DNA of 40,567 nucleotides, taken from IMG/VR virus record IMGVR_UViG_3300036770_000409, positions 1-40,567 of that record. One strand, 5' to 3'. The position numbers were made by a program, and so were the translations under genes. Numbering within the stretch: position 1 is the first letter of the stretch; the number at the start of each line of letters is the position of its first letter. The DNA is from a virus. The notes under the pieces were generated by a model. That model did not search any database, was not told the origin of the DNA, and saw nothing but the letters and a program-made list of their open reading frames with translations. Shown in pieces: positions 1-40,567 of this stretch.

Positions 1-127
1 CTCAACCGCTTATCTATATGGAATATCTAACGCATAAGGAGAAATGATGACTAACAAAATCGTAGTAGATTGCTCAACAGGTGAGGTGCAAGAGATTGCA
101 TTAACCGCAGAGGAAATCGCAGAGCGT
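1..127. repeat. 127-bp direct repeat, left copy
   Basis: Bases 1-127 are identical to 40007-40133, and the first difference is at base 128 (g here, a at 40134). The repeat covers the last 11 codons of a tail-fibre gene, the ribosome binding site and the first 27 codons of the small protein that follows. The window starts exactly at the repeat. An exact 127-base match equals a common assembler k-mer length, so it may mark a branch point in an assembly graph rather than a biological duplication. Confidence 0.95.
2..37 (+). CDS. C-terminal end of a tail-fibre-type protein (partial)
   Basis: Eleven codons followed by TAA read STAYLYGISNA, identical to the C-terminus of the tail protein that ends at 40043. 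The 5' part lies outside the window. It shows that whatever precedes this end in the genome is the same family of short beta-rich tail-fibre proteins found at 37909-40043, consistent with a circular or circularly permuted map. Confidence 0.75.
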   Translation, partial: STAYLYGISNA

Positions 128-274
128 GAGGCTATGGCTGCCGAGTACGCAGCACAAAAGGCACAAGAAGAAGCAGAGAAAGCAGCACTATCTGCAGCTA
201 AGCAAGCAGCACAAGATAAGTTAAGGGCACTAGGTCTTACTGATCTTGAAATTGCTGCAATCACTGGCGCTTAA
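44..274 (+). CDS. Small coiled-coil protein downstream of tail fibres (variant A)
   Basis: A 76-residue protein with a short N-terminal beta-like segment (NKIVVDCSTGEVQEI), then a long Ala/Glu/Lys-rich helix (about residues 22-62) predicted by eye to be a coiled coil, and a short hydrophobic C-terminus. ATG codons at 44 and 47 are in frame; AAGGAG at 36-41 sits better for ATG 47. It lies directly after a tail-fibre gene end and before the large tail protein, so a role in fibre assembly or trimerisation is plausible but not shown. Its first 27 codons match the gene at 40050 exactly; beyond that the two proteins diverge. The family is not recognised by name. Confidence 0.75.
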   Translation: MMTNKIVVDCSTGEVQEIALTAEEIAEREAMAAEYAAQKAQEEAEKAALSAAKQAAQDKLRALGLTDLEIAAITGA

Positions 275-340
275 GTAAGTTCCTCCTGGGCAACGAGGTT
301 AAAAGGCCTATATTTTTATGTCTAAAATCAAAGGAGAATA

Positions 341-2557
341 ATGGTCCCACCATATGGCGATGATATAACCGAACGGATCCCCGTACCATTATCTAATCCA
401 GCAGGTGCTACATCCTATGCCTTAACTGGCGTTGCCTATGATATGGCTATTGCAGGATTACCATTCTTTGTTAATGCCTCCGATGATACACCTTATCGTA
501 GAGTTACAGCACAGTATCGTAAACAACAGATTGACCAAACTAGAGAAGCTGGTGAGCAAACACTTACTGGTTGGTGGTTAAGAAGTCAGTCATCCTTTCA
601 TCAAGGACAAGGTATTAACTTCTTTGAACCTATCCAAGATGAGTCATTAAGATTTCAATATACAGAATCTAAGGGTTGTGATATCTGGACTAAAGGTCAG
701 GTAACATTACTTAACTCTGTATCCTCTGAACATTTAACTACTGGTACATTAACTGCTAATAGTAGACCACAGCAGATCGCTAGATCTATACAATGGGAAA
801 AGAATAGCAATACCTATAATGGTATTTTATTATGGGATGAGTATGATGTTGACAAAGTATTCCCAACAATTACTGCATCTATTAACAACAAGGCTTTAAC
901 ATCTAACGTAGCAACACTTACTACTACAGCAGCTCACGGGCTATCTACTGGTATGGAAGTTGAGATCACTGGTGTAGATGCTACCTTTAATGGTACCTAT
1001 ACAATCACTGGTGTACCTACAACTACTACCTTTACCTATGCTAAGACAGCAGCCGATGTTGCATCTACTGCAGTATCCCCTGTTGGAACTGCTACTGCTT
1101 CAATCATTCACTTTATAGATTATAACTCAGGTACAGATTACAAAGTATTTGGTATCTGCGATGATGGTGTTTATGCCTATTGGGTAACTAATGTACTTAA
1201 CTCAGGAACACCAAGACTTAGAATATATAAGAAGTTACTATCAGATGATAGTTCTGTATCACCTACTTTAATGATAAGTGAGAACAGTATCACTGTAGAT
1301 AATGCAGTTTTAGAGTATACAAAAGAGCGTATTGTTGCCTGTATTAATAACAAGGTTTATGAGATAGCAACATCTGCTACTACATTACCTACTGCTGTAT
1401 ATACACACCCTGATAATGATGTGATATTTACTGGTGTAACCTCAAGCGGTGCTGCTATTTATGTATCATCATTTAGTGGTATTCAATCTACTATTGCTAA
1501 GTTTACTTTATCTACTGCTGGTGCTATGCCTACTTTAACTAGTGCTATCACTGCTGCAGAGTTACCAGTAGGTGAGATTGTCTACGATATTTACTATTAC
1601 CTAGGTTATATGGCTATTGGTACTAGCAAAGGTATTCGTATAGCTGTAGTTGGTGATGATGGATCTATTAACTACGGACCACTTATTACTGATACTACTC
1701 ATCCTTGCTATGACTTTGCTGCAAGGGATTCATACCTTTGGTGTGCAACCAGTGTAGAAAATAACCCAGGTGTTATTAGAATTAATCTTGGTACTAGATT
1801 AGGTACTGACCTAAACTTTGCATACTGCAATGATTTGTATGCACCAACAGTAACTGGCTTTGATACTACCACCTGTGCATTTATGGGCGATACTAACCAA
1901 TTAGCATTTGTTACTGCTAATAATGGAACCACTGATGGCGCTATCTATGTTGAAAACTTAGATGAGAAACTAGAAGAGGGTTACCTACAAACAGGATTTA
2001 TTCGTTATAATACTTTAGAGTTAAAAGTATATAAATTATTACAGGCTAGAATTGATACTACTAATGGTGGATTAAATATAGACACAGTTACTTACGATAA
2101 TAACGAATATCGTATTGGTACTTTTAACCAAGAAAGTGGTGTACCTGAAGTAACAGTTTCATATCCAACAGGATCACAAGAGTATCTAGGATTTAAGTTT
2201 ACTCTTACTAGATCTACTACAGATACCTCACAAGGACCAGTATTTAATGGTTACAATCTTAAAGCATTACCTGCAGTACCTCGTCAGCGTTTAATCCAAT
2301 ACCCACTATTCTGCTATGACCACGAGACAGATAAGTTTGGTGTTGAAGAAGGATACGAAGGATCTGCATATGATCGTATGACTGCATTAGAACAGGTAGA
2401 AAATGTGGGAGATACAGTTAGAGTTCAAGACTTCAGAACAGGTGAGTCATATCTTGGCCTTATTGAAGAACTTGATTTTATAAATAAGACACCATCAGGA
2501 CCGCGTTTCTCTGGCTACGGAGGAACACTGGTCGTAACAATTAGATCTATCTCATAG
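341..2557 (+). CDS. Large tail protein, candidate podovirus-type nozzle or tail tubular protein B
   Basis: A 738-residue protein starting at ATG 341 behind AAAGGAG (330-336). The sequence is rich in Thr, Tyr, Gly and Val with regular beta-strand spacing and no membrane segment. Residues of about 178-253 look like an inserted Ig-like domain (AAHGLSTGMEVEITGV followed by FNGTYTITGV). The remaining repeated short strands suggest a beta-propeller-like body. Length and position, after tail fibres and just before the lysis genes, resemble the T7 gp12 class of nozzle proteins (about 790 residues), but no diagnostic motif was seen. Virion tail protein is confident; nozzle is inference. Confidence 0.6.
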   Translation: MVPPYGDDITERIPVPLSNPAGATSYALTGVAYDMAIAGLPFFVNASDDTPYRRVTAQYRKQQIDQTREAGEQTLTGWWLRSQSSFHQGQGINFFEPIQDESLRFQYTESKGCDIWTKGQVTLLNSVSSEHLTTGTLTANSRPQQIARSIQWEKNSNTYNGILLWDEYDVDKVFPTITASINNKALTSNVATLTTTAAHGLSTGMEVEITGVDATFNGTYTITGVPTTTTFTYAKTAADVASTAVSPVGTATASIIHFIDYNSGTDYKVFGICDDGVYAYWVTNVLNSGTPRLRIYKKLLSDDSSVSPTLMISENSITVDNAVLEYTKERIVACINNKVYEIATSATTLPTAVYTHPDNDVIFTGVTSSGAAIYVSSFSGIQSTIAKFTLSTAGAMPTLTSAITAAELPVGEIVYDIYYYLGYMAIGTSKGIRIAVVGDDGSINYGPLITDTTHPCYDFAARDSYLWCATSVENNPGVIRINLGTRLGTDLNFAYCNDLYAPTVTGFDTTTCAFMGDTNQLAFVTANNGTTDGAIYVENLDEKLEEGYLQTGFIRYNTLELKVYKLLQARIDTTNGGLNIDTVTYDNNEYRIGTFNQESGVPEVTVSYPTGSQEYLGFKFTLTRSTTDTSQGPVFNGYNLKALPAVPRQRLIQYPLFCYDHETDKFGVEEGYEGSAYDRMTALEQVENVGDTVRVQDFRTGESYLGLIEELDFINKTPSGPRFSGYGGTLVVTIRSIS

Positions 2558-2565
2558 GAGCCATA

Positions 2566-2763
2566 ATGACCCCTTCTGACTGGGCTGCACTAGCAGTCTC
2601 TATAACTACACTAATAGGCGCAATAGCGATGGGTGTAAGACACCTTGTGAAGCACTATTTATCCGAGCTTCGCCCGAATGGTGGATCAAGTTTAAAAGAT
2701 TCCGTCAGTAGGTTGGAAAGACAAGTGGAGGAAATAATAAGTATACTTATCAACAAAAAATAA
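2566..2763 (+). CDS. Small membrane protein, holin candidate or membrane anchor
   Basis: A 65-residue protein with one N-terminal hydrophobic stretch (about residues 6-26), a basic/aromatic patch, a Gly-Gly-Ser-Ser linker and a C-terminal amphipathic helix with heptad-like hydrophobics (residues 42-62). Eight bases separate it from the tail gene upstream, and a redoxin and peptidase follow. One transmembrane segment plus a cytoplasmic coiled coil suits a small holin or membrane-tethered lysis partner. A second holin candidate lies at 3486-3695. Confidence 0.55.
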   Translation: MTPSDWAALAVSITTLIGAIAMGVRHLVKHYLSELRPNGGSSLKDSVSRLERQVEEIISILINKK

Positions 2764-2776
2764 ATAAGGGGGAATA

Positions 2777-3022
2777 ATGGTTACGGTTTACACATTACCA
2801 GATTGTGTGCAATGTGAGATGACTAAGAAGTTATTAGATAGAAGTAAAGTAAAGTATGAAGTAATAGATATAAGCCAAGACCAAACTGCTAAAGAAACTG
2901 TAGAAGCATTAGGATATAAGCAGGCACCCGTAGTTGTATATGATAAGTTCCACTGGTCAGGATTTAGACCAGATAAGATTAACGCATTACATTTAACCTT
3001 ACTAGAAAAAGGCGTAGCATAA
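2777..3022 (+). CDS. nrdH: NrdH-type glutaredoxin-like protein
   Basis: An 81-residue thioredoxin-fold protein with redox motif CVQC at residues 10-13, a cis-proline motif (QAPVVV, about 49-54) and the C-terminal segment WSGFRPDKI typical of NrdH redoxins, which donate electrons to class Ib ribonucleotide reductase. The start ATG follows AAGGGGGAATA. No nrdE, nrdF or nrdI gene is visible in the window, so this redoxin probably serves the host reductase or another thiol exchange during infection. It sits between two lysis-type genes. Confidence 0.85.
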   Translation: MVTVYTLPDCVQCEMTKKLLDRSKVKYEVIDISQDQTAKETVEALGYKQAPVVVYDKFHWSGFRPDKINALHLTLLEKGVA

Positions 3023-3042
3023 TATGGAAAAGGAAACAAAGA

Positions 3043-3489
3043 ATGAAACCTGTTGTAAAGAGAGCGACACCTGCTGCAATAGCAGTGCTAAGACAAGCAA
3101 CAGCGCTGTGGCCCAAGCGCAAGAAAGCCTCAGACGGACTCTTGCCTTCATCGGCTCACATTAAACAAAGTCCTAACTCAGACCATAATACAGGACTAGC
3201 TGCAGATCTAACCCACGATCCAGATAATGGAGTAGATTGCAAAGATATTTATAAGAAACTACAGACAGATCGTAGAGTTAAGTATCTAATATTTAAAGGT
3301 AAGATCTGGAATCAAGTAGATGGTGAAAGAGTTTATAACGGGAGCAATCCCCATAATAAACATTTGCATATTTCTATAAAGGATCAATACGCTAAAGATG
3401 ATTCCAACTGGTTCAGTTGGATGGGTGAGGTGCCTAAGAAGTTTACACTTCCTAAGCCATTACCTAAAAAGAAACAGGAGAAACAATGA
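3043..3489 (+). CDS. M15-type peptidoglycan endopeptidase (endolysin candidate)
   Basis: A 148-residue protein with the zinc-peptidase signature SDHNTGLAADLTHD (H48 and D55 as likely ligands) and a second metal motif HLHIS (H107-x-H109), the layout of VanY/M15-like phage peptidases that cut peptide cross-links. There is no signal peptide, so release would depend on a holin. ATG 3043 follows AAAGGAA, and the stop overlaps the start of the next small hydrophobic gene (ATGA, 3486-3489), a usual lysin-holin pairing. The basic C-terminus (PLPKKKQEKQ) may help wall binding. A second M15-like gene is cut off at the window end. Confidence 0.8.
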   Translation: MKPVVKRATPAAIAVLRQATALWPKRKKASDGLLPSSAHIKQSPNSDHNTGLAADLTHDPDNGVDCKDIYKKLQTDRRVKYLIFKGKIWNQVDGERVYNGSNPHNKHLHISIKDQYAKDDSNWFSWMGEVPKKFTLPKPLPKKKQEKQ

Positions 3490-3695
3490 AAGACCTAATC
3501 GCTAGATTAAAAAGCAAGAAGACTAAGGCTGCATTTAAGTCTTATCTACGAGCTGTACTTGCATCAGCAATAACAATGGGTCTAGCACTAGCTGCTGACC
3601 TAGCACCTGAATATGCAATCCTAATCGGATCTATTGCAGGACCATTGGCTAAGTGGGCAGATAAGACTGAAAAAGAATACGGTCTGACTAAGTAG
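3486..3695 (+). CDS. Holin candidate
   Basis: A 69-residue protein with a basic N-terminal helix, a hydrophobic stretch at about residues 22-37 and a second at about 42-54, then a charged C-terminal tail. Two short membrane segments with charged ends suit a small holin. It overlaps the peptidase gene by ATGA and is followed at once by a strong terminator, so it closes the lysis unit. No sequence motif proves the role. Confidence 0.6.
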   Translation: MKDLIARLKSKKTKAAFKSYLRAVLASAITMGLALAADLAPEYAILIGSIAGPLAKWADKTEKEYGLTK

Positions 3696-3721
3696 TTTTA
3701 ACACCGCGAGGCAATACAGGG

Positions 3722-3749
3722 CCCCCTCTTCGGAGGGGGTTCTTTTTTT
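3722..3749 (+). terminator. Intrinsic terminator of the tail/lysis operon
   Basis: A perfect 7-bp stem CCCCCTC/GAGGGGG with a TTCG tetraloop (3722-3739) is followed by TTCTTTTTTT (3740-3749). It lies 27 bases after the holin-candidate stop codon. Confidence 0.92.
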
Positions 3750-3781
3750 ATGCCCTTTTTAACTGCACAGGATGGCGAGTT

Positions 3782-3798
3782 GCGCCTGTTTCAGGCGC
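3782..3798. other. Short perfect hairpin between convergent operons
   Basis: GCGCCTG/CAGGCGC with a three-base loop lies between the rightward lysis terminator and the end of the leftward HNH operon (3823). There is no T-run on either side. It may stop or protect the leftward transcript; the role is unknown. Confidence 0.5.
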
Positions 3799-3822
3799 GG
3801 GTAGGGATAATGTATGGGTAAA

Positions 3823-4185
3823 TCATAAAGACTGCTTATATGCCCCATCTTTATTTAATAGGGTCTTTAATCTATGGCAGTTAGCACATAGGGTTTGAAG
3901 GTTAATAGGGTCATTGTTCTTATTGTTGCCGTCAATGTGGTCTACATCTAGTTGGACTGTATGCTCAGCTACAAAGCCACATTTCTCACAGTGTTCTTTT
4001 TTATACTTCTTGTAAGGGTATTTTATTCTATCGTTGTTATCTAAATAAACACTCTTGCACCTATACCTAGATTTTGGGTTTGTATATCTAGAGTCTCTAA
4101 GTTTAATTTTTACTGGGCCACAAATAGAACAGTTAGCCTGTCTATTTACTTCATCTATATCTGTGAGCTTATGTGGCTCTAGCAT
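3823..4185 (-). CDS. HNH endonuclease (tandem copy 1)
   Basis: A 120-residue protein with an N-terminal CxxC (C19, C22), a second zinc pair (C66, C69), the HNH core DVDHIDGNNKN (D82, H83) and a last pair CANCH (C100, C103, H104). This is the zinc-stabilised HNH fold of small phage homing or nicking endonucleases. ATG 4185 overlaps the stop of the next upstream gene (TAATG). It is clearly paralogous to 4185-4589: the core LDVDHIDGN and the segment LQTLCANCHRLKT are shared, so the pair arose by tandem duplication and then diverged. Confidence 0.88.
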   Translation of the reverse strand: MLEPHKLTDIDEVNRQANCSICGPVKIKLRDSRYTNPKSRYRCKSVYLDNNDRIKYPYKKYKKEHCEKCGFVAEHTVQLDVDHIDGNNKNNDPINLQTLCANCHRLKTLLNKDGAYKQSL

Positions 4186-4589
4186 TACTCTTGGATGTAA
4201 TCAGGTTTATCTATTGGTGTGGGTACGATAAGTCCTTTTTTATAGGATCCTTCTTTGTTAATAAATGTTTTTAATCTATGGCAATTGGCGCACAAGGTCT
4301 GAAGATTACTAGGATCGTTGTTCTTACTATTGCCGTCTATATGATCTACGTCTAGCTGACACTTATTAATAGCCACAAAACCACATTGTTCGCAGTAAGT
4401 TTTCTTATGCTCTCTGTAGGGATAGGAGAATTTTAAAGTACCTCTACGGTGTACGGCTGAACATTTATATTTAGAATTTAAACTTGTTGATTTACTATTT
4501 CTTAATATAACTTTAACTAATCCACAAACAGAACAGGTACCAGATCTGTTAGATTCATTAACATTGGTTATGCTATGCGTTTCTTTCAA
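4185..4589 (-). CDS. HNH endonuclease (tandem copy 2)
   Basis: A 134-residue paralogue of 3823-4185 with the same zinc pairs, DVDHIDGN core and LCANCHRLKT motif. It differs by a C-terminal extension ending in a VPTPID motif that also closes the zinc-ribbon protein encoded just upstream. ATG 4589 overlaps that gene's stop codon (ATGA). Two adjacent free-standing HNH genes on the opposite strand to their neighbours are typical of mobile endonuclease cassettes. Confidence 0.88.
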   Translation of the reverse strand: MKETHSITNVNESNRSGTCSVCGLVKVILRNSKSTSLNSKYKCSAVHRRGTLKFSYPYREHKKTYCEQCGFVAINKCQLDVDHIDGNSKNNDPSNLQTLCANCHRLKTFINKEGSYKKGLIVPTPIDKPDYIQE

Positions 4590-4816
4590 TCTTCTGGTCT
4601 ATCTATAGGCGTGGGAACAAGCACAAGATTTCCACAGTTAGAACACTCACCGTCTAAGTGATACCAGGATAGTTGGTAATCGTAGAAGGATGCCATAATT
4701 GTAAAGGTCATAGAGCCACAAGGACAGGCGTGAAGAGGACCGAGATCTCTAAGATCTGAACCGAACTTCGGTGGGAGTTTCTCCCTGTTTTTAAACAGCC
4801 TTGGTAGACGGAACAT
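4586..4816 (-). CDS. Zinc-ribbon microprotein
   Basis: A 76-residue protein with a basic N-terminus (about residues 1-17), then CPCG (C31, C33) and CSNCG (C58, C61) making a probable single zinc ribbon, and a C-terminal VPTPID motif. It is the first gene of the leftward HNH operon. The start ATG 4816 follows AAGGGA, which is one arm of a hairpin (4822-4847). The function is not recognised; an RNA or DNA adaptor is possible. Confidence 0.7.
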   Translation of the reverse strand: MFRLPRLFKNREKLPPKFGSDLRDLGPLHACPCGSMTFTIMASFYDYQLSWYHLDGECSNCGNLVLVPTPIDRPED

Positions 4817-4821
4817 ATAAT

Positions 4822-4851
4822 CCCTTGTCTACGCAACCCGACAAGGGTTGC
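4822..4851 (-). promoter_or_regulatory. Two mutually exclusive hairpins over the ribosome binding site of the HNH operon
   Basis: On the minus strand the leader can fold in two ways. Stem B, CCCTTGTC/GACAAGGG (8 bp, 10-base loop), buries AAGGG, the binding site of ATG 4816. Stem A, GCAACCC/GGGTTGC (7 bp, 5-base loop), uses the same CCC bases and would free the site. This is the geometry of a bistable translational switch. The bases are read directly; the regulation is inferred. Confidence 0.6.
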
Positions 4852-4905
4852 CGTTAATTCGCCTTCGGCTCATATTGTACACATTCCGAACCCACTATTG
4901 ATGTT

Positions 4906-4930
4906 ATTACGGCCCTCGGCGTGTCGTAAT
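4906..4930. promoter_or_regulatory. Inverted repeat in the divergent intergenic region, operator candidate
   Basis: ATTACG (4906-4911) and CGTAAT (4925-4930) form a spaced palindrome upstream of the extended -10 element at 4957-4965, between the leftward HNH operon and the rightward early operon. Spacing suits a dimeric repressor; no cognate regulator can be named. Confidence 0.35.
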
Positions 4931-4956
4931 GTCATCCCACACTTTTGTTGTAGTAG

Positions 4957-4965
4957 TGGTATTAT
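4957..4965 (+). promoter_or_regulatory. Extended -10 promoter candidate of the early operon
   Basis: TGgTATTAT is an extended -10 element about 25 bases before the first gene of the rightward replication block. No good -35 is seen 17 bases upstream, which fits an extended -10 promoter. AGGAG at 4980-4984 then serves the TTG start at 4990. Confidence 0.45.
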
Positions 4966-4989
4966 TTACCTTAAGAGATAGGAGTTGAA

Positions 4990-5559
4990 TTGACCGCGAT
5001 AATTGGTATCCAGGGCAAAGGCTGGGCAGTATTAGCCTCAGATACTATGACTACCTATACTGACAAACCTTATATTGCCAAAGGCTATGACAAAATAGTT
5101 AAGGTTAATGAATATCTAATAGCTGTAGCAGGTGATGCTACTGCTGGAGATATTTTAAATAACTTATGGCAACCACCAAAGGTAATTAAAACTCAAGAGC
5201 CTGATCGCTTCTTAATGATTAGAGTTCTACCATCTATCAAACAAACATTAACTGATGCAGGGTATGACCCTGCGCCTAAGAATAAGAATGATGATGACTC
5301 TGGATGGGATGCTTTAATTTGTTTTAATGGAAAGATATATCAGATCAGTGATGACTATGGGTATATGAGAGATGATAGAAACTTATATGGCATAGGCTCA
5401 GGTGGGTCAATCGCTCTTGGTGCATTAGCTGCTATGGAGAGTGAGATTAGATCTCATACTAAAGCAGCGAGTGCTGCAAAGAAAGCAATTAACATTGCTA
5501 TCCAGTACAACGTATGGTGTGGTGGAGTACCAACCATCAAGACTCAGTTCACAAAGTAA
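4990..5559 (+). CDS. Proteasome-beta/HslV-like Ntn hydrolase
   Basis: A 189-residue protein with a TTG start behind AGGAG. After removal of Met the N-terminus would be Thr, the nucleophile of the Ntn family. Counting from that Thr, D17 lies in VLASDT and a Lys at about position 34 lies in YDKIVKV, matching the T1/D17/K33 triad of proteasome beta subunits and HslV. GIGSGGSIALGALAA matches the conserved GSGG region that places Ser129. The length matches HslV (about 175) and a propeptide-free beta subunit. It is the first gene of the early operon. It may form its own protease ring or assemble with host proteasome parts; no ATPase or alpha subunit is encoded here. The fold is a strong call, activity is inference. 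Confidence 0.82.
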   Translation: MTAIIGIQGKGWAVLASDTMTTYTDKPYIAKGYDKIVKVNEYLIAVAGDATAGDILNNLWQPPKVIKTQEPDRFLMIRVLPSIKQTLTDAGYDPAPKNKNDDDSGWDALICFNGKIYQISDDYGYMRDDRNLYGIGSGGSIALGALAAMESEIRSHTKAASAAKKAINIAIQYNVWCGGVPTIKTQFTK

Positions 5560-5567
5560 GGAAGGTT

Positions 5568-5663
5568 ATGAAAGAAATACTTTTACAATTGGAATGGTAT
5601 CTGTTAGATTTAGAAATGTATAAGTTTATTCTAGAATGTTTTATTAAGTGGGGATTAAATTGA
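5568..5663 (+). CDS. 31-residue microprotein
   Basis: A short reading frame of 31 codons rich in Leu, Trp, Tyr and Glu, with a strong ribosome binding site (AAGGAAGG, 5558-5564) four bases before ATG. Its stop TGA overlaps a TTG start of the following nuclease (TTGA, 5660-5663), so it may act in translational coupling, as a product, or both. It could form one amphipathic helix. No family is recognised. Confidence 0.5.
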   Translation: MKEILLQLEWYLLDLEMYKFILECFIKWGLN

Positions 5664-6613
5664 GCGATCCAAAGCAGTTATTGATTGATGTTCTAAGAGC
5701 TAAAGATGCTGGTAGGGCTAGATCTAAACAGACACAGGTAGGTCCATCAGAGTTAGGTGGTTGCCGTAGAAAAGTTTGGTATCGTCTTAACGATCAACCT
5801 GAAACTAATGAGAACGAATTAAAGTTAGCAGCGATTATGGGTACTGCTATCCACGCTACTATTGAAGAAGCCATAAGAACAGTTGACCCAAAGGGTGAGA
5901 AGTACTGGGTTGAAACTGCAGTTGAGTATTCTGGGATGAAAGCGCATATAGATCTATTCATTCCAGAGACTGGCGATGTTATTGATTGGAAGACTGTTAA
6001 GAAACAAAACCTTTCTTACTTTCCAACTAATCAACAACGTTGGCAGGTTCAAGTCTATGGCTACCTATTAGACAAGTCTGGGAAGGGGAAGCCTAGAACT
6101 GTCAATCTGGTAGCCATAGCCAGAGATGGAGACGAGAGGGATGTCGTTGTCCACTCAGAACCATATGATCCAAGCATTGCTGAAGAGGCTCTTAATTGGT
6201 TAAGCGCAATTAAGGAATCTACAGAAGCACCTGATCCTGAGCGAGATCAAAATTACTGTAAGTCCTATTGCAAGTACTTTGATGCAACAGGAGAAGTTGG
6301 ATGTAGTGGTTTAAAAAAAGAACATATCAAGGCTGAGCTACCTGTTATTGAAGATAGCAGTGTTGATCACTCAGCCTTGATGTACTTACAACTTGATCAA
6401 CAAATAAAAGAATTAAGTGAGAAGCGGGATTCATTACGAACCGCATTTGAAGGTTTGACTGGAGAGACTGCTAGTGGTGTGCAGATTACCTGGACTACTG
6501 TTAGTGGTAGATCTTCAGTTGATACAGCCGAAGTAGAAAAACTACTAGGCTTTATACCAAAGGTGGAAGGACAACCTTTCGCTAGATTAAATATAAAAAC
6601 TGGAGGAAAATAA
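5660..6613 (+). CDS. RecB/Cas4-like PD-(D/E)XK nuclease with probable Fe-S cluster
   Basis: A 317-residue protein from TTG 5660, which overlaps the previous stop as TTGA; an in-frame GTG at 5648 would add four residues but lacks a binding site. Nuclease motifs run in order: GTAIHA (His about 65), HIDLF (Asp about 98), DVIDWKT (Asp and Lys about 109-111) and QVQVYGYL (Gln/Tyr). Four cysteines, one near residue 35 (GGCRRK) and three at about 200-215 (CKSYCKYF then C), match the Fe-S clamp of Cas4, AddB and RecB-family exonucleases. In phages such enzymes resect DNA ends for recombination or degrade host DNA. A zinc-ribbon gene follows directly, a usual pairing. Confidence 0.85.
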   Translation: MSDPKQLLIDVLRAKDAGRARSKQTQVGPSELGGCRRKVWYRLNDQPETNENELKLAAIMGTAIHATIEEAIRTVDPKGEKYWVETAVEYSGMKAHIDLFIPETGDVIDWKTVKKQNLSYFPTNQQRWQVQVYGYLLDKSGKGKPRTVNLVAIARDGDERDVVVHSEPYDPSIAEEALNWLSAIKESTEAPDPERDQNYCKSYCKYFDATGEVGCSGLKKEHIKAELPVIEDSSVDHSALMYLQLDQQIKELSEKRDSLRTAFEGLTGETASGVQITWTTVSGRSSVDTAEVEKLLGFIPKVEGQPFARLNIKTGGK

Positions 6614-6991
6614 ATGGCTGCACCTGAGTCAACTAAATTCCAAATCAACTACAAGTTAGCTGATGGAACATTAGTAAATCTATACGCAGTAAATCAGGCT
6701 GAGTTAGAGGCATCTCTAACATCTATCTCTGATCTATCATCATTAATTACTACAACTGGTACCACTCTTGGTGCTACTGCACAACCATCTAACGGTAGTG
6801 GAGCAGTTGCATATGCTAAGAAAGCATTAGGTGCAACAACAGTTGCCTCACCTGCTGGTGATGCTCCTGATTGTAAGCACGGTGCTATGTCCTTTAGATC
6901 AGGACAAGGTACCAAAGGTCCTTGGAAGGGTTGGATGTGCGCTGCACCTAAAGGTGCAACTGATAAGTGCGATACAGTTTGGATTAGATAA
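6614..6991 (+). CDS. Hypothetical protein with C-terminal zinc ribbon
   Basis: A 125-residue protein starting at the first base after the nuclease stop, behind GGAGG. The N-terminal half (residues 1-50) looks alpha/beta; a Ser/Thr/Gly linker follows; the last 40 residues hold C-x-H (CKHG), a KGWMC segment and a final Cys, a zinc-ribbon layout. The position suggests a DNA-binding partner of the nuclease or a recombination mediator, but no named family is recognised. Confidence 0.65.
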   Translation: MAAPESTKFQINYKLADGTLVNLYAVNQAELEASLTSISDLSSLITTTGTTLGATAQPSNGSGAVAYAKKALGATTVASPAGDAPDCKHGAMSFRSGQGTKGPWKGWMCAAPKGATDKCDTVWIR

Positions 6992-6994
6992 ACA

Positions 6995-7252
6995 GTGCGG
7001 GGGCCTCGTAGTTTTGAGAACCCCTCTTGTGCAGAGATCTCAGTAGATCTTTTCTTTCCCGAAGTAGGAGATTCATTATCTGTTATAAGACAACTTAAAA
7101 ACGTCTGCAAGTTATGTCCCCACCAGCAGGAATGTGCAGAGTGGGGCATACAAAATGAGAGATACGGAGTATGGGGCGGTCTATCAGAAAAAGATCGTAG
7201 AGCAATCCGTAGACAAAGAAACATTATTATAAGAGAAGAAGAAATTGCTTAA
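6995..7252 (+). CDS. whiB: WhiB-family iron-sulfur transcription regulator
   Basis: An 85-residue protein with the four WhiB cysteines C12, C38, C41 and C47 (CxxCxxxxxC in the last three), the preceding LFFP segment and the turn motif GVWGG at residues 58-62, followed by a basic tail that contacts DNA. WhiB proteins bind a 4Fe-4S cluster and the sigma-70 region 4 of actinobacterial RNA polymerase. GTG 6995 lies three bases after the previous stop and has no clear binding site, suggesting coupling. Together with the sigma-like factor at 9949 it points to phage control of host transcription. Confidence 0.92.
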   Translation: MRGPRSFENPSCAEISVDLFFPEVGDSLSVIRQLKNVCKLCPHQQECAEWGIQNERYGVWGGLSEKDRRAIRRQRNIIIREEEIA

Positions 7253-8093
7253 CTTAAACAGAGCTTGGAAGAGTACGACAACAAAGGCTACCCCTTTGCC
7301 TATCGTCTGGAATGATCTAAAGTCCAAACAGATAAGGTTTAGAAGAGGTCAAGTCTGTATGATTGCTGCTGCTCCAAACGCTGGTAAGTCTATGTTTGCT
7401 TTGATCTATGCGATCAAGGCTAATGTTCCAACGCTTTTCTTTTCTGCAGATACTGATGTTGCTACAGTAATGATGAGAACTGCAGCACATATCTCAGGTC
7501 ATAATCAAACTCTGGTAGAAGAAAACTTAACCAAGAATAGTAAGTACTATGATGATAAGTTTGATAAGGTAAAAAATATACAGTGGGTCTTTGACTCATC
7601 ACCATCATTAGATGATATTGAGTTAGAGATCAAGGCTTATATAGAACTTTATGGTATTCCACCAGAGTTAATTATTATAGATAACCTTATGAATGTGGTA
7701 GCTGAATCAGACAATGAGTGGGCAGGACTACGAGCCATTATGGTTGAACTGCACGATATGGCTAGACAGACTGAGGCTTGTGTAATGGTTCTTCATCACG
7801 TCAGCGAACAGTCTGAGTATGGTTCTACTACTGAACCACCTGCTCGTAGATCTATTCACGGTAAGGTATCTCAACTACCTGCAATGATATTAACACTGGG
7901 CTATGAACCTATAGGACAGTTGCTTAGAGTTGCTGCAGTTAAGAATCGCTTTGGTAAGCACAGCGCAGATGGTAAAGACTATGTATCTTTGTTTGCTAGT
8001 TATGGTTCTTGTCAGATCAGCGATGCTGATGAGTATGGTCGTATGCTTGGTAGAGATGCAAGGTTTGAGAGTATGAGAGACAAGGTAGGCTAA
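7245..8093 (+). CDS. RecA/DnaB-type ATPase, replicative helicase candidate
   Basis: A 282-residue protein with a TTG start overlapping the WhiB stop. Walker A is AAAPNAGKS (41-49) and Walker B is LIIIDN (142-147); an HH motif (VLHHVSE, about 180) and an arginine-rich strand (AAVKNRFGKH) follow, as in DnaB-like, RepA-like and KaiC-type ATPase cores. The N-terminal DnaB domain is missing, as in many small phage helicases. The primase lies four genes downstream, consistent with a helicase-primase pair. Confidence 0.8.
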   Translation: MLNLNRAWKSTTTKATPLPIVWNDLKSKQIRFRRGQVCMIAAAPNAGKSMFALIYAIKANVPTLFFSADTDVATVMMRTAAHISGHNQTLVEENLTKNSKYYDDKFDKVKNIQWVFDSSPSLDDIELEIKAYIELYGIPPELIIIDNLMNVVAESDNEWAGLRAIMVELHDMARQTEACVMVLHHVSEQSEYGSTTEPPARRSIHGKVSQLPAMILTLGYEPIGQLLRVAAVKNRFGKHSADGKDYVSLFASYGSCQISDADEYGRMLGRDARFESMRDKVG

Positions 8094-8263
8094 TGGCTAA
8101 TACGGAGATACAGTATGTCAAAAAGAAAATTAATAAACTGGAAAGTGATTTTGCTGCTTTTAGTTCTATACTTATTCAGGCAGGAATTATTGAAGTATAT
8201 GAAGAAGATGGTCAGCAAACATACAAAGTAAACAAGGTTAAGGTAGATGAGCGCAAAGAATAA
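8093..8263 (+). CDS. Small hypothetical protein in the replication operon
   Basis: A 56-residue acidic/basic helical protein whose ATG overlaps the helicase stop (TAATG) and whose end overlaps the Hjc-like nuclease start by 17 bases. By eye an N-terminal helix (residues 5-30) and a short beta hairpin. The tight coupling on both sides supports it being real. Function unknown. Confidence 0.65.
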   Translation: MANTEIQYVKKKINKLESDFAAFSSILIQAGIIEVYEEDGQQTYKVNKVKVDERKE

Positions 8264-8606
8264 ACGCAAGGGTGCATCCTTTGAACTAGATGTAATGAAA
8301 TGGTTTAGATCTAAGGGTGTTAATGCTGAACGCTTACGCTTATCAGGACAAAAGGATGAAGGTGATCTAGTAGTTATTATTGCTGGAGAAACTTTTATCT
8401 TGGAGTTAAAGAATACAAAGGTGTTAAACCTACCCCAGTTCTGGAGAGAGGCAGTTGTTGAAGCTCAGAACTATGCTAATGCTAGAGGTATTAAACCAGC
8501 ACCACTATCTTATGTAGTAGTTAAAAGACGTAATGCTGGTATAGAACAGTCTTGGGTAGTCCAAGATTTAGAACAATGGTTGGAGGATAAGGATGCCTGT
8601 CCCTAG
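8247..8606 (+). CDS. Hjc-like Holliday junction resolvase/PD-(D/E)XK nuclease
   Basis: A 119-residue protein with a basic start (KNKRKGASFE), catalytic pattern E13, D40 (DEGDLVV) and E53-L-K55 (ILELKN), then Q-rich helices, the arrangement of archaeal-type Hjc resolvases and related phage enzymes that resolve recombination junctions. It sits between helicase and primase. A distinct PD-(D/E)XK protein is at 10575, and an endonuclease VII gene lies in the structural block, so resolvase functions may be duplicated. Confidence 0.75.
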   Translation: MSAKNKRKGASFELDVMKWFRSKGVNAERLRLSGQKDEGDLVVIIAGETFILELKNTKVLNLPQFWREAVVEAQNYANARGIKPAPLSYVVVKRRNAGIEQSWVVQDLEQWLEDKDACP

Positions 8607-8742
8607 TGGAAAGATAACAACTACTAAGATAATGCAAGGCTTAGATAAGGGAGAGCAATGCCAGGACAAGACTGGTCAAGAAGTAAACGAACAAACAGAC
8701 GAAGCAACGACACCGATGCAAAGTCAATCCCAATCGGAGTAG
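8593..8742 (+). CDS. Possible 49-residue protein overlapping the primase start
   Basis: An ATG at 8593 follows GGAGG (8582-8586) and opens 49 codons ending in TAG at 8742. It overlaps the end of the Hjc-like gene by 14 bases and the first 85 bases of the primase gene in another frame. The product is polar and Gln/Ser/Thr-rich at the C-terminus. It may be a true small gene or only a means to bring ribosomes to the primase start. Confidence 0.35.
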   Translation: MPVPSGKITTTKIMQGLDKGEQCQDKTGQEVNEQTDEATTPMQSQSQSE

Positions 8743-9035
8743 TAGTACAGTTTTATGGTGGAGAAGTAAAAGAGGGTAGAGCAAGTTCAGTTAGGTGTGT
8801 GATGCACGATGACTCTCGCAAGTCAGCAGTGATGAACACAGTGGAGAACCTATACTTTTGTCATACCTGCGGTAAGGGTGGAAACACCATCAATGTTGTA
8901 ATGGAAAAAGAAAGTTTGGAGTTTAAAGATGCTCTCGCAAGAGCAATTGAAATCTTATCTACAAGCGGCCACTCGCTACCAGCAGGGTCTAAACGTAGAA
9001 ACCGCAACCTTTCTAAAAGAACGTGGCATATCTAA
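8658..9035 (+). CDS. Primase zinc-finger subunit (CHC2)
   Basis: A 125-residue protein with a basic Arg/Ser-rich N-terminus and a CHC2 zinc finger: C47, H50, C68, C71 in CVMH and CHTCGKGGN, followed by the helix EFKDALARAIEIL as in DnaG-type primases. It lacks the catalytic Toprim domain, which is encoded in another frame from 8929, overlapping by 107 bases. ATG 8658 follows AGGGAGAG. The natural-looking C-terminus and the downstream binding site suggest a two-gene primase as in several actinophages, though programmed frameshifting is possible. Confidence 0.85.
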   Translation: MPGQDWSRSKRTNRRSNDTDAKSIPIGVVVQFYGGEVKEGRASSVRCVMHDDSRKSAVMNTVENLYFCHTCGKGGNTINVVMEKESLEFKDALARAIEILSTSGHSLPAGSKRRNRNLSKRTWHI

Positions 9036-9576
9036 AGAGATAGCTGAGTCTTTTAGTTTAGGTACAGTAGTTGATCCGATCCCTGAGCATCAGTTGTATC
9101 AGGGTTGGTTATCTATACCCTACTTTACTGCTCTTGGTATTTGTGTTGGCTTTAAGTTTAGAAGATTAGATGATGGCAAACCTAAGTATGGTATGGCTAC
9201 TGGTCAGAAGACCCATCTATTTAATGTTAATGCTTTACTAGAACCTAAAGATACTATTGCAGTATGTGAGGGTGAGTTAGATGCCATCATTGCTACTGGT
9301 GCTTTAGGTATACCAGCAGTTGGTGTTCCTGGTGTTGCTGCTTGGAAACCACATTATGCAAAGCTAATGAATGGGTATGGACAGGTATTAGTTATAGGTG
9401 ATAATGATATTAAAGAGGATGGTTCTAATCCAGGAGCTGAGTTTTCTAGGAGAGTAGCATCAGAAGTTATCAATGCAAGTATCTGTGTCCTTCCTGCAGG
9501 AATGGATCTAAATGACCTATACTTAGCAAAAGGGATAGAAGAGACAAAACGGATGTTAGGAGCAGTTAATGTATGA
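8929..9576 (+). CDS. Primase Toprim subunit
   Basis: A 215-residue protein with a Toprim domain: VCEGELDAI (catalytic Glu, about residues 104-112) and VIGDNDIKEDG (DxD, about 155-165), plus an N-terminal helix-rich segment (ETATFLKERGISKEIAES) like the linker of DnaG-type primases. It begins inside the zinc-finger gene, with GGAG seven bases before ATG 8929, so independent initiation is possible. With the CHC2 subunit it would prime lagging-strand synthesis. No DNA polymerase gene is visible in the window, so the host polymerase is presumably used. Confidence 0.85.
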   Translation: MLSQEQLKSYLQAATRYQQGLNVETATFLKERGISKEIAESFSLGTVVDPIPEHQLYQGWLSIPYFTALGICVGFKFRRLDDGKPKYGMATGQKTHLFNVNALLEPKDTIAVCEGELDAIIATGALGIPAVGVPGVAAWKPHYAKLMNGYGQVLVIGDNDIKEDGSNPGAEFSRRVASEVINASICVLPAGMDLNDLYLAKGIEETKRMLGAVNV

Positions 9577-9910
9577 AGAGTTAAGGGAAGATGGTACCAC
9601 CCGTATTGTCGGAGATCTTGCTGATCTAAAGAATAAGAAGTTTACATCTGATATGCGGAAAGTATTAGATGATGCAGGTAATCTACTTCTATCTAAGCAC
9701 AAGGACTATGGTCCTACTAATATCTCTAACGCACCAGGCGGTGCGCTTAATGGATTAAGAGTGCGTATGCACGATAAGACTGCTCGTATAAACCATCTAA
9801 TAGATAATGGTGCAACACCTGAGAATGAATCTTTAAAGGATAGTTTTGTAGATTTACTTAACTATTCAGCTATTGCAATTATGGTCTTGGAAGGAACTTG
9901 GCCTAAGTAA
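9569..9910 (+). CDS. Nmad1/DUF1599-type protein
   Basis: A 113-residue helical protein containing KHKDYG-x3-N, GLRVRMHDKTARINHL and ESLKDSFVDLLNYSAIAI, which match the conserved blocks of the nucleotide-modification-associated domain 1 (DUF1599) family common in phages. Its biochemical role is not established; gene context in other phages links it to nucleotide or DNA modification. It overlaps the primase gene by eight bases. Confidence 0.75.
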   Translation: MYEELREDGTTRIVGDLADLKNKKFTSDMRKVLDDAGNLLLSKHKDYGPTNISNAPGGALNGLRVRMHDKTARINHLIDNGATPENESLKDSFVDLLNYSAIAIMVLEGTWPK

Positions 9911-9948
9911 TTCAGCACACCTAGTAGATAAGAAGCGTAGAAAAGTAG

Positions 9949-10584
9949 ATGACTAAAGAATTACACCCGATACTGAATGACCTAGTACCAGCAGTGGCTA
10001 ACTCTATTGCTCGTAAGTTTAAAGGTTGGGTAGAGCGAGATGATCTAAAGCAAGAACTTTATCTTTGGGCTATCGGTAGGCAAGGTCAATACTTAGATCA
10101 ACTTAATGAAGAGAACAAAGACAAGCGTGAATATAGTGTGAGCAGAATTGCATATCAGATGCGTAGAATTGCAGAGAAGTATGCTCGTAAAGAGAAGGCT
10201 CGCAAGGCTGGCTATCAGACCTCTGATGAGATCTTCTACGATACTGCAACTATCGCTAGGTTAATGCCATCTATCTTACAATCTGTAATAGAAGGAACTG
10301 TACTAGAGCAAGCACAAGATTTAATAAATGATGGACAACCTCGCAAACAACCAGCACCTTCTGAGGGTGGCAACCTCCTTGCTATCTTAATAGATGTAAA
10401 GAGATCATACTTAAAGTTAGAAGAAGAAGACAAGATCTTACTTCGTATGCGCTACTACGATAACAATACCCTTCAAGAGATATCACAATACCTAGAGGTA
10501 GCGGTATCCACTGCTGATCGCAGATGCACCTCAGCTCTGCGTAGATTGCAAGACTTGTTGGGTGGCGATTCGCCTTGGGCCTAG
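9949..10584 (+). CDS. Sigma-70-like factor
   Basis: A 211-residue protein with a region-2-like start (ARKFKGWVERDDLKQELYLWA), an intervening helical, partly disordered stretch and a clear region-4 helix-turn-helix at about residues 165-206 (TLQEISQYLEVAVSTADRR then SALRRL). This is the organisation of ECF-like sigma factors found in phages. It could direct host RNA polymerase to late phage promoters, possibly with the WhiB protein, which in this class binds sigma region 4. ATG 9949 has only a weak binding site. Confidence 0.72.
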   Translation: MTKELHPILNDLVPAVANSIARKFKGWVERDDLKQELYLWAIGRQGQYLDQLNEENKDKREYSVSRIAYQMRRIAEKYARKEKARKAGYQTSDEIFYDTATIARLMPSILQSVIEGTVLEQAQDLINDGQPRKQPAPSEGGNLLAILIDVKRSYLKLEEEDKILLRMRYYDNNTLQEISQYLEVAVSTADRRCTSALRRLQDLLGGDSPWA

Positions 10585-10973
10585 ATGTATTAAGAGAGTC
10601 TGAATTATTTGATTACTTAAAAGAGTTCCACTTCTCTGATCTGAGTAAGAGTGAAGATGAGTTTGATAGCTTTGACTGTGTAAGTATGGAACATAAGATA
10701 TTTATTGAATTGAAATCTAGGAAGACACACTATGACGATCTGTTAATAGAGGAACACAAGTACTCCTCTCTCATAATGGCGGCTGGTATCAGGTCCCTTA
10801 CTCCCTGGTATATCAACTCCACACCGAATGGCATCTGGGGGTTTAATCTCTCCAAACTCCCAATGCCTAAGTGGGAAGACAAGTGGCTACCTATTACTAC
10901 TGAGTTCGCTAATAAGAAGAGCAGGTCTAAGCCTGTTGGTTATCTCAACATAAAAGATGGAGAAGAGTTTTGA
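10575..10973 (+). CDS. PD-(D/E)XK endonuclease-like protein
   Basis: A 132-residue protein with a TTG start overlapping the sigma-like gene. D31/D34, then E45-L-K47 (FIELKSRK) after a beta strand, give the D...ExK pattern; a tyrosine/tryptophan-rich C-terminal part follows. Similar small proteins occur in many phages as nucleases of unknown specificity. The TGA stop overlaps the TTG of the FmdB-like gene (TTGA). Confidence 0.65.
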   Translation: MGLDVLRESELFDYLKEFHFSDLSKSEDEFDSFDCVSMEHKIFIELKSRKTHYDDLLIEEHKYSSLIMAAGIRSLTPWYINSTPNGIWGFNLSKLPMPKWEDKWLPITTEFANKKSRSKPVGYLNIKDGEEF

Positions 10974-11143
10974 TCTACGAATATGAGTGTCCAGGTGGAG
11001 ATGAAGTAATACAGATTGAAAGATCTATCAATGCACCTGAGGAAAACTATAGGTGTTCAACTTGCGGAGCTACGCTTAGGCGTATCTATACCTCACCTGC
11101 TATAACATTTAAGGGTAGTGGCTTTTATACTAATGATAAATAA
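10970..11143 (+). CDS. FmdB-like zinc-ribbon microprotein
   Basis: A 57-residue protein starting at TTG 10970 behind GGAG. It has the FmdB hallmarks: N-terminal IYEYEC, a later C-x-x-C (C29, C32) and the closing IYTSPAITFKGSGFY. The usual second cysteine of the first pair is missing (CPGG in place of CxxC), so zinc binding may be incomplete. It is the last gene of the early rightward operon. Confidence 0.8.
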   Translation: MIYEYECPGGDEVIQIERSINAPEENYRCSTCGATLRRIYTSPAITFKGSGFYTNDK

Positions 11144-11174
11144 TTGTGCTACATTTGTAAAAATGTGCTACAAT
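11144..11174 (+). promoter_or_regulatory. Promoter candidate downstream of the early operon
   Basis: TTGTGC (11144-11149) and TACAAT (11169-11174), with TG placed for an extended -10, are separated by 19 bases. The nonamer TGTGCTACA occurs twice in this stretch. Transcription would enter two hairpins at 11184-11257 and then run antisense to the methyltransferase. It may also be a chance match in an AT-rich spacer. Confidence 0.3.
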
Positions 11175-11183
11175 TCTTTCATA

Positions 11184-11215
11184 CCCCTTCGGTTCCTATC
11201 CCGAAGGGGTTTCTA
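11184..11215 (+). terminator. Terminator of the early operon
   Basis: A perfect 9-bp stem CCCCTTCGG/CCGAAGGGG with an 8-base loop (11184-11209) is followed by TTTCTAATT. It lies about 40 bases after the FmdB-like stop. Confidence 0.75.
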
Positions 11216-11222
11216 ATTGGAG

Positions 11223-11257
11223 AAGCCCCGCAGAAAATGAACGAAACTGCGGGGCTT
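11223..11257. terminator. Second hairpin between convergent operons
   Basis: A perfect 11-bp stem AAGCCCCGCAG/CTGCGGGGCTT with a 13-base loop lies 24 bases before the end of the leftward methyltransferase gene. It can fold on both strands and probably ends or protects both transcripts, although U-runs are short on each side. Confidence 0.65.
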
Positions 11258-11280
11258 ATTGTCCCTAGGAAGGAAGGGAA

Positions 11281-11679
11281 CTATATTATATCAGCGATGC
11301 CTTGAATAATCCATTCAACTACTGGCACTGCTACTGCATTACCCATCTGTTTATATCTATTAGTATCAGATTGATCTTCAGTCCAGCCATCAGGAAATCC
11401 TTGTAGTCTTTCACACTCAAGAGGTGTAAGCCTACGCACTTGGTTCGTAGCTACCATTGGCATATTGTTTCCACCTGTTCCCATTCTAGCTTGCAGTGTA
11501 TTAATCTTATCATCTTGTAATCTCATATCTCCAACTCTATTACCATAAAATATGATAGTAGTTGCTCTAGTATCACCATTATCAAATGCGTTCATAGTAG
11601 GCACAACTCCACCCTCCACCCAGGTTTCATAGTCAGTATTACTCTGAGCTCTGCGACTTTTGTTGAACCAAATCATCAT
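11281..11679 (-). CDS. C5 cytosine methyltransferase, C-terminal fragment
   Basis: A 132-residue reading frame holding the C-terminal part of a Dcm-type enzyme: RRLTPLECERLQGFPDGWT and RYKQMGNAVAVPVVEWI (motifs IX-X). It overlaps the N-terminal fragment by 41 bases in the +1 frame. The natural join would be near the AAAA run of CAACAAAAGTCG on the minus strand (about 11658-11668). ATG 11679 has a GGAG four bases upstream, so separate translation is possible. It may be a true split enzyme, a frameshift or an assembly indel. Confidence 0.8.
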   Translation of the reverse strand: MMIWFNKSRRAQSNTDYETWVEGGVVPTMNAFDNGDTRATTIIFYGNRVGDMRLQDDKINTLQARMGTGGNNMPMVATNQVRRLTPLECERLQGFPDGWTEDQSDTNRYKQMGNAVAVPVVEWIIQGIADII

Positions 11680-12424
11680 TCTCCAACACTAGATTGTAAT
11701 GCTCTGATCCTGATGGACCACCAGCTCCTTTATACCACTTAGAAGTTACAGTTGTTGTTACTCCTGGGTTGGTTGTAAGCCAGCCTGCTTCTCTAGTGCT
11801 TCTTGTAGAGTTGGAGGTAATGTCTTTCCTCTTTGCACTGTCCTGCGTAGTATTCCTTCGCAAGCCTTCGGACTTAAATAGTACTTCTGCTGCACTGAGT
11901 GGGTTTCCAGTGCGTTTTCCAACGATGAAGATACGCCTTCTCCTTTGGGGAACTCCGAAGTACTGAGCATCAAGCACCCGCCAGGCAACGCCATACCCGA
12001 TGTCGGCCATCGTTCCAATGACCACTCCAAAGTCTTGTCCTTTGTTAGAGGTAAGAAGACCAGGGACATTTTCAAGGATGAACCACTCAGTTTTCGTTTC
12101 TTCAATAAGTCTTGCAATCTCCCAGAATAATCCGCTTCTTTCTCCAGCAAGACCACGCCTCTTTCCAGCCACGCTAAGGTCTTGGCAGGGAAATCCGCCT
12201 GTGATAATTCCTCTATCAGGTTTAAATCCTGCTTCAATTAAATCACTTCCTTTCACATCTGTTATATCAGAGAACTGTTTAGCATTTGGAAAATGCTTAG
12301 CCAATACCTTTTGGCATTGTTTATCTATCTCAACATTAGCTACCACATCTACACCATTGCGTTCCATAGCAAGATCAAAGCCGCCAACGCCAGCGAAGAG
12401 CGATACCCCCGTTAACCTACTCAC
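11639..12424 (-). CDS. C5 cytosine methyltransferase, N-terminal catalytic fragment
   Basis: A 261-residue reading frame with motif I FAGVGG (10-15), motif IV PCQ (79-81, catalytic Cys80), motif VI ENV (118-120) and motif VIII QRRRR (160-164), as in Dcm-family enzymes that make 5-methylcytosine, often to evade host restriction. GTG 12424 shares one base with the preceding stop (TAGTG). The frame ends in TAA soon after the target-recognition region, before motifs IX and X, which continue in the next frame (11281-11679). Confidence 0.88.
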   Translation of the reverse strand: MSRLTGVSLFAGVGGFDLAMERNGVDVVANVEIDKQCQKVLAKHFPNAKQFSDITDVKGSDLIEAGFKPDRGIITGGFPCQDLSVAGKRRGLAGERSGLFWEIARLIEETKTEWFILENVPGLLTSNKGQDFGVVIGTMADIGYGVAWRVLDAQYFGVPQRRRRIFIVGKRTGNPLSAAEVLFKSEGLRRNTTQDSAKRKDITSNSTRSTREAGWLTTNPGVTTTVTSKWYKGAGGPSGSEHYNLVLENDDLVQQKSQSSE

Positions 12425-12840
12425 TAGTAGTAATTGTTTCTGAGGAAGAACTTATACGCCTTGCAAGGAGAGCCGTAACGAGAGTCAATGTATTTAAGAC
12501 CTCGTAAGATTTGGTATTCGCTTCGGTGATCTTTCTCTCTAAGGAGTTGAGCAATTCCGTAAGCACTTGATCCTCTTTGGTTCTTTGCGTAGTTATCAAA
12601 CCTGCTCTCACGGGTCCAAAGGGACTTAAGGCAGACCCACTCTCTCCCTCGCCAGTCCCAACCAGCCGAAGCGTACTCTTGTGCGAGCTTTCTATTACGA
12701 CTTTTCTCATCTTGTGTTGCCTTCCTATTCTCTATAACAGCTATTGGTTTCTTTTGTGGGTGTAATAATTTATCTTGTCCCACCATCAACAAGGCTAGTG
12801 TTGCCATCAATATCAAGCCACTTCTTACCCATTTTAACAT
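12424..12840 (-). CDS. Lytic transglycosylase-like protein with N-terminal membrane anchor
   Basis: A 138-residue protein with a hydrophobic N-terminal segment (residues 4-20) acting as signal or anchor, a charged linker, then a lysozyme-fold domain: WVCLKSLWTRESRF (likely catalytic Glu in RES), AYGIAQLL, a GLKYI helix and RYGSPCKAYKFF. This matches SLT-type transglycosylases, which cut glycan strands. Placed in a microprotein operon with a methyltransferase rather than with the lysis genes, it may act early on the wall or in superinfection control. It overlaps the gene before it by 71 bases; AGGAGGAG lies 10 bases before its ATG. Confidence 0.75.
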   Translation of the reverse strand: MLKWVRSGLILMATLALLMVGQDKLLHPQKKPIAVIENRKATQDEKSRNRKLAQEYASAGWDWRGREWVCLKSLWTRESRFDNYAKNQRGSSAYGIAQLLREKDHRSEYQILRGLKYIDSRYGSPCKAYKFFLRNNYY

Positions 12841-12988
12841 CAGCTTTTTTCTCCTCCTCTAGATAGAGGCGATAGGTATCAGGGTAGGTATTAGCCAACC
12901 TGGTTAACGCTCTCTCTCTAGCTCGTCGGTAATTACGCTGGCGAACCGCTTGATCGGCAGCAGATTTTAATCGTTGCTTATTCTTCAC
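12770..12988 (-). CDS. Small basic helical protein
   Basis: A 72-residue protein with a strongly basic N-terminal helix (about residues 1-35, many Arg/Lys) and a polar C-terminus. GTG 12988 overlaps the previous TGA (GTGA), with GGTGGAG upstream as binding site. The composition suggests nucleic-acid binding. No family is recognised. Confidence 0.6.
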   Translation of the reverse strand: MKNKQRLKSAADQAVRQRNYRRARERALTRLANTYPDTYRLYLEEEKKADVKMGKKWLDIDGNTSLVDGGTR

Positions 12989-13251
12989 TTACTCCACCTG
13001 TCCACACAATTAGCAATAGTAGCAAGGACAATAGGCGTAATCTCTATGAACTCCATAGTTAACTTAGCCTCCTCCTCTGTCGTTTCATACTGTCCCACCC
13101 ATACCTTACTATCAGGAGGGCTATTACGATACCATTTAATGGCCTCTAGGACATCTTCTCCGCCCCATATAGCTATCCCTTGAGCATCTGATACCTCATA
13201 GAATACAACATCTCTCTTTTGCTCGTTAAATATCTCCAATATATTACCCAT
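12985..13251 (-). CDS. Conserved-looking hypothetical phage protein
   Basis: An 88-residue acidic protein of alpha/beta type with segments VVFYEVSDAQGIAIWGG and SKVWVGQYETTEEEA. ATG 13251 lies inside the end of the preceding zinc-finger gene (8-base overlap). The position in a coupled row of small genes supports it being real. Function not recognised. Confidence 0.65.
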   Translation of the reverse strand: MGNILEIFNEQKRDVVFYEVSDAQGIAIWGGEDVLEAIKWYRNSPPDSKVWVGQYETTEEEAKLTMEFIEITPIVLATIANCVDRWSK

Positions 13252-13426
13252 TTGCTCGCTCTCTTTCTCTCATATATATCTTATCCTCACACTCAGAGCA
13301 GGTATCTGCGACATACTTAAATCTATCAAACTCTTTATTACATACATCACAATTCACCCACCTTTCATTGTCCTCATAGTCTTGATAGGCGTACTCATCT
13401 CCGAATAGGTATCTCGGCTCGCTCAT
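13244..13426 (-). CDS. Zinc-finger microprotein 5
   Basis: A 60-residue protein with an acidic, aromatic N-terminus and two CxxC pairs (C26/C29 and C43/C46) making one probable zinc site, followed by a basic RERERANG tail whose codons hold the binding site of the next gene. ATG 13426 overlaps the previous TGA (ATGA). It resembles the neighbour at 13423-13581 in layout. Confidence 0.7.
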   Translation of the reverse strand: MSEPRYLFGDEYAYQDYEDNERWVNCDVCNKEFDRFKYVADTCSECEDKIYMRERERANG

Positions 13427-13581
13427 ACACTCTCCTCTATAACTACCTTATTGATTAGACAAGCTCGGCATAAGGTATGAGTGAAGTCCCGATACCATTT
13501 AGAGAATACCTTATTGCAGTAATCGCAAGATATGCTCTCGCTCTCACTCTCAATAAACTCATAGCCCTTGATCTCACTCAT
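13423..13581 (-). CDS. Zinc-finger microprotein 4
   Basis: A 52-residue protein with C19/C22 (CDYCNKVF) and C38/C41 (CRAC) in the same spacing class as the gene that follows (13244-13426, CDVCNKEF), so the two are probably tandem paralogues. The start ATG overlaps the previous stop (ATGA), and its own last codons GAG GAG AGT make the binding site of the next gene. Function unknown. Confidence 0.7.
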   Translation of the reverse strand: MSEIKGYEFIESESESISCDYCNKVFSKWYRDFTHTLCRACLINKVVIEESV

Positions 13582-13712
13582 AAAGAGTTCTCCCTCTCCC
13601 TCTCAAGCGACATATCCATATTGCAATCATCGCATAATGGTTTTTTGTTGTACTCGTTATACCACTCAGGTTTGGTTATCTCCCACCCACAGAATTGGCA
13701 GATAGTTTTCAC
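13578..13712 (-). CDS. Zinc-finger microprotein 3
   Basis: A 44-residue protein with C5/C8 (CQFCGW) and C27/C30 (CDDC), then a tail LERERENSL. GTG 13712 overlaps the previous TGA (GTGA). The Arg-Glu repeat codons GAGAGGGAGAGGGAG lie just before the next ATG and act as its ribosome binding site. Function unknown. Confidence 0.65.
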   Translation of the reverse strand: MKTICQFCGWEITKPEWYNEYNKKPLCDDCNMDMSLERERENSL

Positions 13713-13846
13713 TTGCTTAGCTCCTCTCTCTCTTTTGTTAGTTGTATTAGTCTTTCTGCTGCACTTGCTATCTCCCTCATATAATCAAAGCAGATACAAT
13801 CATCGGATAGATGATCACCACATATAGGCCTTGACTTGCGCTCCAT
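13709..13846 (-). CDS. Cys/His microprotein 2
   Basis: A 45-residue protein with C9, H12, C17 and C19 near the N-terminus (PICGDHLSDDCIC), a possible compact metal site, followed by one charged helix ending KEREELSK. ATG 13846 shares one base with the previous stop (TGATG). Function unknown. Confidence 0.6.
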   Translation of the reverse strand: MERKSRPICGDHLSDDCICFDYMREIASAAERLIQLTKEREELSK

Positions 13847-13995
13847 CACTCTTCCTCTCTCTCCATTGGCTGCAATATCCCACCTAGATCTAACTCTAAT
13901 CCAGTCTCTATTAGGATCCCATCATCGGTGTCTATTACTAGCGCATTAGGTAATATCGGTCTAATAGCCTCTATTAGATCTTGCATAGTCTGCAT
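13846..13995 (-). CDS. Acidic microprotein
   Basis: A 49-residue acidic protein with no cysteine, alternating hydrophobic and acidic residues (VIDTDDGILIETGLELDLGG) and an MEREEE tail that encodes the next binding site. ATG 13995 overlaps the previous TAA (TAATG). It is the only protein of this six-gene stretch without Cys. Function unknown. Confidence 0.6.
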   Translation of the reverse strand: MQTMQDLIEAIRPILPNALVIDTDDGILIETGLELDLGGILQPMEREEE

Positions 13996-14165
13996 TATGC
14001 GCTCACCCTCTCTTGCTTACTAGCTTTATTGCAAGGATTACACCAGATACCATCTCCTATTTTCATTACATAACTAGGTAATCTCTCACCATTTTTAAGT
14101 GTTATATATAGTGCCTCATTAGATCCGCACTTAACGCACACTGGTATATTTTTTCTTCTTGCCAT
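13995..14165 (-). CDS. Zinc-ribbon microprotein 1
   Basis: A 56-residue protein with C10/C13 (CVKCGSNEALY) and C42/C45 (CNPC), a classic small zinc ribbon with about 28 residues between the pairs, and a basic N-terminus (MARRKN). AGGAGAGAGAG lies right before ATG 14165. It is the first gene after the structured spacer 14166-14274. Function unknown; such ribbons may bind RNA polymerase or RNA. Confidence 0.7.
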   Translation of the reverse strand: MARRKNIPVCVKCGSNEALYITLKNGERLPSYVMKIGDGIWCNPCNKASKQERVSA

Positions 14166-14274
14166 CTCTCTCTCCTATTCATAGTTAAGTGAGCGTTCGC
14201 TCACTCTCTCCCGCTATTGCTAGTAGGATACCACGCTAGTCTACCGTATCCTAGCAGACTAGCATAGTACGCCA
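14166..14274 (-). repeat. Structured spacer S3 with dispersed repeat copy
   Basis: This 109-base spacer holds GTGAGC/GCTCAC (14189-14204), and two competing hairpins, TAGGATAC/GTATCCTA and GCTAGTCT/AGACTAGC, around 14224-14262. Bases 14226-14250 carry one copy of an element shared with spacers S0, S1 and S2 (core CTACCGTAT preceded by CCAC). The 11-mer TACGCCACTAT (14268-14278), spanning the upstream gene's stop, recurs at 15086-15096. Confidence 0.6.
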
Positions 14275-14433
14275 CTATCTAAGTTTAGCTATCTCCTCCT
14301 TGAATAAGCGGATAGCCTCCCGCTTATTATAAAAGTAATAGCATTTAGTTAATAGATATTCATCTATTCCCTCTCCCACATATGCAGATATTCTCCACGC
14401 TCCCTCTCTATTACGATCTATACTAGTAATCAT
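14275..14433 (-). CDS. Small hypothetical protein
   Basis: A 52-residue protein with a beta-rich first half (AWRISAYVGEGIDEYLLTKCYYFY) and a helix NKREAIRLFKEEIAKL. ATG 14433 overlaps the previous TGA (ATGA). The look is of a small, ordered, well-conserved phage protein; no name can be given. Confidence 0.6.
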   Translation of the reverse strand: MITSIDRNREGAWRISAYVGEGIDEYLLTKCYYFYNKREAIRLFKEEIAKLR

Positions 14434-14549
14434 AGATACTCCGCTAGATCGCCATCGCCTACAATATCTTGAAGATCGGAGATATCTAACTCTCCCTCTC
14501 CCCCGTATATTGCATTGTATAACTGCTCTTGTATCTGCTCCTTATTCAT
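14430..14549 (-). CDS. Acidic microprotein
   Basis: A 39-residue acidic protein starting MNKEQIQEQL, with binding site AGGAGAGAGGG upstream and ATGA coupling to the next gene. The start resembles that of the 144-residue protein at 15238-15672 (MNKDQLLNKL), hinting at a shared origin of the leader and first codons. Function unknown. Confidence 0.55.
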   Translation of the reverse strand: MNKEQIQEQLYNAIYGGEGELDISDLQDIVGDGDLAEYL

Positions 14550-14636
14550 TTATTACCCTCTCTCCTGGTTATTGATAATCGCTAACGGTTAGGATTATCC
14601 CACCGCCTACCGTATACGATAGGCGATAGGCTAACA
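14550..14636 (-). repeat. Structured spacer S2 with dispersed repeat copy
   Basis: The spacer contains CGCCTA/TAGGCG (14604-14625 region), GATAATC/GATTATC around a TAACGGTTA core, and ACACTA/TAGTGT at its upstream edge. Bases 14592-14616 are a copy of the element also found in S0, S1 and S3 (CACCGCCTACCGTATA here). Confidence 0.6.
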
Positions 14637-14834
14637 CTATCCTAGTGTAGCTCCCTTATTGATACTTGCTTTAAGTGATTTATTCCGCGCTTTAAGAATA
14701 AACTTAGCTGCAGCAAGTCTCTCCTCATCTTCCGCAGTATTAAGCATAGGCAGCATAGATAACGCTCTAATCATATTCTTAAGACTTACGCTATCTTGAT
14801 TCCCTACTAGTTGCCGCGCTCTATCTCTATCCAT
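14637..14834 (-). CDS. Small helical hypothetical protein
   Basis: A 65-residue helical protein starting MDRDRARQLV with a Leu/Met-rich middle (MIRALSMLPML), an acidic turn and a basic C-terminus. ATG 14834 overlaps the previous TAA (TAATG). Possible short DNA- or protein-binding helix bundle; no family recognised. Confidence 0.6.
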   Translation of the reverse strand: MDRDRARQLVGNQDSVSLKNMIRALSMLPMLNTAEDEERLAAAKFILKARNKSLKASINKGATLG

Positions 14835-14980
14835 TACGCCACCATCAATTCATAACCATAGCGGGAGTACTCCTTAATGATCCGCTTAACTGCTGCGGGA
14901 GTTAACTCCGCGCTCACCACTATCTCACCGCTAACGGTATCCATTAAGCGGATATACTCCTTAGATCTCTTCCCTATCAT
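14834..14980 (-). CDS. Small hypothetical protein
   Basis: A 48-residue basic protein with a beta hairpin-like middle (DTVSGEIVVSAEL) and a helix AAVKRIIKEYSRY. Coupled to the next gene by TAATG. The upstream stretch is repeated GAGAGAG, which gives a diffuse ribosome binding site. Function unknown. Confidence 0.6.
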   Translation of the reverse strand: MIGKRSKEYIRLMDTVSGEIVVSAELTPAAVKRIIKEYSRYGYELMVA

Positions 14981-15095
14981 TAGCTCACTCTCTCTCACTC
15001 TCTCTCACTCCTAGCCATTAGGAGCGGCCTACACCTAGATCACTAGGAGCAGATTACCGCCTACCGCTTAAACGGTAGGCGATAATACGCCACTA
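14981..15095 (-). repeat. Structured spacer S1 with dispersed repeat copy
   Basis: It holds the hairpin CGCCTACCG/CGGTAGGCG (15059-15080), the pairs CTCCTA/TAGGAG and CTAGATCACTAG, and three GA-rich repeats (tctctcactc on the plus strand) next to the start of the downstream gene. Bases 15046-15070 are the S1 copy of the element shared by S0, S2 and S3. Confidence 0.6.
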
Positions 15096-15245
15096 TTAAC
15101 CGCAGATAGTTAACTCTCCCACGCAGTACCCGCTCCCCTGCCACCATAAGCGGGTAGAGATTAACCAGAATATAACGCCGACACCTAACCAGAAGAGGAT
15201 CCTAACGGTTAGGCGGATCCGATAATATGAGCGGGATCTACGCAT
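15096..15245 (-). CDS. Single-span membrane microprotein
   Basis: A 49-residue protein from ATG 15245, with a basic N-terminus (MRRSRSYYRIR), one strong hydrophobic segment (about residues 17-33, ILFWLGVGVIFWLIS) and a Cys-containing C-terminus. It overlaps the preceding gene by eight bases. A longer in-frame start at 15290 is less likely because it would overlap by 53 bases. Possible small holin-like or membrane-targeted takeover protein. Confidence 0.6.
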   Translation of the reverse strand: MRRSRSYYRIRLTVRILFWLGVGVIFWLISTRLWWQGSGYCVGELTICG

Positions 15246-15672
15246 TAGATACCACGCTCTCACTAGAGAATAACCAGGATATGATCCCATCGTATAACTC
15301 TCTCATAGCAGCATATAAGTAAAGAGAGTTAAGATCGGTTAAAGTGTTGCCATTATGGTTAAAATCCATATCGGCCACCATTAGATCTAACGCAGGATAA
15401 GCCCATAGGCTTAGCTCCTGCACACGCTTATTTATGTTTACATAATAGTCTTCACACTCTCCATTAGCTAATTCTCCGACATAATCGCTTAGATCATCGG
15501 CGGAGTAATCTTTATCTTCATATATATAACCAGATAAATTACTTGCCGCATCTAGTATCTCACCGCGCCAATTAGGGCCGCCGACATAATCGGGAAGATG
15601 CTCCCATATATTAGATCCGCTTAGATCATCATCGGTAAGTGATAGTTTATTAAGTAGTTGATCCTTATTCAT
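15238..15672 (-). CDS. Acidic hypothetical protein, first gene of the leftward operon
   Basis: A 144-residue, strongly acidic protein rich in Asp, Asn, Tyr and Leu, with DDLSDYVGELANGECEDYY in the middle and helical stretches either side. No catalytic motif was recognised; the acidity would suit a DNA-mimic or an inhibitor, which is speculation. AGGAG lies seven bases before ATG 15672 and is buried in the stem 15679-15716. Confidence 0.6.
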   Translation of the reverse strand: MNKDQLLNKLSLTDDDLSGSNIWEHLPDYVGGPNWRGEILDAASNLSGYIYEDKDYSADDLSDYVGELANGECEDYYVNINKRVQELSLWAYPALDLMVADMDFNHNGNTLTDLNSLYLYAAMRELYDGIISWLFSSESVVSNA

Positions 15673-15678
15673 TATTAA

Positions 15679-15716
15679 CTCCTATCTTTTAACGGTTAAG
15701 GGTTAACCGATAGGAG
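15679..15716 (-). promoter_or_regulatory. Hairpin masking the ribosome binding site of the leftward operon
   Basis: On the minus strand CTCCTATC pairs with GATAGGAG, which contains the binding site of ATG 15672; inside it CGGTTAA/TTAACCG forms a second 7-bp stem with a 3-base loop. The result is a long two-part hairpin with the AGGAG sequence in its 3' arm. It may work as a thermometer, protein-binding site or timing device. Confidence 0.55.
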
Positions 15717-15718
15717 CA

Positions 15719-15742
15719 GGATATACCACCGTCTACCGTATA
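15719..15742 (-). repeat. Dispersed spacer element, copy S0
   Basis: Plus-strand CCACCGTCTACCGTATA with flanking GGATATA matches the copies at 14226-14250, 14592-14616 and 15046-15070, all in the same orientation and all lying in spacers upstream of leftward genes. Confidence 0.55.
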
Positions 15743-15841
15743 AGCAAGTACCTAAGAGCTAATAATTAAGGGAGTGTCGCCTATGGAATAAATCGGACAT
15801 ATAGGGCAGGGTAAGTTATGGCTAGATCTTGGCAAGGATAG

Positions 15842-15907
15842 GCGGATCGGGTAAAAGATTAAGCGGTTAAGTATTAGCTGATGGGTAAAGAGTTAGCGGA
15901 TCGGTAA
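15842..15907. repeat. Iteron-like direct repeats
   Basis: GCGGATCGGgTAA (15842-15854) and GCGGATCGGTAA (15896-15907) are 54 bases apart, with related TTAGCGG and AAGCGGTTAAG motifs between and after. They lie in the non-coding divergent region, where replication initiator or regulator sites are expected. Confidence 0.4.
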
Positions 15908-16164
15908 GGGTTAGCGGGTTATTAAATGGAAGATCTAAGTAGTTTATTAAATAGGGGAGATACCCTATCGCTGCCCGATCGGTAGTGCGCCCTCTATTCT
16001 TTACTATCCTAATCTAAGCAAGGCAGGGGGGCGGGGGTATCAGTGGCAGGGCAAAAAACCGACCCCCCGCTTTAACTTTACGGCGCGGATGTTACTGTAC
16101 TCCCCAAATAAATATATTTCCTAAAGTGTAATCAGCTAGTCCGTAATGTCCGTTTTGATATACT

Positions 16165-16193
16165 TTGTTTGTGAGTTGTACCACATTTATAAA
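16165..16193 (+). promoter_or_regulatory. Sigma70-type promoter candidate toward the packaging genes
   Basis: TTGTTT (16165-16170), a 17-base spacer and TATAAA (16188-16193) match -35/-10 consensus in four and five of six positions. The start would be near 16200, giving a leader of about 310 bases that includes the GC-rich hairpins and the DnaA box before the terminase. Confidence 0.5.
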
Positions 16194-16296
16194 GATTTTT
16201 TGTGTAAAAACGGGAAATCACCTATTTTTCTCGGCTTATATATAGTAGGGGAGTAAAACGGGGTGTGATGAGTTTTACGACCAACATCGCTACGGC

Positions 16297-16335
16297 AAAG
16301 CCTCCGCGATGCCCCCTAAGGGCGAGCGAGGCTTT
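16297..16335. other. GC-rich compound hairpin in the terminase leader
   Basis: AAAGCCTC (16297-16304) pairs with GAGGCTTT (16328-16335), with an inner GCCC/GGGC stem (16311-16323). The surrounding 16260-16410 is clearly richer in G+C than the rest of the window and has no good reading frame, so a structured leader RNA or DNA site is likely. Confidence 0.4.
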
Positions 16336-16480
16336 ACCCCTCACTTCGCTGTAGCTCGTTCGGGAGCGTAACGTTAAGTGAAGCGAACCGAACAGCACAC
16401 ACACACTTCGCGGCAGGTGTAATAGATTGATCGCTCCACTATCAATTTTCCTCCCCACTATGTAAAGTTATCTCGTGGAG

Positions 16481-16501
16481 TTATCCACAGGTACATCCAC
16501 A
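16481..16501 (+). promoter_or_regulatory. DnaA box with degenerate second copy
   Basis: TTATCCACA (16481-16489) is a perfect DnaA box (TTWTNCACA). ATCCACAGG repeats 12 bases later (16483-16491 and 16495-16503), the second copy having two mismatches at its 5' end. The pair ends in the AGGAGG binding site of the terminase, so DnaA binding here could affect origin use or terminase expression. Confidence 0.5.
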
Positions 16502-16510
16502 GGAGGATTA

Positions 16511-18370
16511 ATGGCTGAGAACTCAGCAGACATCGCAAAGAGAATTATTCTCAATTGCGTAGCAGAAGCATTTACAATTGAGCAGGCTTGTGCCTCCGCA
16601 GGTAAATCTATGAAGACCTACGAGTACTATCGTAGAACTGATAAAGTCTTCGCAGACAAGATAGACAGAACTAGGCTAGGTCTTAAAGACAAGCAGTTCG
16701 CATCAGGAGATGCTCACGATCTATCCTTCGCAAATTTTAGGGAACGTTTCTTACATAACAGAACCTTTCCCCACCAACAGAATTTAGTAGATGTCATAGA
16801 AGGCAATGAGCCTTCCTGGTTACATCCATCAATGAAGTACGAAAAGGGTATTGGCAATAACCGTATCCTTATCAATATCCCTCCAAACCACGCCAAGTCA
16901 ATCACCATCACAGTTGATTATGTAACCTGGCAAGTTTGTCGCAACCCTAACTTTAGAATCCTAATAGTCTCCCAAACCCAGCGCTTAGCAGCAGACTTTC
17001 TTTACGCTATTAAGCAACGTTTAACACATCCAATGTATGAAGAACTACAGACTGCCTACGCTGCTGGGGTTGGGTTCAAATCTAAGTCAGCCTCCTGGCA
17101 AGCAACTCGCGTTACCTTCGGTGATGAGTTGCGTGAATCTAGCGAAAAAGATCCCAACATAGAAGCAGTTGGTATCGGTGGTCAGATCTACGGTAAACGT
17201 GCAGATATGATTATCGTTGACGATGCTGTGACCCTATCAAATGCTAATGACTTTGAACGACAAATCAAATGGCTTACCCAAGATGTTAGATCTCGTCTTA
17301 ACCCAACAGGTAAACTTATTATCATTGGAACTCGCGTAGCTTCCGTTGACCTATATAAAGAACTACGCAACCCAGATAGATACCCTGGTGGATTAGTTCC
17401 TTGGACCTACTTGGCTATGCCAGCATTATTAACTGCAGATGAAGATCCTAATAAGTGGGAAACTTTATGGCCTGCCTCAGATCAACCCTTTGACGGACAA
17501 GCAGAATCGGATAAGAACGAAGATGGCTTATACCCAAGATGGAACGGGCGCAATCTTTTCAATGAACGACAAAGTATGGATGCTTCAACTTGGGCGCTCA
17601 TTTACCAGCAACAAGACATCTCTGATGACGCAGTTTTTGATCCTGTGTGCGTTCGCGGCTCTATTGATGGTATGCGTAAGAGTGGTCGCCTTACCCCAGG
17701 TCATCCTGGTCACCCAAAAGATTTAAACGGCTTTTCTATAATCTGTGGTTTAGATCCAGCTATGGTTGGAGATACTGCAGCTATCTGCTATGCGATAGAT
17801 CGCATTAACCATAAGCGTTATATAGTAGATGCTATAAAGATTACTAGACCTACTCCAGCACAGATCAGAGATCTGATATTTAACTGGACATCTATCTACG
17901 GTCCTAGTGAATGGATTGTAGAGCGAAATGCTTTCCAATCTTTCTTAACCCAAGATGAAGGTATTAGAGCGCACCTTGCAACTCGTGGTGTTATATTACG
18001 AGAGCATCACACTGGTAATAACAAATGGGATGCAGGCTTCGGTGTAGCCTCTATGTCTACCTTATTTGGAAGTAAGCAACAAGATGGTAAACACCATAGA
18101 GATAATCTAATACATCTTCCAAGTGATCAAACTGAAAATGTTAAATCATTAATAGAACAGTTAATTACTTGGTCACCCACTACCAAAGGCAAGACCGATA
18201 TGGTTATGGCTTTATGGTTCTGTGAGATCCGAGCAAGAGAGATGCTCAACCAAGGTATACACGCTAAGCATCATATGACTAACCCATTCCTATCAAATTC
18301 AGAAAAGCGTAAGCGAATGGTTATTAATATAGATGAGATGCTTAATGAAAAACAACGTACCTTTATTTAA
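16511..18370 (+). CDS. terL: Terminase large subunit with N-terminal helix-turn-helix
   Basis: A 619-residue protein from ATG 16511 (AGGAGG at 16501-16506); an in-frame GTG at 16475 lacks a binding site. Residues of about 10-50 (IEQACASAGKSMKTYEYYRR) look like a helix-turn-helix normally found in the small subunit. The ATPase follows: Walker A variant PPNHAKS (about 124-130), Walker B MIIVDDA (about 232-238) and coupling segment LIIIGTR. The RNase-H-like nuclease starts near residue 413 (GLDPAMVGDTAA, first catalytic Asp). It packages DNA into the prohead through the portal encoded next. No separate small terminase gene is visible. Confidence 0.92.
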   Translation: MAENSADIAKRIILNCVAEAFTIEQACASAGKSMKTYEYYRRTDKVFADKIDRTRLGLKDKQFASGDAHDLSFANFRERFLHNRTFPHQQNLVDVIEGNEPSWLHPSMKYEKGIGNNRILINIPPNHAKSITITVDYVTWQVCRNPNFRILIVSQTQRLAADFLYAIKQRLTHPMYEELQTAYAAGVGFKSKSASWQATRVTFGDELRESSEKDPNIEAVGIGGQIYGKRADMIIVDDAVTLSNANDFERQIKWLTQDVRSRLNPTGKLIIIGTRVASVDLYKELRNPDRYPGGLVPWTYLAMPALLTADEDPNKWETLWPASDQPFDGQAESDKNEDGLYPRWNGRNLFNERQSMDASTWALIYQQQDISDDAVFDPVCVRGSIDGMRKSGRLTPGHPGHPKDLNGFSIICGLDPAMVGDTAAICYAIDRINHKRYIVDAIKITRPTPAQIRDLIFNWTSIYGPSEWIVERNAFQSFLTQDEGIRAHLATRGVILREHHTGNNKWDAGFGVASMSTLFGSKQQDGKHHRDNLIHLPSDQTENVKSLIEQLITWSPTTKGKTDMVMALWFCEIRAREMLNQGIHAKHHMTNPFLSNSEKRKRMVINIDEMLNEKQRTFI

Positions 18371-18379
18371 GGAGAACAA

Positions 18380-20131
18380 TTGTTAACAGTTAAAGAGATC
18401 GCAGCAAAAGCGACTAGATTACAGACTAAGTATGCTGCTCGTGATCAACGTATGCGCGATGTGCTATCTATACGTCAAGGCGATATGTCCAAGGTATATC
18501 CTTCTATGTTCTCAGAGGATTATCCAAAACCTTTAGTTGCAAACTTTATTGATGTAGCAGCAAGAGACTTAGCAGAAGCAATGGCACCTATGCCATCATT
18601 TAACTGCTCAGCTACTAATATGGTTTCAGATGCTCAGCGTAAGTCTGCTGATATCAGAACTCGTATTGCTAACTATTACATAGCCTCTTCAGATCTACCA
18701 CTACAGATGTACTCAGGAGCTGACTGGTTTAACACCTATGGTATGTTACCTGCTCTAGTTGAGATGGATTATGAAGGTAACAATCCCCGCATCCGACTAC
18801 TTAATCCTTTCGGAGTCTATCCAGAGATTGATCGTTTCGGTCGTACCATATCCTTAACACAAGTTGTTGTATCAGATGCTGAATCATTAGCAGCACAGTT
18901 TCCTGAGTACGCAAGTCAGATCCTAAATGTTCGTAGCGTTTACCAATCAGCATCACCTTATCTATCAGTTATGCGCTACCACGATAAAGACCAAGATATG
19001 CTCTTTATCCCAGAGCGTAACAATTTAATTTTATCTAACACACCAAACCCAATTGGTAAGTGTTTAGCAAGAGTTGCAGTTCGCTCATCTCTAGATGGCG
19101 AAGCTCGCGGACAGTTTGATGATGTACTAGCAGTACAACTTGCTCGTGCAAGATTTGCTATTCTACAAATTCAAGCGGCAGAGAAATCTATCCAAGCACC
19201 TATTGCTATCCCACAAGATGTGCAAGAACTTGCACTTGGTCCAGATTCAATTATGCGTTCTGCTAACCCACAAGGTATTCGTAGAGTTCCACTAGAACTA
19301 CCAGCAGGAGTCTTTACAGAATCTGGTGTATTAGAAAGAGAACTTCGTCTAGGTGCTAGATATCCTGAATCTCGTTCAGGTCAACTAGATGCTTCTATCA
19401 TTACTGGTCGTGGAGTTCAAGCATTACAAGCAGGCTTTGATACACAGATCAAAGCAGCACAAGCACAGTTTGCTAAGTTGTTCCAAGATGTAATCGGTCT
19501 ATGCTTTGAAGTAGATGAGAAGATCTTTGGATCTATGACTAAGTCTATTAAGGGAACTGATGACGGTACACCTTACACAATGAAGTACACACCATCTCGT
19601 GATATTAAAGGCGAGTATGGCGTAGATGTACGTTATGGAATTATGTCTGGAATGGATCCTAACCGAGCCATTATTGCATTACTACAAATGCGTTCAGATA
19701 AGTTAGTTAGCCGCGACTATGTTCGCAGAGAGATACCACTAGATCTAAATGTTACGCAAGAAGAACAGAGGGTTGACATTGAAGAGATGCGCGATTCTCT
19801 TAGGGTTGCTGTTGCTCAGTATGCACAAGCTATACCCGCACTTGCTTCCCAAGGTCAAGACCCAACTCAAATCATTTCTAGAATCGCAGAAGTAATCCAG
19901 GGTCGTCAAAAAGGACAATCTCTAGAAGCAGTAATTGAAAAAGCATTTGCACCAGAACCAGTTGCTCCAGTAGAGCAACCACTTCCTGGTGTAGCACAAC
20001 TTCCAGTAGCAGGTGCGGCCCCCGCCCCTGCCTCGCAGCCAACTCAAGAACAACAAGTCGGTGCGGCCCCTGCTACTGGACAATCTCAACCAGATATAGG
20101 TCAACTACTCGCCGCCATTGGCGGAGCGTAA
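18380..20131 (+). CDS. Portal protein
   Basis: A 583-residue protein with TTG start 18380 behind AAGGAG, directly after the terminase. The order of features (N-terminal helix, DVAARDLAEAMAPMP, the wing-like GADWFNTYGMLPALVEM and LLNPFGVYPEID, then a long helical stem and a Pro/Ala/Gln-rich tail from about residue 525) is that of phage portal proteins of the SPP1/gp6-like class. As a dodecamer it would form the packaging vertex and the head-tail connector. Confidence 0.82.
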   Translation: MLTVKEIAAKATRLQTKYAARDQRMRDVLSIRQGDMSKVYPSMFSEDYPKPLVANFIDVAARDLAEAMAPMPSFNCSATNMVSDAQRKSADIRTRIANYYIASSDLPLQMYSGADWFNTYGMLPALVEMDYEGNNPRIRLLNPFGVYPEIDRFGRTISLTQVVVSDAESLAAQFPEYASQILNVRSVYQSASPYLSVMRYHDKDQDMLFIPERNNLILSNTPNPIGKCLARVAVRSSLDGEARGQFDDVLAVQLARARFAILQIQAAEKSIQAPIAIPQDVQELALGPDSIMRSANPQGIRRVPLELPAGVFTESGVLERELRLGARYPESRSGQLDASIITGRGVQALQAGFDTQIKAAQAQFAKLFQDVIGLCFEVDEKIFGSMTKSIKGTDDGTPYTMKYTPSRDIKGEYGVDVRYGIMSGMDPNRAIIALLQMRSDKLVSRDYVRREIPLDLNVTQEEQRVDIEEMRDSLRVAVAQYAQAIPALASQGQDPTQIISRIAEVIQGRQKGQSLEAVIEKAFAPEPVAPVEQPLPGVAQLPVAGAAPAPASQPTQEQQVGAAPATGQSQPDIGQLLAAIGGA

Positions 20132-20142
20132 GGAGGTGGAAA

Positions 20143-20280
20143 ATGAATAAGGGATCAAGAGCAGCAGCACCAACCGCAAAGCCAACTGAGGGCAAGAATA
20201 AGCCAGCAGGAAAAGAAGGCGGAAAAGTGTTCTTCGGATATGCAGCACCAGGCCGTAAAGGTAAGTCAGTAAAGAAGTAA
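20143..20280 (+). CDS. Small basic protein after the portal
   Basis: A 45-residue Lys/Gly/Ala-rich protein with a strong AAGGAGG binding site. Only KVFFGYAAPG is non-charged; the rest is disordered and basic. It is probably a minor virion or DNA-binding protein. No family recognised. Confidence 0.6.
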   Translation: MNKGSRAAAPTAKPTEGKNKPAGKEGGKVFFGYAAPGRKGKSVKK

Positions 20281-20305
20281 ATAATTTAGAAAGGAGCTGG
20301 GCGTT

Positions 20306-20518
20306 ATGGATGATGATCTACAGCGCCCAGTTCGTTCATCAGATTTTTTAGTAGTAATAACAGGATTTGCATTAAATTTAATTAGCGCATTTGAAGCGCT
20401 TGCAGAAGATCTGCACAATATGAGTATTTATAATTCGCAACAGAAAAGCCAAGAAGCAAAAGTCTGGCAAAAATTTTCACAAGATTTAGAAACTATTAAG
20501 GAGAACAAAGATGGCTAA
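20306..20518 (+). CDS. Small helical hypothetical protein
   Basis: A 70-residue protein with a moderately hydrophobic N-terminal helix (FLVVITGFALNLISAFEAL, residues 14-32) and a polar helical C-terminus. AAAGGAG lies before ATG. It overlaps the next gene by eight bases. It lies in the packaging/head gene row; function unknown. Confidence 0.55.
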   Translation: MDDDLQRPVRSSDFLVVITGFALNLISAFEALAEDLHNMSIYNSQQKSQEAKVWQKFSQDLETIKENKDG

Positions 20519-20924
20519 AGCTCCAATGAATCCATTGGCTGGAGTCTCAGGTCCAGGTCCATTCTCCGTAAGAGATGATCAACTTAATTTAGGATCTGTA
20601 GCGTATGGTGAAGGACAAGAGACTGCTATGTTAAATACAGGAGCGCCTAAGTCTAAGACTCGTGGTATTGCAGATAATGTTGGTGGAAGACCAGCAGATC
20701 CATTAAAGCAAATAACTCCAGTAACTCCATTATTTGCTGACACTCAAAACAAAACTCAAGATATTATGACTGGTTCAAAAATAGGACCAGGTGCTGGACC
20801 AGAAGTATTAATGATGAAGAAAACTTCAGTTAAAACATCTGATACTTTAGCTCCACTATTACCTTTTGACACTACTGGTGAAATAGGTATTTTGTATCAG
20901 GATGCTTTATCGCGGGGTGATTAA
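20511..20924 (+). CDS. Hypothetical structural protein
   Basis: A 137-residue protein, low in order, rich in Gly, Pro and Thr, with no membrane segment or catalytic motif. It starts behind AAGGAG and its TAA shares one base with the ATG of the 1,614-residue protein. The location suggests a virion or assembly role. Confidence 0.55.
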   Translation: MAKAPMNPLAGVSGPGPFSVRDDQLNLGSVAYGEGQETAMLNTGAPKSKTRGIADNVGGRPADPLKQITPVTPLFADTQNKTQDIMTGSKIGPGAGPEVLMMKKTSVKTSDTLAPLLPFDTTGEIGILYQDALSRGD

Positions 20925-23900
20925 TGTCTGAGAGTTTAAAATCTGCTGCTTTAGCGGCAGGACTAACGCCAGAACAGCGAAAGAAACTTGATGATTTTAA
21001 TAAATCTCTTGCTGTACATAAAAATTTATCTAACCTACCTTCAGATGTAGCTAGTCAAGTTTACAATAATCTAGATCCCTCTCAACAAGCATCTTTACAG
21101 AAAAACTTTGGTAATGAAGATCCAGCATTAAAACCTAATCGCGGTTGGCTTGGAACTGCTTGGCACTATACAGGTGGTCAAGTTGCTAATGCTCTTGGTT
21201 ATGTAGGTAGTAAAACACTTGCTGGTTTAGGTAACGTATCAGATGCAATGACTCGTGCTTATCGTACTGCCGCTATTGCTATAGATCAAGATGTAAGTCT
21301 TGGTAATGCTTTTCGTATAGCCAATGATAAAGGTGATAAAGTATTTAGTCCTGGTCGTATTGGCGATGCTAAAGCAAGATGGGGAACAGAAGCAGTAGAT
21401 ATAGCAATGCGTATTGCTGCTGGCGAAAAACCTGAAGATATTTTTGCTTCTGCTACACCTGAACAACAAAAATATATAATGTTGGCAGACCCAAGACAGA
21501 ACAATATTCCAGGTATGGCACCTGATGAAATTTCAGCAGCAAGAGCAAATTTTCAAGATACTCTTGATGATGTACAAGCAGCGAAGTATTCTCCTGGTCG
21601 TCAATTTGCTAACCTTATTACACCTAAAGATATGGAAGGCTCAGGCCTTTTCTATAAAGCTGTATCGGGTACAGTAGATGCCGCATTTAGAGTTTTAGCT
21701 GATCCTTTATTAATTGCTGGTAAAGCAAAACGTTTGTATGATGCAAGCAAGTATGCACTTACTATGGCAACTGGTGGAGATAGAGTTGCAGATGTATTTT
21801 CCAAAGCACCTGTAATTAATTTCTGGGATCGTTATGGTGCTAAGTTAGATGAACTTTCTAAAGCACAGTCTGCAACAGTTAAGAATACTGAAGAAATTTT
21901 AAGAATTAAAAAAGACCTACAAATTTTAGCTCCTGAATACGGTCCTTCTGTAATACAAACATTTTTAAAAGCAGATGTTCCAGTAGTTAATGCTAAGACA
22001 GCACAAGCATTTTTTGAGAACACAAATCAATTAGATGAAATGCTTAAAGGATCTATTGGTCGTAGAAGAATTATCATCCCTAGACTAGATCCATTACGTA
22101 AGGCTCGTATTGCAGCAGTTACTACAGGTCGCACTGTACGCAACCTAGATGCTGTAGGTCCAAACCTAGTAGATGATATGTGGTTTGGTGGAGCAACTGA
22201 TGCCGATGGTATCGCTAAGACTATTATTAATGGTAAAGAAGAATTTATCAATATGGTTAAAGCATCTACTAAGCCTATTGATGTAGCTAGATTTTCTACT
22301 GCTTATATGAAGCAAAGAATAGACAGAGCAAAAGCAAAGTTTGTTCTTGCCCCATTATTTAGAGATGATGTATTTGATGTTACGGCAGCAGATGCCTCAG
22401 ATCAAATCTATCGTATTGCTAGAATGATTATGCCTAAGAGAGAATCTAGTTTACTAGCACAGGCATTTGATAGCATTGAAGAAGTAGGTAAAAGAAAAAG
22501 TGTTTACTATGGTCTATGGGGAACAGTCGCTGAAGTTCGCGGTTTAAATACTACTCAACCTGGTCAACAAATTGTTCGTTACCTAACTGGTAAATCTCAA
22601 GCACTTTATGGTTTAGATGATGCCTTTAGAGATAAGGGTGCATTACCTTCAGATTTTACACCACTTGCATCTGCTCCAAGTTTAAAAGATTTAGATAGAG
22701 CAGCAGGCCGTAATGGTTTATTTCAAAAATTAATGGGTGTTCCTAATACTCAATTTGCAGAACAAATGGTAAGTGCTTGGTCATTCTTAACTCTTGCTGG
22801 ACCTCGTTATGCACTTCGTAACGCAGGCGAAGATTTAATGATGAATCTTGCTATAGGTCAATCTCCTTGGGGATTAGCAAAGAATAGATATTTATCAACT
22901 CGTATTAATACATTTTTTGCTGCTGCTAAAAAGGCAGAAGGAACAGGTAAGATTAAATGGTCTGAAAACCCTCTTGGTTTTGCTATGCGTTTAGTAAATA
23001 AAAAAGAAGTGGATAATATTTCTGTAGAACTTACAGCATTAAAAACTAAATTTGATGATGCTAGTAAAGAATTAGTTAAACTAAAGAAAGATTTATCTAA
23101 AGCAACTGATCCTATAGACGTATCAGATATTGAACTTAAAATTAAAGAACTTGAGTATGTAACTCAAGGTGGATTAGTAAATCAGACTAGAGAAATCTTT
23201 GCTCGTACTTTGAGCGAAGGTAGAATCAATCGTCTTCGTCAAAGCCTTGGATTAAAACCATTAGCTAAAAATGAAATTGATATTGTTGCTGAGCAAATAA
23301 GATATGGCGATATTGAAAACGCCTTTGGTGTTGTTTCTGAGAGCGCATCTAACTTTGCTCTTGGCGCTACAGACTATATGAGCCGCGCTCAGAATTTAGT
23401 TAAAAGTACAGGTGTTAGAGCGCAAGCGCTTGAAATTAAAGGTCTTGGTAATTATGCCAAAAAACCTGGAGAAAGAGCCTTTGCTCCACGAGCTATATCT
23501 ATGCAAGATGAAGCCTCTATGTTTACCTGGATGTCTCGTATTGGATATTACGCCAACGATGACTTGGGTAAAATAGCAGTTGCTAACCTAGATAATGAAA
23601 AGGAATTTTTAAATCTAGGTCGTAAATGGTTACAAACCAAAACTGGACAACAGTATTTAAAAGATGCTCAATTATCTAATAATATGAGTGAATCTGAATT
23701 ATTGACTCTTGCCTTTAACCGTACTAGGTCTCATTTCGTTAAACGTAATGGAGATCTAAATGAAGATCTTTTGAACAAGATCAGAATTAAAGATAAGAAT
23801 GGTAAGTGGAAAGTAGAAGGACAGCTTTCTATTGATGATATGCCTACTAATGATGCAGATATTCCATCTGCAATTATTGGACCAACTCTTGTTCCAGTAG

Positions 23901-25768
23901 TAGAGGCAAATCAACTTACCTCAAATGTTATGACCTCAGGATGGTCTTGGCTTGGATTAGCAAATGCTCGTATGTCTCGCCAGCCTTTAGTTCTTAATGA
24001 GATGGTAGCAATTCGTAAAGAAATGCGTAAATCTGGTTTTGAACAAAAATGGATTGAAGCACATATCAGAGATATAAACCCAGAAAATAAAACTGGTATT
24101 GCTATTGCTACAGAAAGAGCTAAAAAAGCATTGGCAACTGCTGTAGAAGATAGAGCAGTAAATCAAATTTTAAAATATGTAGATAATCCACTTGTTAGAA
24201 CTCAGATTGCTTTTACATCTCGTAACTTTGCTCGGTTTTATAGAGCAACTGAAGACTTTTATCGCCGTATGTATAGGGTTGTTCGCTACAATCCAGAGGC
24301 TCTTGTTAAGGCAGCACTTACTTACGAAGGTGTAACCCACTCAGGATGGGTGCAAAAGGATGATCAAGGTGAAGATTACTTTGTTTATCCTGGTCTTGCA
24401 CCAGTTTATAACGCAGTTCAAGATGTATTATCTCGTCTAGGTATTGCAGATGAGTTTAAGACCCCATTTCCTGTAGAGTTTGGCGCTAAATTAAAGATGA
24501 TTACTCCATCTTTAAACCCAGATTCTTTGGTACCTACATTCTCAGGTCCATTAGCTGGAGCAAGCGTTAAAACAATTACAACTTTACTAGGTTTTGTTGA
24601 TGAAAAATCAGCAGATAGTTTAGATGGATATCTATTAGGTAAATATTCTGTAGATAGACCTATTCTTTCAGCATTACTGCCAGCACATATTAATCGTTTA
24701 GTTGGTGCATTAGATACCGATGAGCGTAATTCTCAATATGCAAGTGCTTGGCGTAAGGCAGTCACATATCTTGAGGCTTCAGGCAATGGTCTACCAAAGA
24801 GATATGATGATGAAGGTAATCTATTACCTCCTACCTCTGCAGAGCAAGAGGAATATCGGATAAGAGTAAAGAATACAACTCTTGGAGTTTTAAGAGTTCG
24901 TTTTGCTGTAGGCTTTTTAGCTCCAGCATCACCTCAAGTTCAACTTAAATCTGATATGGCACAATGGATTAGTGATAATGGTCGCGCTAACTGGAAGCAA
25001 GCATTTAATAATCTACTAGATAAATATCCTGGTGATTACGATGCTGCTATGGCCAAGTGGGTAGAGTTATTCCCTAACCAAGTTCCATATACAGTAACTG
25101 AATCAGAGCGTAAGTCTATTGCACCACTCAAGTATGCTGAAGAATCAGGATACTTCGTAGATAACAATAGAGAATTATTTAAAGATTTCCCTAATGCAGC
25201 AGCATTTTTAATACCTCATAAAACTGGTTTCTCTTGGGATACCTATCAAATTATGAGGGAAATGGGTATGAGTTATAATAAGAGAGTAGATGACTATCTA
25301 AGAGAGGTTCAAACAGCCTCAGATCTACAAACTTATTATAAGAGAAAAGAAGCATTTGAATCTTCTTTAGAGAACTCAACTGTAGACTTTGAAAGAACTC
25401 AACTACGCAAAGAGTTTGACCAATGGAAAGATGTATTTTTTGCTGCTCGCCCATTAGTCAGAGAAGAGTTGGGTACAACAGGTTCTCAAAGAGCTGCTAA
25501 TCGTTTAAACACTTTAGATGAATTAGATAATATGCTTGCTCAGAACATAGGTATCAGAAAAGATGTTCAAGATAAACTTAGAGAAATGTCTAGTATCTAT
25601 AGAGAATACAAAGACGAAAAGGCAAGATACGATGAGTTTGGCGGATCTCAAAAATTAATTAAGTATCTAAAAGACGATACTATTATTAAGTTAAGAGAGT
25701 TAGCTCTTTATAATGAAAATACACAAGCAGTATACGATGTCTTATTTGGCAGATTGTTAGGAGATTAA
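20924..25768 (+). CDS. Giant internal virion/ejection protein candidate
   Basis: A 1,614-residue, mostly helical protein, the largest in the window. Features by eye: a Gly-rich amphipathic part near residues 70-110, an uncharged patch (SAWSFLTLAGPRYALRN) near residue 620, a coiled-coil stretch near 695-745 and a charged helical C-terminal third. It lies between portal and capsid genes, where short-tailed phages carry internal core proteins ejected with the DNA (the T7 gp16/N4 vRNAP position), and no tape measure exists elsewhere. No peptidase, transglycosylase or polymerase motif was recognised. Confidence 0.6.
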   Translation: MSESLKSAALAAGLTPEQRKKLDDFNKSLAVHKNLSNLPSDVASQVYNNLDPSQQASLQKNFGNEDPALKPNRGWLGTAWHYTGGQVANALGYVGSKTLAGLGNVSDAMTRAYRTAAIAIDQDVSLGNAFRIANDKGDKVFSPGRIGDAKARWGTEAVDIAMRIAAGEKPEDIFASATPEQQKYIMLADPRQNNIPGMAPDEISAARANFQDTLDDVQAAKYSPGRQFANLITPKDMEGSGLFYKAVSGTVDAAFRVLADPLLIAGKAKRLYDASKYALTMATGGDRVADVFSKAPVINFWDRYGAKLDELSKAQSATVKNTEEILRIKKDLQILAPEYGPSVIQTFLKADVPVVNAKTAQAFFENTNQLDEMLKGSIGRRRIIIPRLDPLRKARIAAVTTGRTVRNLDAVGPNLVDDMWFGGATDADGIAKTIINGKEEFINMVKASTKPIDVARFSTAYMKQRIDRAKAKFVLAPLFRDDVFDVTAADASDQIYRIARMIMPKRESSLLAQAFDSIEEVGKRKSVYYGLWGTVAEVRGLNTTQPGQQIVRYLTGKSQALYGLDDAFRDKGALPSDFTPLASAPSLKDLDRAAGRNGLFQKLMGVPNTQFAEQMVSAWSFLTLAGPRYALRNAGEDLMMNLAIGQSPWGLAKNRYLSTRINTFFAAAKKAEGTGKIKWSENPLGFAMRLVNKKEVDNISVELTALKTKFDDASKELVKLKKDLSKATDPIDVSDIELKIKELEYVTQGGLVNQTREIFARTLSEGRINRLRQSLGLKPLAKNEIDIVAEQIRYGDIENAFGVVSESASNFALGATDYMSRAQNLVKSTGVRAQALEIKGLGNYAKKPGERAFAPRAISMQDEASMFTWMSRIGYYANDDLGKIAVANLDNEKEFLNLGRKWLQTKTGQQYLKDAQLSNNMSESELLTLAFNRTRSHFVKRNGDLNEDLLNKIRIKDKNGKWKVEGQLSIDDMPTNDADIPSAIIGPTLVPVVEANQLTSNVMTSGWSWLGLANARMSRQPLVLNEMVAIRKEMRKSGFEQKWIEAHIRDINPENKTGIAIATERAKKALATAVEDRAVNQILKYVDNPLVRTQIAFTSRNFARFYRATEDFYRRMYRVVRYNPEALVKAALTYEGVTHSGWVQKDDQGEDYFVYPGLAPVYNAVQDVLSRLGIADEFKTPFPVEFGAKLKMITPSLNPDSLVPTFSGPLAGASVKTITTLLGFVDEKSADSLDGYLLGKYSVDRPILSALLPAHINRLVGALDTDERNSQYASAWRKAVTYLEASGNGLPKRYDDEGNLLPPTSAEQEEYRIRVKNTTLGVLRVRFAVGFLAPASPQVQLKSDMAQWISDNGRANWKQAFNNLLDKYPGDYDAAMAKWVELFPNQVPYTVTESERKSIAPLKYAEESGYFVDNNRELFKDFPNAAAFLIPHKTGFSWDTYQIMREMGMSYNKRVDDYLREVQTASDLQTYYKRKEAFESSLENSTVDFERTQLRKEFDQWKDVFFAARPLVREELGTTGSQRAANRLNTLDELDNMLAQNIGIRKDVQDKLREMSSIYREYKDEKARYDEFGGSQKLIKYLKDDTIIKLRELALYNENTQAVYDVLFGRLLGD

Positions 25769-25772
25769 TTGA

Positions 25773-27158
25773 ATGGCTAGTCTAAAAAGTCAATTAGAAA
25801 AAGCAAACACTGATCTCAATCGCGCTGGATACGTACGCGATGCTGCTTTATCTCTCAGAGAAGATACTAGATATGTCAAATTTGAGAATAGGCCTCAATC
25901 TGAAAAAAATGAAATTAACAATAAAATCAGAGAAGCCTCTAAAAAATACAATACGGCTAAAGCCTATTACGATAAGATACTAGCTGCTTATAATAAAGAG
26001 TTAGAAAATAAAAAAATAACTGGTCAAAAAGAAGGTTTATCAGAAGAGGATCAGGCGGCTGATTTAGGTATATCTGTAGAAGAATATCGTAAACAAAAAC
26101 AAACCGCTTTAGATGCAGACCAAGCAGCTAGAGATGCTGCTTCACAAGGTGCTGCAAATCAACAAGAAGTAGCAACTTTTAGTCAATTCCTTAATACTAT
26201 ATCTGTAGATGAAGTACAGTTAAAAGCAGTTCAACAAGATCTTAAAAAGAACTTTCCATCTATTTATAAGGGTGGAACTAATGGCCTAAAGGATTGGACA
26301 TCCACTCAGTCTGCTCTTCAAACTATTGCTGAAACAAGAGGGGCTTTACCTAAAACCTTACAAGGTGCTTCTTTAAGAGAGTTTTTACTTAATCCTACTG
26401 TAAGTATTGGATCTACAGGTGCTGCGGGACCAACTACAGATAGATCTGCTAATATATTTACAGATGCTGAAGCAATTGCGGTAGTTCAAAAACTATATAA
26501 AACTTTATTAAATGCTGAACCTACACCTGAAGAGCAGTTAAGATTAGCCAAAAAATTACAAAATGCTCAAAAGAAAAACCCTATAGTAACTAAATATAAA
26601 ACTACAGGTGGTGTTCGGGAGTCAGTAACTACTGGTGGATTAGATGCAGAAGAGTTCTTAACAAATGAAATTAAGAAAGATAATAGATATAGCAAAAAGC
26701 AGGAACAAACACTTGCATCATCTAGGGCTATTTTAGCTGCAACTGCTCGCGCTAATGCTTTAGATCTTGATGCAAACTTTGGTAATCAAGTTGATGATTT
26801 TTTAAATAGAATTAAAAATGGTGAAGATATTAGAAATATCCAAAATCTTATTCGTCAACAAGGTAGATTATTTTTACCAGAAAATGTAAGAAATGCTATA
26901 GATCCAACTATAGATTTATCCTCAGCATTAAGTATTTATATGAATCGTATGGCAAAATCTAAAGGTGTTTCAGTAGATCAAATTGATGTTAATGAAGTTA
27001 TCCCATTGGCTATAACTGATAAGGGATTTGCAAGTATATCTGATTTTAATAAAGGAATTAGAAAACTATCTTGGTGGCCTGAATCAGAAGAAGCTATAGA
27101 TGCTGTATACCAAGGCGTGGGACAAGTATTTGGCAATTTCGGAGTTATGGAGATATAG
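25773..27158 (+). CDS. Hypothetical virion protein, helical
   Basis: A 461-residue protein with an N-terminal coiled coil (residues 1-105), a flexible Gln/Ala-rich section and a helical C-terminal domain. AGGAG precedes ATG 25773. It shares operon and composition with the 1,614- and 443-residue proteins around it; together they could be the three internal core proteins of a short-tailed virion. No named family is seen. Confidence 0.55.
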   Translation: MASLKSQLEKANTDLNRAGYVRDAALSLREDTRYVKFENRPQSEKNEINNKIREASKKYNTAKAYYDKILAAYNKELENKKITGQKEGLSEEDQAADLGISVEEYRKQKQTALDADQAARDAASQGAANQQEVATFSQFLNTISVDEVQLKAVQQDLKKNFPSIYKGGTNGLKDWTSTQSALQTIAETRGALPKTLQGASLREFLLNPTVSIGSTGAAGPTTDRSANIFTDAEAIAVVQKLYKTLLNAEPTPEEQLRLAKKLQNAQKKNPIVTKYKTTGGVRESVTTGGLDAEEFLTNEIKKDNRYSKKQEQTLASSRAILAATARANALDLDANFGNQVDDFLNRIKNGEDIRNIQNLIRQQGRLFLPENVRNAIDPTIDLSSALSIYMNRMAKSKGVSVDQIDVNEVIPLAITDKGFASISDFNKGIRKLSWWPESEEAIDAVYQGVGQVFGNFGVMEI

Positions 27159-28489
27159 TGGCTGAAAAAGTAACGCTTGCTGAGGCTAAAGCCCTTGGCT
27201 TTAATAGTACTGCAGGTATCACCAAAGAAGGTGGTATGTACAAATTTGCAGAATCACTTGCTCCAGAGCGCGGTGGATTTCAATCTGTTGGTGTAGCAAA
27301 ACCTGGTCAGGTACAAATGACTCCTTATTATGGAGATGTAACTGGCGCTTATCGTTTAAACCAAGAGCAGTATGCTAGTACCTATTCTGGTGGTAAAATT
27401 GATACAGCAGCACAAGCAAAAATTATGCAAGAGAATGAAATTAAATCTCTTGTCGCAAGTGGTATGTCTTTAGCGGAGGCCACAAAAAAAGTATCAGAGC
27501 AGTATGGTAAATTTGGTGTTCCATTAGCAGTAGGTGGTTTTGATGCAAATGGTAAACCAACACCAAATGGACAATATAATGCTCAAGGACAGTTTGTTGG
27601 TTCAGGTGGAACAATACCTACGGTTGCTCAAACTGAAGCTCAACAAAAACGTCAAAACGCATTTGATATTTTATACAGTCAGTTTTCTGAATATGGATTA
27701 CAGGCATTAGTAGAACCACTAAAAAATTTAATTTTAGAAGATGTATCACCAGCAGAATTTGCTATTCGTTTACGTCAGACAGAGCCTTATAAAAAGCGCT
27801 TTGCAGCTAATGCTGCTCGTATTGGCAAAGGATTAAGAGCGCTTTCAGAAGGTGAGTATTTAAATCTAGAAGATGATTATCAAAACATTATGCGTAACTA
27901 TGGTTTACCTAATACCTATTATGCAAAGGGTGATCTTGGTCGTCAAGAAGGATTTGAAAAACTTATTTCTGCAGATGTATCTCCTGCCGAATTAGAGGAG
28001 CGTATATTAACTGCACAAAATAGAGTCGTTAATGCTCCACCACAGGTTAAGGAAGCACTACAGAGATTCTATCCTGATATTAATAACTCAGATATTCTTG
28101 CTTATACTCTAGATCCAGAAAGAGGATTAGCAGATATTAAGCGTAAGGTAACTGCAGCAGAGATAGGTGGTGCTGCCCTTGGTGCTGGACTAGCAACTGA
28201 TGTTACTAGAGCAGAAGAACTTGCTAAGTTTGGTGTAACTGCAGAAAGAGCAAGACAAGGTTATCAAGCAGCAGTTCCTATTATTGAACGAGGAAGACAA
28301 TTATCTGATTTCTATCAAGAGTCTCCTTATACACAAGCAACTGCAGAAGAAGAATTATTTGGACTAACTTATGCTCCAGAAGCAACAGCAAAGCGCAAGA
28401 GATTAACTGCTCTAGAAGAAGCGCAATTCGCTGGACAATCTGGAATGACTGGAGGAGCGCTAAGCCGAGAGAGGGCTGGCTCCTTTTAA
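27158..28489 (+). CDS. Hypothetical virion protein
   Basis: A 443-residue protein with GTG 27158 sharing a base with the previous TAG. The N-terminal part (1-150) is Gly/Gln/Tyr-rich and probably extended; the rest is helical with repeated PAEFAIRLRQTEPYKKRF and SPAELEERI segments, two related copies of a helix-loop unit. It is probably the third internal or connector protein. No family recognised. Confidence 0.55.
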   Translation: MAEKVTLAEAKALGFNSTAGITKEGGMYKFAESLAPERGGFQSVGVAKPGQVQMTPYYGDVTGAYRLNQEQYASTYSGGKIDTAAQAKIMQENEIKSLVASGMSLAEATKKVSEQYGKFGVPLAVGGFDANGKPTPNGQYNAQGQFVGSGGTIPTVAQTEAQQKRQNAFDILYSQFSEYGLQALVEPLKNLILEDVSPAEFAIRLRQTEPYKKRFAANAARIGKGLRALSEGEYLNLEDDYQNIMRNYGLPNTYYAKGDLGRQEGFEKLISADVSPAELEERILTAQNRVVNAPPQVKEALQRFYPDINNSDILAYTLDPERGLADIKRKVTAAEIGGAALGAGLATDVTRAEELAKFGVTAERARQGYQAAVPIIERGRQLSDFYQESPYTQATAEEELFGLTYAPEATAKRKRLTALEEAQFAGQSGMTGGALSRERAGSF

Positions 28490-28612
28490 CTAGGCCTGCT
28501 AATGGAACGACTGGCCCATTAGAGAGATAACAAGACCAGTAGTAGAAGCCATACAGAAGATCCCCAAGTCTGTATGAGGTCTACGCAACTACAATAGAAT
28601 GGGAGATGGACT

Positions 28613-29083
28613 ATGTCCAACTACGACTACGAGGATGAAGATGACAACAACAATGTTGATACATCTACAGACCTTATCAAGCAACTACGCAAAGCGAATA
28701 AACAAAAGGAAAAAGAACTAGCTGAATTAAAGGCTCAGTTTGAAGGCCTTAATAAATCGCAACGCGAAAGAGCAATCAAGGATGCCCTCGCAGCTCGCGG
28801 GGTAAATACGAAGATCGCTTCGTTTATCCCACAGGATATAGACCCAACTGAGGAGTCTGTATCAAAGTGGCTTGAATCAAATGCCGATGTTTTCGGGATT
28901 CAATCTACTGAAAGCCAGCAAGCACCTAATATTGACCCAGCTCAGGCTAAGCAATATCAACGATTAACTAATGCTGCAGAGCAAGGTAATACACCTAATG
29001 CTTCTGCAGATATTATGCAAAAGTTGTTAAACGCTAATAGCCGCGAAGAGTTGGATGATGTAATTAGGCAGTCTGGTTTATAA
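28613..29083 (+). CDS. Scaffolding protein
   Basis: A 156-residue protein, very acidic at the N-terminus (YDYEDEDDNNN), with a central coiled coil (residues 22-55) and a short C-terminal helix (SREELDDVIRQSG). Size, charge pattern and position just before the capsid gene are typical of phage scaffolds that guide prohead assembly and then leave. GGGAGA precedes ATG 28613. Confidence 0.72.
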   Translation: MSNYDYEDEDDNNNVDTSTDLIKQLRKANKQKEKELAELKAQFEGLNKSQRERAIKDALAARGVNTKIASFIPQDIDPTEESVSKWLESNADVFGIQSTESQQAPNIDPAQAKQYQRLTNAAEQGNTPNASADIMQKLLNANSREELDDVIRQSGL

Positions 29084-29111
29084 CCCTATCCAACGAAAGG
29101 CAAGTGCTTAA

Positions 29112-30050
29112 ATGACACTACCAGCAGGTACGATTACTGGTACCGCAGACATTACCGCATTAGTCCAGACAGCGTATGATCAATACGTTCGTATGGCACT
29201 ACGCTCAATCCCAGTGATGAGAGCAATTGCAGATGTCAAGCCAGTACAGCAAGCTATGCCTGGATCATCAGTTGTATTCTCAATCTATTCTGACTTATCA
29301 CAAGTCACAGCAACATTGACTGAAGAATCTGATGCTTCATCCGTAGCCCTAGGTAACCCATCACAGGTTACAGTAACACTTAATGAGTACGGCTCAGCCG
29401 TTACTACAACTAAGAAGTTAAACCTAACTTCTTTCAACGATGTAGATGCAGCTCTTGCTGACATCATTGCATACAACGCTGCAGATTCTATTGACTCTGT
29501 AGTTGCTTCAGTTCTAACAGGTGGCACAAACGTTATCTACGCAGGAACTGGAAACACAACAACTTCTGATCTAACAACTGGCGATACAATCACAGTTGCT
29601 AACATCCGTAAGGCTGTTACAGAACTACGCACAAACAAGGCAGTGCCTCGTATGGGCGAACTATATGTAGCATACCTACACCCACGCCAAGCAGCAGATC
29701 TACGCGCTGAATCAGGCACAGGTGGATTCCAGGATATCGTCAAGTACACAGACAATGTGTCAAAGACAATTATTCCTGGTGCTGTAGGCGTAATTGAGGG
29801 CGCAATGGTAATTGAAACACCTCGCGTTCCAGTAGTTAGCAATGGTGCTTCACCATCTGTTAACGTCTACAGAGCAGTAATTGCAGGCCGTGAGGCTCTA
29901 GCAGAGGCTAAGGCACAAGACATCTCTACCATCATTGGTCCAGAGGTTGACTTGCTTCGCCGCTTCCGCACAATCGGTTGGTACTACTTCGGTGGATTCG
30001 CAAGACTCCGCGAGGCTGCGCTATACCGCATTGAGTCAACAGCTTCCTAA
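29112..30050 (+). CDS. Major capsid protein
   Basis: A 312-residue protein directly after the scaffold gene, with HK97-fold-like features: N-terminal arm helix (YDQYVRMALRSIPVMRAIADV), an E-loop region rich in Ser/Thr/Val (residues 50-90), a spine helix (DVDAALADIIAYNAADSID) and a C-terminal strand-rich domain ending in a conserved-looking FRTIGWYYFGGFA. It resembles the N4-gp56-like capsid group. Its codon use is more selective than that of its neighbours (many C-ending codons), as expected for the most abundant virion protein. Confidence 0.85.
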   Translation: MTLPAGTITGTADITALVQTAYDQYVRMALRSIPVMRAIADVKPVQQAMPGSSVVFSIYSDLSQVTATLTEESDASSVALGNPSQVTVTLNEYGSAVTTTKKLNLTSFNDVDAALADIIAYNAADSIDSVVASVLTGGTNVIYAGTGNTTTSDLTTGDTITVANIRKAVTELRTNKAVPRMGELYVAYLHPRQAADLRAESGTGGFQDIVKYTDNVSKTIIPGAVGVIEGAMVIETPRVPVVSNGASPSVNVYRAVIAGREALAEAKAQDISTIIGPEVDLLRRFRTIGWYYFGGFARLREAALYRIESTAS

Positions 30051-30068
30051 CAATTAGTTAGTAATGGG

Positions 30069-30092
30069 CAGGGGTGGGAAACCACCCCTGTT
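30069..30092 (+). terminator. Hairpin after the capsid gene
   Basis: CAGGGGTGG/CCACCCCTG, a perfect 9-bp stem with a GAAA tetraloop, begins 19 bases after the capsid stop. Only two U follow, so it more likely protects or partly attenuates the capsid transcript than ends it fully. Confidence 0.65.
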
Positions 30093-30109
30093 CTACAAGA
30101 AAGGTAAAT

Positions 30110-30433
30110 GTGACTTACAGACTTACAACTCCTTGGGAGTGGGAAACTTGGATCACTGCAGATAACCAAAATACACCATACGCAAGATTAGCTGGAAGAC
30201 CTATCACTGGTGGAACATCTACTGGTGCAACAAATCCTTTCTTAACAGATATACCTAGAGGCGTAACTCTTCTAGTAAATGGAACTACAGTTACAGCAAC
30301 AAGATATCCTTATCAAGATGATATTACAGATGCAGATGCAGTTTATATGGGTGGTCACTCCTACGAGATAGATGACCAAGCCGCACAGATTTTAATTGAT
30401 GCTGGTTATAGCCAGTACTTGGAGCAAATCTAA
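30110..30433 (+). CDS. Head-completion or connector protein candidate
   Basis: A 107-residue protein starting at GTG 30110 behind AAAGG. An earlier in-frame GTG at 30074 would begin inside the hairpin and is rejected. The N-terminal half is beta-rich, the C-terminal half (DDITDADAVYMGGHSYEID then AAQILIDAGYSQYL) is alpha/beta. Position after the capsid gene suggests a head-tail joining role. Not recognised by family. Confidence 0.55.
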   Translation: MTYRLTTPWEWETWITADNQNTPYARLAGRPITGGTSTGATNPFLTDIPRGVTLLVNGTTVTATRYPYQDDITDADAVYMGGHSYEIDDQAAQILIDAGYSQYLEQI

Positions 30434-30714
30434 TGAGTAATTGTACTTCAAGTTGTAAGACAAAAGATCACCAAAGTTATGCTGATTGTTTAAAGCAGAA
30501 TACTCCGATGTTCGTAGGTGTGTCACCTACTAGAACTGGATGGGATCAAGATAAAGTTAAGAAGGATGAAAAAGAATTAAATAGTTATTACTCTGCAGTT
30601 AAGCAGGGTATGGAACCAAGATCAACAAGGCAGAAAGATATTGATGCCGCAGTCTCACTTTCCGACAAAGCTGGTAAAGCATTTGACGGAATCAACCTAA
30701 CCTATAAGGGGTAA
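30433..30714 (+). CDS. Small Cys-motif phage protein
   Basis: A 93-residue protein with an N-terminal Cys cluster (CTSSC, then C at residue 19: KTKDHQSYADC), followed by a polar helical region. It overlaps the preceding stop by one base (TAATG). The Cys arrangement could bind metal or form disulfides in the virion. Function unknown. Confidence 0.6.
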   Translation: MSNCTSSCKTKDHQSYADCLKQNTPMFVGVSPTRTGWDQDKVKKDEKELNSYYSAVKQGMEPRSTRQKDIDAAVSLSDKAGKAFDGINLTYKG

Positions 30715-30717
30715 ACA

Positions 30718-30837
30718 ATGCCAATGGTAAACGGACAAAAACTGCCTTACACAAAAAAGGGCAAAGCTAAGGCTATGAAACTAGCTAAGAAAACTGGTAA
30801 GAAAATGGTTATGAAAAAGATGGGAAAGAAGAAATAA
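30718..30837 (+). CDS. Lys-rich microprotein A
   Basis: A 39-residue protein of which about 15 residues are Lys (KKTGKKMVMKKMGKKK at the end). It shares one base with the next start (TAATG). First of a run of basic microproteins. The charge suggests DNA or RNA binding, perhaps packaged with the genome. Confidence 0.6.
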   Translation: MPMVNGQKLPYTKKGKAKAMKLAKKTGKKMVMKKMGKKK

Positions 30838-31001
30838 TGAAAGAGACAGATGATGGCGTAGTCTACGAGACTCGCCCAGACCTAAACGTTAAGTTGGATG
30901 TTTATCCAAATGCAGAACGCCAAGAGGAATCTAATCGTAAGTATATGACCTACGATTCAATCCAAACTGGTTCTCCTGCTAAGGCAGCACCTCGCCAATG
31001 A
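30837..31001 (+). CDS. Small hypothetical protein
   Basis: A 54-residue polar protein with VVYETRPDLNVKLDVYPN and a Pro/Ala/Gln end. It is coupled on both sides (TAATG, then ATGA). It is the only near-neutral member of the run of basic microproteins. Function unknown. Confidence 0.6.
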   Translation: MKETDDGVVYETRPDLNVKLDVYPNAERQEESNRKYMTYDSIQTGSPAKAAPRQ

Positions 31002-31159
31002 AGAAAGCAAAAGGCGCTAAGAAGGTTGCCAAAGTAATGAAAGAGTTTAAGAAGGGCCAACTGAATATTGGCAAGTCTGCCAAGAAGGTTAAGTCCAAGA
31101 AGCAAGCAATTGCTATTGCTCTTTCAGAGGCAGGAATGTCTAAGAAGAAAAAGAAGTAA
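30998..31159 (+). CDS. Lys-rich microprotein B, DUF6496-like
   Basis: A 53-residue basic protein with KVMKEFKKGQL and KSKKQAIAIALSEAG, matching the pattern (KVMxEFKxGxL ... RKQAIAIALSEA) of a small histone-like family found in bacteria and phages. It is coupled by ATGA upstream and TAATG downstream. A nucleoid-binding role is likely for the family, not proven. Confidence 0.7.
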   Translation: MKKAKGAKKVAKVMKEFKKGQLNIGKSAKKVKSKKQAIAIALSEAGMSKKKKK

Positions 31160-31311
31160 TGTCATCTGGTAGCTACAAGCGCCACGATGGTTTTAATCCA
31201 GTTCAGATTAAGAATGGAATGGTAGTTCGTCTTAATAAGAATGGATCTATCAGAGCAGTATTAGGAAAGTACGGAGTATATGGCAAGCAAGAAGGATCCA
31301 AGACTCGCTAG
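31159..31311 (+). CDS. Small basic hypothetical protein
   Basis: A 50-residue protein with a beta-like core (MVVRLNKNGSIRAVLGKYGVYG) and basic ends. It overlaps the next gene by 32 bases in another frame. Coupled by TAATG to the preceding gene. Function unknown. Confidence 0.55.
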   Translation: MSSGSYKRHDGFNPVQIKNGMVVRLNKNGSIRAVLGKYGVYGKQEGSKTR

Positions 31312-31546
31312 GGCGGGAGTATCTGGTTTTAATAAACCTAAGAGAACTCCTAGTCATCCTAAGAAAAGTCACGTTGTGGTCGCTAAAGAGGGATCACAAG
31401 TTAAAACTATACGCTTTGGACAGCAAGGCGTAACTGGTGATAGGAAACCAACTGCAAGACAAAAATCATTTAAAGCTCGTCACGCTAAGAATATTGCCAA
31501 GGGCAAAATGTCTGCAGCGTATTGGGCGGACAAGGTGAAGTGGTGA
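31280..31546 (+). CDS. Conserved basic phage protein
   Basis: An 88-residue basic protein with PKRTPSHPKKSHVVVAKEG, VKTIRFGQQGV, a basic loop and the closing SAAYWADKVKW. This block order recurs in small proteins of many environmental phages, where function is unknown. The ordered beta strand core with a C-terminal aromatic helix differs from the simple Lys-rich neighbours. Confidence 0.7.
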   Translation: MASKKDPRLARAGVSGFNKPKRTPSHPKKSHVVVAKEGSQVKTIRFGQQGVTGDRKPTARQKSFKARHAKNIAKGKMSAAYWADKVKW

Positions 31547-31704
31547 AAAAGAAAGTAGCATTTTGGGATAAGAAGAACCCTAAAAAAACTTCTAAGAAAT
31601 TAACACCAGCACAAAAGAGTGCTGCTAAAGCAAGAGCAAAGGCTGCTGGTAGACCATATCCAAATCTAGTTGATTCGGCTTGGGCATCAAGAAAGAAAAA
31701 ATGA
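31543..31704 (+). CDS. Lys/Ala-rich microprotein C
   Basis: A 53-residue protein from GTG 31543 (GTGA overlap with the previous stop; an earlier TTG at 31522 is less likely). It contains LTPAQKSAAKARAKAAGRPYPNLVD, written here as a histone-H1-like Lys/Ala helix plus a PYPNLVD end. It is the last of the basic run. Confidence 0.6.
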   Translation: MKKKVAFWDKKNPKKTSKKLTPAQKSAAKARAKAAGRPYPNLVDSAWASRKKK

Positions 31705-32141
31705 AAATTTGTCCATCTTGCAAAATAGATAAACCAATAAGTAATTATTGGAAAGGTCAATATAGTTGTATTGACTGTACTAAAGAAAAACAAAAAACAA
31801 GATGGGCTAGTAGATCTCCTAAAAAGAGATTAGAGCAACATCTAAAATATAAATATAATGTTACTGTATCTACTCTAGAGGAAACATTAATAGATCAAGA
31901 TACAAAATGTGCTATATGTAAAACAGAATTACCAGATCTACTTCTATATGATAATAGAAGGCGAGGCTATGCAATAGATCATAATCACGAGACTGGTGAA
32001 TTTCGCGGTGTATTATGTTTAAAATGTAATACGCTACTAGGTATGGCTAAAGAAGACAAAAACATTTTACTATCTGCAATAGATTATCTTGAGACAAAAG
32101 GTAACTACGCAGCAGTAGCTAGAAAAACAAAAAAGAAGTAA
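31701..32141 (+). CDS. Recombination endonuclease VII-like protein
   Basis: A 146-residue protein from ATG 31701 (ATGA overlap). An N-terminal zinc site (C4/C7, C23/C26) precedes the endonuclease VII core: CAICKTEL, YAIDHNHETGEFRGVLCLKCN and GMAKEDKNILLSAIDYL. T4 endonuclease VII resolves branched DNA before packaging. Its place inside the head gene row fits a packaging-linked role, though such genes also move as free-standing endonucleases. Confidence 0.85.
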   Translation: MKICPSCKIDKPISNYWKGQYSCIDCTKEKQKTRWASRSPKKRLEQHLKYKYNVTVSTLEETLIDQDTKCAICKTELPDLLLYDNRRRGYAIDHNHETGEFRGVLCLKCNTLLGMAKEDKNILLSAIDYLETKGNYAAVARKTKKK

Positions 32142-32151
32142 GGAGAAATAA

Positions 32152-32435
32152 GTGGCACTAGGTGATCCAGGTACAACTCTTAGCGATGAGTTAAATCGCC
32201 TTGCCAATGGTGGCACTTATAGAACACCTGATGCAATGGTAGGAGAAGCATTGGCTGCTCGCCAATGGGCTGCTCAAAGAACAGTTACTTTAACCGTATC
32301 AGATACTGTTGGTGTTTTAAATCAGATTGCTGGTAATACTGATAAGTCTGCTTGGAAAGATTTTACTGGAGTTTGTAATCAACTAGCATCCAGTACTGGC
32401 TTAGCTGCTGCTGCAGCATTAAGGTTGATATCCTC

Positions 32436-32439
<4 letters not shown>
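32152..32439 (+). CDS. Small hypothetical virion protein
   Basis: A 95-residue helical protein with GTG 32152 behind AAGGAGAAAT. It contains DELNRLANGGTYRTP, an AARQWA helix and an Ala-rich end. Position before the fibre genes suggests a structural role. No family recognised. Confidence 0.6.
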
Positions 32440-33889
<1,450 letters not shown>

Positions 33890-33898
33890 AGTTATCTA

Positions 33899-34480
33899 AT
33901 GAAAGTCAACGACTTCTTTGACAAGGTTATAGTAATTAATCTTGATAGAAGAACAGATCGTATGGAGAAGTTAGCTCCTCAGTTAGAGAAACTAGATATC
34001 CAATACAAAAGATTTTCAGCAGTAGATGCTAAGAAACTTGATATAGATCCAATAGTCGCAGGACTACAAAGTCATATTCAAGTAATGAAGCAAATAGCAG
34101 GACAAAGAGTTTTAATACTAGAAGATGATGCTTTATTCGTAGATGACTTCAATGAGAAGTTTGAAAAGGTGATGCAAACATTACCTGAAGATTGGGATAT
34201 ATTTTATCTCGGAGCATTAGTTCCTAAAGAGGTTGGCCTAGTAAGAATGGTTAATCGTCATTGGGGTATTCAAGTATTAACAACAGGATCTCAAGCTTAC
34301 TGTATAAATCCTAGTAGATTAGAATACTTCATAAACAAACTTGAAGATTATCACTACTATATAGATATCGGTCTAAGAGATTTTGCTAAAGGTCTTAAAG
34401 CATATATAACACAGCCCAACTTAGTAGTACAATTCCCCTCGTACTCTGATCTACGACTTAAAGAGGTGAATGACTTTTGA
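33899..34480 (+). CDS. GT25-type glycosyltransferase
   Basis: A 193-residue protein with the family 25 order: VIVINLDRRTDRM at the N-terminus, FSAVDAK, VLILEDDALFV (acidic metal motif) and DWDIFYLGA, then AYCINPSRLEYFI. Family 25 includes LPS glycosyltransferases and the collagen galactosyltransferases of animals and giant viruses. It is nine bases downstream of the collagen-like gene, so that fibre is the obvious candidate acceptor. It is shorter than most relatives (about 250) but has all core motifs. Confidence 0.85.
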   Translation: MKVNDFFDKVIVINLDRRTDRMEKLAPQLEKLDIQYKRFSAVDAKKLDIDPIVAGLQSHIQVMKQIAGQRVLILEDDALFVDDFNEKFEKVMQTLPEDWDIFYLGALVPKEVGLVRMVNRHWGIQVLTTGSQAYCINPSRLEYFINKLEDYHYYIDIGLRDFAKGLKAYITQPNLVVQFPSYSDLRLKEVNDF

Positions 34481-35529
34481 AGGTAGCTGTCTATACGATT
34501 GCTAAAAATGAAGCAAAGCACGTCAAGCGTTGGTTTGAATCAGCAAAGGGAGCAGATTACTTTTTAATCTGTGATACTGGTTCAGAAGATGATACTGTTA
34601 AGATCGCTAAAGATCTAGGTATTAATGTTGTTGAATGTAGAGTAGATCCTTTTAGATTTGATGTAGCAAGGAATTATGCACTTGCTTCATTACCACTAGA
34701 TATTGACTGGTGTATCGCATTAGATATGGATGAGATGCTAGTCGGTGAGTGGAGAAGTGAATTAGAGAAGGCTTTAGCAGATGATGTTGATAGAGCCTAC
34801 TATAGATTCATAACAGACTTTAATGAAGATGGAACTCCTAAACACGAGTTTGATGGCTTTAGAATCCACAGAAGAAAGAATGTTTATTGGTCTCATCCAG
34901 TTCACGAGGTGCCTAGAACATACGGTAAGAAAGAAGTAACTAAAAAATATAACATAGAGGTTTGGCATAAACCAGATAACTCTAAGATTAGAAGTTACTA
35001 CCTACCAATGTTAGAGATGGCAGCAGAGGAAAATCCTGAGCCAAGAAATCTTTACTATCTTGCTAGAGAATATTATTACAAAGAGAATTTTGAGAAGGCG
35101 TTAGAAGTATTTAAACGCTATGTTGAGATATCAAAGTTTCCAGCAGAAAAAGGATTTGCACTTCGCCTTATGGCAAAGTGTGATCCAGCAAATGCTGAGG
35201 AATACTTAACACAAGGCACTGAAGTATATCAAAGTAGAGAAGCAGTCTTAGCACTTGCTAATTACTACTACGAAAAGAAACAGTGGAAAGAGTGCAACTA
35301 TTCATCAAAGGTTGCATTTGGTATCACAGAAAAAACCACAGGCTTTATGAGTGAATCTTGGGCTTGGGGTCATATGGCTGCAGATCTAGTTGCAGTCTCA
35401 GCTTGGCAATTAGGTAATTGGAAAGAAGCATATAAGTTCGGAAAGATTGCTCTCAAGTTAAGCCCTAACGATGAGAGATTAAAAAAGAATATGCAATTCT
35501 ATAAGGAGAAAATGAATGGCAACGTTTAA
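34477..35529 (+). CDS. GT2-type glycosyltransferase with TPR-like C-terminus
   Basis: A 350-residue protein with TTG 34477 overlapping the previous TGA. The N-terminal GT-A domain shows AVYTIAKNEAKHVKRW, DTGSEDDT and the metal motif DMDEM (about residue 87), then a VYWSHPVHE acceptor-side segment. From about residue 190 helical pairs such as LYYLAREYYYKENFEKALEVF look like TPR repeats. It likely acts with the GT25-type enzyme in modifying the collagen-like fibre or host surface sugars. The end overlaps the tail-adaptor gene by 14 bases. Confidence 0.85.
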   Translation: MKVAVYTIAKNEAKHVKRWFESAKGADYFLICDTGSEDDTVKIAKDLGINVVECRVDPFRFDVARNYALASLPLDIDWCIALDMDEMLVGEWRSELEKALADDVDRAYYRFITDFNEDGTPKHEFDGFRIHRRKNVYWSHPVHEVPRTYGKKEVTKKYNIEVWHKPDNSKIRSYYLPMLEMAAEENPEPRNLYYLAREYYYKENFEKALEVFKRYVEISKFPAEKGFALRLMAKCDPANAEEYLTQGTEVYQSREAVLALANYYYEKKQWKECNYSSKVAFGITEKTTGFMSESWAWGHMAADLVAVSAWQLGNWKEAYKFGKIALKLSPNDERLKKNMQFYKEKMNGNV

Positions 35530-36412
35530 TGATATGGTCAATGAGGTAAAGACCAATCTTCAAGGTTATACCTTAAAGCAAGATCGTCTTACATACCTTA
35601 ATGCTGCTATCAATAGCGTTGCTACAAGTATGATAGTAGGTTCTTCATCTAACTTAGCAAAAGGTCCTGTTGAAATAGATGATGAAATAATTTGGATTGA
35701 TAACTTTAATACTTCTACTAATACACTAAACGTAGCACCAGGCTTTGGTAGAGGATATCAAGGAACAGTTCCTACTAGTCACGCTCAATATGCTCAAGTA
35801 ACTTTATCTCCATCATTTCCTAGAATCTCAATTAAGAAGGCTATCAACGATACTATCAACTCTTTGTATCCTAAACTATGGGCAGTAGATTCATATACCT
35901 TTACATTTAATGCAAGCCAAACTACATATGCACTACCAGATGATTTAGAACAAATCTTGTTTGTATCTTGGCAGACTACTGGTTCATCTAAAGAATGGCT
36001 ACCAGTTAATCGCTGGAGAGCAGATGGTATGGCTAATATATCTACCTTTAATAGTACTAACACAATTAATATTTATGAGAATATACAACCTGGTAGAACA
36101 GTTCAGGTTTATTACACAACTACTCCAGATACTTTAGATAATAACTCAGATGATTTTGCTGATGTAACTGGACTTCCTCAATCATCTCAAGATGTAGTAA
36201 CACTAGGCGCAGCCTATAAACTACTATCTTTTGTGGATTCAGGAAGAATATCTTTAACTTCAGCAGAGTCTGATTTAGCAGATTCTAAGATTCCTTCAGG
36301 AGCTGGAGCAAATAACTCTCGTTATATCTACGCTTTGTATCAACAAAGACTTAACGAGGAAGCACTTAAACTGCAAGACAAGTATCCAATACGCCTACAC
36401 TATACTAAGTAA
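35516..36412 (+). CDS. Tail adaptor/tubular protein candidate
   Basis: A 298-residue protein with an N-terminal helical part (NDMVNEVKTNLQGY then DRLTYLNAAINSV), a beta-barrel-like middle (FTFNASQTTYALPDDLEQI) and a helical C-terminal part (AAYKLLSFVDSGRI). This order, helices enclosing a beta domain, is that of the podovirus tail adaptor (T7 gp11 or P22 gp4-like). Placement between fibre decoration and tail-fibre genes supports it. Family-level call is tentative. Confidence 0.6.
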   Translation: MATFNDMVNEVKTNLQGYTLKQDRLTYLNAAINSVATSMIVGSSSNLAKGPVEIDDEIIWIDNFNTSTNTLNVAPGFGRGYQGTVPTSHAQYAQVTLSPSFPRISIKKAINDTINSLYPKLWAVDSYTFTFNASQTTYALPDDLEQILFVSWQTTGSSKEWLPVNRWRADGMANISTFNSTNTINIYENIQPGRTVQVYYTTTPDTLDNNSDDFADVTGLPQSSQDVVTLGAAYKLLSFVDSGRISLTSAESDLADSKIPSGAGANNSRYIYALYQQRLNEEALKLQDKYPIRLHYTK

Positions 36413-36420
36413 GGAAAGAA

Positions 36421-37224
36421 ATGACCCGCAAGTTCTCGTCTATCAGCGTTGAATCAACGCTTGCATCTGGTATATCTAATAGCCAGACAACTTTAACTGT
36501 TGCTAGTGGTACGGGTTCAGCACTACTTGGTGGTGTAACCCTTGCTGCTGGTAACGTAGATCAATTCACACTAGCAATTGATCCTGATACTACCAATGAA
36601 GAGATTGTTTTTGCTACTGCTGTAGCATCAGATACCTTTACAATAACAAGAGGTAGGGCTGGATCTTCAGCAATATCACACTCAGGAGGAGCAACAGTTC
36701 GCCACGTTCTAACCTCTGATGACTTAACATTTTTTAATACAGGAGTTGCTACTGCAGATGCAGCAATACCTAAATCAACTGTAACTACTAAAGGTGATTT
36801 AATAGCAGCAACTGCTTCAGCTACAGTAACTAGAGTTGCAGTTGGTGCTAATGACACAGTTCTTACAGCAGACTCTGCTACCGCAAGCGGACTTAAATGG
36901 GCATCCCCTGTTCAGGCTCCACTAACTTTAAATCCTAAGACTGCTAATTATACTTTAATAGCATCAGATGTAAATAAGTTAGTGACTATGAGTGATGCTG
37001 GAACATTAACATTAACAGTACCTAGTGGTGTATTTACTACAGGTCAAGAAATAAATGTTCAACGTATTGGAGCAGGTGCAGTTCAGATTAGAAATAATGG
37101 AACTAGCGTACTTACCTCTACTGGAGCAACAGCAGGCGCACCTGATTTAAGAGCGCAGTATTCAGCTTGTACAATTATCTGTACCTCTAGCAACAACTTC
37201 ACAGTGATCGGGGATATAGTCTAA
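36421..37224 (+). CDS. Tail-fibre/spike protein
   Basis: A 267-residue beta-rich protein. The N-terminal domain (1-110, with EEIVFATAVASDTFTITRGRAG) is like fibre-attachment domains; a middle linker contains TTKGDLIAATASATVTRV, a common tail-fibre element; the last 100 residues form a domain that recurs as a whole protein at 37544-37912. This is probably a trimeric appendage. Confidence 0.7.
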   Translation: MTRKFSSISVESTLASGISNSQTTLTVASGTGSALLGGVTLAAGNVDQFTLAIDPDTTNEEIVFATAVASDTFTITRGRAGSSAISHSGGATVRHVLTSDDLTFFNTGVATADAAIPKSTVTTKGDLIAATASATVTRVAVGANDTVLTADSATASGLKWASPVQAPLTLNPKTANYTLIASDVNKLVTMSDAGTLTLTVPSGVFTTGQEINVQRIGAGAVQIRNNGTSVLTSTGATAGAPDLRAQYSACTIICTSSNNFTVIGDIV

Positions 37225-37544
37225 TGCCAACCTATAAAGTACTAGCGCAGTCAGCACCAAGTGCTGCTACTGCAACTACACTATATACAGCAAGTAATGC
37301 TGTAATTGTATCTAGCCTTAATGTGGCAAACACAGGTGGGGCAGCCGATACTATTCGTATCGCAGTAAGGCCAGCAGGAGCATCTCTTGCTAATCAACAT
37401 TATTTAGTATATGGAGTTCAGGTTCCATCTGGTGCAATATTTACTTTTACTGGTGGAATAACCTTAGCAAATACAGATGTTATTACTATATACTCAACTA
37501 CTGGAACTTCATCCTTTAGTGCGTTCGGAAGCGAGGCAAACTAG
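37224..37544 (+). CDS. Small tail-associated beta protein
   Basis: A 106-residue protein of beta type with short strands (NAVIVSSLNVANTGG, QVPSGAIFTFTGGITL). It shares one base with both neighbours (TAATG, TAGTG), so it is translated with the fibre genes. It resembles small host-recognition or tail-tip domains; no family is named. Confidence 0.6.
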   Translation: MPTYKVLAQSAPSAATATTLYTASNAVIVSSLNVANTGGAADTIRIAVRPAGASLANQHYLVYGVQVPSGAIFTFTGGITLANTDVITIYSTTGTSSFSAFGSEAN

Positions 37545-37912
37545 TGGCCGTAGGAATCGTTGGCGGTACCGTATCAGCAAGTGCTGCGTTAGCATTTAAT
37601 GCTCAGACTGGTACTACATATACATTCGTATTAGCAGATGCTGATAATAAATTAGTTACAGCTTCTAATGCTTCTGCGCAAACTTATTCAATACCTACTA
37701 ATGCAACAACTGCATTTCCAATAGGAACTCAACTTAATCTTATTCAAATAGGTGCAGGACAAGTAACAGTTTCTGCAGCTACACCTGCTACTACTACTGT
37801 AGTATCTACTGGTGCTACTGCTGCATCTCCAAAGTGTAGAGCGCAATATTCTGCTGTTACTTGCATTAAAAGAGATACCGATTCTTGGTATGTGGTAGGT
37901 GATATAGCGTGA
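37544..37912 (+). CDS. Tail-fibre tip domain protein
   Basis: A 122-residue protein from GTG 37544, paralogous to the C-terminal domain of the protein at 36421-37224: both have a DxNKLVT motif, IGAGxVxI, STGATA and end in VxGDI. It is a domain copy turned into its own gene, consistent with modular exchange of receptor-binding parts. Confidence 0.65.
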   Translation: MAVGIVGGTVSASAALAFNAQTGTTYTFVLADADNKLVTASNASAQTYSIPTNATTAFPIGTQLNLIQIGAGQVTVSAATPATTTVVSTGATAASPKCRAQYSAVTCIKRDTDSWYVVGDIA

Positions 37913-38475
37913 GTCCAATCCTAGGAATTTGGGCAAGTCAAAACTATTCAAGAATTACTAGTAGTTACGAATCTATTGCTACCGTAACTGTTGGCTCAGG
38001 TGGTAGTGCTACCATTTCATTTACTTCAATACCTGCTACTTATACCCATTTACAAATTAGGGCTATTTCAAGAACTAGCGGTAGTGCTGGTGGATATGTT
38101 TATATGCAATATAACGGCGATACTGGAAGTAATTACACACGCCATCAATTATACGGTGATGGTTCTAGTGCAGCCGCTTACGGTGCTAGCGCAGACACTA
38201 AAGCCTTAGCCGCTTATCAAACAATAAGTACGGCATTATCTAATACCTTCGCTTCAATAGTTTTGGATATTTTAGATTACGCGAATACTAATAAATATAA
38301 AACTTTTCGTGTATTAAATGGTTATGATGTAAATGGTGCTGGTGGTTATGTATTTTTTATGAGTTCTGCTTGGTTATCAACTTCTGCAATTAACTCAATT
38401 ACTCTTTATCCCGAAGCATCTCAAAACTTTGGTCAATATACTCAATTCGCCCTATACGGCATACGGGGCGCTTAA
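37909..38475 (+). CDS. Receptor-binding-type tail protein, paralogue 1
   Basis: A 188-residue beta-sandwich-like protein (GTG 37909, ATGA-like overlap) with YESIATVTVGSGG, ISFTSIPATYTHLQIR, YNGDTGSNY and the end FALYGIRGA. The same blocks appear in the proteins at 39053 and 39534. These copies probably supply alternative receptor-binding surfaces. Confidence 0.65.
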   Translation: MSPILGIWASQNYSRITSSYESIATVTVGSGGSATISFTSIPATYTHLQIRAISRTSGSAGGYVYMQYNGDTGSNYTRHQLYGDGSSAAAYGASADTKALAAYQTISTALSNTFASIVLDILDYANTNKYKTFRVLNGYDVNGAGGYVFFMSSAWLSTSAINSITLYPEASQNFGQYTQFALYGIRGA

Positions 38476-38477
38476 CT

Positions 38478-39053
38478 ATGCCTAAACTTAAAACTCAAAC
38501 TGGTACTTGCGTTGTAGATAACTGCGACAAAGAACAATACGCTTGGCATATGTGCAAAAGACATCAACGTAGATTAAGAACAACAGGTCGTACAGATCTA
38601 GGACCAAGAGTACCTTGGAATAAATCTGGTATTGAAATATGTATTTGGGACAATTGTAATAACAAACATTTAGCAAAAGGTTTTTGCTCAAGTCATTACC
38701 GTTCATTTCAGGCTTGGCTTGATAAAGATCGTTCAGTTCTTGATAGATCAAGACAAAATAAACAAAAAGACAGAGCTGGATATATCCTTTTATATTTACC
38801 AAATCACCCTAATTGTTCAGTTAATGGACAATATGCAGAGCATCGTTTAGTTATGGAAAAAATGATTGGTCGTTATCTTATTAAAGATGAGAATGTCCAT
38901 CATATTAACGGTAATCGTAAAGATAATCGTATAGAAAATTTAGAGCTGTGGTCTGAAATGCAACCATCAGGACAACGAGTGGAAGATAAGGTGGAATACG
39001 CTGTGGAAATATTAAAGCAATACGCTCCTCACCTTTTGGAAGGTGGTGCATAA
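38478..39053 (+). CDS. HNH homing endonuclease (HNH_3-like)
   Basis: A 191-residue protein with two N-terminal zinc-like units (CVVDNCDKEQYAWHMCKRH and CIWDNCNNKHLAKGFCSSH), then a single HNH_3 core, AEHRLVMEKMIGR and VHHINGNRKDNRIENLELWS. It differs from the tandem HNH genes at 3823-4589. It sits between paralogous tail-fibre genes with two-base spacing and a one-base overlap, so it is neatly fitted into the operon. Free-standing homing endonucleases of this type cut the same locus in related phages and drive local gene conversion. Confidence 0.88.
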   Translation: MPKLKTQTGTCVVDNCDKEQYAWHMCKRHQRRLRTTGRTDLGPRVPWNKSGIEICIWDNCNNKHLAKGFCSSHYRSFQAWLDKDRSVLDRSRQNKQKDRAGYILLYLPNHPNCSVNGQYAEHRLVMEKMIGRYLIKDENVHHINGNRKDNRIENLELWSEMQPSGQRVEDKVEYAVEILKQYAPHLLEGGA

Positions 39054-39532
39054 TGGCATCTACATATGAAAAGATAGCGACAACTACTTTGGGTAGTGCT
39101 CAGGCAACAGTTACCTTTAGCACCATTAGCGGCGCTTATACCGATTTAGTTTTAATAGCAGAAACAGACCAGACAGCATCTTCTATATCTTTAATAAGAT
39201 TTAATGGCGATACTGGCTCTAATTATTCAAGCACTATTATATCGGGTACAGGTTCAACAGTAGGTTCATCAATAACAACTAATGCAACTTCAGTTAATTT
39301 TACGCAAACTTCTGCAAACCTACAATTAACTTTAGCAAACATTATGAACTACTCAAACACTACAACTTACAAAACATTTTTATTAAGAAGAAATGATACG
39401 GCAGGTAGTTTGGGTGCATCAGTGGGATTATGGAGAAGCACTTCTGCTATCACTTCTATTGATTTAATTTCTAATGCCAGTACTTTTTTGGCGGGCTCAA
39501 CCTTCACACTCTACGGAATACTAAAGGCATAA
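39053..39532 (+). CDS. Receptor-binding-type tail protein, paralogue 2
   Basis: A 159-residue beta-rich protein with MASTYEKIATTTLG, FNGDTGSNY, a STSAITSIDL strand and the end FTLYGILKA. It shares these blocks with the proteins at 37909 and 39534. ATG shares a base with the HNH stop (TAATG). Confidence 0.65.
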   Translation: MASTYEKIATTTLGSAQATVTFSTISGAYTDLVLIAETDQTASSISLIRFNGDTGSNYSSTIISGTGSTVGSSITTNATSVNFTQTSANLQLTLANIMNYSNTTTYKTFLLRRNDTAGSLGASVGLWRSTSAITSIDLISNASTFLAGSTFTLYGILKA

Positions 39533-39533
39533 T

Positions 39534-40043
39534 ATGGCAACTACATATACTTTAATTTCAAGCGTAACAGTAGGCTCAGGCGGTGCGGCTAATATAGAGT
39601 TCACTTCTATACCTGCTACTTATACTGATTTATTAGTTTTGCTATCTTTAAGAACTGCCAACGCATCTACTTATGATACTGTAAGAGTTCAATTTAATAA
39701 TAGCACTACTACATTTACTGTTAGAGAACTAAACGGAAGTGGAAGTGCAGTATCAAGTAGTTCAAGGTCTGATGGTTATGTTGGGTATATGAACGCAAAT
39801 AATTCTACTTCTAATACATTTAGTAATTTGAATTTGTATATACCAAATTATACAGGAAGCAATAATAAATCTTACTCAGTAGATAAAGTAAGTGAAACAA
39901 ATGCTACTGAGGCTTACGCTGAACTTGTTGCAGGTTTATGGTCAACTACTTCAGCCATTACTTCATTAAAATTTGTGCCTGCTAGTGCTTCTAATTTGGC
40001 TCAATACTCAACCGCTTATCTATATGGAATATCTAACGCATAA
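39534..40043 (+). CDS. Receptor-binding-type tail protein, paralogue 3
   Basis: A 169-residue member of the same family (SSVTVGSGGAANIEFTSIP, TTSAITSLKF, AYLYGISNA). Its last 11 codons lie in the 127-base exact repeat, so the same C-terminus is found at the start of the window. The first half matches paralogue 1 best, the second half paralogue 2, as expected after domain shuffling. Confidence 0.65.
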   Translation: MATTYTLISSVTVGSGGAANIEFTSIPATYTDLLVLLSLRTANASTYDTVRVQFNNSTTTFTVRELNGSGSAVSSSSRSDGYVGYMNANNSTSNTFSNLNLYIPNYTGSNNKSYSVDKVSETNATEAYAELVAGLWSTTSAITSLKFVPASASNLAQYSTAYLYGISNA

Positions 40044-40133
40044 GGAGAAATGATGACTAACAAAATCGTAGTAGATTGCTCAACAGGTGAGGTGCAAGAG
40101 ATTGCATTAACCGCAGAGGAAATCGCAGAGCGT
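40007..40133. repeat. 127-bp direct repeat, right copy
   Basis: Identical to bases 1-127 over its whole length; the next base differs (a at 40134, g at 128). From there the two small genes keep partial similarity for about 14 more bases and then diverge, so this is a shared prefix of two alternative continuations. Confidence 0.95.
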
Positions 40134-40268
40134 AAGGCTATGGCTGAACAATATGCACAACAAAAGGCGGCAGAGGAAGCACAAAAGGCGGCTGATGCTG
40201 AAGCCAAATCTGCATTGTTAAAGAAGTTGGGAATTACCGAATCAGAAGCCAGGTTATTGCTTTCCTAA
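40050..40268 (+). CDS. Small coiled-coil protein downstream of tail fibres (variant B)
   Basis: A 72-residue protein identical to variant A (44-274) for its first 27 residues, then different: its helix is QKAAEEAQKAADAEAKS-like and its end is LGITESEARLLLS rather than LGLTDLEIAAITGA. ATG 40050 or 40053, with AAGGAG upstream. The same N-terminal half with a changed C-terminus fits a module that matches its fibre or next protein. Confidence 0.75.
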   Translation: MMTNKIVVDCSTGEVQEIALTAEEIAERKAMAEQYAQQKAAEEAQKAADAEAKSALLKKLGITESEARLLLS

Positions 40269-40279
40269 GCATTTAAATA

Positions 40280-40567
40280 ATGGCAACAATAAAAGAACTC
40301 ACTAGCCCTAATGGTTGGCCGGCTAGTGAGGATCGCAAGGCAATAGGTATTGAAACTTTTACAGTACCAGGCACAAAAATTAGGTTTGCATGTGCCAAAG
40401 CGGTTGCACCAATCCTGGTAAGTTTTGCCAAAGATTTCCATGAGTTAGTAGAACCAATTGATGTAGGCCAATTAGATGATTGGGGTTATGCTTTTAGGCA
40501 AACCCGGGGATCAGATAAAGTATTAAGTAATCACGCATCCGGTACAGCCATAGATCTAAATGCAATT
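40280..40567 (+). CDS. M15-like peptidoglycan peptidase, cut off by the window end
   Basis: The first 96 residues of a gene from ATG 40280, ending with the metal motif SNHASGTAIDLNA (His and Asp ligands), the VanY/M15-type signature. It differs from the peptidase at 3043-3489 in its N-terminal domain. Located after the tail fibres, it could be a tail-borne wall-opening enzyme or a second endolysin. No strong ribosome binding site is seen. Its 3' part, including the C-terminal His motif, is outside the window. Confidence 0.75.
   Translation, partial: MATIKELTSPNGWPASEDRKAIGIETFTVPGTKIRFACAKAVAPILVSFAKDFHELVEPIDVGQLDDWGYAFRQTRGSDKVLSNHASGTAIDLNAI

Follow-up and report, generated by a model that had tools for sequence, protein, structure and literature searches.

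Introduction

In translational riboswitches and RNA thermometers, the Shine-Dalgarno (SD) sequence is masked in one of two alternative conformers. The locus described here, the 5' region of a small zinc-ribbon gene on the minus strand of a 40,567-base stretch of viral DNA (IMG/VR record IMGVR_UViG_3300036770_000409; hereafter the window), resembles them in that one conformer, the hairpin P2, masks an SD-like sequence (Table 1). It differs from them in that the masked SD occurs in one clade only, and Rfam scans ruled out a known RNA family both for the window (no match at gathering score; the best match in the leader, with E 4.8, lies below its gathering score) and for the leader of the relative L047 (positions 12080-12400, no match up to E 5). 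In the open-access literature, no title or abstract opening was found that describes such a leader.

Type I toxin mRNAs such as aapA3 are described as carrying short local hairpins with the anti-SD a few nucleotides away and with competing folds ordered by transcription (PMC6733600). As in aapA3 and hok, the predicted P2 ties up the SD with an anti-SD close by and could be displaced by a rival fold of similar energy, the conserved hairpin P1 having -12.5 kcal/mol alone and P2 -13.2 kcal/mol alone in the fold model of the window, a gap of 0.7 kcal/mol. Unlike in those systems, neither a toxin nor an antisense RNA was noticed in the features examined here, and P1 is common to relatives that have no SD, in most of which it probably falls in coding sequence. 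By analogy, P2 may work like the metastable hairpins that sequester the SD in toxin mRNAs, which does not imply membership of that group.

A further comparison is offered by genes without a leader. A TANNNT hexamer about 12 bp before the start is reported as a mark of leaderless genes, which make up more than 20% of the genes in Actinobacteria (PMC3160421), and a 5'-terminal ATG or GTG is reported to be sufficient in mycobacteria (PMC4633059). Most relatives of the locus, though not the window itself, share with these genes a TANNNT 6-7 nt before a GTG; unlike them, they carry two structures, the mini-hairpin P0 around the GTG and, some 20 nt further downstream, a hairpin that covaries, and the clade of the window has AAGGG and ATG instead. 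P0, and only P0, is also reminiscent of the hairpin promoters of the N4 virion RNA polymerase, described as GC-rich mini-hairpins with a C-G closure and a G..A loop near the start (PMC4496689), but its stable features (the G-A tandem and the GTGA or GAA loop) lie on the sense strand and not on the template.

Table 1. Coordinates of the features at the zinc-ribbon locus of the window
Feature	Position	Strand	Basis
TACAAT, -10-like hexamer (relatives mostly TAYAAT or TAAAAT)	4874..4879	-	sequence, comparison
P0: AT-GA-GCC-GAA-GGC-GA-AT, tandem G-A mismatches	4857..4873	-	window and relatives
P1, conserved hairpin: 7-bp stem GCAACCC (4851-4845) / GGGTTGC (4839-4833), loop TTGTC (4844-4840)	4833..4851	-	sequence
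P2, 8-bp stem over AAGGG: CCCTTGTC (4847-4840) / GACAAGGG (4829-4822), loop 4839-4830; excludes P1	4822..4847	-	sequence
Third hairpin GUAGAC..GGGAU / GUUCC..GUCUAC, takes the SD and AUG; window subtype only	4804..4832	-	predicted fold
AAGGG, Shine-Dalgarno-like, 5 nt ahead of ATG 4816	4822..4826	-	sequence
TCCGTCTACC at the start of the zinc-ribbon ORF, codons almost invariant	4803..4812	-	comparison of relatives
76-aa zinc-ribbon protein (CPCGS...CSNCGN), first gene of a leftward operon	4586..4816	-	ORF list
HNH endonuclease gene, downstream	4185..4589	-	PF01844, E 2.4e-07
Second HNH gene, downstream	3823..4185	-	PF01844, E 3.3e-07

Two mutually exclusive hairpins in the window

Read on the minus strand, the region runs TACAAT-ATGAGCC-GAA-GGCGAATTAACG-GCAACCC-TTGTC-GGGTTGC-GTA-GACAAGGG-ATTAT-ATG. 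The 5' arms of P1 and P2 have CCC (4847-4845) in common and the 3' arm of P1 forms the loop of P2, which makes two perfect stems that exclude each other. An earlier note on this DNA had proposed two stems at 4822-4851 that share three bases and cannot coexist, the 8-bp one masking AAGGG; both statements hold at exactly these coordinates. The same note had seen the same principle at 15679-15716, a parallel that fails because the stems there are compatible: in the fold model, 15665-15725 (minus strand) forms one nested hairpin, CTCCTATC..GATAGGAG, over the SD.

Overlapping pairs were counted among Watson-Crick stems of 7 bp or longer whose loops span 3-12 bases, with one stem of at least 8 bp and at least 3 bases in common; by this count the site is the sole one in the 40,567-base window, and it was returned on both strands. 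Such a pair also arises somewhere in 39 of 300 dinucleotide shuffles of the window (13%, mean 0.14), and the window has more stems than its shuffles do (57, against 27.1). Taken alone, the pair is therefore only mildly unusual, and the weight of the argument is carried by the relatives. An SD-like sequence is common, being present by the same simple pattern at 28 of the 42 listed ORF starts of the window. A reading of P1 or P2 as an intrinsic terminator or attenuator was ruled out, as no T run follows the hairpin and a scan of 3690-5100 gave no terminator-like site at either stem.

Relatives of the zinc-ribbon gene

Relatives of the zinc-ribbon gene were collected in IMG/VR by protein search (42), by profile search (525 stretches, of which the best 80 were used) and by a DNA-pattern search (at least 120 stretches), while further patterns gave 27, 1, 46 and 48 stretches, many of them unrelated. 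The protein, DNA-pattern and profile searches yielded 242 loci, from which the main set of 115 distinct leaders was derived; earlier counts refer to a set of 102 distinct leaders, 100 of which were aligned (L095 and L159 were left out). Ten of the 242 loci gave no leader (L042, L068, L095, L116, L128, L136, L139, L148, L151 and L159) owing to a missing anchor, a cut at the contig end or a miss by the script. The window's own record (L043) was excluded and one row labelled as family (L295) was judged by its sequence to be a chance match. As the sequences are related, counts of leaders are not counts of independent events. Furthermore, L044-L163 were found by a DNA pattern that fixed most letters of P0 and the GTG, with positions 8 and 23 left free, so that conservation of the fixed letters in these loci results partly from selection by the search.

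The most distant relative, L042, has neither hairpin, no CCGTCTAC motif and none of the other features. No relative was confirmed among genome contigs, and two phage records gave weak matches. The terminase of the window is closest to two unannotated records (45%), followed by Streptomyces phages (42%), and it is from this proximity, the sole basis for the assignment, that we infer an actinobacterial host. The ORF of the terminase large subunit itself begins with a GTG 6 nt past TAAAGT (16463-16477, plus strand) with no SD by the simple pattern and is possibly a leaderless late gene.

P1 is an old stem-loop under selection

All 102 distinct leaders of the earlier set have, in the place of P1, a stem of 6 bp or more that includes no fewer than 5 G-C pairs, compared with 4.3% of 5,100 shuffles, and in the larger set a P1 stem of 6-8 bp occurs in all 115. 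The 5' arms differ widely, each being matched by its own complement: GCAACCC, GCGGCGC, GTGCCCC, GCGCCCY, GCGGCCC, GCGTCCC, GCGACCC, GCAGCCC and GCGCTACC. Six of the seven P1 pairs show double changes, with 2-4 pair types each, and the sister leaders L052/L162 and L087/L127 are exactly two nucleotides apart, both differences lying in P1 and compensating each other. When whole 3' arms were dealt among the 14 distinct arm pairs, mean pairing fell to 77.9% from 100%, a value that is true by construction as P1 was counted by a script from the best hairpin of each sequence; the evidence proper comes from the comparison with shuffles, the variety of pair types and the two sister pairs. An RNAalifold consensus on a plain MAFFT alignment recovered P0 as the only structure because the arms of P1 misalign between groups.

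As very different letters keep pairing in the same place and at the same size, the comparison identifies P1 as an old stem-loop under selection. This selection seems to act on structure rather than on the peptide, since conservation is lacking in the residues that would be read from P1: between two members of the largest group, codons 6-16, which span P1, differ on average by 5.38 nonsynonymous and 0.87 synonymous changes, whereas the figures for the body of the ORF are 10.81 nonsynonymous and 15.97 synonymous.

A probable shift from a leaderless GTG to an ATG behind P1

A GTG located 6-7 nt past the TANNNT hexamer begins an open zinc-ribbon frame in 95 of the 115 distinct leaders; the fairer count is 36 of 54, obtained from leaders found through the protein, because the DNA pattern had fixed the GTG. 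The distance from the open GTG to a conserved CGT codon takes six values (60, 63, 66, 69, 72 or 75 nt), all multiples of 3. A well supported inference from these counts is that most relatives have a leaderless start, with translation beginning from a GTG that forms the 5' end of the mRNA or lies close to it. P1 would then probably lie in coding sequence in these relatives, about 20 nt in, since the zinc-ribbon ORF is open from upstream of it.

Twenty leaders lack the open GTG, five with a GTG out of frame (L030, L032, L035, L063 and L186) and 15 with none. All 20 have an in-frame ATG no more than 6 codons ahead of the conserved CGT, as opposed to 5 of the 95 leaders with the open GTG. An SD-like match precedes this ATG in the window's clade (9 leaders) and in L172, and in none of the other 10; leaders of the L003 type have neither GTG nor SD-like sequence. 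The window has neither ATG nor GTG at its predicted 5' end, the loop of P0 being GAA and not GTGA, and its ATG stands behind P1. As every leader without the open GTG carries such an ATG, the lineage of the window seems to have shifted its start to the far side of P1, with a masked SD added in the window's clade. An upstream ORF at the hexamer (ATG-AGC-CGA) was ruled out, several relatives having ACG for ATG and the frames ending early.

From the position of the hexamer TACAAT, transcription is predicted to begin near 4867, some 16 nt before the first arm of P1 is reached, and a start inside that arm is thus not indicated. The window also encodes a sigma-factor-like protein (Sigma70_r4, 9949-10584, plus strand), which might read TAYAAT promoters.

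The P0 mini-hairpin: RNA or DNA

The pattern AT-GA-(GCC, GC or GT)-loop-(GGC, GC or AC)-GA-AT fits 114 of the 115 distinct leaders, L001 being the exception. Among the 114, the loop is GTGA in 100, GAA in 7, GTA in 4, ATA in 2 and AAA in 1, and the lower (outer) pair, T-A in 94 leaders and C-G in the other 20, has no mixed form among them. The mixed pair C..A, searched for separately, turned up in one stretch, which is not a relative; the mixed pair T..G was covered only by the DNA-pattern search, among the matches listed. The spacing of the arms varies by whole base pairs. A kinship of GAGCCGTGAGGCGAA with hammerhead stem II was considered and ruled out, as position 23 covaries (A/G) with position 8 and the core letters differ from those of the hammerhead.

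The G-A tandem and the GNRA-type loop sit on the sense strand, which points to P0 acting at the RNA level. In the window, P0 straddles the predicted transcription start, and here the strongest tension in the data arises: the signal requires a folded 5' arm, and in a leaderless mRNA with TANNNT as the -10 transcription would begin only after that arm. Taking TACAAT as the -10, an untranscribed 5' arm covaries with the 3' arm, as might be expected were the hairpins to act as DNA, with P0, P1 and the upstream inverted repeats serving as protein sites or extruded hairpins in the divergent promoter region of the zinc-ribbon and proteasome-like genes. This explanation, which we regard as improbable, would also accommodate the P0 loops GAA and GTA with their C-G closure, resembling the loop rules reported for N4 hairpin promoters (PMC4496689), and the sequence GGCGTGTC, which is found in either orientation within 100 nt upstream of the hexamer in 108 of the 114 leaders with enough sequence (4917-4926 in the window). 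It is hard to reconcile with letters of P1 that change freely, unlike those of a protein site, with a spacing of the P0 arms that varies by whole base pairs and with G-A tandems and GTGA loops on the sense strand. The first 8 positions of P1 likewise show 25 T-G against 7 C-A, a count biased by a stem finder that accepts T-G.

A polymerase of the N4 kind was sought in a 1,614-aa protein encoded at 20924-25768 (plus strand) between the portal and capsid region, which has a weak match to a PHROG of unknown function (E 0.0007) and no Pfam match (E 0.01). None of the RNA polymerase motifs compared was found in this virion-region protein, which counts slightly against the DNA reading, and its identity as a virion RNA polymerase was provisionally set aside. 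In the upstream region of L037, TACTAG repeats are present (2845-2899); none were found for L230.

The structures could also belong to a rightward transcript, in that TAAACA-18-TATAAT at 4792-4821 (plus strand), a promoter-like site that matches 10 of 12 consensus positions and overlaps the zinc-ribbon start codon, would place antisense P1 and P0 in the leader of the operon at 4990, where the proteasome-like gene has its own SD-like sequence. We consider this very unlikely: two promoter-like sites were found where shuffles lead one to expect 3.9, the TATAAT is by eye not kept in leaders of the L003 or L025 type, and it is only when read on the minus (sense) strand that the G-A tandems and the GNRA-like loops are meaningful.

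P2 is confined to the clade of the window

When the 115 distinct leaders were scanned for mutually exclusive stems of whatever sequence, with at least 7 bp in each stem, a pair was present in 9, the remaining 106 having P1 only. The expectation that relatives would keep both stems thus holds for all nine leaders of the window's clade, in which two exclusive stems of near-equal energy include one over the SD, and fails outside it. P2 occurs in two forms, CCCTTGTC/GACAAGGG in four leaders (the window, L001, L002 and L012) and ACCCTTGC/GCAAGGGT in five (L016, L018, L021, L022 and L023). Compared with the window, T4841 is missing from the 5' arm of the second form, G replaces A4828 in its 3' arm and an additional A-U pair stands at the base of the stem, so that 8 bp stay in spite of differences in both arms. 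The stem energies of the L016 subtype are again near-equal (-12.4 and -13.5 kcal/mol), so that P1 alone and P2 alone lie no more than 1.1 kcal/mol apart in both subtypes. The change in both arms with pairing kept amounts to one transition between two subtypes.

Four leaders (L004, L007, L008 and L014) are nearly identical to the window upstream but have no P2 and a different P1 module, GCGGCGC, which looks like the result of a module exchange. Among the loci compared, every family leader with the window-type P1 also has AAGGG.

The comparison suggests that the hairpin pair of the window is a real but lineage-specific candidate switch. The main rival, possible but the less favoured, holds that P1 is functional and P2 a by-product: a template switch would have copied CCCTTGTC reverse-complemented before the ATG, and the copy would have been kept for the SD that it supplies and not for masking it. 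The confinement of the exclusive P2 to one clade fits this account, as does the coincidence of the SD and the new arm in that clade. Template switching has been reported to make perfect hairpins and concerted changes of both arms in a single event (PMC8794818), and it could have produced in one step the single transition on which P2 rests. A by-product would, on the other hand, not be expected to keep 8 bp and near-equal energies in both subtypes after several differences, and no family leader among the loci compared has the window-type P1 without AAGGG.

Folding in the context of the first codons

Access to the SD in the candidate switch is predicted to depend on how much of the mRNA is considered. 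The earlier note had in view a leader of about 40 bases, and a leader that ends one base before the ATG does show both stems in the fold model, with P1 at 0.37 and P2 at 0.62. The first codons alter this balance: from the predicted 5' end to 21 nt counted from the A of the ATG, the window is predicted to form P1 at 1.00 and P2 at 0.00, the cause being a pairing of GUAGAC..GGGAU with GUUCC..GUCUAC that spans the start codon. The claim that P1 frees AAGGG is therefore only partly true in the model, since this third hairpin competes for the SD and leaves AAGGG 41% unpaired in the fold that includes the first codons.

The predictions differ by subtype. The third hairpin is weaker in L012 and is not predicted for the L016 subtype, in which P2 reaches 0.56-1.00 in the five sequences, as opposed to the P1 at 1.00 of the full-length window type.

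The zinc-ribbon gene and its operon

The zinc-ribbon protein of the window gave no match in Pfam (E 0.001), PHROG (0.01) or NCBIfam (0.1), and the profile of its family gave none in the PDB (E 1). A structure model has a mean pLDDT of 74.8, its best fold match in the PDB having E 3.4. The region had been described as the leader of an HNH/zinc-ribbon operon; it is the leader of the zinc-ribbon gene, and the HNH genes seem to be optional, as the filtered ORF lists of L016 and L026 contain no HNH gene behind the zinc-ribbon gene, which rules out HNH as its constant partner.

The start of the zinc-ribbon ORF is nearly unchanged among the relatives. The motif CCGTCTAC is present in 118 of 118 uncut loci found by the pattern, among the matches listed, CGTCTAC in 80 of 80 loci found by the profile (the best 80 of 525) and the ORF-start motif in 41 of 42 loci of the protein search, with L042 as the exception. 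In the body of the ORF, by contrast, two members of a group differ on average at 7.8-18.4 codons synonymously, depending on the group. Retention of the same codons at nearly all loci suggests that TCCGTCTACC also serves as a signal in the DNA or RNA.

A model of the locus and its meaning

These observations can be joined into one model, to which we attach about even confidence and which combines a selected P1 at the 5' start of an mRNA, a shift from leaderless to ATG-led translation and P2 as a metastable translational brake. The region would be the 5' start of a phage zinc-ribbon mRNA, and P1 would most likely act there as an RNA hairpin close to the 5' end, modulating either initiation or the first steps of elongation. 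In the window's lineage, where GTG is absent, translation would proceed from the ATG behind P1. In the window's clade an SD would have been added whose complement falls within P1, partly in its 5' arm and partly in its loop, and the same P1 bases would thereby have been recruited into an alternative that masks the SD. With moderate confidence, P1 is expected to form first during transcription, leaving the SD to ribosomes or to the weak start-codon hairpin; once P1 is opened or remodelled, P2 may shut over the SD and reduce translation. P2 or the third hairpin would then decide access to the SD, and translation of the zinc-ribbon (and HNH) operon would in effect be held back by a metastable brake. 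Several observations speak against the model: the predicted folds disagree between the subtypes, overlapping stems arise in 13% of shuffled windows, P2 has a single transition behind it, the residues encoded along P1 vary, the covarying 5' arm of P0 would be left out of a leaderless mRNA, five leaders have their GTG out of frame, the L003 type has neither GTG nor SD-like sequence, and L042 has none of the features.

A bolder and rather doubtful version takes the locus as a phage 5' element that has no SD in most of its members. Here the tandem-GA mini-hairpin would present the GUG in a GNRA-type loop, and the hairpin about 20 nt downstream, in coding sequence, would set the engagement of the ribosome, the clade of the window having made an SD-masking switch from this scaffold. 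If this were true, the element, known from more than 100 distinct sequences with clear covariation and with no Rfam match in the window, would be a new class of cis-regulatory RNA that has moved between leaderless and SD-led initiation.

Transitions of genes between leaderless and SD-led initiation are hard to watch, and in this phage family a single gene appears to show both states. A structured element appears to have been kept across the change of start, and an SD-masking stem to have been added in one branch, which makes the transition testable with reporters.

Follow-up and report, generated by a model that had tools for sequence, protein, structure and literature searches.

Known elements between phage genes

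The RNase III sites of T7-type phages are irregular hairpins of about 60 nt. In the early mRNA of T7 the host RNase III cuts at five sites (PMC4858673). For mycobacteria a different kind of punctuation has been proposed, the I-shaped terminator, which is a hairpin without a U tail that lies within 50 bp of a stop codon (PMC12288462), and in Cluster A phages the stoperators stand in a single orientation relative to transcription (PMC6550527). The attC sites of integrons and the ESAS of Cluster K mycobacteriophages also invite comparison. An element that resembles each of these in part occupies the gaps of the leftward operon of a tailed phage, where it is best described as a structured RNA that follows stop codons and that may, tentatively, punctuate the operon mRNA.

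The source phage and its leftward operon

The window, i.e. the whole stretch of DNA that was analysed, is the IMG/VR virus IMGVR_UViG_3300036770_000409 with a length of 40,567 nt, and its TerL, portal, helicase, primase, exonuclease and tail genes identify it as a tailed phage. A WhiB gene at 6995-7252 points to an actinobacterial host because whiB serves as an actinophage marker in lakes (PMC6802176). Such a host is probable, the pointers to it being WhiB and the distant terminases of Streptomyces phages. The latter are the nearest named isolates by TerL, at about 42% identity, and are preceded by two records without annotation, at 45%. For the window, neither similar annotated phage DNA nor a near-identical annotated phage was found, and a TerL scan of 84,980 genomes returned no relative. 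In IMG/VR there are at least 599 coding matches to TerL, of which 80 were examined as relatives.

Several other genes of the window deserve mention. A proteasome/HslV-like peptidase gene (Pfam PF00227, PHROG peptidase HslV family) is found at 4990-5559 on the plus strand, as is a Sigma-70 region 4 protein (PHROG sigma-K factor) at 9949-10584, which may regulate late promoters or those at the operon head. Two adjoining, overlapping frames on the minus strand (11281-11679 and 11639-12424) match the N-terminal and C-terminal parts, respectively, of the C-5 cytosine methylase family, from which it follows that this gene has been split or carries a frameshift. The 500 bases at 15750-16250, which lie between the head of the operon and TerL, have no long reading frames on the minus strand and an unusual short-word composition, and may represent an origin or a divergent control region.

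The leftward operon lies to the left of TerL and contains tiny genes, whose layout suggests that they are transcribed as a polycistronic mRNA. At most other junctions in the operon the genes overlap by 1-7 nt. Past the first gene there are just three real gaps, each between groups of overlapping genes, and these three gaps are the three elements. A tRNA-like reading of the elements was dropped, as neither tRNA nor tmRNA was found in the window.

Three elements and an operon head

An earlier note had drawn attention to four copies of an imperfect 25-base repeat, GGATACCACGCTAGTCTACCGTATC, GGATTATCCCACCGCCTACCGTATA, GGAGCAGATTACCGCCTACCGCTTA and GGATATACCACCGTCTACCGTATA (starting at 14226, 14592, 15046 and 15719, respectively), and to a separate 11-mer, TACGCCACTAT, at 14268 and 15086, all of which are present at these positions. 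Both are far more frequent than in dinucleotide shuffles, with CTACCGTAT occurring three times in the window (0.19 expected) and TACGCCACTAT twice (0.02 expected). The pattern CTACCG[CT][AT]T has four matches on the plus strand and matches the minus strand just once, in the opposite arm of the 15046 hairpin. The two repeats are, nevertheless, a single feature and not two: the 25-mer covers no more than the 3' half of a longer element, whose 5' arm (ATAGTGGCGTA) has the 11-mer as its complement. Thus, three of the copies (15046, 14592 and 14226) combine with the 11-mer to make one element of about 60 nt on the minus strand, which is the sense of the operon. An unfiltered search of the whole window with a covariance model (R1, below) returns these three elements, all on the minus strand, with E values of 2e-16, 2e-15 and 8e-14; two weaker antisense matches are the same palindromes in reverse, and the next independent match has an E value of 0.31. 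The fourth copy (15719-15742) was taken for one of the same kind, but it has no left arm, stands at the operon head and is a different object with a common core.

Each element consists of a main hairpin, H1, flanked by basal strands a and b, and an adjoining second hairpin, H2. In the list below, which follows the minus strand throughout, the H2 of elements 2 and 3, the extra small hairpin and the leader hairpin are predictions made from sequence.

15718-15747, minus strand: fourth copy, putative promoter of the leftward operon, TTGCTT-N18-TATCCT, with ATACGGTAGACGGTGG in the spacer and no left hairpin arm
15679-15716, minus strand: leader hairpin, CTCCTATCGGTTAACC...GATAGGAG, which overlaps the first gene's ribosome-binding site
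15096-15098, minus strand: element 1, stop codon TAA, which ends the upstream gene (15096-15290) directly 5' of the element's TAG
15039-15097, minus strand: element 1, H1 with basal strands a and b, AATAGTGGCGT[ATTATCGCCTACCG-TTTAAG-CGGTAGGCGGTAAT]CTGCTCCTA; model R1 63.2 bits, E=2e-15; inner stem 15053-15086
15028-15053, minus strand: element 1, H2, TCTGC.CCTAG-TGAT-CTAGG.GTAGG; fold -12.1 kcal/mol
14637-14639, minus strand: element 2, stop codon TAG, which ends the gene 14637-14834 and is the same TAG as in strand a
14585-14641, minus strand: element 2, H1, GATAGTGTTAG[CCTATCGCCTATCG-TATA-CGGTAGGCGGTGGG]ATAATCC; model R1 66.9 bits, E=2e-16; inner stem 14599-14630
14574-14599, minus strand: element 2, H2, GATAATCCTAACCGTTAGCGATTATC
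14275-14277, minus strand: element 3, stop codon TAG, which ends the gene 14275-14433 and is the same TAG as in strand a
14216-14279, minus strand: element 3, H1, GATAGTGGCG[TACTATGCTAGTC...GACTAGCGTGGTA]TCCTACTA; model R1 57.7 bits, E=8e-14; inner stem 14229-14269
14209-14228, minus strand: element 3, H2, TCCTACTAGCAATAGCGGGA
14189-14204, minus strand: element 3, extra small hairpin, GTGAGCGAACGCTCAC, between H2 and the ribosome-binding site

The H2 of element 3 recurs with compensating changes in three relatives (L014, L041 and L006), and its small hairpin GTGAGCGAACGCTCAC has a counterpart after the corresponding elements of four (L016, L085, L088 and L089).

Conservation of the fold in relatives

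One of the central questions concerning the element is whether its sequence or its fold is retained. Relatives were gathered by TerL and by partial sequence patterns, and 17 full elements were aligned by sequence alone. Across these 17 relatives, chosen by partial sequence patterns, 97.6% of cells are paired in the hypothesised structure, with 23 cells changed on both sides (8.9 in shuffles) and a covariation of 0.270 (0.163 in shuffles). Slid controls are 30-51% paired and have a covariation of only 0.03-0.06, against 0.27 for the structure, and RNAalifold alone arrives at a nearly identical fold. H1 comprises 13-21 bp with an apical loop of 3-10 nt; its C-U-A-U/G-U-G-G base, which reads as the pairs C-G, U.G, A-U and U.G, is conserved, and its apex changes freely with compensation. 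The earlier view that sequence is conserved more than fold is therefore overturned once relatives are included: the covariance test supports the fold, and the CTACCGTAT core belongs to the freely changing apical stem. Since U.G cells (63) far outnumber A.C cells (5), the fold is that of the operon-sense RNA strand, single-stranded DNA of the same strand being a formal alternative. Own halves of the H1 stem pair better than swapped halves with z=-19.9, a value that is partly built into the model by which the elements were selected.

With the covariance model R1, elements are found (E<=0.01) in 29 of the 47 TerL relatives that have at least 2.3 kb of upstream sequence. The other 18 of these 47, for which there is enough flank, have no element at E<=0.01, so that the phage family as a whole does not depend on the element. 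At nearly every place the highest score falls on the operon-sense strand, the two strands scoring almost equally in L039 and L069, and there are often three elements to a phage; longer records that were searched whole contain between zero and three element places each. A generic pattern scan added about 55 contigs. Pattern matches in L107, L108, L109 and L111 were left out, as they lack the fold and were taken as chance. In total, the covariance model and the pattern scans yield 146 distinct elements in phages with related TerL proteins, of which 32 are non-redundant at about 72% similarity.

A comparison with the 4227 families of Rfam gives no match for the window at E<=1 and, for six element-carrying relatives, one unrelated sub-threshold match (E=0.49); a known RNA family was dropped as an explanation for want of a relevant match. 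No description of this element was found in the open-access literature. The element is almost certainly a structured RNA, and a structured RNA family, without an Rfam match in the sequences tested, is well supported.

The second hairpin and competing folds

H2 is predicted directly 3' of H1 in almost every non-redundant element, although it is weak in L010. Over the 32 non-redundant elements, the mean pairing energy is -9.3 kcal/mol for its own halves and -6.2 kcal/mol for swapped ones (z=-7.8, 0 of 10,000 permutations), and on 25 non-redundant elements the swap test gives z=-7.5. This test is independent because H2 is absent from the covariance model. The basal pairing of strands a and b gives z=-2.4, which is partly built into the model and is weaker evidence than that for H1 and H2; the control pairing a:c gives z=-0.7.

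Strand b lies either in the loop or in the first strand of H2, and the extended H1 and H2 therefore compete. When a ribosome-sized stretch is blocked at the stop codon, the predicted pairing of H2 rises from 4.3 to 7.1 bp, while access to the next ribosome-binding site stays unchanged at 0.62 and 0.64 (22 elements). The median distance from the end of H2 to the ATG is 24 nt. A switch between a:b and H2 that controls the ribosome-binding site of the next gene is thus rejected on the basis of these 22 elements, and the competition between folds does not act on initiation.

The operon head and a possible DNA-binding regulator

The position of the fourth copy is equivalent to that of sites found about 700 bp upstream of TerL in relatives. 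Many relatives have there a promoter-like TTGACA-N17-TANNNT with a dyad such as ATACGGtagacaaCCGTAT in its spacer, often followed by a leader hairpin, for which the z-score is only -1.2 in the window and averages -1.8 across 20 non-redundant leaders. From clade to clade the dyad varies. Putative early promoters of this form, with a clade-specific inverted repeat in the spacer (ATACGG..CCGTAT, AGGGGATCACCCCT, TATGGGGAATAGTCCCT), stand at the heads of L093-L105, L014, L005 and L012, and at 15718-15747 in the window; these repeats have the look of a set of regulator specificities. Immediately before the -35 region, a tandem CGTTAYCAAA(T/C) occurs in L093-L100, L053, L056, L079 and L080, and is possibly the site of an activator or a replication protein.

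Several clades repeat the motif of the head spacer in the apex of their own H1, for instance as ATACGGTAG, CTATGATAG, AATAGGGTAGA or ATGGGGGAT. The match between head motif and own hairpins is 6.60, against 5.79 when permuted (p=0.023, for 15 non-redundant phages with kinship ignored), and in the window the 15719 copy matches its own hairpins over TATACGGTAGACGGTGG, with 14 net matches. This copy has the appearance of a fusion between a promoter and an element's 3' half, for which a shared regulator or recombination are the candidate sources. Such repetition, together with the single orientation relative to transcription that the element has in common with Cluster A stoperators, would be expected if a regulator bound a motif of the ATACGGTAG type as a stoperator-like DNA site both at the head promoter and, in fixed orientation, inside the operon. 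However, compensated changes, sense-strand U.G pairs and the pairing of H2 are not anticipated for a site in double-stranded DNA. Moreover, head and hairpins have no common motif in about half of the clades, several phages with a head operator give no hairpin match at all (e.g. L022, L024, L025, L042 and L098), and a repressor was not found among the window genes scanned. Stoperator-like sites are an improbable explanation, and the suggestion that the repeats are regulator sites retains limited support, from the recurrence of the head motif in several clades.

Gene borders and the linkage to the upstream gene

The order of parts is an upstream stop codon, a short loop, H1, the adjoining H2, a ribosome-binding site and the next ATG. 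In 59 of the 146 elements the upstream stop codon coincides exactly with the start of the element (offset 0), where it is the element's first TAG in 55 and a TAA in 4; in nearly all others it lies 3-14 nt before the element, and in a few about 30 nt before strand a. Because the model favours the letters TAG but ignores the reading frame, the in-frame coincidence is independent information. In the cases measured, the next start codon usually follows 76-118 nt after the stop. That the element is linked to stop codons can be held with very high confidence, and the association with gene borders that had been noted in the window, as opposed to a random placement, extends to the relatives.

Grouping of the flanking proteins into families by BLASTP allows the elements to be compared by their neighbours. 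Elements with the same upstream and a different downstream family have a likeness of 0.678 in H1 and 0.640 in the H2 region, whereas those that share only the downstream family have 0.614 and 0.578, close to the baseline of 0.605 and 0.568 (kinship ignored). Within downstream families the upstream effect holds (0.789 vs 0.457; 0.703 vs 0.560, with kinship again ignored). The resemblance between elements very probably tracks the upstream rather than the downstream gene. The commonest upstream family ends in LLMPMR and has 16 different downstream families behind it; this ending is, we presume, the one with which DNA polymerase III beta clamps typically terminate, and the family is taken to be clamp-like. 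A gene of about 200 aa that ends in LLMPMR(Y) lies upstream of the element in the leftward operons of L077, L079, L064, L131 and others, and was not seen in the window.

Both the upstream likeness and the 16 downstream families behind one clamp-like family are what would arise if the element were a cassette border, at which a gene with its 3' hairpin recombines either in the manner of an integron attC or via a short shared sequence, and the apparent fusion of a promoter to a hairpin 3' half at the operon head would fit as well. Against this, the tyrosine recombinase domain (PF00589) is absent from the window phage and from 8 of the 9 other records searched, the one relative that has it (G012, L098) being without an element match. 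By inspection there are no RYYYAAC/GTTRRRY end boxes of the attC type; instead, the end strands differ and co-vary between elements. The turnover of phage genes at intergenic gaps, besides, needs no special site. Integron cassettes were dropped on account of the missing recombinase and end boxes, and a recombination border of either kind is very unlikely: of the idea that these are recombination spots for gene cassettes, what survives is indirect support, in that the element remains with its upstream gene when the downstream gene is a different one.

The inverted repeats of Cluster K phages were also considered. In the window, the SAS GGGATAGGAGCCC has 5 matches with up to 3 mismatches, where 5.6 are expected by chance, and model R1 has no match in the right arm of Anaya (28000-60800), so that identity with SAS/ESAS was dropped. 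Anaya (L114), a Cluster K phage that has ESAS, encodes an RtcB-like RNA ligase in gene 88.

The presence of an in-frame stop inside strand a raises a further question, namely whether the element senses the end of translation. With the stop codon located in the basal stem of H1, a ribosome that terminates there would open a:b in favour of H2, and would thereby couple translation of the upstream gene to the fate of the mRNA or to the next gene. The competition between a:b and H2, the rise in H2 pairing under the blocked stretch, and the way in which strand b changes to match the stop (TAG/CTA, TTAA/TTAA) all speak for such a sensor. The flat access to the ribosome-binding site speaks against it, as does the stop codon lying 3-9 nt before strand a in many elements and about 30 nt before it in a few, and on balance the sensor is doubtful. 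Speculative, too, is a previously undescribed actinophage RNA switch that is flipped from the extended H1 to H2 by the ribosome terminating at the built-in stop codon of each gene group, a decision between cutting, protection and read-on of the polycistronic message, and in which the inherited unit would be a gene with its own 3' switch.

Terminators and promoters

Strong hairpins that directly follow a stop codon, in a phage whose host is probably actinobacterial, also call to mind the I-shaped terminators and their position close to stop codons. The element could be a weak or conditional terminator of this kind, with tandem hairpins that lower downstream transcription and a fold that shifts when a ribosome sits at the stop codon, and its tracking of the upstream gene would be in keeping with this. 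Yet there is no U-tract terminator in the region, where a search for the canonical intrinsic form (a GC-rich hairpin with a U-tract) finds 0 against 1.8 expected in shuffles, and canonical terminators were dropped. Mycobacterial RNA polymerase is also reported to need a U-tract, as reference 137 is cited in PMC12288462. Furthermore, the spacers show no separate promoter for the genes downstream, so that strong termination would silence most of the operon. A weak or conditional terminator is unlikely. Internal promoters at each copy were dropped, since conserved -35/-10 pairs are lacking in the hairpin class and a promoter scan gives fewer sites than in shuffles.

A tentative role in mRNA punctuation

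The reading that we favour, although its chances fall a little short of even, is that the element punctuates the polycistronic mRNA of the leftward operon as a processing site with end-protecting hairpins, similar to the RNase III sites of T7. With neither a U-tract terminator nor a promoter in the spacers, what is left is a 3' hairpin and a 5' hairpin with little sequence to spare, and this leads to the processing reading. Of the three functions first offered for the repeats, RNA processing fits best with the conserved structure, the sense-strand U.G pairs and the unaffected access to the ribosome-binding site. The element also has two attributes of a T7-type RNase III site, being an irregular sense-strand hairpin between genes of a presumed polycistronic phage mRNA, with a helix of about one turn or more (the 13-21 bp of H1) and an internal loop by the CUAU/GUGG base.

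By its sequence, an element spans the distance from a stop codon, or just behind it, to just before the next ribosome-binding site, the stop codon being that of a single gene or of several overlapping ones, and the basal 5' strand a of H1, which holds the stop codon, has its complement in strand b, located in the loop or opening of H2. In the favoured reading, an endoribonuclease of the host, in all likelihood RNase III or a different enzyme that recognises structure, would cut at or near the boundary of the H1 internal loop and H2. The upstream mRNA would then end in H1, retained as a 3'-terminal hairpin directly behind the stop codon, and the downstream mRNA would begin with H2 as a 5'-terminal hairpin followed by an open ribosome-binding site. 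Release of strand b, either by the cut or by a ribosome terminating at the stop codon, would permit H2 to form. At the operon head, where a promoter and usually a leader hairpin are already in place, H1 would not be needed. As the search for an RNase III domain in the window phage found none, a host enzyme has to be assumed for the cutting. The conserved CUAU/GUGG base could equally be the binding site of a protein that is not a nuclease, and the operator-like core common to head promoter and hairpins is left unexplained by RNA processing.

The element would provide a sequence-based handle on how such phages, which probably infect freshwater actinobacteria, order the expression of many tiny genes, and the processing of mRNA linked to stop codons could be tested on it cleanly. 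That it remains with the upstream gene when the downstream one changes suggests that small phage genes may be exchanged without losing their mRNA punctuation.

Comparison with known systems

The closest likeness in the processing reading is to T7 R1.1 and other RNase III sites, which are also irregular hairpins of about 60 nt, in sense orientation between genes, with several to an early polycistronic mRNA. Unlike the T7 sites, the element usually has a stop codon at its base, a second adjoining hairpin and a conserved CUAU/GUGG base; cleavage, moreover, is only inferred here, and the host is presumably actinobacterial, unlike that of T7-type phages. With I-shaped terminators the element shares a stable hairpin shortly after a stop codon without a U tail, but it lies inside an operon with no evident downstream promoters and has a conserved basal loop and a second hairpin. 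Cluster A stoperators resemble it in having one orientation relative to transcription and, in some clades, a motif in common with the head promoter; they are, however, short asymmetric DNA sequences, whereas the element is an RNA structure, long and covarying, whose core varies. In integron attC sites, too, a gene is followed by an imperfect hairpin with an internal loop and a variable apex, but the element has no conserved core boxes, the window phage has no recombinase, and the second hairpin pairs beyond the element. Finally, the ESAS of Cluster K mycobacteriophages are, like the element, imperfect inverted repeats with a variable spacer, which lie between small actinophage genes mostly in one orientation and with a consensus that varies by subcluster; ESAS are linked to start codons with the 13-bp SAS, whereas the element is linked to stop codons and to the genes upstream of it.
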